DNA of 42,658 nt from a virus. The stretch covers positions 1-42,658 of IMG/VR virus record IMGVR_UViG_3300044611_001113. One strand, given 5' to 3'. Shown one piece after another: positions 1 to 42,658 of this stretch. The first letter of the stretch is position 1, and the number at the start of each line of letters is the position of its first letter. Made by a program: the position numbers and the translations under genes. Below the pieces are notes generated by a model, which saw only the letters and a program-made list of their open reading frames with translations, was not told where the DNA came from and did no database searches.

Positions 1-127
1 AGATGCAAGTGCTCGCGCAAAAGATCGCTGGCATTTCCGACCCTGCCGAACGCGCCCGCGCTTCGATGGAAGTCTTCGGCAAGAGCGGCGGCGAACTCCT
101 GCCGCTCCTGAATAATTTCAGCGGCGA
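1..127 (+). repeat. 127-bp exact direct repeat, copy A (assembly overlap)
   Basis: Every base matches 39548-39674, and the two copies differ at the very next position (A here, G there). A perfect match of exactly 127 bases at a sequence end, followed by about 75% similarity, is typical of a contig that begins at a k=127 assembly-graph branch. It therefore probably marks the joining point of a circular genome and not a biological repeat. Confidence 0.9.
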
Positions 128-1658
128 ACTGGATGGCGCGCGTGGTCAACTCGGATCAATGCCGGAAGTCATGGACCGCTCGGCAAGAGCTATGGATGAC
201 CTTGGTGATAGCCTCGACGCCATTGGAAAAAAAACAACCGAGTTTGCAGGTGGGTTTTTAGAGAAGGCTCTCCCATCGTTGAATGCGTTTACCAAATCTC
301 TTTCTGGAATCGACGCTGCTGGGTGGGGGCAAGCGCTGATGAAGCAAGTCATGAGTGTTTCCGATTTCCTTCTGGGCGCATTTAAAGCCCCGCTCCCTGC
401 CATCGAGGCGCTTGGTTTGGCTCTCATCGCTGGCGTGAAGACGGCCGGTAACAACTATCTGAACTCACTCATCGACGCTGGTAACTTCTTGCGCGCCTTC
501 TTTTCATCGGATTTGCCGGGACTCATTGCCGGACAGCTCGGCAATTCGCTCATCAAGATGGTGGTCGATTTTTCAAAATACTTTGTCGATAGCATCAACT
601 CTGTCGTGAAGGGTTTTGAGCAGTTCTTCGGCACAGCCATTCAGACCGTCGTCGGCTTTTTCTCAAGCAGCTTTAACCGGATCGTCAACGCCTTCGCGGC
701 TGATTTCCAAAATGCCATGTCCGACCCGATCGGTTTTGTGACAGGCAAATTTAAATCAGCCCTTGCCGCCGTGAATGAAAACGGAGCGATGACTTTCAAG
801 ACATCCTTCGACGCAGCAGGCGGCAGCGTGTTGGACAAGATCAGCGCAGGACTCGGCGCGACCAGCAAGATGTATGGCGAGCGCCTCAAGACCGGCACGG
901 CCGAACTCACCAATGAGTTCAACAAAGTGATCGGTGGTTTTGAGAAAAGCGACCGCGATATTTTCGGCGCAAAAGAATCCTCTGCCGCCGCCGCCGCGAA
1001 ATTCAAAGAAGTCGAAGGCGTCGGTAAAAAGCTCCGCGAAGATTTTGAAAAATCTGCCGAATCCGCCGACAAGGCTAATAAAAACACAGCCGCCGCAGTG
1101 TCCGATGCGGATGCCATCGCAAGCAGCTTCAACAAAGCCGAAGGCTCCACCAAGAAGATCAAGGAAGAGCTATCCACCTCCGCGAAGCTGATGAAAGACA
1201 TCAGCGATGCCCAGGCGAAGGACTCCGTGGACAAGGGCGGGCGGTTGGAAAAACAGGCGCAAGAGCAAATCCAGCGCGGAGACTTTGAAGGCGCTCGGAA
1301 GACTGCGGACAAGCTCGCCCAAAACGAGGTCGAAGCCAGCATCCGAGGCACGGGAAAAAATATGGACCGCCGGAGCATGGCCGAAATCGGCAAAGATTTT
1401 GGCCTACGGCAGCAGCTCGGTGAAAGCGGCAAGGATTTCACCTCCCGCATCAAAGATGTGCGCGAAGGCCGCGCGGTCGCCGACAAGTTTGGCGGATCGA
1501 CCAAGCTGCCAGATCGGCCCGGCCAAGATGGCCAAAAAGATTCCTCAAAGCCTGGCAAAGATAGCCCGAAAAACACACTCGATTCTCTCGTGGGCGAAAT
1601 AAAAAAACTCCTCGAAAAAATCGAACCGCGTCTGCCAGTGGCAGCGCTCACCGCCTAA
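1..1658 (+). CDS. Tape measure protein, first copy (5' end cut by window edge)
   Basis: C-terminal 551 residues of a tail tape measure protein, which sets tail length and fills the tail tube. It is identified by close similarity over its whole length to the complete copy at 39061-41289, where this reading begins at residue 164; about 163 N-terminal residues are missing here. It has hydrophobic stretches in the first third and a Lys/Ala/Glu-rich helical, coiled-coil-like C-terminal half, as usual for the family. Its first 127 bases are identical to the other copy, after which the proteins are roughly three-quarters identical by eye. The gene is open at the left edge, so the first ATG in it is internal and not a real start. 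It is followed three bases later by the next tail gene. Confidence 0.9.
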   Translation, partial: MQVLAQKIAGISDPAERARASMEVFGKSGGELLPLLNNFSGELDGARGQLGSMPEVMDRSARAMDDLGDSLDAIGKKTTEFAGGFLEKALPSLNAFTKSLSGIDAAGWGQALMKQVMSVSDFLLGAFKAPLPAIEALGLALIAGVKTAGNNYLNSLIDAGNFLRAFFSSDLPGLIAGQLGNSLIKMVVDFSKYFVDSINSVVKGFEQFFGTAIQTVVGFFSSSFNRIVNAFAADFQNAMSDPIGFVTGKFKSALAAVNENGAMTFKTSFDAAGGSVLDKISAGLGATSKMYGERLKTGTAELTNEFNKVIGGFEKSDRDIFGAKESSAAAAAKFKEVEGVGKKLREDFEKSAESADKANKNTAAAVSDADAIASSFNKAEGSTKKIKEELSTSAKLMKDISDAQAKDSVDKGGRLEKQAQEQIQRGDFEGARKTADKLAQNEVEASIRGTGKNMDRRSMAEIGKDFGLRQQLGESGKDFTSRIKDVREGRAVADKFGGSTKLPDRPGQDGQKDSSKPGKDSPKNTLDSLVGEIKKLLEKIEPRLPVAALTA

Positions 1659-1661
1659 CCC

Positions 1662-2381
1662 ATGTCGCTCACACTCTACACCACCACCGCCGCCGCAAGC
1701 GGCCTCATCCCGCAGCCCGGCCGCGCCGTGGATACCTTCCCGAGCGGCCTCGTGCGCGTCACGCAGACATACATCGGCCGCACGGCAAATGCCTCCGCGC
1801 ACCGCGCCGCGCTCGCAGTCGGCAATAACATGCCGGGCGGCGATTCCTCCCCCTGTATCGACGGCCTCAAGATTTTCCCCGAAGCTCAAGAGCGTCGTCG
1901 CGAGGACGGGCTTACGGAATACATTGTGAGCGCCTACGGCCGCGCCAACTCCACCGGCAAAAATTTTAAGTCGATGGATGTCTCGACCGTGCAGGTGCCG
2001 ACCTACCTCAACATCACCAATTTGCCAGAAGGCACGAACAACTCGACGACCCCGGTGCAGATGGCGGTAGTCGTAGCGACGACGGCTGTGACGCGCAGTG
2101 TCGTCGTGCCCGCCTCGGCCGCAAATAGCGCGATCCCGCTGCCCTCAAGTGACACCTCATTTACGATCATCTCTACGACTTTCGACGCGATCAAATCCTC
2201 GCTCAAGGGGATTTATCCAAACGCCCAATTTACCCTCGGTAGCCTCACGGGAGCGATCTCTGTGACGGCCGAACTCAAAGCGATAACCAGGTCTGGATTT
2301 GGCTCCTTTGATGAGACCTCGGCGACATTAGTCGGAACTCCGAATGTCATCAACTTTGCGACTATCACCGGCACCATATGA
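1662..2381 (+). CDS. Tail protein of unknown function, conserved N-terminus, variable C-terminus
   Basis: 239 residues. I do not recognise a named family. The first ~105 residues match the paralogue at 41298-42194 closely, sharing blocks such as AALAVGNNMP and DSSPCIDGLKIFP. The remaining C-terminal half is Ser/Thr/Val-rich, beta-like and unrelated to the paralogue. Its place directly behind the tape measure gene is where distal tail or tail-tip components sit. A conserved attachment end with an exchangeable far end suits a tail-tip protein, but that is inference. It starts three bases after the tape measure stop and ends in an ATGA overlap with the next gene. Confidence 0.75.
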   Translation: MSLTLYTTTAAASGLIPQPGRAVDTFPSGLVRVTQTYIGRTANASAHRAALAVGNNMPGGDSSPCIDGLKIFPEAQERRREDGLTEYIVSAYGRANSTGKNFKSMDVSTVQVPTYLNITNLPEGTNNSTTPVQMAVVVATTAVTRSVVVPASAANSAIPLPSSDTSFTIISTTFDAIKSSLKGIYPNAQFTLGSLTGAISVTAELKAITRSGFGSFDETSATLVGTPNVINFATITGTI

Positions 2382-2647
2382 CGCTCCCCGTCGATTTCGA
2401 GGCGCTCGCCCGCGCTGCAAAAAATGCCAGCGGCGGCGGCTATCCGGTGCAGCTCAGCGCTGCAGATCTCATGCGGAATTTTAATTTTGCCGCACTGGAT
2501 GCCGACCCCTCGCTCGTCCAGACCACCACCAACGCAGGAGGCCATACAGCTCGCCGCTTGGCGATACCTGCACCGCCAGGCGGTGGCACTTTTGTCCTCG
2601 GCGCGGTGGGCGGCGCGCTGCAATGGATCGCCACGGAGGAGTGCTGA
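2378..2647 (+). CDS. Small tail-region protein, unknown function
   Basis: 89 residues, starting LPVDFEALARAAKNASGGGYPVQ and ending GAVGGALQWIATEEC. The start is fixed by an ATGA overlap with the upstream stop. The paralogue at 42191-42535 has the same two ends but carries about 25 extra residues before the conserved tail, so this copy looks like a shortened form or the other a duplicated form. No known domain is recognised. Its position between a tail-tip candidate and a Cys-containing tail gene suggests a structural or assembly role. Confidence 0.7.
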   Translation: MTLPVDFEALARAAKNASGGGYPVQLSAADLMRNFNFAALDADPSLVQTTTNAGGHTARRLAIPAPPGGGTFVLGAVGGALQWIATEEC

Positions 2648-2663
2648 CGATGAGGGGCGTTTT

Positions 2664-3164
2664 ATGATTATCGGCCGCACTTCCGCCAACAAGATTAAGA
2701 TCAAGACCGACGGCGGCCTCCGCGCGGTGGAGTGTGGGTGCTGCGAGAGTTTTCAGCTCACCGTGAAATACTCATGGGCAGGCACGGGGCAAAGTGATTT
2801 GGACACGCAGACAGCGGCATTTGGCGAGTCTGTGGGCTATGGCTGCGGCGACAGCGGCACCTATGTGCAATGGATCGGTGGCGACAACACCGGACAGGAT
2901 GCAGTGGAGCAGGTGGATATCCGTGTGGAAGATGCCCGCCGCGATGGCCTTTGGTCCTCCAGCTACAACATCGATGCCTTTGCGGGGTGGTATGGGCCTG
3001 CAGGTGGCAGCGGTAACGCTCAACTTATTGTGGAATACAAGGGCCGCACAAAGACAAAAACCATTTCGCCAGGGCAACAGAATGGATGCGCTTCTACGCA
3101 GGTAGCCACCATCACCGTTTATGCAGACCAACAAGATGATGGCTCATTCTTTGAAATCTTGTGA
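2664..3164 (+). CDS. Tail-region protein of unknown function, Cys-containing N-terminus
   Basis: 166 residues from ATG 2664. An upstream in-frame extension is possible but would overlap the whole preceding gene, and the second copy (42582 onward) also begins at the equivalent ATG with the same MxxGRxSxxxIKxKxDGGLRAVEC pattern. It has a CGCC motif near residue 25 and is otherwise rich in Gly, Ser and Asp, beta-sheet-like. No family is recognised. It overlaps the following gene by 44 bases. Confidence 0.7.
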   Translation: MIIGRTSANKIKIKTDGGLRAVECGCCESFQLTVKYSWAGTGQSDLDTQTAAFGESVGYGCGDSGTYVQWIGGDNTGQDAVEQVDIRVEDARRDGLWSSSYNIDAFAGWYGPAGGSGNAQLIVEYKGRTKTKTISPGQQNGCASTQVATITVYADQQDDGSFFEIL

Positions 3165-3558
3165 GTTTCTAAAAAGCTCCCACTGCGAGCTTGGCTACCA
3201 TGGCGGGCAGCCGCACGCGGGGAATTGCGCGGCCTGTATCAAGGCAGGGGAGAACACGCCAGAGCACGCCGCGCAGGTCAAATCCAATCCACCAACCCTC
3301 CCGCAACAAGCCGCCAGACTCGCCAAGGCAATGGTAAACTGGACATCCAGCGGCTTCACGCCTACACCGCCCGACATCCTCGCCGAGCGCGAAGCCACCT
3401 GCCGCGCCTGCACGGAGTGGGATGCCGCCGCGATGGGAGGCACCGGCCGCTGCCGCAAGTGCGGATGCTCGACCTGGGCGAAGATCCGCATGGCGACCGA
3501 GCGCTGTCCGATCGGGAAGTGGGAGTCTGTGCCGAGTTTGACAGAGCCGAAAAATTGA
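3121..3558 (+). CDS. Cysteine-rich probable zinc-binding phage protein
   Basis: 145 residues. Cysteines occur in an N-terminal group (C14, C22, C35, C38) and in a C-terminal set of the form CxAC...GRCRKCGCS...ERCPxGKW, which looks like a treble-clef or zinc-ribbon site. Similar CPxGKW-ending Cys-rich proteins are common in phage tail regions; that comparison is from memory. The start is ambiguous: ATG 3121, or ATG 3139/3142 which would reduce the overlap with the upstream gene. A TTTGACA element lies in its last codons, 21 bases before the next start. Confidence 0.7.
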   Translation: MQTNKMMAHSLKSCEFLKSSHCELGYHGGQPHAGNCAACIKAGENTPEHAAQVKSNPPTLPQQAARLAKAMVNWTSSGFTPTPPDILAEREATCRACTEWDAAAMGGTGRCRKCGCSTWAKIRMATERCPIGKWESVPSLTEPKN

Positions 3559-3564
3559 CCGCCG

Positions 3565-5127
3565 ATGAAATTCTACATCGATCTCGCCAGCCGCCGATTC
3601 CTCAAGGCACCGAACTCCTCCGTGCCGCTGGCGCGCGTTTTTTTCAAACGCCGCGATGTCGTGGATGTCGAGGTGGTATTCGTCGAGCGCTTGGCCATCG
3701 TGCCGACACCTGCCGGGACCACGCTGAAGACCGCGCTTAAACGCAGCTTCTCCGATCCTCAATTCCTCGCCCTCGCCGAGACCGACGGCACGCTCAATCT
3801 CTACACCGTGCCAGTCGAGGAGCTTTTCCCCGGCAACACCGCTTCCGCCTCCGCCCTGCTCGAGGTCAAATACACGCGCCCAGGAGAAGAGACGCGCACG
3901 GCCACGCTCGCCGTGGAGCTTCAGAACTCCGTCATCCTCGGCGATGAAGGGACTCCAGTTTTGGTGCCTGACGCAAAAGCAACTCTCGCCGAAGCCGAAG
4001 CAGGCACCTCGAATGAAAAATGGATGACGCCGCTTCGCGTCTGGGACGCGATCCGCGCATGGGCTGCCGCCAATTTCACCTGGGCAAATCTTGCTGGCAA
4101 ACCCGCCACCTTCCCGCCTTCACCCCATACCCACACGGCCTCGCAAATCACCGACTTCGCCGCCGCCGTGCAGGCCGTCTCACCCAGCGAACCAGCGCCC
4201 ACCACACCCGCCAATTCCGGCATCGCCATTTCCGGCAACTCTCTCGCCACGGCCTACAACACCACGGTCGCCGATGGCGTCGTCAGCGTCTCAGTCGGTG
4301 GCGCTCCCGCCGCACCAGCCTCCTCGTGGAAGTCCAAGAACCTCGTCCAAGTCCTGGACGACATCCTTTTCCCGACCATCTTCGCCTCGGTAGGCACCGC
4401 AAAATCCATCACCCTCGGCGTGAGCGGAGCCAGCGGCGTGCTTGAGATCGGCAGCAGTATCGCCCGCACGCTCACCGCCACATTTACACGCGGCACGATC
4501 CTTGATGGCAACGGCTCCACAAATGCCAATCCCCTCGTCGGCGACGCCACAGGCTACACCTTCACCGGAACCGGCATTTCCTCCACCACCCAGCCCGGCA
4601 ACACGCTCACCTTCACCACCGCCGTCGTCTCCGGAGCAAACAACTGGGCCGTCACCGCCGCCCACGCCGCAGGCTCTGGCACATACTCCGACAACAAAGG
4701 CGTCGCCGGGACCAACCTCGCCGCCTCCCGCGCCGCAGGCACAGCAACCGACAGCACCAGCGCCCCCACGATCACCGGCGTCCATCCCTACTACCACCTC
4801 AAATCCTCCTCGCCCATCAGCGCCTCGGCGATGGTCGCCGCGATCGAAAACGGCACCGCCACCAAGGTCGTGGCTGACTCCACCGGCACGCTCACCATCC
4901 CCTACGCGCCGAACGCCCAATACCTCGCCGTGGCCTACCCGAGCACCAGCACGACCAAGACCCGGTATTTCGTCACCGCGCTCGACAACGGCGCTATTAC
5001 CGTCGTCTTCCAGCCCGTCGCCACCCCCAGCGTCACCACCGCTCTCTGGTCGCAGAGCTACAAAATCCACACCTCCGCCGGAGCGCTCACCAACTCCGCC
5101 GCAAACATCGAATTGAGGAACACCTAA
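3565..5127 (+). CDS. Tail fibre / receptor-binding module protein (large form)
   Basis: 520 residues. Residues 1-~155 match the gene at 7454-8095 (MKxxxDLxxRRFxK start, block AEAEAGTSNEKWMTPLR), so this is probably a shared attachment domain. Around residue 185 there is a PHTHTASQITDF motif. H-x-H repeats of this kind are typical of trimeric phage tail fibres, where they bind metal at the fibre axis. The rest is Thr/Ser/Ala-rich beta structure repeated to the end. It probably forms a side or tip fibre. The stop overlaps the next start (TAATG). The minus-strand and other-frame readings through this gene are composition effects. Confidence 0.75.
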   Translation: MKFYIDLASRRFLKAPNSSVPLARVFFKRRDVVDVEVVFVERLAIVPTPAGTTLKTALKRSFSDPQFLALAETDGTLNLYTVPVEELFPGNTASASALLEVKYTRPGEETRTATLAVELQNSVILGDEGTPVLVPDAKATLAEAEAGTSNEKWMTPLRVWDAIRAWAAANFTWANLAGKPATFPPSPHTHTASQITDFAAAVQAVSPSEPAPTTPANSGIAISGNSLATAYNTTVADGVVSVSVGGAPAAPASSWKSKNLVQVLDDILFPTIFASVGTAKSITLGVSGASGVLEIGSSIARTLTATFTRGTILDGNGSTNANPLVGDATGYTFTGTGISSTTQPGNTLTFTTAVVSGANNWAVTAAHAAGSGTYSDNKGVAGTNLAASRAAGTATDSTSAPTITGVHPYYHLKSSSPISASAMVAAIENGTATKVVADSTGTLTIPYAPNAQYLAVAYPSTSTTKTRYFVTALDNGAITVVFQPVATPSVTTALWSQSYKIHTSAGALTNSAANIELRNT

Positions 5128-7109
5128 TGCCAACCGGAATCGAACTCTCCGCCGGAATCCTGACCGGCACGAACAAGCCAGTGGACTCCAAATACGGTCC
5201 CTACACCAGCACGGCCGCCGCGCTCGCCGACATCACCGCCTCCCTGCGATACCAAGGCCTCACGGTCGGCATCACCACCGCCAGCGGCGTGGTGGAGTAT
5301 TGGTTCAAAGCCGGAGTCGCCGATGCCGACTTCGTAGAAAAAACCACCGGCGCTGTCGGCGTGCCCGCAGGAGCGCTGATCATTTCCAAAACCTATGCCG
5401 AACTGAAAGCGCTCAAAAACGCCAGCCAGCTCGTGTCTGGGCAGTATTACAAGATCACGGATTTCCAGCTTAAATGGTGGAACATTAGCATAAACGACAA
5501 CACCGTAAAGACCAGTGCGTATGTCGAGCCTTTAAATGTTTTAGCTATTTCGTCTAATAAATTCTCAACAACAGCCAGCTCTGATTTGTATCCGACTGAC
5601 ATTATTTACTATGATTTTGAATCTGTTACATCTGCAAGTTGGGGGCCTGGAGATTTAAACTATAAACCGATCCCTGATTTCAAGGGAGATATCTTCCGGC
5701 GAATCGATCCACTCAAAGACATCGATATTTGCTACGATTGGAGGCACATCACGGTGAATTGCTGCCGCCCTGATTTATCACAAATCACAACATGGTCGCC
5801 CACTTTAACTTTTAATCAATACGATGCTGTAAAATATAACGGGAAACTTTTTATATCAACAATAGATAATAATACAGCCGAAACAAATAATAGTTTTTTT
5901 TGGGAACCTTTTTCGGATTACAATGAGGAATTCACATACTTTCCCACCGATGAATCCTTTTGTTTAACTTTAGTAAAGCCGGTCAAAGGATTTACAGATT
6001 TTAACAACTATAACAGTTATTTGAGTAATAATCCGAATACTGCTTATATTTTTAATGTCCCACCACTTACCTCGACTCGGGTTCAAAAATATACATTTAA
6101 TGACAATGCTGAAGGGGTAGGAAACAGAAGTTTTCATTCTGCTAGTGTAAAACTCGGCTTAAATTCTCACAGCAATTTATTCTGTGGATATGGGGGGTTT
6201 ACAGACCTGGGAATACGGGCTTCCTTTAATATATTTGGAGAAGCATATAAAAGCATAAACGCTGTCACTGAATTCCAAAGAAATATCATAGGCAGGTTCG
6301 TTGAGAATAATTCTTTTGGTTCAGATGTTCGAATGAATCAATTTTCAAATCTATTTACACAAAACAAACTTGGCGACGGCATTATATACAATAAATTCTC
6401 AAGAAGACAGATGGGGAATATATTTGATAATCAAGTGATAGGAAATATATTTTGCAGTGGCATGGACAGTAATAAATTTGGGACAACCATTATAGGCAAT
6501 TTTTTAAGATCAGGTTTTCAAAAAAACAACTTATCGTTAATTTTTTGTGGCAATGATCTTTGGTTTTCATTTGGATACAACACCACATTAGGTTCATTTA
6601 CAGATAATAATTCTAGGACAGGGAGTGTGAGCGCCAATACTTTTGGCGGAGGATGCACGAAAAATTCATTTCTCACATTCGAAAAAAATGAAATTGGTAT
6701 AAATTGTCAGAATAATATATTCCCTTTATATTGCCTTGTTAATAAAATAGCAGCAGAATTTGCAAATAATACATCTACATCTTCAGCAATCGCCAGCGGA
6801 GAAATGTATTATAATATAATAAATATGGCTTTTCAGAGCAATATCATTGGAAGCGTATTTAGAATGAATGAGATTGGAACTTATACATACGGCTGTAATT
6901 TTGGGAATTCGTTTAGAAGAAATAAAATAACAAACGGCGACTATAATGGTTATGCCGGGGGCTGGAATGTTGTGGGTATAAATTTTTCTTCCGCGACGCA
7001 TGTCGCAAATAATTACGATAAGACCTTGTTTAAAAATGCCGCGTCGCAACTAAAGTTAGCCTACTACAACGCCGCCGACCAACTCATCGTCACCTCGCCT
7101 ACTGCATGA
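5127..7109 (+). CDS. Beta-helix-like tail spike / receptor-binding protein, AT-rich centre
   Basis: 660 residues. The first ~110 residues are GC-rich and resemble an attachment domain (PTGIELSAGILTGTNKP). From about 5480 to 7030 the DNA turns AT-rich and the protein becomes a long run of short Asn/Phe/Ile repeats (patterns such as NxFxxNxI, IGNxF), the look of a right-handed parallel beta-helix as in tail spikes. The last ~20 residues return to normal composition. It probably binds the host surface. The sharp composition change inside one gene suggests the receptor-binding centre was acquired by recombination between conserved ends. It ends in an ATGA overlap with the next gene. Confidence 0.75.
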   Translation: MPTGIELSAGILTGTNKPVDSKYGPYTSTAAALADITASLRYQGLTVGITTASGVVEYWFKAGVADADFVEKTTGAVGVPAGALIISKTYAELKALKNASQLVSGQYYKITDFQLKWWNISINDNTVKTSAYVEPLNVLAISSNKFSTTASSDLYPTDIIYYDFESVTSASWGPGDLNYKPIPDFKGDIFRRIDPLKDIDICYDWRHITVNCCRPDLSQITTWSPTLTFNQYDAVKYNGKLFISTIDNNTAETNNSFFWEPFSDYNEEFTYFPTDESFCLTLVKPVKGFTDFNNYNSYLSNNPNTAYIFNVPPLTSTRVQKYTFNDNAEGVGNRSFHSASVKLGLNSHSNLFCGYGGFTDLGIRASFNIFGEAYKSINAVTEFQRNIIGRFVENNSFGSDVRMNQFSNLFTQNKLGDGIIYNKFSRRQMGNIFDNQVIGNIFCSGMDSNKFGTTIIGNFLRSGFQKNNLSLIFCGNDLWFSFGYNTTLGSFTDNNSRTGSVSANTFGGGCTKNSFLTFEKNEIGINCQNNIFPLYCLVNKIAAEFANNTSTSSAIASGEMYYNIINMAFQSNIIGSVFRMNEIGTYTYGCNFGNSFRRNKITNGDYNGYAGGWNVVGINFSSATHVANNYDKTLFKNAASQLKLAYYNAADQLIVTSPTA

Positions 7110-7411
7110 CCATCACCACCACAAAAGACGCCTACCTCGGCCAATCCTGCCGGGTCAATTATTGGGACCCTAGCGCCGTGCGCACCGAACGACGCATGCG
7201 CAATCTCTCTGCGATCCTCGCTGACAACCCCGGCGAACTGCCAACCCCGGAGGATATGTTTGAAGAGGTGGAAGTCACCTATGAGAACCTCCTCTTCTGC
7301 GAGCGGCTTCACTGGACCACCGACGAGGCCGAACTCGACGCCCGCATCGAAGCCAAGCGCGCAGAACTGGAATCCCTCTCCATAACGCCGCCGCTCCCGC
7401 CCGCTCCCTGA
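7106..7411 (+). CDS. Small acidic protein between tail-fibre genes
   Basis: 101 residues, start fixed by the ATGA overlap. The C-terminal part (TTDEAELDARIEAKRAELESL) should form a short amphipathic helix and ends in a Pro-rich tail. No family is recognised. Small proteins directly behind tail-fibre genes are often fibre-assembly chaperones, and that is a reasonable guess here without direct evidence. Confidence 0.65.
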   Translation: MTITTTKDAYLGQSCRVNYWDPSAVRTERRMRNLSAILADNPGELPTPEDMFEEVEVTYENLLFCERLHWTTDEAELDARIEAKRAELESLSITPPLPPAP

Positions 7412-7453
7412 GCGAGCCAGAGCATTTGACACTCATGCCGCAAGCAGAGCGGT

Positions 7454-8095
7454 ATGAAACTTTTCGTTGATCTCACCACCCGGCGTTTCGTCAAGTCGGC
7501 GGCATCCTCCGCCGCGCTGCCCACGCTGGTGCTCAAACGCCGCGACCTTCTCCCGATTGAGGTCATTTTCGTCCAGCGAGGTGCGCCTGTAGCGGCTCCA
7601 AGCGGCACCGTCACCAAAGTCGCGCTCAAGCAATCATTCGGAGATTCCAACTTTCTCGCCGTAGCAGACTCAGGCTACCTTGATCTCTACACCTCCGGCG
7701 TCGAAGCCCTGCTCCCCGGCGACACTGCAAAAGCCGACGCCCTCCTCGAGGTCCGATACGCCCGCCCAGGCGAGACGACCCGCACGGCCACGCTCCAAGT
7801 CGAAATCCAAAACTCCGTCATCCTCGGCACAGAAGGCACCCCCTCCGCCGTGCCGGACGGCAAAGCCACGCAGGCCGAAGCCGAAGCAGGCACCTCGAAC
7901 GAAAAGTGGATGACGCCGCTCCGCACCGCGCAGGCCATCGCCGCACTTGGTGCCGGTGGCACCTCGCAGCCAACCGTAATCTCCGACACCCCGCCCATCA
8001 GCCCCGCCAACGGCATGCGCTGGATCGAGGGCACCACCTTGCGCTCATACGACCGCGTCGAGGGGCAGTGGATCGAAACGCTTTCGCCCATTTAA
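7454..8095 (+). CDS. Tail fibre module protein (short paralogue)
   Basis: 213 residues. Nearly the whole protein corresponds to the N-terminal domain of the gene at 3565, including NSVILGxEGTP and AEAEAGTSNEKWMTPLR, and the DNA is also very similar there. The final ~35 residues (PANGMRWIEGTTLRSY...QWIE) match the end of the following gene, so it is built from shared end modules. A TTTGACA element lies 22 bases before the start, inside the 42-base gap after the previous gene. Likely a fibre adaptor or attachment protein. Confidence 0.75.
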   Translation: MKLFVDLTTRRFVKSAASSAALPTLVLKRRDLLPIEVIFVQRGAPVAAPSGTVTKVALKQSFGDSNFLAVADSGYLDLYTSGVEALLPGDTAKADALLEVRYARPGETTRTATLQVEIQNSVILGTEGTPSAVPDGKATQAEAEAGTSNEKWMTPLRTAQAIAALGAGGTSQPTVISDTPPISPANGMRWIEGTTLRSYDRVEGQWIETLSPI

Positions 8096-8115
8096 CAACC
8101 AACCCAACACAACAC

Positions 8116-8811
8116 ATGATCGCATTCCCAAGCTCCCCCGTAGCAAACGACACCTACACCGCAGGCGGCCGCACCTGGAAGTATAACGGCACCGTCTGGC
8201 AGCTCCAGCCCACCCCGGTCAGCTACGCCGACCTCACTAATGTCCCGAGCACATTTGCTCCCACCGCACACCATCACGAGATCGCCGATGTCAATGGCCT
8301 GCAAACCGCCCTCGACGGCAAACAAGCCGCCGGGAGCTACGCCACGCTGGTCGGCGGCGTCGTTCCAGCCTCGCAGTTGCCTAGCTTCGTCGACGATGTC
8401 GTCGAGTTTGCAAACCTTGCCGAATTCCCGGCCACCGGCGAGAGCGGCAAGCTCTATGTCGCGCTCGACACGGGCAAAGCCTACCGCTGGAGCGGCTCGA
8501 CCTACATCGAGATCGTCGCCGCTCCCGGCTCGACCGACGCAGTGCCGGAAGGCGCCGTAAACAAATACTACACCGACGCCCGCGCAGCCGCAGCCGCCCC
8601 CGTGCAAAAAGTAGCCGGCCGCACCGGCGAGGTCGTCATTGGCATCAGCGATGTCACCGACCTCCAGACCGCTCTCGACGCCAAGCAGATCAAGACCGTC
8701 TACGCCGACGCCGCACCAGCACACGCCGCCGGACTCGAGTGGGTGGATACCACCGAGCTTCGGGCCTACCGCAGCTACAACAACCAGTGGGTTGAAATCG
8801 ACCGCGCTTAA
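8116..8811 (+). CDS. Modular tail fibre protein
   Basis: 231 residues from ATG 8116; a longer in-frame reading would overlap the whole end of the preceding gene. The N-terminus (FPSSPVxNDTYTxGGRTWKYNGTVWQ) matches the start of the next gene. The centre holds VNGLQTALDGKQ and VTDLQTALDAKQ repeats and a HHHE segment, classical phage tail-fibre sequences. The C-terminus (GLEWVDTTELRAY...QWVE) matches the end of the previous gene. It probably forms a trimeric fibre shaft. Confidence 0.8.
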   Translation: MIAFPSSPVANDTYTAGGRTWKYNGTVWQLQPTPVSYADLTNVPSTFAPTAHHHEIADVNGLQTALDGKQAAGSYATLVGGVVPASQLPSFVDDVVEFANLAEFPATGESGKLYVALDTGKAYRWSGSTYIEIVAAPGSTDAVPEGAVNKYYTDARAAAAAPVQKVAGRTGEVVIGISDVTDLQTALDAKQIKTVYADAAPAHAAGLEWVDTTELRAYRSYNNQWVEIDRA

Positions 8812-8820
8812 TCCCCTCAC

Positions 8821-9291
8821 ATGGCTCTCTCCTTTCCAAGCTCGCCGACAACGGGCCAGACTTACACTGACGGGGGCCGCACCTGGCGGTGGACAGGGTC
8901 CCTCTGGCAATCCGTGCAATCCGCCCCCGCCGCGCACAAATCCTCTCACGCCACAGGCGGGGCAGATGCGCTCACGCCTGCGGATATTGGGGCGGCTGCG
9001 TCAAGCCACAGCCACCCTCTCAGCCAGCTTGAACAAAGCTCTGCCACAAACGGGCAAATCCCCGTATGGAACGGCACGGCATGGGTTCCGCAGACGCCTT
9101 CAAGCGGCGTCACCGCGCATAAAGCCTCGCACGCCACAGGTGGAGCGGATGCGTTGACGCCTGCCGATATTGGGGCCATCGGCAAGAACATTTCGGACTC
9201 GAAACCCGTCAACGCCATTCGCGCAATAAGCGCGGCTCAATACGATGCGCTTGGATCACCTGATTCAAATACTATCTATTTTATTCTTTAA
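8821..9291 (+). CDS. Tail fibre protein with two HATGGADALTPADIGA repeats
   Basis: 156 residues. It begins with the same FPSSP...GGRTWRW...WQ module as the gene before it. Two copies of an AHKxSHATGGADALTPADIGA unit, separated by a HSHPLSQL segment, are the well-known tail-fibre repeat type. The end (YDALGSPDSNTIYFIL) matches a short closing motif seen in many phage structural proteins (PDxNTIYFI, from memory). It stops two bases before the repeat-rich gene that follows and may be its adaptor. Confidence 0.75.
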   Translation: MALSFPSSPTTGQTYTDGGRTWRWTGSLWQSVQSAPAAHKSSHATGGADALTPADIGAAASSHSHPLSQLEQSSATNGQIPVWNGTAWVPQTPSSGVTAHKASHATGGADALTPADIGAIGKNISDSKPVNAIRAISAAQYDALGSPDSNTIYFIL

Positions 9292-9293
9292 TT

Positions 9294-10430
9294 ATGCCAT
9301 CTACAACAGGACAAGTTTATTTAGGCAGCAGTTTGATTAACAATTTAAGATTTGGTAACAATTCAGTCTGGACTCGCCCCAGTGATTGGATTGCCATGCC
9401 GACAATTATCTCAACAGAACAAAAAGTAGCCGCGCTTTTTCTTGTGGGAGATAACGACAGCAATTTTGTTGCGTTTCGTTTCTCTGGAAACTACACGGTC
9501 GATTGGGGTGATGGCAATATTGAAAATGTTGCAAGTGGAGTTACGGCAGAGCATAACTATGTTTTCAGTAGCCTCTCTGCATCAACAGAGATTGGGCCTA
9601 TTGGTTCTAAAATGCGTCAGGCGATGATTGTAATTACGCCACAAGCAGGACAAAATCTAACATCTATCTCATTTAATTTTAAGCACTCTTCACTTGGCTC
9701 GACAGCATATACTACGCCGATTCTTGAAATTACCCTATCCGCTCCAAATTGCACAACGCTTGTAATTGGAGGAACAACAGGAGGTTTAAGACTTCTTCAG
9801 CAATGCACTATTCTGTCGCATAATGTAACAAGCATGGCTTCCATGTTTAGTAATTGCTCATCACTTCAAAGTGTTCCATTATTTAATACTTCTGCTGTAA
9901 CAAGCATGGCTGGTATGTTTAATAATTGCGTCTCGCTTCAAAGCGTTCCATTATTTAATACTTCTGCTGTAATAAGCATGGCTTCCATGTTTAGTAATTG
10001 CTTCTCACTTCAAAGCGTTCCGTTATTTAATACTTCTGCTGTAATAAGCATGAGCAATATGTTTAGTTATTGCCACTCACTTCAAAGTGTTCCGTTATTT
10101 AATACTTCTGCTGCAACAAGCATGAGCAATATGTTTACTGGCTGCGGATCACTTCAAAGCGTTCCAACACTTAATTGTTCAAGCTCAACAAACATGGTTT
10201 CTTTTTTGTCGAATTGTCCCGGGCTGAAGCGTTGCCAAGCAACAGGCATAAAAACCACTGTTTCATTTGCAAACTGTGCTTTAAGCGCAACAAATCTTAA
10301 CGAGATTTACACTAACCTTGCTAATTTAACTGCGCTACCAACACAAACTATAACTGTCACGGGCAACTACGGCATAGCGACCGACAACCCTGCAATTGCA
10401 ACAGCAAAAAATTGGACTGTTGTAAGATAA
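9294..10430 (+). CDS. BspA/DUF285-type repeat protein, probable receptor-binding tail protein
   Basis: 378 residues. An N-terminal segment contains YTVDWGDGN, the core motif of PKD-like domains. Next come five near-identical 24-residue units of the form SMxxMFxNCxSLQSVPLFNTSAVT and a degenerate sixth, which match the 'lipoprotein 25-residue' (DUF285/BspA-like) surface repeat. This repeat is best known from adhesive bacterial surface proteins. There is no signal peptide. The gene is clearly AT-richer than its neighbours. Being last in the fibre cluster, it is probably the adhesin that touches the host. Confidence 0.75.
   Translation: MPSTTGQVYLGSSLINNLRFGNNSVWTRPSDWIAMPTIISTEQKVAALFLVGDNDSNFVAFRFSGNYTVDWGDGNIENVASGVTAEHNYVFSSLSASTEIGPIGSKMRQAMIVITPQAGQNLTSISFNFKHSSLGSTAYTTPILEITLSAPNCTTLVIGGTTGGLRLLQQCTILSHNVTSMASMFSNCSSLQSVPLFNTSAVTSMAGMFNNCVSLQSVPLFNTSAVISMASMFSNCFSLQSVPLFNTSAVISMSNMFSYCHSLQSVPLFNTSAATSMSNMFTGCGSLQSVPTLNCSSSTNMVSFLSNCPGLKRCQATGIKTTVSFANCALSATNLNEIYTNLANLTALPTQTITVTGNYGIATDNPAIATAKNWTVVR
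9831..10190 (+). repeat. Five tandem 72-bp units inside the BspA-like gene
   Basis: Units begin at 9831, 9903, 9975, 10047 and 10119, each starting AGCATG; a sixth, degenerate unit starts at 10191. Each unit encodes 24 residues in the same frame, so gain or loss of a unit keeps the gene open. Such arrays change length by slippage or recombination. Confidence 0.9.
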
Positions 10431-10436
10431 TTTTTT

Positions 10437-10622
10437 ATGGAAGACACATCTGGATTTTACAAAGAGGAAAATGGCGAGTTGATTTATGGGCCAAATTTTG
10501 TGCTTAATAAAAACTATGAACTCCGCAAAGAAACGCATGATCAACATACATATCCAGTTGATGGGTGGTATTGGTTCGATTCCGAGGCTGAAGCAAAACT
10601 ATCTTTAATTAACGCACAATGA
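10437..10622 (+). CDS. Small protein after the adhesin gene, unknown function
   Basis: 61 residues, acidic and aromatic (GWYWFDSEAEAKLSL near the end). AT-rich like the preceding adhesin gene and probably acquired with it. It could be a fibre-assembly factor. The start follows the upstream stop by six bases, and it ends in an ATGA overlap with the lysis cassette. No family is recognised. Confidence 0.6.
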   Translation: MEDTSGFYKEENGELIYGPNFVLNKNYELRKETHDQHTYPVDGWYWFDSEAEAKLSLINAQ

Positions 10623-10870
10623 GCGACCTGAGCAAACACTTCGACCTCTTCCTCAAAATCGCCACGACGGTCGCCCTCCTCGCCGTGGCCCTTCTCGGCA
10701 CGAAATTCGTGACCAAGGAGGAGTTCCTCGCCGCAAATACTCGCATCGAAAAGATCGAAGCCGTCCTGATCAGGATGGAGCAAAATTCAGTGACGGACAT
10801 CAGGCACGACAACCTGCTCAACGACCACGAAAACCGCATCCGCACACTCGAGAGGGGGAACACGCGATGA
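10619..10870 (+). CDS. Membrane-anchored coiled-coil protein of the lysis cassette
   Basis: 83 residues. One transmembrane segment (about residues 10-28, KIATTVALLAVALLGTKFV) is followed by a heptad-rich helix with an NHENRIRTLE type end. This layout resembles XhlA-like haemolysin/holin accessory proteins and some spanin-like proteins. Its place directly upstream of the holin supports a lysis role. The exact class is uncertain. Confidence 0.65.
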   Translation: MSDLSKHFDLFLKIATTVALLAVALLGTKFVTKEEFLAANTRIEKIEAVLIRMEQNSVTDIRHDNLLNDHENRIRTLERGNTR

Positions 10871-11274
10871 CTTGGGATGTCCCAGCCATGATCAAATCGG
10901 GCGTCGATCTCATCGATAAATTCATTCCCGACACCGACGCCAAAAACCGCGCAAAAGAAGCCTGGCAGCTTCGCGTCCTCGAAATCGCCGCACAGGAAGC
11001 CACCCAGCAAAGCCAGACCAACACCGCCGAAGCCGCCCACGCCTCCCTCTTCGTCTCCGGGTGGCGTCCTTTCGTGGGGTGGGCGTGCGGGTTCGCCTTT
11101 GCGTGGATCTGTTTCGGCCAGCCGCTCTTCTCGTGGACCTATGTTTTGATCACAAAACAACCCGCTCCCGTTGTCGAACTCCCGACCGAAATGCTGATGA
11201 CAACCCTCCTCGGCATGCTCGGCCTCGGCACCCTCCGCACCCTCGAAAAGATCAAAGGAGTCAACGCAAAATGA
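10867..11274 (+). CDS. Holin, 3-TM family
   Basis: 135 residues. The middle shows HASLFVSGWRPFVGWACGFAFAW, and the end shows a Gly/Leu-rich segment then TLRTLEKIKGV. This pattern matches the phage '3TM holin' family (PF11351), which forms pores in the inner membrane to release the endolysin. The N-terminal helix (residues 1-50) is soluble and charged. ATGA overlaps link it to the genes on both sides, and the endolysin follows after one tiny gene. Confidence 0.85.
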   Translation: MTWDVPAMIKSGVDLIDKFIPDTDAKNRAKEAWQLRVLEIAAQEATQQSQTNTAEAAHASLFVSGWRPFVGWACGFAFAWICFGQPLFSWTYVLITKQPAPVVELPTEMLMTTLLGMLGLGTLRTLEKIKGVNAK

Positions 11275-11351
11275 AACCCGGCCATATCGCTCTCGGGCTC
11301 ATCCTAATCTCCTTCGGCTTCCTCATCCTCGCCTTCCTCCTCCGCCCATGA
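11271..11351 (+). CDS. 26-residue single-span membrane peptide
   Basis: A very short gene fixed by ATGA overlaps at both ends (with the holin and with the endolysin). It encodes MKPGHIALG followed by a strongly hydrophobic stretch (LILISFGFLILAFLL) and ends in RP. It is a single transmembrane helix. It may modulate the holin or help lysis; no direct evidence beyond hydrophobicity and place. Confidence 0.65.
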   Translation: MKPGHIALGLILISFGFLILAFLLRP

Positions 11352-11827
11352 CACTCGACGACCGCAGCGAGCGCAATCTGGCCACGCTCCACCCCGATCT
11401 CCAACCCCGCGCCGTAGCCTTCATCTCCGCCGCCAAGAGCCTCGCCGCACAGCGCGGGCTTGATGTGAAATGCATCTGCGGCCTCCGCACCTGGGCAGAG
11501 CAAGACGCCCTCTACGCCAAAGGCAGAACCGCGCCGGGACAGATAGTAACTCGAGCGCGCGCGGGCCACTCCATGCACAATTTTTCGTTAGCCCTCGACA
11601 TCGGAGTCTTTTCAAAAGACGGCAAAACCTACCACGGCAGCCACGCCCTCTACCGCGAACTAGGCCCCCTCGGCGAATCGCTCGGCTTCGAGTGGGGAGG
11701 CCGCTGGAAGTTCAACGACGAGCCGCACTACCAATTCCGCCCCGCCTGGTCCACCAACATGACAGAGCGCGAACTCCTCGCCAGCCTCCGCCGCCGAGTC
11801 GCAGAGAAAGTGGATATTCTCGCCTGA
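11348..11827 (+). CDS. Endolysin, M15-type peptidase
   Basis: 159 residues. It has the LAS/M15 zinc peptidase signature: GHSMHNFSLALDIG supplies His77 and Asp84, and DEPHYQ supplies Glu125 and His127. CGLRTWAEQDALYAKGR upstream is the usual substrate-side segment of L-alanyl-D-glutamate peptidases such as Ply500. It should cut peptidoglycan stem peptides after the holin opens the membrane. It lacks a separate cell-wall-binding domain and a signal peptide. Start by ATGA overlap. Confidence 0.9.
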   Translation: MTLDDRSERNLATLHPDLQPRAVAFISAAKSLAAQRGLDVKCICGLRTWAEQDALYAKGRTAPGQIVTRARAGHSMHNFSLALDIGVFSKDGKTYHGSHALYRELGPLGESLGFEWGGRWKFNDEPHYQFRPAWSTNMTERELLASLRRRVAEKVDILA

Positions 11828-11853
11828 CCTCGTTTGACAGGCGCACCAATTTC

Positions 11854-12096
11854 GTGAGCCGCAAGCCCAAAGCCACCGCACCGGCAGACCGCGCTGCAAT
11901 CGTCGACAAAATCCGACAACTCGCCGCCGACCATTTCGATTGCGGGCTTGTCGTTTTCAGTTGGGAAGAAGGCGGCGAAACCTTCCACATGGAAACCCAT
12001 TTCGGCAACCGCTACGCCGTCGAATCTTTGTCAGAAAAAACAACAGAACTTTTGTTCCCGTTCGAGGACGAAGAAGACGAAGAAGCCGAAGCATGA
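11854..12096 (+). CDS. Small acidic protein, unknown function
   Basis: 80 residues from GTG 11854; upstream in-frame readings would lie inside the endolysin gene. It has a Cys-Gly-Leu beta segment (CGLVVFSWEEGGETFHMETHFGN) and a very acidic tail (EDEEDEEAEA). No family is recognised. A TTTGACA motif lies 14 bases before the GTG. It ends in an ATGA overlap. Confidence 0.6.
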   Translation: MSRKPKATAPADRAAIVDKIRQLAADHFDCGLVVFSWEEGGETFHMETHFGNRYAVESLSEKTTELLFPFEDEEDEEAEA

Positions 12097-12350
12097 AAGC
12101 CACTCTTGAATTTACCCTCCCCGAAGAGCGCACTGAGCACATTTGCGCCGTCAAAGGAATGGACGCGATTTTAATACTGGATGACCTTATTTCAGAAATA
12201 CGCTCATTCCTTAAACACGGCGCTGGCGAATTCCGCGAATGGCGCGACGAAGAAGGCAAGACGCACACAGGGTGCGACGCCACGCTTGAAAAGGTCCGCT
12301 CCTACATTTGGGAACTCCGCAAGGATAACGAAATCCCCGACCTACCATGA
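12093..12350 (+). CDS. Small helical phage protein, unknown function
   Basis: 85 residues from the ATG that overlaps the upstream stop. The LEFTLPEERTEH...AILILDDLISEIRSFLKHG...EEGKTHTGCDATLEKVRSYIWELR pattern resembles small phage proteins of the form 'FxLPEE..E...A..G......L.e....LR' from memory. Function is unknown. It is coupled to the metallophosphoesterase gene by a further ATGA overlap. Confidence 0.7.
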   Translation: MKATLEFTLPEERTEHICAVKGMDAILILDDLISEIRSFLKHGAGEFREWRDEEGKTHTGCDATLEKVRSYIWELRKDNEIPDLP

Positions 12351-13084
12351 CACCGATCAAAAAATGGAAGCGATGGATGGCCGTCGGATGCAGCCACGGC
12401 GACCAGATCGACCCTGAAGCCCGCAAGGCCGTCCTAACTTTTAAGGAACTCTGGAAACCCGAACCCTCTGCGACATTCCACCTCGGCGATTTTCTCGACC
12501 TCGCCGCATTCCGCACTGGAGCCGTCAGCGATCCGAACTCCTCCGACCGAGCCGCCAGCGTGAGCGACGACCTCAGCGCCGGGATTGACTTCCTCCACGA
12601 ACTCCGGCCACAGCACATTCTATTCGGCAACCACGAAGCCCGCCTCTACAAGCTCGCTGCATCGCCTAACGCTCTCGCAGCCCACGCCAGCACGCTCACC
12701 ATCCAAGCCATCGAAGACGCCGCCAAGAAGCTCAAGGCGAAACTCTACCCCTACCACATACGCAGCTATGCCCAACTCGGAGGAACAAAATTCCTGCATG
12801 GCTACATGTTCAATGTGCAAGCCATCCGCGACCACGCCGAGACCTACGGCAACTGCGTCCTCGCCCACCTCCATCGAGTCGGCAGCGAACGCGCCAGAAC
12901 GATCGACGGCTCCACCGGCCACTGCGTCGGCATGCTCGCCCGCTTCGACATGGAGTATGCCAGCGCCCGCCGCGCCACGCTCGCATGGTCCCAAGGCTTC
13001 GCATACGGCCACTACTGCGACACATCCCTCACCGTGAACTTATGCGAAAGAAAAAACGGCCACCCGTGGCTGCTCCCGATCTAA
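12347..13084 (+). CDS. Calcineurin-like metallophosphoesterase
   Basis: 245 residues. Metallophosphoesterase motifs appear in order: VGCSHGD near residue 10 (usually GDxHG), HLGDFLD near 47, GNHEAR near 93, KFLHGY near 150 and LAHLHRV near 180. These residues bind two metal ions and hydrolyse phosphoester bonds. Phage members are found both in early and late regions; the substrate is unknown. Placed after lysis genes and before attP, it may be an accessory gene expressed late or in the lysogen. The first motif has Cys in place of the usual Asp, so activity needs testing. Confidence 0.85.
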   Translation: MTPIKKWKRWMAVGCSHGDQIDPEARKAVLTFKELWKPEPSATFHLGDFLDLAAFRTGAVSDPNSSDRAASVSDDLSAGIDFLHELRPQHILFGNHEARLYKLAASPNALAAHASTLTIQAIEDAAKKLKAKLYPYHIRSYAQLGGTKFLHGYMFNVQAIRDHAETYGNCVLAHLHRVGSERARTIDGSTGHCVGMLARFDMEYASARRATLAWSQGFAYGHYCDTSLTVNLCERKNGHPWLLPI

Positions 13085-13320
13085 CTAAAGCCTGGAGCGC
13101 ATTTTTTGAGGATGTCGCCGTTGTCGATCCTGCCGAACTAAAAAAGCAGGGTTGGCTAACAAACGCCGAGATCGCCGAAAGAGCAAACATGGAAAATTCT
13201 GCCGGCATACAATTAGCCGACACCGCCGTCCGTAAAGGGATAATGGAAAAACGAGTCGCCAAAATCATGTTGCACGGAAAGCGTCACATCGTGAACTTTT
13301 ATAGGCCGAAACAGCAGTAA
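13042..13320 (+). CDS. Small basic protein with helix-turn-helix-like centre
   Basis: 92 residues from ATG 13042, overlapping the end of the phosphoesterase by 43 bases. The basic start (MRKKKRPP) and GWLTNAEIAERANM...AGIQLADTAVRKGIMEKRV look like a winged or simple helix-turn-helix DNA-binding domain with a wing-like IMLHGKRHIVNFYRP end. It may regulate late genes or attP activity. It is the last gene before the attachment site. Confidence 0.6.
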   Translation: MRKKKRPPVAAPDLTKAWSAFFEDVAVVDPAELKKQGWLTNAEIAERANMENSAGIQLADTAVRKGIMEKRVAKIMLHGKRHIVNFYRPKQQ

Positions 13321-13323
13321 ACA

Positions 13324-13570
13324 GGGCAACGGCGGGCAACAGCCTTGCAAGTTATTGATTATTAAACACCCAAAAACGACTTAAAATCCCTTATTCCGAA
13401 AGGAGTGTGCGGGTTCGAGTCCCGCCGCCGGCACTGGGTGGGAGGGCTTCTTTGCCGCTGTGGGTGCGGGTCTGCGGGGTTTTGTTGTTGTTACTCTGTG
13501 CAACTTGTCAATACTTGCAAAAGCGTTTTTTGTTGAGAAATCGGGCAACACGGGCAACAGTTTGGGCAAC
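13324..13570 (+). other. attP: phage attachment site with arm-type repeats
   Basis: Intergenic region just before the integrase. A core containing half a tRNA gene is flanked by copies of GGGCAAC in one orientation: 13324 and 13334 on the left, and 13543, 13552 and 13564 on the right. A sixth copy lies inside the integrase gene at 13648. The copies are spaced 9-12 bases, close to a helical turn. This is the layout of tyrosine-integrase arm sites around a core. CTTGCAA also occurs once on each side (13344 and 13514), and the left flank is AT-rich, as for a bending-protein site. Confidence 0.7.
13381..13433 (+). other. 3' half of tRNA-Leu(UAA), attP core
   Basis: Reads as the end of a leucine tRNA: anticodon loop remainder TTAAAA, anticodon-stem 3' strand TCCCT, a variable arm ATTCC-GAAA-GGAGT, T-arm GCGGG-TTCGAGT-CCCGC, acceptor 3' strand CGCCGGC and discriminator A. 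No CCA is encoded. The 5' half (expected to begin GCCGGCG) and the 5' strand of the anticodon stem are absent. It is therefore not a working tRNA but the segment a phage carries so that integration restores the host gene. Confidence 0.85.
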
Positions 13571-14596
13571 ATGAAAGCTCGATATTTTGTCAGTCCCAAC
13601 GCATCCAGACCCGGCACTTGGAAATTGGAAATTCCGGCGGCGGTTTCGGGCAACAGGATTCGGCGCTTCTTCGCCACAGAGGCGGAGGCTTGGGCGGCTG
13701 GGCCTGCGCTTTTGGAGACTCTTCAGAAGTCGGGAACGGATGGACTGCGGGAAAAAGATCAGGGTGGGCTTTCTATGAAGTCTGCGGTGCGTGATTACAT
13801 TGCGACCAAATCCAAGTCTTCACAGGCTCATAGGGACAAGATCGAGCGGGTTTGCGGCAAGTTGCTGGAGGCGTTCGATGGGCCGGTGGCGAATGTGACG
13901 CCGCTCAAGGCGGGGAAATGGTTCGACTGCATCGAAGGATCACCGACGACACGGGCGGGCTGGCATCGCTACGCGAGCGGGTTCTTCACATGGTGCGCCG
14001 ATATGGAGCTTATCGACCGGAATCCGCTGCGGAGGATACGAGCGCCAAAGGCCGAGGCGAAGCGGTCGCTCGTCACAGCCGGGGAAATGGTGACGATCTT
14101 GGCCGAGGAAATGAGCGATGAGCTGCGGGCGTGGTTTCTCCTCGGAGGCTTTGCGGGGCTTCGGTCCATCGAGGTGCGGCGGATGCGGTGGGAAGATATT
14201 GACGCGGCACGGGGAGAGATCGAGGTGAGGCGGGAAGTTTCAAAACAGAGCACCGGACTGCCGGAGCGCATTGTCGATTTCACGGAGCCGCTGACCAAGC
14301 GGGCGGCATTCTTTCAAGACGCTCAAAAGAAGGGTTTGATTTTGCCACCGGCATCGCTGCGGATTTACGCAGAGCGCCAGGCGCTCATTTTGAGGCTGCA
14401 CGAGGCGGGCAAGGTTCCGTGGTCGCAGTTCCCTGAGAACGCTCTGCGGCATTCGTTCGCCACCTATCACTTGGGTCGTGGGCAGGACGCAGGAAAGACC
14501 GCTCACCAGCTTGGACACTCGACGACAGCAATGGTGAAACGGGTCTATGCCGTGCCATCAAGGCGGGCAGATTGGCGGGCTTGGTGGGCCGTTTAA
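13571..14596 (+). CDS. int: Tyrosine recombinase, phage integrase
   Basis: 341 residues from ATG 13571. A GTG 111 bases upstream is in frame but would reach through the arm sites. It has a basic core-binding domain (about 70-160) and a catalytic domain with Arg198 (GLRSIEV), Arg293/His294 (NALRHSF), His316 (QLGHS) and the nucleophile Tyr326 (KRVYA). The usual His of the HxxR box is Asn290 here. It integrates and excises the phage at attP, next to which it lies. It is transcribed towards a convergent regulator gene. Confidence 0.9.
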   Translation: MKARYFVSPNASRPGTWKLEIPAAVSGNRIRRFFATEAEAWAAGPALLETLQKSGTDGLREKDQGGLSMKSAVRDYIATKSKSSQAHRDKIERVCGKLLEAFDGPVANVTPLKAGKWFDCIEGSPTTRAGWHRYASGFFTWCADMELIDRNPLRRIRAPKAEAKRSLVTAGEMVTILAEEMSDELRAWFLLGGFAGLRSIEVRRMRWEDIDAARGEIEVRREVSKQSTGLPERIVDFTEPLTKRAAFFQDAQKKGLILPPASLRIYAERQALILRLHEAGKVPWSQFPENALRHSFATYHLGRGQDAGKTAHQLGHSTTAMVKRVYAVPSRRADWRAWWAV

Positions 14597-14644
14597 TGCT
14601 ACGCGCAGAGAAGCATTGGTAAAACGATAAAAGGCAATAATTTA

Positions 14645-14656
14645 CCCCCCCCCCCC
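14645..14656 (+). repeat. Run of 12 cytosines
   Basis: A C12 homopolymer in the space between the convergent integrase and regulator genes. Such tracts are slippage-prone and also a common place for sequencing length errors. No gene depends on it as annotated. Confidence 0.9.
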
Positions 14657-14691
14657 GCATTCTTCGTGGGTGGTGAGGTCGATCACTTCTG

Positions 14692-14988
14692 CTATCCAGT
14701 CTTCAGGGAGCGGTCCGTCGTAGCTTTGGAGAACCCACCAACGGAACTCTCTGAGCCTTTCACGACTTTGGCATTCACACTGGTGGAGACATTGGACGGT
14801 TTGATTGAAGATTTTTGCGAAGATTCTTCAGAGTCTTTCATGGCCTTTATGCAGTGAGCAACAAACGGGCTGATGTCCAGTTTCCCAAGCGGGTTTTCTC
14901 TCTTAAAATCAGCCTGCTTTTTTTTGATCCACTCGTGCAAATCGGGCGGAAGGCTGATGTTTAATTTTCTAAATTTTCCCTCTTTCAT
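14692..14988 (-). CDS. Ribbon-helix-helix-like regulator
   Basis: 98 residues, the only clear minus-strand gene. KLNISLPPDLHEWIKKKQADFK at residues 7-28 and SPFVAHCIKAM look like an Arc/CopG/MetJ-type ribbon-helix-helix: a beta strand, then two helices. A Ser/Lys-rich tail follows. It faces a second small ribbon-helix-helix gene across a region with operator-like repeats, the usual arrangement of a lysogeny switch. It could be the repressor of the early genes or an autoregulated counterpart. Confidence 0.75.
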   Translation of the reverse strand: MKEGKFRKLNISLPPDLHEWIKKKQADFKRENPLGKLDISPFVAHCIKAMKDSEESSQKSSIKPSNVSTSVNAKVVKGSESSVGGFSKATTDRSLKTG

Positions 14989-15158
14989 ACCCTACCAGTA
15001 ACACTAGAAACATCAGTGTTCAATTTTTAGCGAAAATTTATTTTCGCCCGCAAACCTAGTGTCCATGCGGATGTCAATAGAAATCTTCGTATGGGGAGAA
15101 CACCCCATTGACAGATTTTTATTGCTCTACCGGTAGCACCGATAATATCGGTAGCACC
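14989..15158. promoter_or_regulatory. Divergent control region with operator-like repeats
   Basis: Space between the divergent small regulators. Visible elements: inverted repeat AACACT-N9-AGTGTT at 15000-15020, just upstream of the minus-strand start; hairpin ATGGGG-N6-CCCCAT at 15091-15108; palindrome CTACCGGTAG at 15127; an exact direct repeat CGGTAGCACC at 15131 and 15149, 18 bases apart and abutting the plus-strand ATG; and CCGATA-A-TATCGG between them. TTGACA hexamers occur on both strands (15108 plus, 15072-15077 minus), but no convincing -10 box lies at standard spacing. Confidence 0.6.
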
Positions 15159-15323
15159 ATGCAAACCGCATACATGAAAACGAGTGTGAGCATTCCGGCT
15201 GAACTCTTCGACTACCTGAAGAAAAAAGCCGATGCGAACGGAGGAGTGCCAATAAGCCGGTTGGTTGCTGAAGCCATCCGCCAGCAAGCAAAGAAGGAAG
15301 CAAAACGGGAGGCCGCGAAATGA
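15159..15323 (+). CDS. Small ribbon-helix-helix regulator
   Basis: 54 residues from ATG 15159 (a second ATG at 15174 would give 49). MKTSVSIPAELFDYLKKKADANGGVPISRLVAEAIRQQAKKEAK is a clear Arc/CopG-type ribbon-helix-helix: strand, turn, two helices, basic tail. The direct repeat CGGTAGCACC ends at its start codon, so it is probably autoregulated or controlled by the divergent regulator. It is the first gene of the early operon and is coupled by ATGA to the next gene. Confidence 0.8.
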   Translation: MQTAYMKTSVSIPAELFDYLKKKADANGGVPISRLVAEAIRQQAKKEAKREAAK

Positions 15324-15523
15324 AAGGCACGATGACCGTTCGCCAAGCCGCCGAGCAAACCGGCGCGCATAAAGAAACAATCCTTCGCCACATTCGGCGC
15401 GGAAGTTTTTCGGCCTGCAAGCCGCTCGCAAATAAAGGCGGCTGGAGGATTTTTCAGGCGTCATTCCAAAACTGGATGTCTGACCAGATCGGCGCGACCT
15501 CGAACCGGAGGCCCGCCAAATGA
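15320..15523 (+). CDS. Excisionase-like MerR-type DNA-binding protein
   Basis: 67 residues. MTVRQAAEQTGAHKETILRHIRRGSF...PLANKGGWRIFQASFQNWM is the short winged helix of the 'excisionase-family DNA-binding' proteins (helix-turn-helix type 17). These bend DNA at attachment sites or act as small regulators. Its place two genes from the integrase, in the leftmost early operon, supports an excision or switch role. ATGA overlaps on both sides. Confidence 0.75.
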   Translation: MKGTMTVRQAAEQTGAHKETILRHIRRGSFSACKPLANKGGWRIFQASFQNWMSDQIGATSNRRPAK

Positions 15524-15675
15524 AATCCCCACGCCTTTTTCTTTGCGAGGGCTACTGCCCGCTCACTGGCCGCATTCGCGACCTCATCCATGCCGCCGGA
15601 TTCGGCGATGCAAAAACCCAGTTTTTTCTCAAACACCGGCTCCAAGCCACCCATGTCACCCCAACCAAATTATGA
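15520..15675 (+). CDS. 51-residue early protein, unknown function
   Basis: Fixed by ATGA overlaps with both neighbours. It begins MKSPRLFLCEGYCPLTGRIRDLIHAAG and ends in a Lys/His-rich helix (KTQFFLKHRLQ). It has two cysteines (CEGYC) near the start. No family is recognised. Confidence 0.6.
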   Translation: MKSPRLFLCEGYCPLTGRIRDLIHAAGFGDAKTQFFLKHRLQATHVTPTKL

Positions 15676-15791
15676 TTGATATAAACGACCCACAATCCGT
15701 CTGCCGATCCATCGGCTATTTCCTCACCTACCTCGGCACCATCGCCCCGCTCGTCGGTCTCGGCTGGGCAACCTGGAGGCTGTCGAAATGA
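15672..15791 (+). CDS. 39-residue single-span membrane peptide
   Basis: ATG overlaps the upstream stop and its own stop overlaps the next start. An acidic beginning (MIDINDPQS) is followed by a hydrophobic stretch (IGYFLTYLGTIAPLVGLGWATW). Probably an early inner-membrane peptide of unknown role, for example in exclusion; this is a guess from place only. Confidence 0.6.
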   Translation: MIDINDPQSVCRSIGYFLTYLGTIAPLVGLGWATWRLSK

Positions 15792-16039
15792 ACTTTTGGA
15801 TCATCGAAACCGAGAGCCTCGATGGCAGCATGAAAGAAGTGCGCGGACCTTTCGACACGAGGGCCGCTGCCGAGGCGCATATTCGCCGCGATTTTGAGGC
15901 GTGCTGGAACCAAAGCGAAATTTCGCTCGATGACCGAGACGAGGATTGGTCGGGCACATGGTTGATCGTTGAGCAGGTCGCCGAGGTGAAGCCGGTGGCC
16001 AAGACGACACTCAAGACGGTGCTCGTGGAGGTAAAATGA
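15788..16039 (+). CDS. Small early protein, unknown function
   Basis: 83 residues, acidic and Trp-rich (NFWIIETESLDG at the start, DEDWSGTWLIVEQVAEV later). The alternating hydrophobic pattern suggests a small alpha/beta fold. No family is recognised. Coupled by ATGA to both neighbours in the early operon. Confidence 0.65.
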   Translation: MNFWIIETESLDGSMKEVRGPFDTRAAAEAHIRRDFEACWNQSEISLDDRDEDWSGTWLIVEQVAEVKPVAKTTLKTVLVEVK

Positions 16040-16218
16040 GCATCGAAGACCTTCAGACCATCGAATCCATGCACCGGCGCGGTGGGGCATTTGCCCGTGC
16101 GCTGGCTCATGCGGCGGCGGCCGCTGACCCTGAGAACCTTGCCAAGGTCAAAGCGACTTGGCCGGAACTCTGGGAGCGTTACGCCAACTGGAAGACTGAG
16201 GAGGCCGGACAATTATGA
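16036..16218 (+). CDS. Small helical early protein, unknown function
   Basis: 60 residues, mostly Ala- and Glu-rich helix, with an ATWPELWERYANW segment near the end. No family is recognised. The stop and start overlaps show it belongs to the early operon. Confidence 0.6.
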   Translation: MSIEDLQTIESMHRRGGAFARALAHAAAAADPENLAKVKATWPELWERYANWKTEEAGQL

Positions 16219-16364
16219 CGGCAAGTTTCGCAATCTGCCTTGCAGTTTTATCCATCGGAAGCTGCTTCGCGTCCTACCACATCGGACGCGAGTCTATGCG
16301 GCGGGATTTGAGGGACTTCCAAGAACGGCGCAGGCGCTGGGAGGAATTCGATGATGAGGACTGA
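16215..16364 (+). CDS. 49-residue membrane-anchored basic peptide
   Basis: The start overlaps the upstream stop. A hydrophobic N-terminal segment (MTASFAICLAVLSIGSCFASY) is followed by an Arg/Glu-rich tail (GRESMRRDLRDFQERRRRW). It is probably a small inner-membrane protein with a charged cytoplasmic tail. The end overlaps the resolvase gene by 14 bases. Confidence 0.6.
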   Translation: MTASFAICLAVLSIGSCFASYHIGRESMRRDLRDFQERRRRWEEFDDED

Positions 16365-16803
16365 GGCCATCCTTGCCATCGATCCGGGCACGACGCACAG
16401 CGCTTTTGTCCAATACCGTGCGGGCGAGATTCTTGACCACGGGTGGGTGCCGAATGCGGAGATGCGCCAAGTGCTCATCGGCCGCGAATACGACGCGGTG
16501 GCGATTGAAATGATTGCCAGCTACGGCATGGCGGTCGGGGCTTCGACTTTCGAGACCTGCGTCTGGATCGGGCGGTTTACGGAGGTGGCTCGGGTGGAGC
16601 CGGTTCTTTGCTATCGCAAGGACATCAAACTTTTTCTCTGCGGAACGATGCGAGCAAAGGACGCCAATGTGCGCCAAGCGTTGCTCGATCTCGTCGGGCC
16701 ACAGGGAACCAAGGCCAAGCCGGGCCAGACTTACGGCATCAAATCCCATAGTTGGGCGGCACTGGCAGTGGCCGTTTTCGCTGCCGCAAACACGAAAAAA
16801 TGA
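16351..16803 (+). CDS. RuvC-like Holliday junction resolvase
   Basis: 150 residues (ATG 16351 or the adjacent ATG 16354). The RNase H-fold motifs of RuvC are visible: ILAIDPGTTHSAF near residue 10 supplies the first Asp, DAVAIEMI near 50 supplies Glu, and KDANVRQALLD matches the resolvase region. The last acidic motif, usually DxxDA, reads GIKSHSWAALAVA here, with His where Asp is expected. It probably cuts branched replication or recombination intermediates before packaging. It leads into the recombination ATPase with an ATGA overlap. Confidence 0.8.
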   Translation: MMRTEAILAIDPGTTHSAFVQYRAGEILDHGWVPNAEMRQVLIGREYDAVAIEMIASYGMAVGASTFETCVWIGRFTEVARVEPVLCYRKDIKLFLCGTMRAKDANVRQALLDLVGPQGTKAKPGQTYGIKSHSWAALAVAVFAAANTKK

Positions 16804-17762
16804 AAATAACAAAAGGCAAGCAGACACGGCCACAGCGCGTGGTCATTTACGGAGTGGAATCGGTTGGCAAGACGACATTTGCCGCGCAATTCCCGACTCC
16901 ATTGTTGATAGATATAGAAAACGGAAGCCACAAAATTGATGTGGAGCGATGGGAACTCGAAACAAATCCTGACCAGAAGGTTGCGCTTTGGAATGAGTTT
17001 GAAAAAGGAATTTTAGCAGCGCAGCAAACAGAGCATCAAACGATCATTATTGATTCGATTGATCGAGTTGAAACAATTTGCCGTGAATGTATTTGCGAGC
17101 AAGAAAGGAAGAAAAGTTTAGAGGAAATTCCTTATGGCAAAGGCTACGCAATGCTTGCAGAGCGTTTAAGCAGAGTCCTTACATCATTAGACAAGATAAT
17201 ATCTGCTGGAAAAAATGTTGTCGTAATTGCTCATTCTCAAATTAAGAAAGTCGAGCCGCCGGATTTGATGACGGCTTACGACAGGTATGAATTAAAACTT
17301 GAGAAAAAAAGCTCGCCGCTCGTTAAGGAATGGGCGGATGAACTTTGGTTTTTTAGATTCAAAACCAAGGTTGTCGAAAGCGAAAACGGCAAGGCCAAGG
17401 GCACCGGCGGCAAGCAGCGCATCATCTTGACCACTCACAGCGCGGCCTACGACGCGAAGACACGCAGCGGATTGGCTGAAGAGTTGCCGATGGAGTGGGA
17501 TTCGGTCGCGCATTTATTCGCTACAAGCGCAACACCAAAGGCGAAAGCCGAACCGGCGGTGGTCGTGGTCGGTGCGGAGCATGTGCGGGCCTTTGAGCTA
17601 CTTGAGGCCAACGAAGAAGCGGTCAACGCCTTCCTTGTCTCCAACAAATCGATCCAGCCAGGACAAACTTGGCGGGATGTCTCAGAAAAACTCCGCGCGA
17701 ACATCGTGGCTCGCCCGGAGGCGCTGATTGCTAAGGCTACCGAACTGAAGGAGGCGGCATGA
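16800..17762 (+). CDS. Sak4-like RecA-fold ATPase (AAA_24 type)
   Basis: 320 residues from ATG 16800, which overlaps the upstream stop. Walker A GVESVGKT at 18-25, Walker B TIIIDSID at 81-88 and VVVIAHSQIKK near 140 (sensor-like) match phage nucleotide-binding proteins of the AAA_24 / Sak4 type, which promote single-strand annealing recombination. The following exonuclease-like and SSB-like genes are its usual partners. The C-terminal ~90 residues look less conserved. Confidence 0.8.
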   Translation: MKITKGKQTRPQRVVIYGVESVGKTTFAAQFPTPLLIDIENGSHKIDVERWELETNPDQKVALWNEFEKGILAAQQTEHQTIIIDSIDRVETICRECICEQERKKSLEEIPYGKGYAMLAERLSRVLTSLDKIISAGKNVVVIAHSQIKKVEPPDLMTAYDRYELKLEKKSSPLVKEWADELWFFRFKTKVVESENGKAKGTGGKQRIILTTHSAAYDAKTRSGLAEELPMEWDSVAHLFATSATPKAKAEPAVVVVGAEHVRAFELLEANEEAVNAFLVSNKSIQPGQTWRDVSEKLRANIVARPEALIAKATELKEAA

Positions 17763-17965
17763 GATTAACCACAGAGGACACAGAGGACACGGAGGAAATG
17801 CTTGAACTGACTCCGCTTGGGTTGATCTCGATTTACTTGGACGAATACGATGCCAAGAAAGTTGCAGACCAGATCGAACTCTATTTTCGCCGCAACCACT
17901 GCGGAATGGCGATCGATGACAACAAGTTAAGTTTCGTCAAAATAGCGGAGGTGGGCAATGAGTAA
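17759..17965 (+). CDS. Small early protein with repeat-derived N-terminus
   Basis: 68 residues from the ATG in the ATGA overlap; the first 12 residues (RLTTEDTEDTEE) are the translation of a dispersed 31-bp repeat. A second start, ATG 17798, gives a 55-residue protein beginning MLELTPLGLISIYLDEYD, and this may be the original gene. The rest (KKVADQIELYFRRNHCG...KLSFVKIAEV) is an alpha/beta pattern without a known family. It lies between recombination genes and overlaps the nuclease gene by 8 bases. Confidence 0.65.
   Translation: MRLTTEDTEDTEEMLELTPLGLISIYLDEYDAKKVADQIELYFRRNHCGMAIDDNKLSFVKIAEVGNE
17765..17795 (+). repeat. Dispersed LTTEDTEDTE-type repeat, copy 1
   Basis: 31 bases of the TTAACCACAGAGGACACAGA type. 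It matches the reverse complement of 31812-31842 with three mismatches. Internally it repeats GAGGACACA. It sits right at a gene start and extends that reading frame. I recall similar repeats from many environmental bacterial genomes. Confidence 0.8.
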
Positions 17966-18965
17966 AGAACTCACCCCATCCATGGCACCGAAACTCGCGG
18001 AATGTGCCGTATTCGTCGGCGCATCCGGTGCGTCGGCGGCTGCCCAGCGAGGCACGGCCATTGACTACGCGATACGCATGGCGATGGACGGCAATGAGTC
18101 ACATTTGCATCAGTTGCCTATCGACGACTTGAATGCCGCCAACTGGGGCATCGAGACCCTGCGCAAGTTAAGTGGTGGCGAGCATGTCGAGACCCGCGAG
18201 GAATATCTCGCCATGGCAGTGCCGGGACTCTCGAAGCTCGGCACGGCGGACGCGATTTGCAAGCGCGCACGATGGGTGGCGGACATCAAGACCGGCCAAG
18301 TGCGGAACTACCGCCAGCAGCTCGCAGCCTATGCGCTCGGCTGCATGGAGGATCACTTTGCCGAGTCGTGGACGGCGCATGTGGTTTATGTGGACCAGCA
18401 GCTTGTCCGCTCCTACGACTTCACACGCGCCGAGGCCGAGGCCACGACGCAGCGGTGGATCGCCGAGGCCACGAGCGCGGACGCCAAGCCTACGCCGTGC
18501 GAATACTGCACCTGGTGCGCGCATTTTAACTCCTGCGGGGCCATCGTGCGCCAAGCCGAGGGCGCTCTGGAGCTTGTCACTTCCTACGGCCGCACGCTCG
18601 ACGAGATCCGCGCGGAGATCGCTGCCGACCCGTTGAAGCTGAGTGTCTTCGCCGCCAACTGGAAGACCGCTGAGAAGCACATCGCCGAGCCGGTCATTGA
18701 ACTCCTCAAAAAACGCCTCGCCGACGGCGAAGAAATCCCCGGCTGGAAGGTCTCGACCTCCGCCGGCCGCGAATATGTGGAAGCCGCAGCCATCGCCAAG
18801 GCGTCCGAAAATGTCTCGAAGGAAACCCTGATCCTCGCCCTCGGCGGCAAGATGACAGGAGCGAAATTCCGCGAATTCTGCGCAGCCGGTGGCGTGGAAG
18901 TCGACGAGACAGCAATCAAAGCCGGTTCAGCCATCACCACCCTCCGACAGACAAAAACCAAATAA
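17958..18965 (+). CDS. PD-(D/E)XK nuclease with Cys cluster (Cas4/RecB-like)
   Basis: 335 residues. The core nuclease motifs are GTADAI near residue 95 and VADIKTG near 112 (the D...xxK pair), followed by QLAAYALG. A Cys group, CEYCTWCAHFNSC, near residue 180 is placed as in Cas4/AddB-like nucleases that hold an iron-sulfur cluster. This matches the phage DUF2800-like exonuclease type. With the Sak4-like ATPase and the SSB-like protein it should form the phage recombination set. The ~130-residue C-terminal part resembles extensions in phage relatives. Confidence 0.8.
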   Translation: MSKELTPSMAPKLAECAVFVGASGASAAAQRGTAIDYAIRMAMDGNESHLHQLPIDDLNAANWGIETLRKLSGGEHVETREEYLAMAVPGLSKLGTADAICKRARWVADIKTGQVRNYRQQLAAYALGCMEDHFAESWTAHVVYVDQQLVRSYDFTRAEAEATTQRWIAEATSADAKPTPCEYCTWCAHFNSCGAIVRQAEGALELVTSYGRTLDEIRAEIAADPLKLSVFAANWKTAEKHIAEPVIELLKKRLADGEEIPGWKVSTSAGREYVEAAAIAKASENVSKETLILALGGKMTGAKFREFCAAGGVEVDETAIKAGSAITTLRQTKTK

Positions 18966-19056
18966 TTTCCTCGCTCAGACCCATTGGGTCGGCAGGGGCA
19001 AAAGGGGGCCGCGCATCCTAAAAAACGCGGACCAACAATCAACCAACTACTAAAAA

Positions 19057-19497
19057 ATGCCAAGCTACACACAAACCGAACCGCGCGAGACCTATTTCGT
19101 CGAGCCGGGAAAATACGAAGTCGAGATCACCAACGGCGTCGAGAAGACATCCCAAGCTGGGAACTCCATGATCAAGCTCACCTGCCGCGTCAAGATGCCA
19201 GACGGCACCAACGGGCCAGAAATCAACGAGCACCTGACCTTTACACCAAAGGCCGCATGGAAAATTGACCAAGTGCGCCAAGCACTCGGGCAAGCCGTCG
19301 TGCCAGGAGAAGAATGCACCATCGAGGCCGAGGATTTTGTCGGAATGTCTGCATGGGTGGTCTTAGGCGAGGAGGCCGGAAGCACGAACCCGAACGCCCG
19401 TTTCAACACGATCGAGCGGTGGATCGAAGCCAAGCAACCAGCCAAGCCCGCAGCCAAGCCCACCAAGAAGCAAGAATCCGACGAGATTCCGTTTTAA
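19057..19497 (+). CDS. SSB-like protein (DUF669 type)
   Basis: 146 residues. The compact beta-rich body (GKYEVEITNGVEKTSQAGNSMIKLTCRV...EHLTFTPKAAWKIDQVRQALG) is the DUF669 pattern seen next to Sak4-like genes. The Lys/Pro linker and ending ESDEIPF copy the acidic, IPF-ending tail that single-stranded DNA-binding proteins use to recruit partners. It probably coats single-stranded DNA during replication and recombination. The 91-base gap upstream holds a GACCCA-T-TGGGTC inverted repeat at about 18978. Confidence 0.8.
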   Translation: MPSYTQTEPRETYFVEPGKYEVEITNGVEKTSQAGNSMIKLTCRVKMPDGTNGPEINEHLTFTPKAAWKIDQVRQALGQAVVPGEECTIEAEDFVGMSAWVVLGEEAGSTNPNARFNTIERWIEAKQPAKPAAKPTKKQESDEIPF

Positions 19498-19566
19498 CCC
19501 AACCGCAGCAACCGGGGCGCGGCGGGATACGCGCAAAGGAGATTAAACAAACCAAGTAAACAAATT

Positions 19567-19707
19567 ATGGGGGCAACTAAACAACAACAACTTGAGGAGA
19601 TGGAGATGGAAATTGAACGGATGAACGCGGAAGCCCGTGAGGCGGGTTTTCAAGATCACGCAGAAAACGAAGCCTATTGGGCCGCAATGAACGAGGAGAC
19701 ACTATGA
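19567..19707 (+). CDS. 46-residue acidic helical peptide
   Basis: Begins MGATKQQQLEEMEMEIERMNAE, a single Glu/Met-rich helix likely to form a coiled coil, then EAGFQDHAENEAYWAAMNEE. The stop overlaps the start of the ParB-methyltransferase gene (ATGA), which supports it as a real gene. Function unknown. Confidence 0.65.
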   Translation: MGATKQQQLEEMEMEIERMNAEAREAGFQDHAENEAYWAAMNEETL

Positions 19708-21206
19708 TTACAAACATACAAATATCGAAACTTAAACCGCATCCTAAAAATCCCCGCTTAGTTATGAGGGAGGATGTCATTGAAAGCATTAAGGCCGGAT
19801 TGTCTGGCGGCTTTCACCCTTCATACGCTCTTCAAGTCTGGCCGCAGGGCGATGACTTTCTAATTCTCTCAGGCCACCACCGCACAGAAGGCGCAAGGCG
19901 GGCAGGGATTGACGAACTCCCTTGCTTCGTGCGTGAAGACTTGGACGAGGACGAGGCTTATATGGTGCTCGCCACGGCCAACGCTCAAGGCGAACTCTCA
20001 CCGCTGGAGATCGGGATGCACGCACTGCATTATGTGGAGAAGGCCACAGGTGGGCGAGGGCAGAAAGGCGGTCTGTCTGCTTATGCGGAGGCTATTGGAA
20101 AAGATAAGGGAAGAATTAGCCGATTAAGAGACGCTGCGGAGGTTGTAAACTGTTGCGGTAACGCAACGGTTTTATTGCAACGAGCAGAACACCTCGCCGC
20201 GATCCACAAACTCCCGGAGGAGGCGTGGGGCGTGGCGGTCGAAGCAATGCTCAAGCAGGAGCTTTCGGCCAAGGACACCGCAAAAGCGGTGGAGGATGCT
20301 ATCGAGGCCGCGAGCGAAATACCGAGATCACAGGTTGAGCGGCTCCACGGCGTAGAGGTCCGCGTGATGGCTGGCAAGGTCCGCCGCAAAGGCGTGCGCG
20401 ACCTTGTGGCAATCCTATCCGAAATCGACGCCCTTGAAGAACAGGTAATTGACGGAGAGCTAACGCACGAACTGAATCCGCCGGCAGACTGGTGGGATAT
20501 TCGTGAGGTCAGCGAATACAGAGACGAGATGGCCGCAGTTGTGGCCGAAGCCATGGCGCTCAGGCCGACCGTTTACCGCACTGATGCGCTGTCTCTACTC
20601 TCAACGCTCGAGGACGGCAGCATCGATCTGATCATCACCGACCCACCTTATGCGACCGACATTGAAGACATCGCCGCATTTGCCAAGTCATGGGTGCCGG
20701 TTGCCATGAAGAAACTGGCAAAGACGGGCCGCGCATACATCTGCACCGGAGCATATCCGGCAGAGTTGGCCGCCTATGCCACGGAGTTGCTGGCTATCGA
20801 TGGGCTGAAAGTCGGCGTGCCATTGGTCTGGACATACAACAATACGATCGGCCCCGCACCAACGCATGACTACAAAACAAACTGGCAGTCAATTTGGCAT
20901 GTTTACAAGGAGGACGCGCCACCAATCAACTCGCCTCTCCTGACCGAGAAAAACACCGTCCACACGATCAGCGCACCGGATGGACGGCACGATGGCAGGC
21001 TTCACGCTTGGCAGAAGCCAGATGAGTTGGCGCAGATGCTTATCCGCCATGCGATGGCAAAGCCTGGGGCCACTGTTGTGGATCCATTTTCTGGCACAGG
21101 GACTTTTCTCGTTGCCGCATCAAAGGCCGGTCACAAGGCCATTGGCTCAGAAGTCTCCGAGGACATGATCAAAATACAAGCTGGGAGGGGAATCCGCCAT
21201 GAGTGA
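19704..21206 (+). CDS. ParB-domain / DNA methyltransferase fusion
   Basis: 500 residues from ATG 19704 (ATGA overlap). Residues 1-~150 are a ParB/Srx-type domain (LKPHPKNPR, LSGHHRTEGARRAG at 56-68, then a helix-turn-helix-like GKDKGRISRLRDAAE). Residues ~290-500 are an amino-methyltransferase: DPPY at 313-316 and the SAM-binding DPFSGTGT near 460, an order typical of the beta class (N6-adenine or N4-cytosine). The ParB part probably binds DNA or nucleotide; the target is unknown. ParB-methylase fusions are known in phages and mobile elements. A GTTGCG-GTAA-CGCAAC hairpin lies inside the gene near 20152. Confidence 0.88.
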   Translation: MITNIQISKLKPHPKNPRLVMREDVIESIKAGLSGGFHPSYALQVWPQGDDFLILSGHHRTEGARRAGIDELPCFVREDLDEDEAYMVLATANAQGELSPLEIGMHALHYVEKATGGRGQKGGLSAYAEAIGKDKGRISRLRDAAEVVNCCGNATVLLQRAEHLAAIHKLPEEAWGVAVEAMLKQELSAKDTAKAVEDAIEAASEIPRSQVERLHGVEVRVMAGKVRRKGVRDLVAILSEIDALEEQVIDGELTHELNPPADWWDIREVSEYRDEMAAVVAEAMALRPTVYRTDALSLLSTLEDGSIDLIITDPPYATDIEDIAAFAKSWVPVAMKKLAKTGRAYICTGAYPAELAAYATELLAIDGLKVGVPLVWTYNNTIGPAPTHDYKTNWQSIWHVYKEDAPPINSPLLTEKNTVHTISAPDGRHDGRLHAWQKPDELAQMLIRHAMAKPGATVVDPFSGTGTFLVAASKAGHKAIGSEVSEDMIKIQAGRGIRHE

Positions 21207-21774
21207 TTTTGAACAGGATGCAAAGTGGTCAGAAAATACACTAAATCAAATCGTTTGGCCTGCAATAAAAAAAGCCGTAGGGGGAAGCCTTATATCGGTG
21301 GAAGGAGACGGCAGCAACATAGCCAGACAAATTGACATAAGCTCTGGCATTGATGCGTTTATTAAGAGCGAGCAAGGCATCAAGTCGGTTGCAAGCAGGG
21401 TTCAGCGATGCAGCGCCTCTAAGCCGTGGAATACCTTCACGATTAGGGCGGCCCGAAACACCGGAGCAAAGACTGAATGGGAGAAGCGGTGCAACTCCAT
21501 ACAGAACAACGATTCGATTTATCCAATGATGACCATGCAAGCCTATGTTTCTGACCCAAACGACAGCTTTGCATCTGCCGCAATAATAAAGACGGATCAC
21601 TTGTATCAGTATGCCATTGCAGAGCTTGAGCGTTTAAAAATGAAAAGAACATCAAACGCAGTTTTTTACATCGTGGAGTGGTCAAAGTTAATGGACTGGA
21701 TCGTCTCAAAAAACATCCGCTCAAGCATGTATATTTTTAACAAACAAATGGCGTTTAACGAGGCTGTTAATTAA
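21199..21774 (+). CDS. Unknown protein after the methyltransferase, possible nuclease-like fold
   Basis: 191 residues, start overlapping the methyltransferase end by 8 bases. ARQIDISSGIDAFI (about 42-55), VASRVQR (about 64-70) and WNTFTIRAARN (about 76-86) give a D...D...(R)xQ...R layout that recalls divergent PD-(D/E)XK folds, with a helical C-terminal half containing FYIVEWSKLMDW. I do not recognise a named family. Being next to a methyltransferase, a restriction-like or protective role is thinkable but unproven. Composition is more AT-rich than its neighbours. Confidence 0.6.
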   Translation: MSDFEQDAKWSENTLNQIVWPAIKKAVGGSLISVEGDGSNIARQIDISSGIDAFIKSEQGIKSVASRVQRCSASKPWNTFTIRAARNTGAKTEWEKRCNSIQNNDSIYPMMTMQAYVSDPNDSFASAAIIKTDHLYQYAIAELERLKMKRTSNAVFYIVEWSKLMDWIVSKNIRSSMYIFNKQMAFNEAVN

Positions 21775-21780
21775 CCCCCC

Positions 21781-21975
21781 ATGCTCCCTGAAATCACCCT
21801 ACGCCTGGCAATCTGCGCCAACGCCTGCCCTATCGGCCCTCGGCTGGAGCGCGGCGTGCCGCTGCCGTCCTACCAGCACACCTACGCTCTGGAGGAACGC
21901 CCGCAGGCGGAGGCTGATGCGGAGCGGATTCGCAAATACATCGAGACCCACCACGGAAAACCGAAACGGAAATGA
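21781..21975 (+). CDS. Small basic early protein, unknown function
   Basis: 64 residues with two cysteines (CANACPIG) and a basic helical end (RIRKYIETHHGKPKRK). No family is recognised. The next gene starts directly after its stop. Confidence 0.55.
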   Translation: MLPEITLRLAICANACPIGPRLERGVPLPSYQHTYALEERPQAEADAERIRKYIETHHGKPKRK

Positions 21976-22155
21976 GTGAGAACTTACGAACCCGAAACCA
22001 TATGGGACATGTGTCTCAGCAAGAAGGCATACCCGAGCGAGCGCATGGCAACTCTGAAGCTCGCCGAGGTGCGACTCGCCCGCCGCAACCGCAAGAAGAG
22101 CCTGAGACGCTACGCATGCCCGATATGCCACAAATTTCACCTGACGAGCAAATAG
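21976..22155 (+). CDS. 59-residue zinc-finger-like phage protein
   Basis: Starts at GTG 21976, directly after the upstream stop. MCLSKKAYPSERMATLKLAEVR is followed by a basic stretch and YACPICHKFHLTSK. The closing C-x2-C-x3-H-LTSK element is a common short phage zinc-finger signature (form 'YxCPxCxxWHLTSK', from memory), so this frame is preferred over the longer one in another frame that crosses it. It could bind nucleic acid. Too short to be noticed by simple length filters. Confidence 0.7.
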   Translation: MRTYEPETIWDMCLSKKAYPSERMATLKLAEVRLARRNRKKSLRRYACPICHKFHLTSK

Positions 22156-22166
22156 ACAACGAACTC

Positions 22167-22394
22167 ATGTATACCCGCCGATTGCTCTGCGCGATGATCC
22201 GCCAAGCCGTGTTCGACGCCAAGAACGACCGCGAATATGTGACGGCCGACAACCAAAGCGAACGCGAGCGCAACCAGCGGACGGCCATCGATTTTCTGAA
22301 TTCTGAATTTTACAAAGACCTTTGTAAAGCGCTCGGCGACTGCTCAGGCATCGGGCTGCCTGCGGACAAAATCAAATTGGAGGCGCTGAAATAA
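22167..22394 (+). CDS. Small phage protein, unknown function
   Basis: 75 residues from ATG 22167. An in-frame extension upstream would overlap the zinc-finger gene completely and looks non-coding. LCAMIRQAVFDAKNDREY...ERERNQRTAIDFLNSEFYKDLCKALG is a helical pattern often seen in small phage proteins next to replication genes (A-DFL-S--F---C---G). Its stop TAA shares a base with an ATG at 22394, and the methyltransferase starts at GTG 22396. Confidence 0.65.
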   Translation: MYTRRLLCAMIRQAVFDAKNDREYVTADNQSERERNQRTAIDFLNSEFYKDLCKALGDCSGIGLPADKIKLEALK

Positions 22395-23713
22395 TGTGGA
22401 TACTCCCAAAACAATTACACACCTCGGACTTTGTGCCGGATACGGCGGCATTGAGCTTGGACTCCACCGAGTTATCCGAAATCTGCGCACGGTCGCTCTT
22501 TGTGAGGTCGAAGCCTTCTGCTGCGCGAATTTGGTCGCAAAAATGGAAGCGGGACTCATGGACGCAGCACCTATCTGGACGGATCTTAAATCCTTCCCAT
22601 GGGCAGACTTTCGTGACCGCGTGGACATCCTCACTGGGGGCTATCCCTGCCAGCCCTTCAGCGCAGCCGGAAAGCGCCTCGGCACAGACGACCCTCGCCA
22701 CCTCTGGCCGTTTATCGCAGACGGAATTCGGATTCTGCGACCCAAGCTCTGCTTCTTTGAGAATGTGGAAGGCCACATCAGCCTCGGACTCCGAGAAGTC
22801 ATTGGAGAGCTGGAATCAATCGGTTACCAGACGGCGTGGGGAATATTCAGCGCGGCTGAAGTCGGCGCACCGCACCAGCGCAAGCGGGTCTTCATCTTGG
22901 CCGTCTCCAATAGCCTCGGAGGTGCGGCAGGGCTTTCAAGATCGCTCGCGTGGAATGAAAGGTTCGCAGGAGTCTCTGACAACGGTGGTGGTAAAGGATG
23001 CGGCGAATTGGCCGACAGCTACAGCGACCAACCGAGTGCGGAACGAGGAGACGCTGGCAAAGTGCGCGGCCTTTCGGAAGCGCAACGCCAACCAGAACAC
23101 GGTGCCGCTGTATTTGGAGGAGGTTGTCTTGCGGGAGGAACAGCATGGCCAAGCCGCCCCGGCCAACCCCAGCACGGATGGGAGCCGCCAAGAGTCGTGG
23201 GCAACGCCAGAGTGCAAGAACCATGTCGGCTACCAAGTGGATGCGACAGGATCGATGTGGCCACGACTTGGGAGTCAAGTGGCACAATGGGCAACGCCAA
23301 ACACTATGGATTGTCTTCCGAGCAGATCATACGAAGCGATGAAGCGACAAGCCACGAATGGGCAAAGAAAGAATCGCACCAAGCCAGGCAACTTGAGGGA
23401 GCAGATCGACCCATTGATGTGCCAAGCATACAAGGATGCGCAAGCGCAAGCGAATCAATGGGGAACGCCCACAGCCCGCGACCACAAGAGCGGCAGGGGC
23501 AACGAGGAGCGGGAATACAAGGAATTGACTCCGATGGTGGAGAGGACGCAGACGGGAAAGCTCAACCCGCGCTGGGTCGAGACGCTGATGGGCTTGCCGG
23601 TGGGCTGGGTTATGCCGAGCTGTGCGTCTCCTGTGACAATCGAACAGACGAACTGCGCCTCCTCGGCAACGGAGTCGTGCCTGCAACAGCCGAGCGAGCT
23701 TTTAGAATTTTAA
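22394..23713 (+). CDS. Out-of-frame overlapping gene with methyltransferase-associated WPTP repeats
   Basis: A 439-residue reading from ATG 22394, in the +1 frame of the cytosine methyltransferase and open along almost its whole length. It is not a plain shadow. From 22898 on it holds five W-[PAG]-[ST] units (WPSPIAS, WPTATAT, WATPECK, WATPNTMD, WGTPTARDHKSG) and then LNPRWVETLMGLPVGWV (23561-23611), which I recognise as the target-recognition/C-terminal sequence style of another group of phage cytosine methyltransferases and associated proteins. Whether it is translated on its own, reached by frameshifting or kept only as a relic cannot be told from the sequence. Confidence 0.5.
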   Translation: MWILPKQLHTSDFVPDTAALSLDSTELSEICARSLFVRSKPSAARIWSQKWKRDSWTQHLSGRILNPSHGQTFVTAWTSSLGAIPASPSAQPESASAQTTLATSGRLSQTEFGFCDPSSASLRMWKATSASDSEKSLESWNQSVTRRRGEYSARLKSAHRTSASGSSSWPSPIASEVRQGFQDRSRGMKGSQESLTTVVVKDAANWPTATATNRVRNEETLAKCAAFRKRNANQNTVPLYLEEVVLREEQHGQAAPANPSTDGSRQESWATPECKNHVGYQVDATGSMWPRLGSQVAQWATPNTMDCLPSRSYEAMKRQATNGQRKNRTKPGNLREQIDPLMCQAYKDAQAQANQWGTPTARDHKSGRGNEEREYKELTPMVERTQTGKLNPRWVETLMGLPVGWVMPSCASPVTIEQTNCASSATESCLQQPSELLEF

Positions 23714-23730
23714 TGGAGGAACTTATTTAA
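22396..23730 (+). CDS. dcm: DNA (cytosine-5) methyltransferase
   Basis: 444 residues from GTG 22396. C5-methyltransferase motifs are in order: I (GLCAGYGGIELGL, 11-23), IV (GGYPCQPFSAAGKR, 81-94, catalytic Cys85), VI (FENV, 121-124), VIII (QRKRVFI, 161-167) and, after ~250 residues of target-recognition region, IX/X (ELRLLGNGVVPATAERAF) near the end. It methylates cytosine at an unknown site, probably to protect phage DNA from host restriction. The recognition region contains repeated [LMV][AG]xA/S-type units (LAVSNS, LADSYS, VGNARV, MGNAKH, MGNAHS), which correspond base for base to the WPTP-like units of the overlapping frame. Confidence 0.9.
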   Translation: MDTPKTITHLGLCAGYGGIELGLHRVIRNLRTVALCEVEAFCCANLVAKMEAGLMDAAPIWTDLKSFPWADFRDRVDILTGGYPCQPFSAAGKRLGTDDPRHLWPFIADGIRILRPKLCFFENVEGHISLGLREVIGELESIGYQTAWGIFSAAEVGAPHQRKRVFILAVSNSLGGAAGLSRSLAWNERFAGVSDNGGGKGCGELADSYSDQPSAERGDAGKVRGLSEAQRQPEHGAAVFGGGCLAGGTAWPSRPGQPQHGWEPPRVVGNARVQEPCRLPSGCDRIDVATTWESSGTMGNAKHYGLSSEQIIRSDEATSHEWAKKESHQARQLEGADRPIDVPSIQGCASASESMGNAHSPRPQERQGQRGAGIQGIDSDGGEDADGKAQPALGRDADGLAGGLGYAELCVSCDNRTDELRLLGNGVVPATAERAFRILMEELI

Positions 23731-23733
23731 CTT

Positions 23734-24192
23734 ATGGCTGGAGAATGGATAAAGGTGGAGAACCACCTACACGAAAAGATCGAGGTCGCGGCTATCGCTG
23801 ACCAGACCAAAATGGACATCGATACGGTGGTCGGGAAGCTGCTCAAAGTGTGGGCTTGGGCGTCACGGAATTGTTACGCTGACGGCGTAACAAGTGTTAC
23901 GGCGCTGCGTGTCATCCGCGAAATCACTGGCTGCGGAGTCTTCGACGAAGCGATGGCAAGTTGCGGATGGATTCGCATAAAAGGCGACAAAATCGAGTTC
24001 ACAAACTTCGACCGCCACAACAGCCAAACCGCTAAAGACAGGGCGCTTGCAGGAGCAAGAATGGCCAAGAAACGCGGTCACGATGCCGTTACGGAAAAGT
24101 TACGCTCAGACCGTAACAAGTCCGTAACCAGAGAAGAGAAGAATAATAGGGAGTCTTCGACTCCCAATCGGGAACCACAACGCTGCCTGTAA
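23734..24192 (+). CDS. Phage replication protein (initiator-like N-terminal domain)
   Basis: 152 residues. The start, MAGEWIKVENHLHEKIEV...VVGKLLKVWAWASRNCYADG, and the later GWIRIKGDKIEFTNFDRHNSQTAKDRALA are the usual pattern of phage replication-initiation proteins with a winged-helix N-terminus, followed by a basic Lys/Arg-rich tail. It ends soon after the tail and is followed by a DnaB-like helicase, which it may load. Seven GTTACG motifs lie inside the gene, suggesting the origin is here, as in the lambda O gene. Confidence 0.75.
   Translation: MAGEWIKVENHLHEKIEVAAIADQTKMDIDTVVGKLLKVWAWASRNCYADGVTSVTALRVIREITGCGVFDEAMASCGWIRIKGDKIEFTNFDRHNSQTAKDRALAGARMAKKRGHDAVTEKLRSDRNKSVTREEKNNRESSTPNREPQRCL
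23873..24128. other. Candidate replication origin: cluster of GTTACG iterons
   Basis: Seven copies of GTTACG or its complement within 256 bases: 23873, 23886 (complement), 23896, 24088, 24099, 24112 (complement) and 24123 (complement). The first two form a perfect 9-bp inverted repeat TTGTTACGC-N5-GCGTAACAA (23871-23893). About 0.1 copies would be expected by chance. The copies fall in different reading frames, so codon use does not explain them. Elsewhere I noticed only isolated copies. Position inside the replication gene supports an origin. Confidence 0.6.
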
Positions 24193-24198
24193 TCGACT

Positions 24199-25464
24199 AT
24201 GCCAACCTACACACCCCAAAAAGCTGAGATCATCCAGATGCCCCCGGCGATCCCGAGAAACGACACAGCGGAGCGTGTGGCGCTCTCCTGCATCGTGCAG
24301 CATCTCTCGACGCTCGACCTTGCCACATGGCCGGATGACCTGTTTTTTAATCCCGCGAACAAGCTCATCCTGGCATCGGCCAAAGCCTGCCGCGAATCCG
24401 GCGCGCCTTCGGACGCCCTGAGCATCATCAGCCACATGGAGACCTGCGGCACACTCGACGCGGCCGGTGGACATCAGGCGATCGTGGACATTCTCGCAGC
24501 CTACCCGACCAGTGATCCCGTGACCGCGCTCTGGTATCGTGAACAACTGCTGACCGCTGCACGCTACAGGCAGGCCCAACAAGCGGCCTCAGAGGCTGCT
24601 ATTTCGTTTCGGACGATGGAAGGCGACATCGCAGCCGTCTCCGGCCGTCTCGCTGAAATCTCGGCCCTTGTGGACCGCCCGCGCAAGACGCTGGCCGAAA
24701 CGATGGACGAATGGCTCGCCGAGATCGAGCGCACGGAGCCGCCCGAGGCATTCTCGACGCGCCTGCCGTCACTGGATGCCCTCACCGGCGGCGGACCGAA
24801 GCGCGGTGAACTCTTCGTGGTGGCTGCCGAGACATCTGGCGGCAAATCGATCATCCTGCAACAGGTGGCACTTGACGCGGCAGAAAAGCTCAAGCATGTG
24901 CTCCTGTTCAGCCTGGAGATGCCGGCGAAGCAGGTCTTTGGCCGGATGCTCTCAAACTTCACCGGCCACCGCGTCAAGACCGCTGCCGAGGGCATGATCC
25001 AGCAAGACATGGCTCGTATGCACCAGGCGCTTGCGGCGTTTAAGCGGACTAATCTCCGCATCGAATCGGACTTTGCCGACTGGGAATCCATCGAAGCCTC
25101 TGCCCGCGAAGCACACGGAAAAGGCCAACTTGACCTTCTCATAGTCGATTACCTCCAGCTCGTGGCGCTCCGCACCCTCGGCAAGAACGAGACACGCGAA
25201 CAGCATGTCTCGGAGATCACCCGCCGACTGAAAGGCTTGGCGCTGCAACTCGACATAGCCGTCGGCACGGCGTCTCAAGTCAACGACGAAGGCCGCCTTC
25301 GCGAATCGCGCGCCATTTCCCACCATGCCGATCATGTCTGGATGATAGACAAGGGTAACGAAGGCAAGGTGCTACGCATCGACAAGAACCGAAACGGAGA
25401 ACGCGACAAGTCGATTCCGGTCATCATGCACGGACACATCGCCAGATTTGAGGAGGCAACATGA
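24199..25464 (+). CDS. DnaB-like replicative helicase
   Basis: 421 residues. The N-terminal helical domain (about 20-110) is followed by a RecA-type domain: Walker A AETSGGKS at 210-217, FSLEMPAKQVFGRM near 238, Walker B LLIVDYLQL from 313, then EITRRLKGLALQLDIAVGTASQVN and RIDKNRNGE as in DnaB family motifs H3/H4. It should unwind the phage origin as a hexamer on the lagging strand, loaded by the upstream replication protein. The usual SQL of motif H3 reads ASQVN here. Confidence 0.88.
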   Translation: MPTYTPQKAEIIQMPPAIPRNDTAERVALSCIVQHLSTLDLATWPDDLFFNPANKLILASAKACRESGAPSDALSIISHMETCGTLDAAGGHQAIVDILAAYPTSDPVTALWYREQLLTAARYRQAQQAASEAAISFRTMEGDIAAVSGRLAEISALVDRPRKTLAETMDEWLAEIERTEPPEAFSTRLPSLDALTGGGPKRGELFVVAAETSGGKSIILQQVALDAAEKLKHVLLFSLEMPAKQVFGRMLSNFTGHRVKTAAEGMIQQDMARMHQALAAFKRTNLRIESDFADWESIEASAREAHGKGQLDLLIVDYLQLVALRTLGKNETREQHVSEITRRLKGLALQLDIAVGTASQVNDEGRLRESRAISHHADHVWMIDKGNEGKVLRIDKNRNGERDKSIPVIMHGHIARFEEAT

Positions 25465-26018
25465 TCGTGACTACAAACTCTGAATTCACGCAAAACACCG
25501 ACTTAAGCATTAAGTCCAGAGACTTATTTTGTTTTGTCGGATTTGAGCGGGTGACATTGGCCCAGGCAAACGAATGCCTTGCATTGTGGGGGCATAAAAT
25601 GGGGCAAATTAATCGAGGCAATCAAGGAGCGACCTGTCACGCACTCATTCACGAAGGAAATGCCGTGGCCGTCACAACGGCAAGTAACCTCATTGCGCCA
25701 GTAGTAGGCGGTGGCTGCCAATGGATGAATCGAAATAACACCATTGAGCTGTCGCGGCTTTGTGCTTCCCGTAGCGGCCTTTGCCGGGTGGCTCTTCGAC
25801 TTTGGCGTGAGTTTGTATTTCCTTCTATGGGCTACGAGTTCGCGGTCTCGTATCAAGATGCCGACTTACACAACGGCAATACTTATCGCTTTGATGGCTG
25901 GGAGCGAGTAGGGCGAGCACGCAGTGGCACCGACACGCGATCTGGGAGGCCAGGACGCGATAAGTGGGTGTGGGCATGGCCGGGTAAGCCGATCGCCCGC
26001 TTCGAGGAGGGCAAATGA
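25461..26018 (+). CDS. Mom-like GNAT-fold protein, possible DNA base modification
   Basis: 185 residues. IELSRLCASRSGLCRVALRLW (about 93-113), then FAVSYQDADLHNGNTYRFDGWERVG (about 127-151) follow the layout of phage Mu Mom and relatives: ELxRL, a helix, SYxDxxHxGxxYRxxGW. Mom-type proteins use a GNAT-like fold to modify adenines and block restriction. The C-terminal part is Arg/Trp-rich. The match is by motif only. Coupled by ATGA to the helicase and to the zinc-ribbon gene. Confidence 0.55.
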   Translation: MIVTTNSEFTQNTDLSIKSRDLFCFVGFERVTLAQANECLALWGHKMGQINRGNQGATCHALIHEGNAVAVTTASNLIAPVVGGGCQWMNRNNTIELSRLCASRSGLCRVALRLWREFVFPSMGYEFAVSYQDADLHNGNTYRFDGWERVGRARSGTDTRSGRPGRDKWVWAWPGKPIARFEEGK

Positions 26019-26209
26019 AACCCTGCCCGAAATGCCTCTCAACCTCCCGAGTCACCGACTCCCGGCAAAACAACGAACACACCTACCGCCGCCGTGAGTG
26101 CAATAAGTGCAACACGACCTGGACGACCTACGAAATCCATTCTGACGAATTCGACAAAGTTTCCAAATACAACAACCTAAAAACAATCCTGCTCAAAAAC
26201 ATACAATGA
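26015..26209 (+). CDS. NrdR-like zinc-ribbon protein
   Basis: 64 residues. CPKCLSTSRVTDSRQNNEHTYRRRECNKCNTTWTTYE has the four Cys and the RRRECxxCxxxxTTYE line of the NrdR zinc ribbon, but the ATP-cone domain of NrdR is missing. In NrdR this part binds DNA upstream of ribonucleotide reductase genes. Here a free zinc ribbon may act as a small regulator. ATGA overlap with both neighbours. Confidence 0.75.
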   Translation: MKPCPKCLSTSRVTDSRQNNEHTYRRRECNKCNTTWTTYEIHSDEFDKVSKYNNLKTILLKNIQ

Positions 26210-26736
26210 TCTCAGCCTCACCCGCAGAAGCAGCCCGCCTCTTCGAGAAAAACGGGGGCGTCTATTGGCCCGACATCGCCGACGAAATCGATTCGCCGGA
26301 GGAAATACTCGCCGACTCGCTCGGCATCAGCGTGAAGGCCGCGCGCCTTGTCCTGCTCCATGTCGAGAACGAAGTGCGAAAGAATCAGGCGCTCATCCTC
26401 GGCAAGGTCATCGGCCTTCTACTCAAAGCCAGCAACCTGCCAGCCATGGCGCACGCGCTGGCATTCGCCTCCGGTCTCGACCAACTCAACGGCGCACGAT
26501 CACAGGCGGAAGTAGCCCGCGAGCTTGGCGTCACCCGTGCGCTATTGAGCCACTACACGCTGGGCGTTCGCGATGTCCTGAGCGGCAAGGATACATCGTT
26601 CGAATGCACCAAATTCCGCAAATCCCAAGCCAGCCGCGAGACATTCCGCGCCAAGGCGACCGACCCATTTACCGCAGCGAAGGCAGCGGCAATCGCAAAA
26701 CTGAAAACACAAACCACAAAAACATCATGCAACTAA
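26206..26736 (+). CDS. Helix-turn-helix regulator, sigma-like, early-late boundary
   Basis: 176 residues. ADSLGISVKAARLVLLHVENEV near 40 and RSQAEVARELGVTRALLSHYTLGVRD (about 104-129) are two helix-turn-helix-like segments; the C-terminal part is Lys/Ala/Thr-rich. Placed after the replication genes and before terminase, it may activate late genes. It overlaps the following gene by 10 bases. Confidence 0.6.
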   Translation: MISASPAEAARLFEKNGGVYWPDIADEIDSPEEILADSLGISVKAARLVLLHVENEVRKNQALILGKVIGLLLKASNLPAMAHALAFASGLDQLNGARSQAEVARELGVTRALLSHYTLGVRDVLSGKDTSFECTKFRKSQASRETFRAKATDPFTAAKAAAIAKLKTQTTKTSCN

Positions 26737-27155
26737 TCGACCAAGCCATGTTCACCCTTGCCGGGCTGAACCTACCAGACAACCTCACAACCGGACAATG
26801 GGCAGACATCCACAAGGACATCCTGACCTGCAAACGCGCTGCATCCAAATGGCTGCAACAATCCCGCGACTACAGCAACGGACGGTGGGGTATTGAGTTC
26901 ACCGCAGACACGGAAGCACAACTGGAACTCGACCTTGGCCTCGCCCTACCCGAACCCAAGCCCGCCCTCAACCCGGCCGACAAGACCAAGGCCATCGTGA
27001 CGATCGAAGGATTGTCGCAATCGTTTATCCTATGGCAGAGGAAGATGAGCGATGAAATCCCGCAATGGGACAAAGACCGGCTCAACCGCGCCCTCGAACT
27101 CCTCGAGCCTATGGAGAAGGAAGCCAAGCGCGTGCGGGAGCTACTCAACAAATGA
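26727..27155 (+). CDS. Unknown protein, helical, pre-terminase region
   Basis: 142 residues from ATG 26727; upstream in-frame readings lie inside the preceding gene. Helical throughout (KDILTCKRAASKWLQQS...DRLNRALELLEPMEKEAKRVRELLNK), with a Pro-rich stretch in the middle (LALPEPKPALNPADK). No family is recognised. ATGA overlap with the next gene. Confidence 0.6.
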   Translation: MQLIDQAMFTLAGLNLPDNLTTGQWADIHKDILTCKRAASKWLQQSRDYSNGRWGIEFTADTEAQLELDLGLALPEPKPALNPADKTKAIVTIEGLSQSFILWQRKMSDEIPQWDKDRLNRALELLEPMEKEAKRVRELLNK

Positions 27156-27337
27156 GCGCCGAACAAAAGCACAGCCAGATGCTCGGACAGATCGCGTGTC
27201 TGGTTGAGGAGTTCGTGAGAGGAGAAGAGACCACCCTTCAAGGCGTGGCCAAGCTCAAGGCGCTCTACTGCGACGCCAAGGCCCGACTGGCGTGGGAGTA
27301 TGTGGAGCGCTTAGATGAGGAGGCACGCGATGAGTGA
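27152..27337 (+). CDS. Small helical protein, unknown function
   Basis: 61 residues from ATG 27152. QMLGQIACLVEEFVRGEETTLQGVAKLKALYCDAKARLAWEYVERL is a two-helix pattern with acidic ends. No family is recognised. Overlaps its neighbours by 4 and 8 bases. Confidence 0.55.
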   Translation: MSAEQKHSQMLGQIACLVEEFVRGEETTLQGVAKLKALYCDAKARLAWEYVERLDEEARDE

Positions 27338-27599
27338 TACACCAGAGACGGATGCAGCCGTCGAAGCATCCGGCGGCGACTGGTCGCCAGTCCTGCGCGC
27401 AGTGGCGCAACGGCTGGAGCGTGAGCGAGACGCCGCGCTGATGGATCGAGCGAACGGAGACATCGCCACCATGACCATAAACCACTACGAGCGCATTCTC
27501 CAAGAGCGCAACGCCGCGCGTGAACTTGCTGAAGCGTTTCACCGCGATCAAGTTACGCTACTCCTTGAGCGCGACAACACAAATGATTGCAAAAAGTGA
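27330..27599 (+). CDS. Small acidic helical protein, unknown function
   Basis: 89 residues from ATG 27330 (an ATG 15 bases upstream is also in frame). MSDTPETDAAV at the start, followed by long charged helices (RAVAQRLERERDAAL, ERILQERNAARELAEAF). MSDTPETD-type openings are common in small phage proteins near terminase genes. Function unknown. Confidence 0.6.
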   Translation: MSDTPETDAAVEASGGDWSPVLRAVAQRLERERDAALMDRANGDIATMTINHYERILQERNAARELAEAFHRDQVTLLLERDNTNDCKK

Positions 27600-27724
27600 A
27601 ATCATTTGTCGCCTCCGCCGCCAAGACGGGGGGGCATCGGGAACCCTACCAACCCGCTCAATCCGTGCAGTTTGCCCGTCGCTCGATAGTTTTCTGTGAG
27701 CAATAAAATTCCCGTTTCCGCATA
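27600..27724. other. Gap upstream of terminase, candidate cos or promoter region
   Basis: 125 bases without a gene immediately before the small terminase gene, the place where cos lies in lambda-like phages. It contains a G7 run near 27629 and no clear promoter or terminator. No direct sequence proof of cos is visible. Confidence 0.3.
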
Positions 27725-28129
27725 ATGAAGCCAAAGACCACCCCAAAGAGAGGCAAGGGCCGACCTCGTGACCCTGTTACGGATCGCATTGCCAGCGAGC
27801 TTGCTGTAACAAAACGGCAGGCGCGCAACCTTGCCGCCGAATCCGAAACCACCGGCCTGCCCGTAGAGGACATGAAGGCCGCGAGGCTCAGGAAGCTGAA
27901 GCTCGAGGGCGACCGGATCGAGTATTTGCTCGAGGTCACCAAGGGGAAGCACATTGCTGTCGAGAAAGTAAAGGAAGAAAACTTCGCTCTTGGCATGGCC
28001 GTGAAGGCTCAACTCTTTTCATGGAGTGGCGCATTGCCTGGGCGACTCGAAGGGCTATCCGCAGCGCAGATGGTGCCGATCTTAGATGATGAAATAAACC
28101 GCGTTTTAAAAATACTTTCCGACGAATGA
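27725..28129 (+). CDS. Terminase small subunit (probable)
   Basis: 134 residues. The basic start (MKPKTTPKRGKGRP) leads to a helix-turn-helix-like RIASELAVTKRQARNLAAE, then a long helix (AARLRKLKLEGDRIEYLLEVTKGKHIAVEKV) and a C-terminal helical part. This layout (DNA-binding head, oligomerising helix) and its place directly before the large terminase indicate the small subunit, which recognises the packaging site. Coupled by ATGA to the large subunit. Confidence 0.75.
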   Translation: MKPKTTPKRGKGRPRDPVTDRIASELAVTKRQARNLAAESETTGLPVEDMKAARLRKLKLEGDRIEYLLEVTKGKHIAVEKVKEENFALGMAVKAQLFSWSGALPGRLEGLSAAQMVPILDDEINRVLKILSDE

Positions 28130-29805
28130 TCGCAGAATATTTCAAACTCGGCGTGAACCCCGGCGAGCGGCTGAGTCCGGTGCAATGGATGTCTCGGCAT
28201 GTCGTCGTTCCGCACTCGGCGCGAAATACGCAATTCGATTCCACGACAGCGCAGTGGATGAACGAGCCGATCGAGGAGATCGCCAAAGACACGAACGACG
28301 AGATCATCATCTGCGCCCCTGTCGGCAGCGGGAAGACCACGCTTTTCGAGTCTCTCCTGGCATGGATCATCAGCGAGAACCCCGGCCCGACATTGGTGAC
28401 CGGGCAGACCGACAAGACGGCAAAGCAGTGGGCCGAGTCGCGCCTCGGGCCGATGCTCGAAGCGATACCATCGGTCGCCAAGCTCTTCCCAAAAGACCGG
28501 CACCAGAAGCGCAAGACTGAAATCCTTTTTCCGCACATGCCGCTCTTCATCGGTGGCGCAAACCTCACCAGCCTACAGGAAAAATCCATCCGCTGGGCGA
28601 TAGCCGACGAAGTATGGCGGTGGAAGCGCGGCATGCTCGAGGAATTCCGCCGCCGAACTCACGACCGATGGAACGCCCGCCGCATCTTGGTATCGCAAGG
28701 AGGCGAGGAAGGCGACGATTTCCACGACGCAGAAGACTTGTGCGAAAAGCGCGAATTCTCTTGGCAGTGTCTCTGCGGTGCTGTGCATCCGTGGGATTTC
28801 AAAAACATCGCCTTCGACCGCGAGACCGACGCCAATGGCGCTATGCTCTGGGAGCGCGTCGCCAAGAGCGCCCGGCTCGTCTGCCCCACATGCTCGCACG
28901 AATACATGGACGACCCGCGCATCCGCCGCGCTTTGTCATCCGGCTCGCGCTACATCGTCACCTCGCACGGCGCGCCAGGGCGGATCGCCTTTCACTACGA
29001 TGCCGCTGCCGTCTGGTGGATTCCGTGGGGATCGCTGGCCGTCGAGTGGGTCAAAGCCGATCTCGACCGCAAGGCCGGAGACACCGAGGCCATGAAACAA
29101 TTCGTGCAGAAACGCAACGCCCGCCGCTGGACCGTGCAAGGCACCGGAGCCACCAGCGCCGAGGTGCTCGCATGTCGCAAAGATTACCTTCGCGGAGCCT
29201 GCCCAATCGAGCCGGTGGCCATCACGCTCTCAGCGGATGTTGGTCAAGACACCTCGCACTGGACCACGATGGCCTTTGCAGAAAATGGCGACGCCTATGT
29301 CATCGACTACGGCACCGTGACCGGCATCGACGACATGCTCGAAGTCGCGCAGTCGCAGAAATACAAGACCGCCGAAGGCAGGGAGGTCACGCCCATCGGC
29401 GGACTGCTCGACTCAGGCTTCAACGCAAACGCCGTTTACCGCGCGTGCTATCTCTCGGGGAATTTTTTTTTCCCGGCCAAAGGATCAGGCGCAAACTTCG
29501 GCAGCATCTCCGAGAGCGTGCTGAAGGAATACCCAACCATGCCGCTCTACACGGTGAACGAATTCGCGTCGAAGGTCTCCCTGTTCATCGACCGAATCGC
29601 CAAGCGGAAATCCCCATTCTTATTTTTCCCGAAAGACGCAGGCGAAGAATTCCTTTCCGCCTTCATGGGGCAAAAAATCGTCGTCACCAAAAAAGGCCGC
29701 AAAGAATGGCGCTCGGTGGCAGGTGACCACTTCGCCGACTCCGTGCGCCTCAACTACGCCTGCGCTCAACAGCTGCGCAAAACAGGAGCAATCGAATTCA
29801 AATGA
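28126..29805 (+). CDS. Terminase large subunit, GpA family
   Basis: 559 residues. ATPase: APVGSGKT at 64-71 (Walker A), IADE near 159-162 (Walker B). A Cys pair set (CLCG, CPTC) sits in the middle, as in GpA-type terminases. The nuclease half begins with LSADVGQDTSHW near 366 and shows GLLDSGFNA and a C-terminal GDHFADSVRLNYA. It drives DNA into the procapsid and cuts it. Family PF05876 type, as in lambda gpA. A 370-residue Arg-rich reading in another frame is a composition effect. Confidence 0.92.
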   Translation: MIAEYFKLGVNPGERLSPVQWMSRHVVVPHSARNTQFDSTTAQWMNEPIEEIAKDTNDEIIICAPVGSGKTTLFESLLAWIISENPGPTLVTGQTDKTAKQWAESRLGPMLEAIPSVAKLFPKDRHQKRKTEILFPHMPLFIGGANLTSLQEKSIRWAIADEVWRWKRGMLEEFRRRTHDRWNARRILVSQGGEEGDDFHDAEDLCEKREFSWQCLCGAVHPWDFKNIAFDRETDANGAMLWERVAKSARLVCPTCSHEYMDDPRIRRALSSGSRYIVTSHGAPGRIAFHYDAAAVWWIPWGSLAVEWVKADLDRKAGDTEAMKQFVQKRNARRWTVQGTGATSAEVLACRKDYLRGACPIEPVAITLSADVGQDTSHWTTMAFAENGDAYVIDYGTVTGIDDMLEVAQSQKYKTAEGREVTPIGGLLDSGFNANAVYRACYLSGNFFFPAKGSGANFGSISESVLKEYPTMPLYTVNEFASKVSLFIDRIAKRKSPFLFFPKDAGEEFLSAFMGQKIVVTKKGRKEWRSVAGDHFADSVRLNYACAQQLRKTGAIEFK

Positions 29806-30017
29806 AAAAATCCCAACTCTGGAAAATCTATGTGGCAAAAAATCCCAGCTTCGCGGGAGACGGCAACATCACGATGAGCGCGCGCGGCCTGCGCAAACTC
29901 TTCGACCAAACATGGGACTACGCCTACGAGCAGGGCGAGCCGGAGAACGCACCCATGCCGAATGTTAGCGACTCAAAAGCCGTGGACGATCTTCGCAAAA
30001 TCTTCGGCATGTTCTGA
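29802..30017 (+). CDS. Small protein after terminase, unknown function
   Basis: 71 residues. KKSQLWKIYVAKNPSFAG...ARGLRKLFDQTWDYAYEQG looks like the short conserved proteins that often follow GpA-type terminase genes ('LW..Y...NP.f' pattern, from memory). It is coupled by ATGA to terminase and ends the terminase operon, just before a strong hairpin. Confidence 0.65.
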   Translation: MKKSQLWKIYVAKNPSFAGDGNITMSARGLRKLFDQTWDYAYEQGEPENAPMPNVSDSKAVDDLRKIFGMF

Positions 30018-30018
30018 G

Positions 30019-30042
30019 CAATTTCGTGGCGTCACGAAATTG
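30019..30042 (+). terminator. Strong stem-loop behind the terminase operon
   Basis: Perfect 10-bp inverted repeat CAATTTCGTG-GCGT-CACGAAATTG two bases after a stop codon. It lacks a run of T after the stem, so it may be a Rho-assisted or attenuating terminator or an RNA-stabilising end. The following 160 bases are AT-rich and may hold a promoter for the small-gene block. Confidence 0.5.
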
Positions 30043-30203
30043 ATGCCCGCCCGCCGAGCTAGTGTTCATGCGGCTCTGCGGGCCACCAAAAATATTTTTC
30101 ATTTTCTTGAAAATAATTGTTTACAAAAATCAAGTTTGTGAGAAAGTAATTCCAGATCGAAGGCACCACGCCGGAGACGAAAACAAAAAACCAAATCAAA
30201 AAA

Positions 30204-30395
30204 ATGAAAACCTATCGCACTCACAAATGCCAAGCCATGACTGCCAAGTATGTCACCATCGGTAACCGCCAACTCTGCTGCTACAAAAATGCGGCAGCAT
30301 CTAATTTTGCATGGTCAATCCGCAAACATGACGGTGAGTGGACCGGCGGATTCCCGATCAGCAAAAAAACAATGCGCGGCATTCTCACCGCCTAA
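30204..30395 (+). CDS. Small basic accessory protein
   Basis: 63 residues. MKTYRTHKCQAMTAKYVTIGNRQLCCYKNAAASNF...GGFPISKKTMRGIL; three cysteines and several basic residues, a small beta-rich fold by pattern. It opens a block of accessory genes behind an AT-rich stretch (30085-30160), which may hold its promoter. No family is recognised. Confidence 0.55.
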   Translation: MKTYRTHKCQAMTAKYVTIGNRQLCCYKNAAASNFAWSIRKHDGEWTGGFPISKKTMRGILTA

Positions 30396-30405
30396 CAAAC
30401 CACCC

Positions 30406-30428
30406 GGCGCGGGTTCGATCCCCGCGCC
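30406..30428 (+). other. tRNA T-arm-like hairpin (possible tRNA 3'-end remnant)
   Basis: GGCGCGGG-TTCGATC-CCCGCGCC is a perfect 8-bp stem with the TTCGATC loop typical of a tRNA T-arm, followed by AGCC. The rest of a tRNA cannot be found upstream. The 13 bases from 30420 recur at 35950 beside the capsid operon terminator. It may be a relic of a second attachment site or just a hairpin. Confidence 0.4.
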
Positions 30429-30466
30429 AGCCTTGACCAACCAAACCAAAAAACGAAAATCAAAAT

Positions 30467-30805
30467 ATGAAAATCCAAGACATCCACAACATTACCCTCA
30501 ACGCAGCCGACAAAAAAGAATCGGAGCAGATTCAAGTTGGCATCCTTTTGATCCAAAACATGGGCTATGGCAAAAAGACAATCGCAGACGAGCAGACGGA
30601 CTTACGCCAAGCCGTCCGAATCATGCGCGCCGGAATGACAGACCGCCAATCCGAACAGCTTGAGCAAGCCCGACTCGATCGCACAGGTGTTCAGTATGAC
30701 CCAGATCATGGAACCATTGCCGAAGAGTTTTCCGAAACTGTCGGCGATCTCATCGACGCTTTAAACTCTGGCGACTTTTGGTGCGCGCTTACCGAAGCAA
30801 AATAA
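30467..30805 (+). CDS. Accessory protein, unknown function
   Basis: 112 residues. Helical and acidic: QIQVGILLIQNMGYGKKTIADEQTDLRQAVRIMRAG, then TIAEEFSETVGDLIDALNSGDFWCALTEAK. No family is recognised. Separate from its neighbours by short spacers, unlike the rest of the genome, as often for independently acquired small genes. Confidence 0.55.
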   Translation: MKIQDIHNITLNAADKKESEQIQVGILLIQNMGYGKKTIADEQTDLRQAVRIMRAGMTDRQSEQLEQARLDRTGVQYDPDHGTIAEEFSETVGDLIDALNSGDFWCALTEAK

Positions 30806-30809
30806 AAAA

Positions 30810-31034
30810 ATGAAACCACACGAAGACCTTTTAGACATGCTACGCCGCCACGGCGCATCCGAATTAGCCGAGGCCGTAGATGAATGCGAACGCGGAACCG
30901 TTGCACTTGAAGTCCACGAATGGCGCGACGATCTCGGGCAGTCCATTGTCAGCAGACACAACATCCACGCCGACATGATCGAGGATTTTGAATCTGCTCA
31001 AATTGAAGGATTGGATTTTATCATTCAACCATGA
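30810..31034 (+). CDS. Small acidic accessory protein
   Basis: 74 residues: HEDLLDMLRRHGASELAEAVDECERGT, then IHADMIEDFESAQIEGLDFI. Short helical acidic protein without a recognised family. ATGA overlap with the next gene. Confidence 0.55.
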   Translation: MKPHEDLLDMLRRHGASELAEAVDECERGTVALEVHEWRDDLGQSIVSRHNIHADMIEDFESAQIEGLDFIIQP

Positions 31035-31267
31035 GCCCCACCGACACACAAATCCGTCTAGCATGCAGCGTCGATGCAGCAGGTCACCGCAGCGGCCCAC
31101 CGCTCACGCTAACCGCCACCGGCCCTGACAACCTGACGATCCCGAACGGCTACATTGTCCGCCACGGCCTGCGAGTCGGCGCTCGTTTTCGCTCGTTTGG
31201 AACAGCCATGCGCGCCTTTGAATTCAAGCGCGAAAATCTCGGCTACACCACCATCGCCACAGCATGA
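31031..31267 (+). CDS. Small beta-rich accessory protein
   Basis: 78 residues with alternating hydrophobic residues (PPLTLTATGPDNLTIPNGYIVRHGLRVGARFRSF). No family is recognised. Coupled by ATGA at both ends. Confidence 0.5.
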   Translation: MSPTDTQIRLACSVDAAGHRSGPPLTLTATGPDNLTIPNGYIVRHGLRVGARFRSFGTAMRAFEFKRENLGYTTIATA

Positions 31268-31443
31268 AACAAAAACCCACCACCCACGGCGGCCCGCGCA
31301 AAGGCGCAGGCCGCAAAGCCGGATCTGGCAAGGGCCGCACATATGTTTCAAAAACCGTGGCGATGTCGGAAAAAACATGGCAGAAGCTCGACCGCCAGCG
31401 AGGCACGATGAGCAGAGGGAAGTTTATCGAGTCGAAACTTTGA
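31264..31443 (+). CDS. 59-residue basic protein with GGPRKGAGRK motif, ribbon-helix-helix-like
   Basis: Starts in an ATGA overlap. GGPRKGAGRKAGSGKGR is the common basic opening of small phage DNA-binding proteins; TVAMSEKTWQKLDRQRGTMSRGKFIESKL is strand-helix-helix, as in Arc/CopG types. It may regulate the accessory block or late genes. It closes the block right before two terminators. Confidence 0.65.
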   Translation: MKQKPTTHGGPRKGAGRKAGSGKGRTYVSKTVAMSEKTWQKLDRQRGTMSRGKFIESKL

Positions 31444-31463
31444 CTCGCCCGTAAAGTTATCAA

Positions 31464-31510
31464 ACCCGCCGCGCCTCTGCTTGCATGCGTAATTCGGCGG
31501 GTCTTTTTTT
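31464..31510 (+). terminator. Intrinsic terminator after the accessory block
   Basis: ACCCGCCG pairs with CGGCGGGT (31495-31502) around a 23-base loop, and seven T follow. Located 20 bases after the last accessory gene. Confidence 0.7.
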
Positions 31511-31612
31511 GTCAGAAAAACGACCACAATTTTCCGATACAATTTCTGGTTTAGAAACACCCCCGCGAACCCAAGCCACGCTTGAACTTCCGCGCAGATT
31601 CTAATCATCCCG

Positions 31613-31647
31613 AACACTACACTCGCCGAGTGTAGTGTTTTTCTTTT
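31613..31647 (+). terminator. Second intrinsic terminator
   Basis: Perfect 13-bp inverted repeat AACACTACACTCG-C-CGAGTGTAGTGTT followed by a T-rich run (TTTTTCTTTT). The single-base centre means a few pairs open to form the loop. Could also be a dimeric regulator site. Confidence 0.75.
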
Positions 31648-31811
31648 GTAAACTTTGACTCTCCCGCCTCCATGCAGGCAGGCGGACACACGACCGAAGC
31701 GGCCTCTCGTAGAAGCATACTTGCAACGGTGGGATGGGCGGCCATGTATGGTCCAAGACTCCCGAAAGCCCACGCTTGAAAAGGAAGCGCGCACCGTCCC
31801 TGCCATCTCCC

Positions 31812-31842
31812 CCTCCGTGTTCTCTGTGTCCTCGGTGGTCAA
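31812..31842 (-). repeat. Dispersed LTTEDTEDTE-type repeat, copy 2 (inverted)
   Basis: Reverse complement of the unit at 17765-17795, with 28 of 31 bases equal. On the minus strand it reads LTTEDTENTE. Located immediately upstream of a TTTGACA element and a head gene. Confidence 0.8.
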
Positions 31843-31848
31843 ACCCAT

Positions 31849-31871
31849 TTTGACACGCCCGCCGAGGCGTG
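31849..31871 (+). promoter_or_regulatory. TTTGACA start element with hairpin over the GTG
   Basis: TTTGACA, 13 bases, then the start codon. The spacer forms CACGCC-N6-GGCGTG, so the GTG start lies in the stem. The same spacing and spacer pattern (C-x2-CCGC-x3-GGC) occurs at 32140 and 36002. Confidence 0.55.
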
Positions 31872-32144
31872 ACTGACCTCGACAAAATCAGCGGAGTAAA
31901 ATCCTTCCTACGCCGCACCAAGACCCCAGCGGAACTCGAAGCCCTCGCGCTCGCCACCTTCGCGTCGGCCACCGAGGAAGTCGTCATCACCTCTCTGTCA
32001 TCCGACGGCACCGGAACAGGCGGGCAGGTCAGTTTTCCGAAGTGGCTGCTCCTCCAGGCAGTCGAAGAACTCCTCGCGGAAGGCCCGAACGGTCGCCAAC
32101 TTTTTGCCATCGCCGACCGCAGCAGATACGGCACCGCCGTTTGA
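31869..32144 (+). CDS. Small head gene between terminase and portal, unknown function
   Basis: 91 residues from GTG 31869. LDKISGVKSFLRRTKTPAELEALALATFASATEEVVITSLSSDGTG...SFPKWLLLQAVEELLAEG. It occupies the place of lambda gpW (head completion), but I do not see the gpW motifs. Probably a head assembly component or a portal partner. Ends in TTTGA, which is itself part of the next TTTGACA element. Confidence 0.6.
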   Translation: MTDLDKISGVKSFLRRTKTPAELEALALATFASATEEVVITSLSSDGTGTGGQVSFPKWLLLQAVEELLAEGPNGRQLFAIADRSRYGTAV

Positions 32145-32162
32145 CACGCCCGCCTCGGCGTG
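32140..32162 (+). promoter_or_regulatory. TTTGACA start element before the portal gene
   Basis: Second copy with the same 13-base spacer; CACGCC-N6-GGCGTG again includes the GTG start in the stem. The TGA of the motif is the stop codon of the preceding gene. Confidence 0.55.
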
Positions 32163-33647
32163 CCGTCAAAAATCAAAAAATCAAGTTGGGGAGGAACCCG
32201 CTCTGGCGCTGGTCGCCCGCGCAAGCTCGACGCAAAAGCAGCCGCATTTGAAGCCGCGCAACCTTCGCTAAATCGCGGCCTCGTATGGGTTCCGACTACA
32301 GACCCCAAGCGCGAGTTAACGGCCTACACGCGCATGGAAATCCTGCGTCTCGCGCGCTGGCTCTACAACAACGCACCGCAGGCCACCTACCTCGTCGAGC
32401 ATCTGGCACAACGCGCCATCGGAACCGGCATCGTGGTTCAGCCGAAAACTTCAAACGCCGCTTGGAACAAAAAGGTCGATCAGTATTTCGAGGATCGCGT
32501 CTGCGCAGAGGCATGGGCATTCGACGCATCGGCACAGGTCAATTTCTACACCGCACAATCTCTTATCCTTCGCCAAGTCGCCATTGACGGCGACTTCTTC
32601 GCGCAGTTCCTCAAGACCAGAGAAGGTGCCGCCCGCGTCCGCTTCATTGGCGGTGAAGCCATCGGCGGCTCTGCCAGCTTCGGCAACCCGGATGACATGA
32701 CCCACGACGGCGTGCGCCTCGACCAATTCGGCGCGCCCGCAGCCTACACGATCGGCGGCAAGGAAATCTCCGCTGACCAAGTGCTGCACATGCGGCACAT
32801 CCGCCGGCACGGACAACCGCGCGGCGTCTCGTGGCTCCACTCCGCAGTCTCAAACCTCCGCGACATCTCCGAAATAAATGGCTTCGTGAAAGGCGCATAC
32901 AAGGCAGGCGCACAAATTGGCTACATGGTGACCAGCACCGAAGTCGCCAAGATCGGCCTCGGTGCCGGACTCAAATCCACCACCAACGAAGTCGGCGAAC
33001 TTCAAACCACCGACCTGCCGAACGGCATCCTCCTCCCTCGCCTGAAACCAGGCGAAAAACTCGAAGCCTTCAAGAACGACATCCCCGGCCAGACCTACGA
33101 AGCCGTGATGCGCGCCCTCCGCTCGGATGTTGCCTTCGCCATCGGCCTCCCGCCGGAAGCCATGATGGTGAATGTCGGATTGGCGGGAACAGAGCAGCGC
33201 GCCGTTTTGGAAGTCACACAGAATTTCCTCGAGCGACTCCAGCAGCAGGTCATCGATCAGTTTTGCCGCCCTTTCTACAAATACTGGTTGTGGCATGAAA
33301 TGCAGGCCGGTCGTCTCGAATATCCCGGCGACGACTGGTGGCGGCACGAATGGCTCGCACCGCGCAAGATCACCGTGGACAGCGGCCGCGACGCCCGCGC
33401 TTACAGCGAGCAGCTCGACAAAGGCCACCTCTCTCCGACCCGATATTTCAACATGCTCGGCCTCCGCGCCACCGAGGAAGAGGACGATGTGATCGATACC
33501 TACCTCCGCCGCAAAGCCAAGTGCGACGCGCTCGGTCTGAACATTTCCGAAGTCTTCCCGAACTCCGTCAGCCGTGGCATCGCCGCGCAACAACCCGCCG
33601 AGCCGGATGACGACGAGCAACCATCTCAACCACCCGCACAAACATGA
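32160..33647 (+). CDS. Portal protein, lambda-type
   Basis: 495 residues from GTG 32160. LARWLYNNAPQATYLVEHLAQRAIGTGIVVQP (about 62-93), RVRFIGGEAIG and MRALRSDVAFAIGLPPEAMM (near 320) are the pattern of the lambda portal family (PF05136). It forms the twelve-part ring through which DNA enters and leaves the capsid. The basic N-terminus (SKIKKSSWGGTRSGAGRPRK) is unusual and may help bind DNA or the scaffold. ATGA overlap with the protease gene. Confidence 0.9.
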   Translation: MPSKIKKSSWGGTRSGAGRPRKLDAKAAAFEAAQPSLNRGLVWVPTTDPKRELTAYTRMEILRLARWLYNNAPQATYLVEHLAQRAIGTGIVVQPKTSNAAWNKKVDQYFEDRVCAEAWAFDASAQVNFYTAQSLILRQVAIDGDFFAQFLKTREGAARVRFIGGEAIGGSASFGNPDDMTHDGVRLDQFGAPAAYTIGGKEISADQVLHMRHIRRHGQPRGVSWLHSAVSNLRDISEINGFVKGAYKAGAQIGYMVTSTEVAKIGLGAGLKSTTNEVGELQTTDLPNGILLPRLKPGEKLEAFKNDIPGQTYEAVMRALRSDVAFAIGLPPEAMMVNVGLAGTEQRAVLEVTQNFLERLQQQVIDQFCRPFYKYWLWHEMQAGRLEYPGDDWWRHEWLAPRKITVDSGRDARAYSEQLDKGHLSPTRYFNMLGLRATEEEDDVIDTYLRRKAKCDALGLNISEVFPNSVSRGIAAQQPAEPDDDEQPSQPPAQT

Positions 33648-34759
33648 CCACACCCACCCCAAAATTCTATGCTCTGGAAAAAACCGCTGACAACGAAACC
33701 ACCGTTACGCTCTACGATGAAATCGGTGCTTTCGGCGCAGGCTCGAAAGAGTTCCTCGCTGACCTCGGTAAACTCTCTGGCCAACACATCCACCTCCGCA
33801 TCAATTCTCCGGGCGGCAGCGTCATCGAAGGCACGGCAATCTACAACGCCCTCCGCAGGCACGAAGGCGGCTTGACCGTCCACATCGACGCTATGGCCGC
33901 ATCGATGGCCAGCGTCATCGCAATGGCAGGCGCTCCCGTTTACATGGCCGACAACGCCCTCCTCATGATCCACAACCCGTGGACCGTCTCGATGGGCGAG
34001 AGCAAAGACCTCCGCAAAGAAGCCGACCTTCTCGACAAACTCAAAGTCAATCTCCGCAACGCCTATGTCCGCAAGACCGGCATCAACGCTGAAGAAATTG
34101 GCGCAATGATGGACGCCGAGACATGGCTCGATGCCGTCGAAGCCGTCGCCCTCGGTTTTGCCGACGCCATCGAGGAAGGCGTCGCCGCTGCTGCCAGCGT
34201 CACGCCTGACCAGTTGCGCGCTCGTTTTGACACCTTTGCAAAAGGAAAACCTATGGAAAACGAAAACCAACCCGCCATCGAGCCAGAAGTCGCCGCCACC
34301 GTCGTGAGCGAATCCGCTCCTGCCGAGCAACCCGCCATCGAACCCGCTCCTGAAGTTGTCGCCGAGACACCAGCACCTGAATCCGTCGAAGCTCCCGCGC
34401 CCGAAGTTGTCGAAGCTCCCGCCGAGCCTCAAGCCAAGCTCGCCGCCGCTGATGCAATCCTCGCCAAATACAACGCCGTCATCGCCGAGCGCGACGCCGC
34501 CGTGGCCGGACTCAAAGAAGCCAGCGCGAATATCGAATTCCTTCGCAGCGAAATCGCCGCCGAGCGCGAATCCCTCGCCCGCCTGGAGCGCAGCCTCGGC
34601 CTCTCAGCAGCTCGTGAAATCCCTGAAGTCCTGCCCACGCAGAACGCGGAAAACATCTACGACGCTTGGAAGAACGCCACCGGCGCAGAGAAGACCCGCA
34701 TCTTCCGCGCAAACCGCAAGGCTCTCGAAATCGCGGCCAAAAATTTGACACCGCAATAA
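33644..34759 (+). CDS. ClpP-type head maturation protease fused to scaffold
   Basis: 371 residues. Residues 1-~190 are a ClpP/S14 serine protease: INSPGGSV (53-60), catalytic Ser87 in MAASMAS and His110 in LLMIHNP. Residues ~204-371 are Glu/Ala/Pro-rich and coiled-coil, as for capsid scaffold. Protease and scaffold in one frame is the lambda C/Nu3 arrangement: the long product should cut the scaffold once the shell is built. The capsid gene follows 33 bases later. Confidence 0.88.
   Translation: MTTPTPKFYALEKTADNETTVTLYDEIGAFGAGSKEFLADLGKLSGQHIHLRINSPGGSVIEGTAIYNALRRHEGGLTVHIDAMAASMASVIAMAGAPVYMADNALLMIHNPWTVSMGESKDLRKEADLLDKLKVNLRNAYVRKTGINAEEIGAMMDAETWLDAVEAVALGFADAIEEGVAAAASVTPDQLRARFDTFAKGKPMENENQPAIEPEVAATVVSESAPAEQPAIEPAPEVVAETPAPESVEAPAPEVVEAPAEPQAKLAAADAILAKYNAVIAERDAAVAGLKEASANIEFLRSEIAAERESLARLERSLGLSAAREIPEVLPTQNAENIYDAWKNATGAEKTRIFRANRKALEIAAKNLTPQ
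34253..34759 (+). CDS. Nested scaffolding protein, internal start of the protease gene
   Basis: In-frame ATG at codon 204 of the protease gene, with AAAGGA placed about 7 bases upstream and a TTTGACA motif 20 bases upstream. It would make a 168-residue Glu/Ala/Pro-rich, coiled-coil scaffold without the protease, as lambda Nu3 does inside gene C. The ribosome-binding site is among the best-looking in the window. The reading is inferred. Confidence 0.6.
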   Translation: MENENQPAIEPEVAATVVSESAPAEQPAIEPAPEVVAETPAPESVEAPAPEVVEAPAEPQAKLAAADAILAKYNAVIAERDAAVAGLKEASANIEFLRSEIAAERESLARLERSLGLSAAREIPEVLPTQNAENIYDAWKNATGAEKTRIFRANRKALEIAAKNLTPQ

Positions 34760-34792
34760 TTCACGAAAACCCAACCAACCACCTAACACACC

Positions 34793-35698
34793 ATGGCCAC
34801 CACCATCTCATCCGACCTCAAACTGAATGTGGTTCTCGACAGCGCGCTCGTCGCCCTGCGCGAATCCCTTCTTCCCATCACCGCCTTCTCGACCGTCTTC
34901 AACTCGGTCCCGCTGCAAGGCACCGACAAGATCGCCGTTCCATTCTTCCCTCTCGCAACTGACGCGACGAGCGATTTCAACGGAACCTATTCTTTCGGCG
35001 ACACGAACGCGATCAACTCCCGCGAAGTCACCGTGAACAAGCGCAAATACCAAGCGCTCTCCTTCACATCGAGCGAACTCGCCCGCCAGCCTTTCTTCAA
35101 CGCCGAACAATTCGGCTTCCAGAAAGGCCGCAAGCTCGCCGAGGACATCCTCCGCGACATTCTCTCCGTCGTGACCCTCGCCAACTACGGCGCAGCGATC
35201 CACACCGGCGCAGCTTCTGCCTTCGACTCCGACGACATGATCACGATCAAGACCGCTCTCGACCAAGCCAAGTGGGCAAAGTCCAGCCGCGTCATGATCC
35301 TCGACAACGCTTATGAAGGTGCGCTCCTCAAAGACGCCAGCATCAAGAACGCCGCCGCAGTCGGCACAGCAAGCGCCATCCAAAACGGCCGCCTGCCACA
35401 GATCGCTGGCTTCGATGTTATCGGAACCAACTTGATCCCCGGCAACTCGCAGAACCTCGTCGGTATGGTCGCACTCCCAGAGGCAATCTTGGTTGCCTTC
35501 TCACCAATCAAGCCATCACCCGGCGTGCTCAACCACCTCACAGCCTACGAGACCGCAGTCGATCCAGAGACTGGCCTGACCATCGAGTATCGTAGCTGGG
35601 CAGACCCCGACACCGACACCGAGAAGCAAGTTCTCGAAGTCAACTACGGCTACGCCCTCGGCCACGCCGCCGCCCTCAAGCGCATCGTCTCAGCTTAA
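34793..35698 (+). CDS. Major capsid protein, HK97-fold
   Basis: 301 residues. DALVALRESLLPITAFSTVF at the N-terminus, VPFFPLATDATSDF, an EVTVNKRKYQALSFTSSELARQPF strand region, AIQNGRLPQIAGFDVIGTN and a C-terminal EVNYGYALGHAAALKRI agree with small coat proteins of the HK97 fold (P22 coat-like group). Its place behind protease/scaffold and before connectors supports this. No cleaved N-terminal delta domain is apparent; the scaffold is separate. Confidence 0.82.
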   Translation: MATTISSDLKLNVVLDSALVALRESLLPITAFSTVFNSVPLQGTDKIAVPFFPLATDATSDFNGTYSFGDTNAINSREVTVNKRKYQALSFTSSELARQPFFNAEQFGFQKGRKLAEDILRDILSVVTLANYGAAIHTGAASAFDSDDMITIKTALDQAKWAKSSRVMILDNAYEGALLKDASIKNAAAVGTASAIQNGRLPQIAGFDVIGTNLIPGNSQNLVGMVALPEAILVAFSPIKPSPGVLNHLTAYETAVDPETGLTIEYRSWADPDTDTEKQVLEVNYGYALGHAAALKRIVSA

Positions 35699-35703
35699 TC
35701 CTG

Positions 35704-35940
35704 ATGCGCCTCGCAATCACGCTCACTCGCACCGGCGACACTTGGCAGGTCAAGCACCTGCCAAGCGTCCCGCTCGGCGAGCAGCTCGCAGACTTCAAGG
35801 CCAAGCAAGTGGCCGGCGAATTCACCGCAGACGAGACGCTCGTTGTATCTCTTAACGATACTCTCAAGCGCCACGCGATGAAGCCATCCGCCGCACCCGC
35901 GCCAGTCGAAGTCGAAGAGTCACCCAAAAAGAAAAAATAA
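35704..35940 (+). CDS. Small protein after capsid, unknown function
   Basis: 78 residues. Starts MRLAITLTRTGDTWQVKHLPSVPLGEQ and ends in PVEVEESPKKKK, a charged tail. Five bases after the capsid stop and just before a terminator, so it shares capsid expression levels. Could be a decoration, head-fibre or assembly protein; no family is recognised. Confidence 0.6.
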   Translation: MRLAITLTRTGDTWQVKHLPSVPLGEQLADFKAKQVAGEFTADETLVVSLNDTLKRHAMKPSAAPAPVEVEESPKKKK

Positions 35941-35967
35941 CAGCGCATTCCCCGCGCCAGCCCGAAG

Positions 35968-36004
35968 ACGCCCGCCGGACTTAATCCGGTGGGCGTTTTC
36001 TTTT
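35968..36004 (+). terminator. Intrinsic terminator behind the capsid operon
   Basis: Twelve-pair stem ACGCCCGCCGGA / TCCGGTGGGCGT with loop CTTAA, then TTTTCTTTT. The best terminator in the window. It probably limits read-through so that capsid is made in excess over connectors. Confidence 0.85.
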
Positions 36005-36024
36005 GACACATCCGCACAGGCATG
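36002..36024 (+). promoter_or_regulatory. TTTGACA start element behind the terminator
   Basis: Third copy with a 13-base spacer (CATCCGCACAGGC) before the ATG. It begins in the last T residues of the terminator, so the terminator tail and the start element touch. Confidence 0.5.
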
Positions 36025-36345
36025 TCGCCAGCGCAAAAAGACCACCTCGAAAACCTCGCCGCCACCGCGCGAAACACGCTCCTCGGCAAGCCCGCCACAT
36101 TTCGCGGGCAGAGCATCCGCGTCGGTCTGTCTGCCATCGCCATCGGGCTTGATCTCGAAACCGGCGGTCTGCGCCAAGGCGGCGAATTCACCGCGCGCTT
36201 TCTCGCCTCCGCCCTGCAATCCGCTCCCCGCCGTGGCGAGCAGATCCTTGTGGATGGCAAGACCTACACCATCCACACCGTGCGCGAGCAGACCGGCACG
36301 CCCTTCGAGTTCGTCGCAACCATCGTCCCCGGCTCCGCTTTATGA
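36022..36345 (+). CDS. Head-tail connector protein (probable)
   Basis: 107 residues. A helix (KDHLENLAATARNTLLG) followed by beta strands (FRGQSIRVGLSAI..., GEQILVDGKTYTIHTVREQTG) is the general pattern of head-tail joining proteins of the lambda gpFII type. Position behind capsid and before the tail terminator candidate supports this. Coupled by ATGA to the next gene. Confidence 0.6.
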   Translation: MSPAQKDHLENLAATARNTLLGKPATFRGQSIRVGLSAIAIGLDLETGGLRQGGEFTARFLASALQSAPRRGEQILVDGKTYTIHTVREQTGTPFEFVATIVPGSAL

Positions 36346-36743
36346 ACGCAGCAATCGAATCATCCCTCCGCGAGTGGCTCCTCTCCACCGCCCCTTTCGC
36401 CGACTCCGCGATCTTCACCGGCCAATCTGCCGAGACTATCCCCGGTGACGCGCCGGTTGTATTCTGTGCCTGCGAGACCGTCGAGCCGGTCGCCATGGGC
36501 TATTTCAAATTCACGGCGCAGATCATTGTTTCCACGCCGTGCGTGATTGAGGAGTCGCTGCCAACGCATCTGGCGCTTTCGGATGCACTCAAGGCCGAAC
36601 TCTACGACATCGCGCCTCTCGTGGATTTCCTCCCTGCATCCATGCACCTTGCGGGCGTCACGCTGAATGCCTTCGGCCAATCTCAGGCCAGTGAGCGCTG
36701 GCTCACGACGGCCGAGATCGTCCTCGGGGTCATAGAAATTTGA
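36342..36743 (+). CDS. Tail terminator / tail completion protein (probable)
   Basis: 133 residues. IESSLREWLLSTAPFADSAIFTG, DAPVVFCACETVEPVAMGYFKFTAQIIVSTP and the regular strand-helix alternation match the size and layout of tail terminator proteins (lambda gpU-like). It lies just before the tail tube candidate, as usual. Ends in TTTGA, part of another TTTGACA. Confidence 0.6.
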   Translation: MNAAIESSLREWLLSTAPFADSAIFTGQSAETIPGDAPVVFCACETVEPVAMGYFKFTAQIIVSTPCVIEESLPTHLALSDALKAELYDIAPLVDFLPASMHLAGVTLNAFGQSQASERWLTTAEIVLGVIEI

Positions 36744-36774
36744 CACGCGACTTTTTGCGTAACCCGAAAAAAAC

Positions 36775-37149
36775 ATGGCTCTCTCACTTTACCGCTCCAC
36801 TCCCATTGCAAATGCCGTTTATGGCTGCCCGACTGTCTCTGGACTCATCGTGGAATCCTTCTCCGTCTCGGAGACGACATCACCCACCGAACAAAAAGAC
36901 GACGAGGGAAATATCATCGCCGTAGCGGTGCCTGATGCCGTCATGGAAATCAGCATCGAAGGTCTCCGCACAGGCTCGTTCTCGCAGACTGTTGGCGGCC
37001 TCCTGTCGATCACCATGCCAACAGGCATCACCCTCGGAGCCACGACGATTGTGACCGGCCTCACCACCACTTTCGCCTCTGAGCAGTTTGAAAAAATCTC
37101 CGTCGCCGCACGGTCATACAAGACAGCGATGACTGCGGCGACCTCGTAA
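36775..37149 (+). CDS. Major tail tube protein (probable)
   Basis: 124 residues. Beta-rich, with an ISIEGLRTGSFSQTVGGLLSITMPTGITLGATTIVTG segment. Small size, position between tail terminator and tail chaperones, and a strong hairpin behind it all suit a tail tube protein. No clear motif was seen. Confidence 0.55.
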   Translation: MALSLYRSTPIANAVYGCPTVSGLIVESFSVSETTSPTEQKDDEGNIIAVAVPDAVMEISIEGLRTGSFSQTVGGLLSITMPTGITLGATTIVTGLTTTFASEQFEKISVAARSYKTAMTAATS

Positions 37150-37163
37150 CTCTCCACCTCCTC

Positions 37164-37193
37164 GCCGGGGCAGTCGCGTAGCGGCTCCCCGGC
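37164..37193 (+). terminator. Large hairpin behind the tail tube gene (attenuator-like)
   Basis: GCCGGGG pairs with CCCCGGC, and after a single unpaired C the stem continues AGTCGC / GCGGCT around a GTA loop: 13 pairs in total. No T run follows, so a partial terminator or RNA-stabilising hairpin is more likely than full termination. It could set tube protein above downstream products. Confidence 0.5.
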
Positions 37194-37200
37194 AGGCCCA

Positions 37201-37244
37201 CCACGACAAATCCACGACAAATCCACGACAAATCCATGACAGCT
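37201..37244 (+). repeat. 11-bp tandem repeat running into a start codon
   Basis: Three exact CCACGACAAAT units, then a fourth, altered unit CCATGACAGCT in which the C-to-T change makes the ATG of the next gene (37236). Confidence 0.9.
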
Positions 37245-37628
37245 ATTTTTTCCACCCGCGACCTCAAGCTCGCCTCGATCCTCACCACTCTCGGTTTTGA
37301 GTTCGAGAATCCCGCCGCTCCTGCCACACGCATCCGCCGCGAATCCGGCGAGGAGTCCACCGTCTTCCACTTCCTGGCGAATCACCCCACGAACGGCCAA
37401 GCCGCCGATGAGGTCATGCGCGCCTTTGCTGCCGGCGAGGACTACATCGCCGCGCACCAGGATGAACCGCTGGCCTACATGCTCGCCGTGCTGCGCAACC
37501 GCGATGAACTCGTATCCGTGGTCAAGCAGACGCCTCGCCAAGTCGTTTTCGAGCGCAACGGCCGCATCATTTCCATCAGCGAAAACGCCACCGAGGCGGA
37601 CAAGAAACGCTTCGCCAAATTCATGTGA
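37236..37628 (+). CDS. DUF5659-like tail-region protein
   Basis: 130 residues. STRDLKLASILTTLGFEFENPAAPATRIRRESGEESTVFHFLAN has the DLxLASxLxxxG...FxF shape of DUF5659-type proteins (from memory), followed by a helical part (QAADEVMRAFAAGEDYIAAHQDEPLAYMLAVLRNRDEL). Function unknown; located between tail tube and chaperone genes. Confidence 0.7.
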   Translation: MTAIFSTRDLKLASILTTLGFEFENPAAPATRIRRESGEESTVFHFLANHPTNGQAADEVMRAFAAGEDYIAAHQDEPLAYMLAVLRNRDELVSVVKQTPRQVVFERNGRIISISENATEADKKRFAKFM

Positions 37629-37666
37629 TCCCCAGATCACCAACGAAAAACCCAACGAAAGACTAA

Positions 37667-38071
37667 ATGAAAAAGACACCCGAAAACACCGATTACGAAA
37701 CCGACGACGAAGCCCTCCGCGAAGCCGCATTCCGCGACGGCCCGCGCAAGGCAGGCAAATGGAAACTCCGCCCGTGCGTCCCCGCCACGATCTCCATCAT
37801 CCGGTCCAACATGCTCGAGAAGCGCGACGAGTTCTGGTTCGTCGCCGCATTCGCCTTCGTCCACATCGCCCCGATCGATGATGTCATCTCGGTGGACAAC
37901 GACCCCATTGCTTTCAACGCCGCCGTGCGCCGCTGGCAGCTTGATAACCTCACGACCCTCGAGGAACAAAACGAACTCTCCGCACTCGTCTCCGCAGCCT
38001 GGGAGCGCGTGAACGCCGCCGAGACGAAGGCCAAGCACGCCTCCACCGGAAGCACCGAGTCGGGAAAGTAG
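37667..38071 (+). CDS. Tail assembly chaperone G-like protein (short form)
   Basis: 134 residues. FRDGPRKAGKWKLRPCVPATISIIRSNML is followed by a helical domain (IAFNAAVRRWQLDNLTTLEEQNELSALVSAAWERV). Its last two codons before TAG are GGA AAG, preceded by G, forming the slippery GGGAAAG that lambda uses for gpG/gpGT. Place upstream of the tape measure gene and the frameshift site identify it as the chaperone that coats the tape measure protein during tail assembly. Confidence 0.75.
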   Translation: MKKTPENTDYETDDEALREAAFRDGPRKAGKWKLRPCVPATISIIRSNMLEKRDEFWFVAAFAFVHIAPIDDVISVDNDPIAFNAAVRRWQLDNLTTLEEQNELSALVSAAWERVNAAETKAKHASTGSTESGK

Positions 38072-38301
38072 CATCCCCCAACTGGCTCGCCTCCTATGTT
38101 TACAGACTCGCCAGTGTCACCGGTTGGGGGTTCCACGCCTGCATGTGGGAGATCCCCTATGCTGCCGGGTTGCAAATCTTGGACGCCGATTCATTCGCTC
38201 GCGGCATACCTCGCGTATATCTCCGCGACAATCCGCAGGCGGATTTTGACTCGGTCGCTGCAATAGACGCCGTTCTCGGAAAGCTAAATTCTCATGCCTA
38301 A
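37667..38301 (+). CDS. GT-like frameshift product of the tail assembly chaperone
   Basis: A -1 slip on G-GGA-AAG (38062-38068), immediately before the TAG stop, moves reading to a frame open to 38301. The fusion would have 134 + 77 = 211 residues. The added part (VASPNWLASYVYRLASVTGWGFHACMWEIPYAAGL...) is Trp-rich, as T domains are, and it has no start of its own. In lambda the minor GT form binds the tail tube protein while G binds the tape measure. It overlaps the next gene by 8 bases. Confidence 0.75.
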
Positions 38302-39064
38302 CTTTGTTCAGATTGACGACTCCAAGCTCATCAAAAAGATGAAAAAATATGAGCAAGTCGTCGGTAAAGAAGTCGAGCAGCTTGTAAAAAATGCTGCCCG
38401 CCTCTGCGCCATCGAGTGCATGCGATACACGGGGCCAAAGGGCACGAAGGGGCAAGACAAGCGCCGAGGCGAGAGCAACATCAAAAAAGACCTTCGCGGC
38501 ATTTTTACCATCGTGAATCCCAAGTGGTGGAAGGCCGTTATGGACATGGGCAAGGACAAGCGCGAGGTGCTCGTTCACGAAAAGACCAGCATCGTCTGGG
38601 CGCGCGACACGCAGGACACCATCGACTCTGTTGAAGGCGCGCGCACTTTCCACAAGGCAAACAAGGCATCTGGCAAAACTACGCGCTTGGGCATGCTTGA
38701 TCGGGCCATCATCAAGCAGTCGGTATATCGCAAATATCTTAAGGAGGTTTTCGCAAAAGTCGGCATCGCCAAGGCGGGGTGGGCATCTGCCGCGCAAAAG
38801 TGCGAAGCGGATGTCCGTGAGCCAATGAAGGGAATCCCCGCATGGGTTGAGCGCAATATCTCAAACTCCCCCTCGGCTGTATCGAACCACAAGGGAGTCG
38901 GCATGTCTCGCAGTGTGAAAATGACCAATAAGGTTCGCTATTCGCGAGAAGTTCTGGATGCCGGGAATGAAGCGTTCGCCGTCAACCTGGCTAAGAAAAA
39001 AATGATGAGCATGATGAACCACGCCATTCGGTATGTGAAAACCAAGGAGGCCGAACTCGCATGA
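38294..39064 (+). CDS. Minor tail protein, unknown function
   Basis: 256 residues, basic, starting PNFVQIDDSKLIKKMKKYEQVVGKEVEQLVKNAARLCAIECMRYTGP. The N-terminal helix with KEVEQLVKNAAR followed by RYTGPKGTKGQDKR recalls HK97 gp10-like tail completion proteins, but it is longer. The C-terminal half is Lys/Ala-rich helices. It lies between the chaperone and the tape measure gene and is coupled to the latter by ATGA. Confidence 0.6.
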   Translation: MPNFVQIDDSKLIKKMKKYEQVVGKEVEQLVKNAARLCAIECMRYTGPKGTKGQDKRRGESNIKKDLRGIFTIVNPKWWKAVMDMGKDKREVLVHEKTSIVWARDTQDTIDSVEGARTFHKANKASGKTTRLGMLDRAIIKQSVYRKYLKEVFAKVGIAKAGWASAAQKCEADVREPMKGIPAWVERNISNSPSAVSNHKGVGMSRSVKMTNKVRYSREVLDAGNEAFAVNLAKKKMMSMMNHAIRYVKTKEAELA

Positions 39065-41289
39065 GTGATGTAACCGTCGAGTTTGGAGCCAAGGATACAA
39101 ACCTTAGCTCCACGATTTCCAAGCTGAAGGGCGACCTCAGTAGCACCCAAGCGGCCGCCAACAACGCCTCGAAAGGCTTCGACATGTCTTTCGGCAAGAT
39201 CGGCCTCGCGGCCGGTGTCGCCGGTGTCGCTGTGAAAGCTGGCATGATGGCCGTGGAAGCAGCCACCGCAGCGGCCAGTGCCGTCGTGGCAGGATTCGGC
39301 CAGGCGATCGACCTCGGCGGGCAACTCACCGACCTATCCTCCCGCACAGGCGAATCAGCCGGGAGCCTCCTCGTCCTCCAACGCGCATTTGAAAATACAG
39401 GAGTCGGCGCCGAGAAGGTAGGTCCAAGTCTCAACAAGCTCCAAAAATTCATGGCAGAGGCAGCCGCAGGTGGAGCAGAGCAATCCGCCACGCTGAACGC
39501 TCTCGGCCTTTCGATGAGCGACCTTGCGGGCAAGACGCCAAGCGAACAGATGCAAGTGCTCGCGCAAAAGATCGCTGGCATTTCCGACCCTGCCGAACGC
39601 GCCCGCGCTTCGATGGAAGTCTTCGGCAAGAGCGGCGGCGAACTCCTGCCGCTCCTGAATAATTTCAGCGGCGAGTTGGAAGGTGCCCGTGGTCAACTCG
39701 GCAGCCTGCCGGATGTGATGGACCGCTCGGCCCGCACTTTTGATGACTTCGGCGACGGCATAGGAGCACTCAGCTCGAAAGCCATGGAGTTTGCCGCAGG
39801 CTTCTTGGAATCCGCACTGCCTGCGCTCAATACATTTACGGCAGCGCTTTCCGGCATCGATGCCGCAGGGTGGGGGCAGGCGCTTATGAAGCAGATCATG
39901 AGCGTGGCGGATTTCCTCATCGGAGCCTTTAAAGCTCCGATGCCAGCCGTGGAAGCTATCGGATCAGCTCTCGATGCTGGCATGCGAATTGCAGCAAATA
40001 ATTACCTGAACTCCCTCATCGACGCAGGGAATTTTCTGAAAGCCTTCTTTACTTCTGATCTCCCCGGCCTCATCGCCGGGCAGCTTGGCAACGCGCTCAT
40101 AAAAATGGGCGTCGATTTCGCAAAGGATTTCGTAGACCGCATCAACATCGTGGTAAAAGCGTTTGAGCAGTTTTTCGGAACTGCCATCCAAGGCATCGTT
40201 TCGTTTTTCTCAAATAGCTTCAACCGCATCGTTAATGCCTTTGCGGCCGACTTCCAAAATGCCATGTCCGACCCTATCGGGTTCGTTACAGGCAAATTCA
40301 GTAGCGCCCTTAGCGCCGTGACCAAAGATGGCGCGCTGACATTCCAGAGTTCATTCGACTCGGCATCCGGCAGCGTGCTCGACAAAGTGAGCGCGGGCCT
40401 CGGGTCTGTGAGCGATATGTATGGCGAGCGCCTCAAGACCGGCACTGCCGCCATCAAAGACGAGTTCGGCAACCTTATTTCCAGCATCGAGCCAAGCACA
40501 AAAGACTTTTTCGGCGCAGTTCCAGCATCGGCTAAGGCGGTGGAAAAATTGAAAGAAGTGGAAGCCAGTGGCACGAAGATTCGTGAAGACTTCTTGAAAG
40601 CGTCAGAATCCACCGACAACTCCAAGAAAAACACAGCAGCCGCAGTGACTGACGCCTCGGCGATCGCCGGGTCTTTCAATAAAGCCGAAGGCTCCACAAA
40701 GAAAATTCGCGAGGAGCTTTCCACATCTGCCAAGCTACTCAAAGACATCGAAGGCGCTCAGAAAAAGGACGAAATTGACCGTGGCGGGCGGTTGGAAAAA
40801 CGCGCGCAAAATCAAATTTCGCAGGGCAATTTTACGGGCGCACGGAACACCGCCAGACAGATTCAGAGAAACGAGACGGATGTCGCTATTCGCGGCTCCG
40901 GTAAAAACAGGGATAGGCGAGATTTATCCGATATCGGGAAAGATTTCGGTTTACGAATGCAATTAGGTGAAAAGGGAAGTGATTTCGCTAACCGCATCAA
41001 AGATGCTAAAGAAGGGAACAGTTATGCAGATAAAATGGGGCGCTCGGTGAGAAAGGGGGAAACCTTTAGCGACCAAGATAGCATCTCCAAGATGAAGAAA
41101 GGTATCAAGGATGAGATAACAAAACAAAATGTCGACAAGCCCAACCAGGATGGATCGAAAACCGGTGACTCTGGCGGCAGCGGGGGTGACAAAAACAAAC
41201 CCCAGACCCTGGATGCCATGGTGAGCGCTCTGCTTGAGCTCGTCAAAAAAATCGAACCCAAGCTGCCCACCTCGGCCTTAGCCGCGTGA
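39061..41289 (+). CDS. Tape measure protein, complete second copy
   Basis: 742 residues. TVEFGAKDTNLSSTISKLKGDLSS is the typical opening; a strongly hydrophobic Ala/Gly/Val stretch (about 41-85) and further hydrophobic segments near 280-400 follow, with a Lys/Ser/Glu-rich coiled-coil C-terminal half. It determines tail length and passes into the host envelope during infection. Start by ATGA overlap with the minor tail gene. Codons 163-205 are identical in DNA to the opening of the window, after which it diverges from the first copy. Confidence 0.92.
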   Translation: MSDVTVEFGAKDTNLSSTISKLKGDLSSTQAAANNASKGFDMSFGKIGLAAGVAGVAVKAGMMAVEAATAAASAVVAGFGQAIDLGGQLTDLSSRTGESAGSLLVLQRAFENTGVGAEKVGPSLNKLQKFMAEAAAGGAEQSATLNALGLSMSDLAGKTPSEQMQVLAQKIAGISDPAERARASMEVFGKSGGELLPLLNNFSGELEGARGQLGSLPDVMDRSARTFDDFGDGIGALSSKAMEFAAGFLESALPALNTFTAALSGIDAAGWGQALMKQIMSVADFLIGAFKAPMPAVEAIGSALDAGMRIAANNYLNSLIDAGNFLKAFFTSDLPGLIAGQLGNALIKMGVDFAKDFVDRINIVVKAFEQFFGTAIQGIVSFFSNSFNRIVNAFAADFQNAMSDPIGFVTGKFSSALSAVTKDGALTFQSSFDSASGSVLDKVSAGLGSVSDMYGERLKTGTAAIKDEFGNLISSIEPSTKDFFGAVPASAKAVEKLKEVEASGTKIREDFLKASESTDNSKKNTAAAVTDASAIAGSFNKAEGSTKKIREELSTSAKLLKDIEGAQKKDEIDRGGRLEKRAQNQISQGNFTGARNTARQIQRNETDVAIRGSGKNRDRRDLSDIGKDFGLRMQLGEKGSDFANRIKDAKEGNSYADKMGRSVRKGETFSDQDSISKMKKGIKDEITKQNVDKPNQDGSKTGDSGGSGGDKNKPQTLDAMVSALLELVKKIEPKLPTSALAA
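39548..39674 (+). repeat. 127-bp exact direct repeat, copy B
   Basis: Identical to bases 1-127; the next base differs. Lies inside the tape measure gene, where two alternative downstream sequences (128 onward, 39675 onward) would join the same upstream sequence. Confidence 0.9.
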
Positions 41290-41297
41290 CACGACTC

Positions 41298-42194
41298 ATG
41301 AGCTACACCATTTACAAATCCACCTCCGGCCTTGTTGCACAAGCAGGCCGCACCGTGTCAACCTTCCACAGCGGCCTCGTGCGGGTGGAGCAGAGCTACC
41401 TCGGCCTCACGGCCGCCGCCGCCGCAAATCGCGCCGCACTGGCCGTTGGCAACAACATGCCCGACGGCGACTCCTCGCCATGCATCGACGGCTTAAAAAT
41501 CTTCCCCGAGGTGCAGGAGGTGCGCCGGGAGGATGGCTTCACCGAATACCAGGTCTGTGCCTATGGGCGGTCAAATACGAATGGGAAAAGTTATTTGCTT
41601 CCGGCAGGCAAGGCATTGCCACCTCTGCGGTTCCCATCCCCATATTATGTAAATTCCATCTTTCAAACAAATGGATTGGTTTTGAATTTCCAATTCCTCT
41701 TTGGAACCTATGTCACTGAAAAGGCTCTTAAAGGGGGGTTGGTGGTGCCATCCGCCGATCCTGCCACATTCCCAGCAGTGCCGACACTCTCCGCCTCGGT
41801 AAATACAGCTCTCACGCAGCCATTCCCAGATTTTTCAAATGACAATGGCTCCACGGTGCCCGTCGTGCAGTCGCTCGTTTGCGACCTTTTTTCAAAAACT
41901 CTGCAAAATGAAAAATGGAGATATACTTTTGAAGTAACGGCCACCTTCTCCACTTCGCACGCCTACACATTCCCGTCCGGTTTTGGCACTAAAATAAACA
42001 TTGTGCCAGGAGTCCCGCACAAAATTGGACGCCTAAGTTTGGATTTTTCACCGAAGGATTTAGATCAATCGACGCGTTTTTTCGGTGCATTTTTCGAGCA
42101 CACCATTTCTCAAAATTTTGATTTTGTATCCTATGCCAGCGAGGCTTGCGCCACCACGGGGACTCCATTTACGCCGAATTTCCCCAACCAATGA
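41298..42194 (+). CDS. Tail protein, second version with different C-terminus
   Basis: 298 residues from ATG 41298; an in-frame GTG 12 bases upstream is possible, but ATG 41298 gives a start that aligns with its paralogue at 1662 (MSYTIYKST against MSLTLYTTT). The first ~100 residues are closely similar to that paralogue, then the sequences part. The variable part here is AT-richer and beta-like (FQTNGLVLNFQFLFGTYV..., RYTFEVTATFSTSHAYTF). Probably a tail-tip component that differs between the two phage versions. Confidence 0.72.
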   Translation: MSYTIYKSTSGLVAQAGRTVSTFHSGLVRVEQSYLGLTAAAAANRAALAVGNNMPDGDSSPCIDGLKIFPEVQEVRREDGFTEYQVCAYGRSNTNGKSYLLPAGKALPPLRFPSPYYVNSIFQTNGLVLNFQFLFGTYVTEKALKGGLVVPSADPATFPAVPTLSASVNTALTQPFPDFSNDNGSTVPVVQSLVCDLFSKTLQNEKWRYTFEVTATFSTSHAYTFPSGFGTKINIVPGVPHKIGRLSLDFSPKDLDQSTRFFGAFFEHTISQNFDFVSYASEACATTGTPFTPNFPNQ

Positions 42195-42535
42195 TAAAAC
42201 TCCCGGTCGATTTTGAAGCGAAGGCACGCGGAGCCAAGCCGCCGAATGGCGCAGGCTACCCGGTGCAGATCAGCGCGGCCGACCTGATGAAGAATTTCGT
42301 TCACGCCGCACTCGATGCCGACGCGTCACTCATCGAGCAGACCACCGGCACAGGCGGCCACCCGGCGCGAAAGCTCAAAATACCCGCCGTGCCGGGGAGC
42401 GGAACGAAAAACCTCACCGCCTCGAGCGGCTCTCTCACCTGGACAGATGCCATCCCCACGCTGCCGAGCACCGGCACGCATGTCCTCGGCGCGGTGAATG
42501 GCGTGCTGCAATGGATCGCCACGGAGGAGTGCTGA
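42191..42535 (+). CDS. Small tail-region protein, second version
   Basis: 114 residues from the ATG in the ATGA overlap; an upstream in-frame start would overlap the preceding gene. Same ends as the gene at 2378 (LPVDFEA..., GAVNGVLQWIATEEC), plus about 25 residues (KNLTASSGSLTWTDAIPTLPSTGT) absent from that copy. Function unknown. Confidence 0.7.
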   Translation: MIKLPVDFEAKARGAKPPNGAGYPVQISAADLMKNFVHAALDADASLIEQTTGTGGHPARKLKIPAVPGSGTKNLTASSGSLTWTDAIPTLPSTGTHVLGAVNGVLQWIATEEC

Positions 42536-42542
42536 ATATGAG

Positions 42543-42570
42543 TTTTCAGTTTTCAGAGTTCAGTTTTCAG
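42543..42570 (+). repeat. Tandem 7-bp TTTTCAG repeat
   Basis: Four units in a row: TTTTCAG, TTTTCAG, AGTTCAG, TTTTCAG, in the short space between two tail genes. The corresponding spacer of the first cassette (2648-2663) lacks it. Confidence 0.85.
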
Positions 42571-42581
42571 TGGTGCGTTTT

Positions 42582-42658
42582 ATGACGCTGGGCCGGTCAA
42601 GTTCTGGAGCTATTAAAGTCAAGGCCGATGGCGGCCTCCGCGCGGTGGAGTGTGCGTG
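42582..42658 (+). CDS. Tail-region protein, second version (3' end cut by window edge)
   Basis: Only the first 25 codons are present: MTLGRSSSGAIKVKADGGLRAVEC, clearly the counterpart of the gene at 2664. About 25 bases near the end (GGCGGCCTCCGCGCGGTGGA and after) are identical between the two. Confidence 0.65.
   Translation, partial: MTLGRSSSGAIKVKADGGLRAVECA

Follow-up and report, generated by a model that had tools for sequence, protein, structure and literature searches.

A phage locus with two overlapping reading frames that probably encode the catalytic and the recognition subunit of one cytosine-C5 DNA methyltransferase

The gene for the large subunit of the C5 methyltransferase M.EcoHK31I (YGGCCR) also contains, in another reading frame, the coding sequence of the small subunit. 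In multispecific methyltransferases of Bacillus phages (M.SPRI, M.Phi3TI type), variable tandem recognition units are combined with one catalytic core. M.EcoHK31I is naturally split: its large subunit carries motifs I to VIII and X, its small subunit motif IX (PMC3404938; see also PMC3439449), and the predicted recognition domain is located on the large subunit (PMC3404938). M.AquI (CYCGRG) is another split enzyme, in which motifs IX and X are present on the smaller subunit, and fragments of C5 methyltransferases can reassemble into an active enzyme (PMC3404938).

Long same-strand overlapping genes of prokaryotes are usually written off as annotation noise. The phage locus described here offers an overlap of ~1.3 kb, comparative evidence for each of the two frames, and a simple logic, i.e. 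one enzyme in two subunits. It shares the motif split with M.EcoHK31I, since motifs I, IV, VI, VIII, and X are found in one frame (A) and motif IX in the other (B), and it shares the use of overlapping frames.

The locus and its two open frames

The window, i.e. the whole stretch of DNA that was analysed, is a virus record of 42.7 kb. The initial annotation had described two overlapping ORFs and five W-[PAG]-[ST] units; both ORFs were found with the claimed boundaries and lengths and all five units could be located (Table 1). The third frame contains 17 stops across the same stretch. The exact position of the candidate Shine-Dalgarno sequence GGAGG varies and is not kept among relatives. A gene for a ParB/N6-methyltransferase fusion is located 5′ of the dual-frame gene, and 3′ of it follow genes for a DnaB-like helicase, a terminase, and a portal protein. 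The upstream fusion (window 19677-21206) consists of a weak ParB N-terminal match and an N6/N4 DNA methyltransferase domain; fusions of the ParB/methyltransferase type are known from phage ParB-terminase loci (PMC6536676). Between both methyltransferase genes lies a 191-aa ORF (window 21199-21774) with no Pfam match. The nearest cellular relatives stem mainly from Verrucomicrobiota assemblies, which hints at a possible host.

Table 1. Features of the dual-frame locus (positions in the window)
Feature	Position	Strand	Sequence or remarks
Frame A ORF	22396..23730	+	GTG start, 444 aa; probable catalytic subunit with motifs I, IV, VI, VIII, X
Frame B ORF	22394..23713	+	ATG start, 439 aa, +1 frame; proposed recognition subunit with W-x-T-P cassettes and motif IX
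Twin start ATGTG	22394..22398	+	frame B ATG 22394, frame A GTG 22396
GGAGG	22379..22383	+	candidate Shine-Dalgarno sequence common to the A and B starts
N-terminal segment, frame B (residues 1-80)	22394..22633	+	MWILPKQL..; constrained in B; four predicted helices at 24-80
Motif I, frame A	22420..22464	+	HLGLCAGYGGIELGL
Motif IV with catalytic Cys, frame A	22636..22671	+	GGYPCQPFSAAG; constrained in A only
Motif VI, frame A	22753..22776	+	FFENVEGH
Predicted helix preceding the cassette array, frame B (residues 134-163)	22793..22882	+	pLDDT up to 93; locked silent sites at A codons 143, 153
Motif VIII, frame A	22864..22899	+	GAPHQRKRVFIL
Cassette array, five W-[PAG]-[ST] units, frame B	22898..23560	+	unit starts 22898, 23009, 23198, 23288, 23459
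Element within the cassette region, frame A	23143..23199	+	AWPSRPGQPQHGWEPPRVV; conserved as A protein, 63 distinct copies
Motif IX, frame B	23561..23611	+	LNPRWVETLMGLPVGWV; ahead of motif X; entropy 0.9-1.2 at A codon position 1 (= B position 3), near 0 at positions 2 and 3
Motif X, frame A	23659..23703	+	LLGNGVVPATAERAF; entropy ~1.3 at A codon position 3, near 0 at positions 1 and 2

Residues 10-174 of frame A match Pfam family PF00145 (E 5e-32), which covers only the first 174 residues of the protein; A further corresponds to phrog_363 (E 7e-57), and its PDB matches are M.HhaI and M.HaeIII. The catalytic motifs I, IV (PCQ), VI (ENV), and VIII of C5 cytosine methyltransferases are all present in A. 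The initial annotation had credited this frame with all core motifs, but motif IX is missing from A in the window and was found in B; the same distribution, with IX in B and X in A, was observed in relatives with twin starts, so that the core polypeptide does not carry both IX and X.

Frame B showed no match to a Pfam or NCBIfam family and, by sequence, none to a solved structure. It corresponds to phrog_1008, "DNA methyltransferase" (E 3e-18). In a tblastn search, B matched a gene of phage C75C1 over its full length, in a frame other than that of the annotated methyltransferase, and B homologues are present in many viral contigs. AlphaFold predicted helices with moderate confidence at residues 24-37, 43-53, 55-63, and 67-80; the predicted helices at 24-80 and 134-163 sit near constrained patches, and residues 82-125 are of low confidence. 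The model of B alone was poor (mean pLDDT 52) and had no fold match in the PDB, and position, motif IX, and cassette variability are therefore the grounds for assigning a recognition domain to B. By these features, B is most likely the DNA-recognition half. As motif IX is present in B and otherwise absent, B is probably a subunit rather than a spare copy.

Open frames and frame-specific constraint among relatives

A scan of IMG/VR with the core of A yielded at least 597 relatives, of which the best 80 were kept. The layout was analysed in 78 viral loci with both ORFs measurable, the window included; similarity to the window and to a small number of selected relatives guided the choice of these loci, and the sampling is skewed towards the queries. 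The distance from the frame B ATG to the A start downstream is 2, 5, or 8 nt in all 78 loci, which gives three arrangements. Frame A comprises 314-632 aa, and frame B is open almost to the A stop in nearly all loci. Opposite the catalytic core (codons 2-169), not a single B stop was present in the 78 loci, compared to 2.4 expected per locus after synonymous shuffling of A, and the remainder of B was free of stops in 76 of the 78 (2.6 expected per locus by the same shuffle). Conversely, frame A had no stop across the cassette region in 76/76 loci, with 5.7 expected per locus after synonymous shuffling of B. The loci are related and not phylogenetically independent, and these stop counts are therefore not independent trials. 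In the third frame, which served as a control, 6.8 stops were observed versus 6.3 expected. Base composition as the cause of the open frames was ruled out by the shuffles and the control frame.

Constraint alternates between the frames along the gene, with motif IX conserved in B and motif X in A. Around motif IX, codon position 1 of A, which is the silent position of B, varies freely, and positions 2 and 3 are fixed. Within the first 169 codons, silent sites of A are locked in codons 1-8, 25-64, and parts of 137-160, whereas codons 81-120 vary freely. The mean entropy of A-fourfold sites was 0.20 in codons 33-64 versus 1.29 in codons 81-120, and codons 25-64 differed from codons 81-120 with a p value of 1.3e-4 (Mann-Whitney). 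A-fourfold sites are locked where B is invariant in 68/68 sequences; for example, the codon of A Gly53 always ends in A and that of Pro59 always in T, and B has an invariant Asp and Leu at these places. The fourfold divergence of close pairs was 0-5% in codons 1-80 and 3-24% in codons 81-136, compared to 16-31% in the neighbouring helicase gene.

The frame A counterparts of the five W units are, in order, LAVS, LADS, VGNA, MGNA, and MGNA. The initial annotation had regarded this unit-by-unit coincidence as evidence; the pairing exists, but TGG-CCN/GCN-ACN-CCN invariably yields [LMV]-[AG]-[DNHY]-[ASTP] when the reading begins one base earlier. The LADS/WPTP coincidence was rejected as evidence per se, as such a codon-phase shadow carries no information alone. 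It thus proves nothing about dual coding, which is instead supported by the conservation of the B reading. Divergence within cassettes was 0.058, 0.046, and 0.235 at the three codon positions of B. Judged from the sequences, B is the selected frame of the cassette region, apart from one element of A with the consensus WPSRPGxPQHxWEPPRVV. One Ser of this element is kept in 62 of 63 copies, yet all three positions of its codon vary, which means that both Ser codon families are used.

Each locus contains 0-9 cassette units, and the 342 units in total fall into 135 groups, whose order differs between the phages sharing them. Phages with helicases that are 90-98% identical bear different cassette arrays. 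This variation may mirror a changing target specificity driven by restriction pressure.

At the level of sequence, the comparisons demonstrate dual coding, a complementary spread of the conserved motifs, selection on each frame, and the maintenance of both frames in an open state. The initial annotation had left two options, genuine dual coding and a switch of frame during evolution, and had named two outcomes that would speak against its proposal, a lack of second-frame homologues and constraint in the GTG frame only. Homologues of the second frame were found in phage C75C1 and viral contigs, and constraint was detected in frame B also. True dual coding is borne out by frame-specific constraint in homologues, conserved twin starts, and stop avoidance in both frames. 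Frame switching occurs as well: seven of the related loci have motif X transferred to B, and six carry motif IX in the catalytic ORF. The dual-frame observation is real and stronger than had been supposed.

Rearrangements among relatives and competing explanations

Natural rearrangements reveal where each frame must stay open. Motifs VIII and IX were located in 138 loci by regular expressions, which missed a few loci. Relative to the core, 132 of these loci had motif IX in the +1 frame and the other 6 had it in the same frame; a +2 position did not occur. Among the 132 loci with IX in +1, motif X was present in A in 117 and in B in 7, and was not found in 8. In L109, L141, L142, and L213, all with X in B, the first stop of A follows 6-8 codons past motif VIII, and A contains 6-18 stops before motif IX, whereas the X-in-A loci that could be scored have zero A stops. 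Similarly, relatives with an internal B start show 2-6 B stops over the core, and twin-start relatives show none. These results suggest that, in the loci scored, each frame is open wherever its own ribosomes must pass. In L040 and L044 motif X is in B yet A is still open, as expected after a recent move of motif X.

Further irregularities were observed in individual relatives. The A frames of L040 (491-1519) and L044 (3001-4008), whose motif X has been transferred to frame B, terminate in a Cys-rich tail, CECCDDVICWKCGGHYADCPC. Apparent frame shifts in L111 (2311-3242) and L128 (2209-3362), judged against close relatives, place motif IX within the upstream ORF and X in a different frame; they could be real or sequencing errors. 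L069 (1259-1911) and L081 (1992-2644) carry an HNH-endonuclease-like sequence, CLKCG...HHKDRN...CASCHTRLH, in frame B behind a B stop, and frame A crosses this stretch in another frame and continues to motif X. Not all of the five loci whose catalytic ORF contains both IX and X (L148 and L156 are one contig) are simple fusions: L148, L157, and L226 retain the first cassettes in B, and L196 retains all recognised cassettes there. For L157, in which IX, core, and X form one chain, a complete C5 methyltransferase fold was predicted (pTM 0.77), which matches M.HhaI with a Z score of 23 over the whole chain, the cassette part being of low confidence.

The best explanation of the locus, which we hold with high though not full confidence, is that two almost fully overlapping same-strand genes, translated from start codons two bases apart, encode a catalytic subunit (A) and a recognition/motif IX subunit (B) of one methyltransferase. 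Protein A would provide AdoMet binding, catalysis, and motif X of a cytosine-C5 DNA methyltransferase, and protein B the variable recognition cassettes and motif IX. Both would be made as separate polypeptides, and by analogy to M.EcoHK31I we infer that they assemble into one active enzyme, to which B contributes the shuffled recognition cassettes. Where it lies opposite the cassettes, A would act chiefly as an open linker leading to motif X, and B, where it lies opposite motifs IV-VI, chiefly as an open lead-in. Each W-x-T-P cassette may be a swappable target-recognition unit, in which case the phage DNA might be protected with changing, possibly multiple specificity.

Alternatively, programmed ribosomal frameshifting might join the parts, with a start in A, a +1 shift into B for recognition and motif IX, and a return to A for motif X. 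The conserved parts read A-B-A give the normal order of a C5 methyltransferase, and some relatives do carry motif IX within the catalytic ORF. However, two shifts in opposite directions would be required, and this mechanism needs neither an A frame open across the cassettes, as seen in 76/76 loci (5.7 stops expected each), nor an open and constrained B over the core with a conserved start, which is seen too. Moreover, A closes at once where X moved to B, as predicted for separate chains. That, in the loci scored, the frames are open where their own ribosomes would have to pass is the main argument from sequence for two polypeptides, and we consider frameshifting unlikely.

We give a slightly lower chance to the possibility that B, although produced alongside A, does not belong to this enzyme and acts, for example, as an independent regulator or anti-restriction protein. 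The constrained N-terminal segment of B, which is not obviously part of a methyltransferase, would fit such a function, but A is without motif IX and B supplies it, and IX, cassettes, and X swap frames like parts of one enzyme. It is very improbable that only A is translated and that B is open through composition and an echo of A conservation. The sequence is GC-rich, B has no Pfam or NCBIfam match, and part of its N-terminal conservation must echo A; this reading is nevertheless contradicted by constraint at A-silent sites, by B-dominant constraint at motif IX and the cassettes, by the conserved B start, and by a control frame at expectation. Least credible of all is that B-type coding alone is ancestral and that A reads through the cassettes owing to a recent frameshift accident in this phage. 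Moves between frames are indeed seen among relatives (L040, L044, L111, L128), but 117 of 138 loci, and an E. coli phage as well, share the A layout that includes motif X.

Breadth of the layout and comparison with described systems

Most relatives examined show the same two-frame layout, and databases usually list one gene. In Paenibacillus Fernvirus phages, e.g. in the pair BLOOM_56/BLOOM_57 of phage Bloom, two CDS overlap with the same A/+1 relation and both are annotated as DNA cytosine methyltransferase; unlike in the window, the B start is internal, 202 nt downstream of the A start, and stops interrupt the B frame ahead of it. The A/+1 relation is also present in Lactobacillus phage Lc-Nu, with A as the sole annotated frame at this site, and in the unannotated record of Escherichia phage BEU35. 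The usual placement of motif IX, within frame A, was seen in some of the other phage C5 methyltransferases sampled, for instance those of Streptococcus phage Javan349 and Coprococcus phage NatCom_22372. Gordonia phage Neville gp75 (L237:1786-2649) has an IX-like segment and X in A, and a cassette-like LFPTPRSADA followed by a stop in +1, possibly a remnant of a frame change.

It appears reasonably likely, with less certainty than attaches to the two-subunit explanation of the locus itself, that a large family of dsDNA phages uses two frames of one DNA stretch to encode both methyltransferase subunits. In this clade the overlap would be near full length with twin starts, the cassettes would recombine between phages with both frames kept open, and motifs IX and X would move between the proteins. 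Many single-gene annotations of phage methyltransferases may cover only half of the enzyme, which would matter for one-frame cloning or recoding, and repeated [LMV]-[AG]-[DN]-[ASTP] in the variable region of a methyltransferase can be used as a marker of a hidden second frame. The proposal is testable in the relatives from E. coli, Lactobacillus, and Paenibacillus phages. Our search, which covered the open literature, found no dual-frame C5 methyltransferases of phages.

Among described enzymes of the single-chain type, those of the M.SPRI/M.Phi3TI type contain units of another kind. Mycobacterium phage Ramsey gp69 resembles the window locus in motifs IV and VIII, repeated L/W-P-T-P units, an IX-like segment, and X, but it is a true single chain in a single frame, and its +1 frame has stops. 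In contrast to M.AquI, the window locus has motif X on A rather than together with IX on the second subunit, and its genes overlap over their whole length. The IX + X division of M.AquI recurs in L109, L141, L142, and L213 and, by motif position, in Mycobacterium phage Shaka gp77/gp76 and Streptomyces phage Lilbooboo 32/33, in which two genes overlap shortly and the second carries IX and a C-terminal GN motif. The window locus differs from M.EcoHK31I in that the cassettes, with their proposed recognition role, are located in B and not in the larger subunit, and in its full-length B (439 aa), twin start, repeated cassette array, and presence in a phage. Split C5 methyltransferases thus have precedent; the full-length overlap, the twin starts, the cassette array in B, and the motifs that move between frames set this locus apart as a new form.
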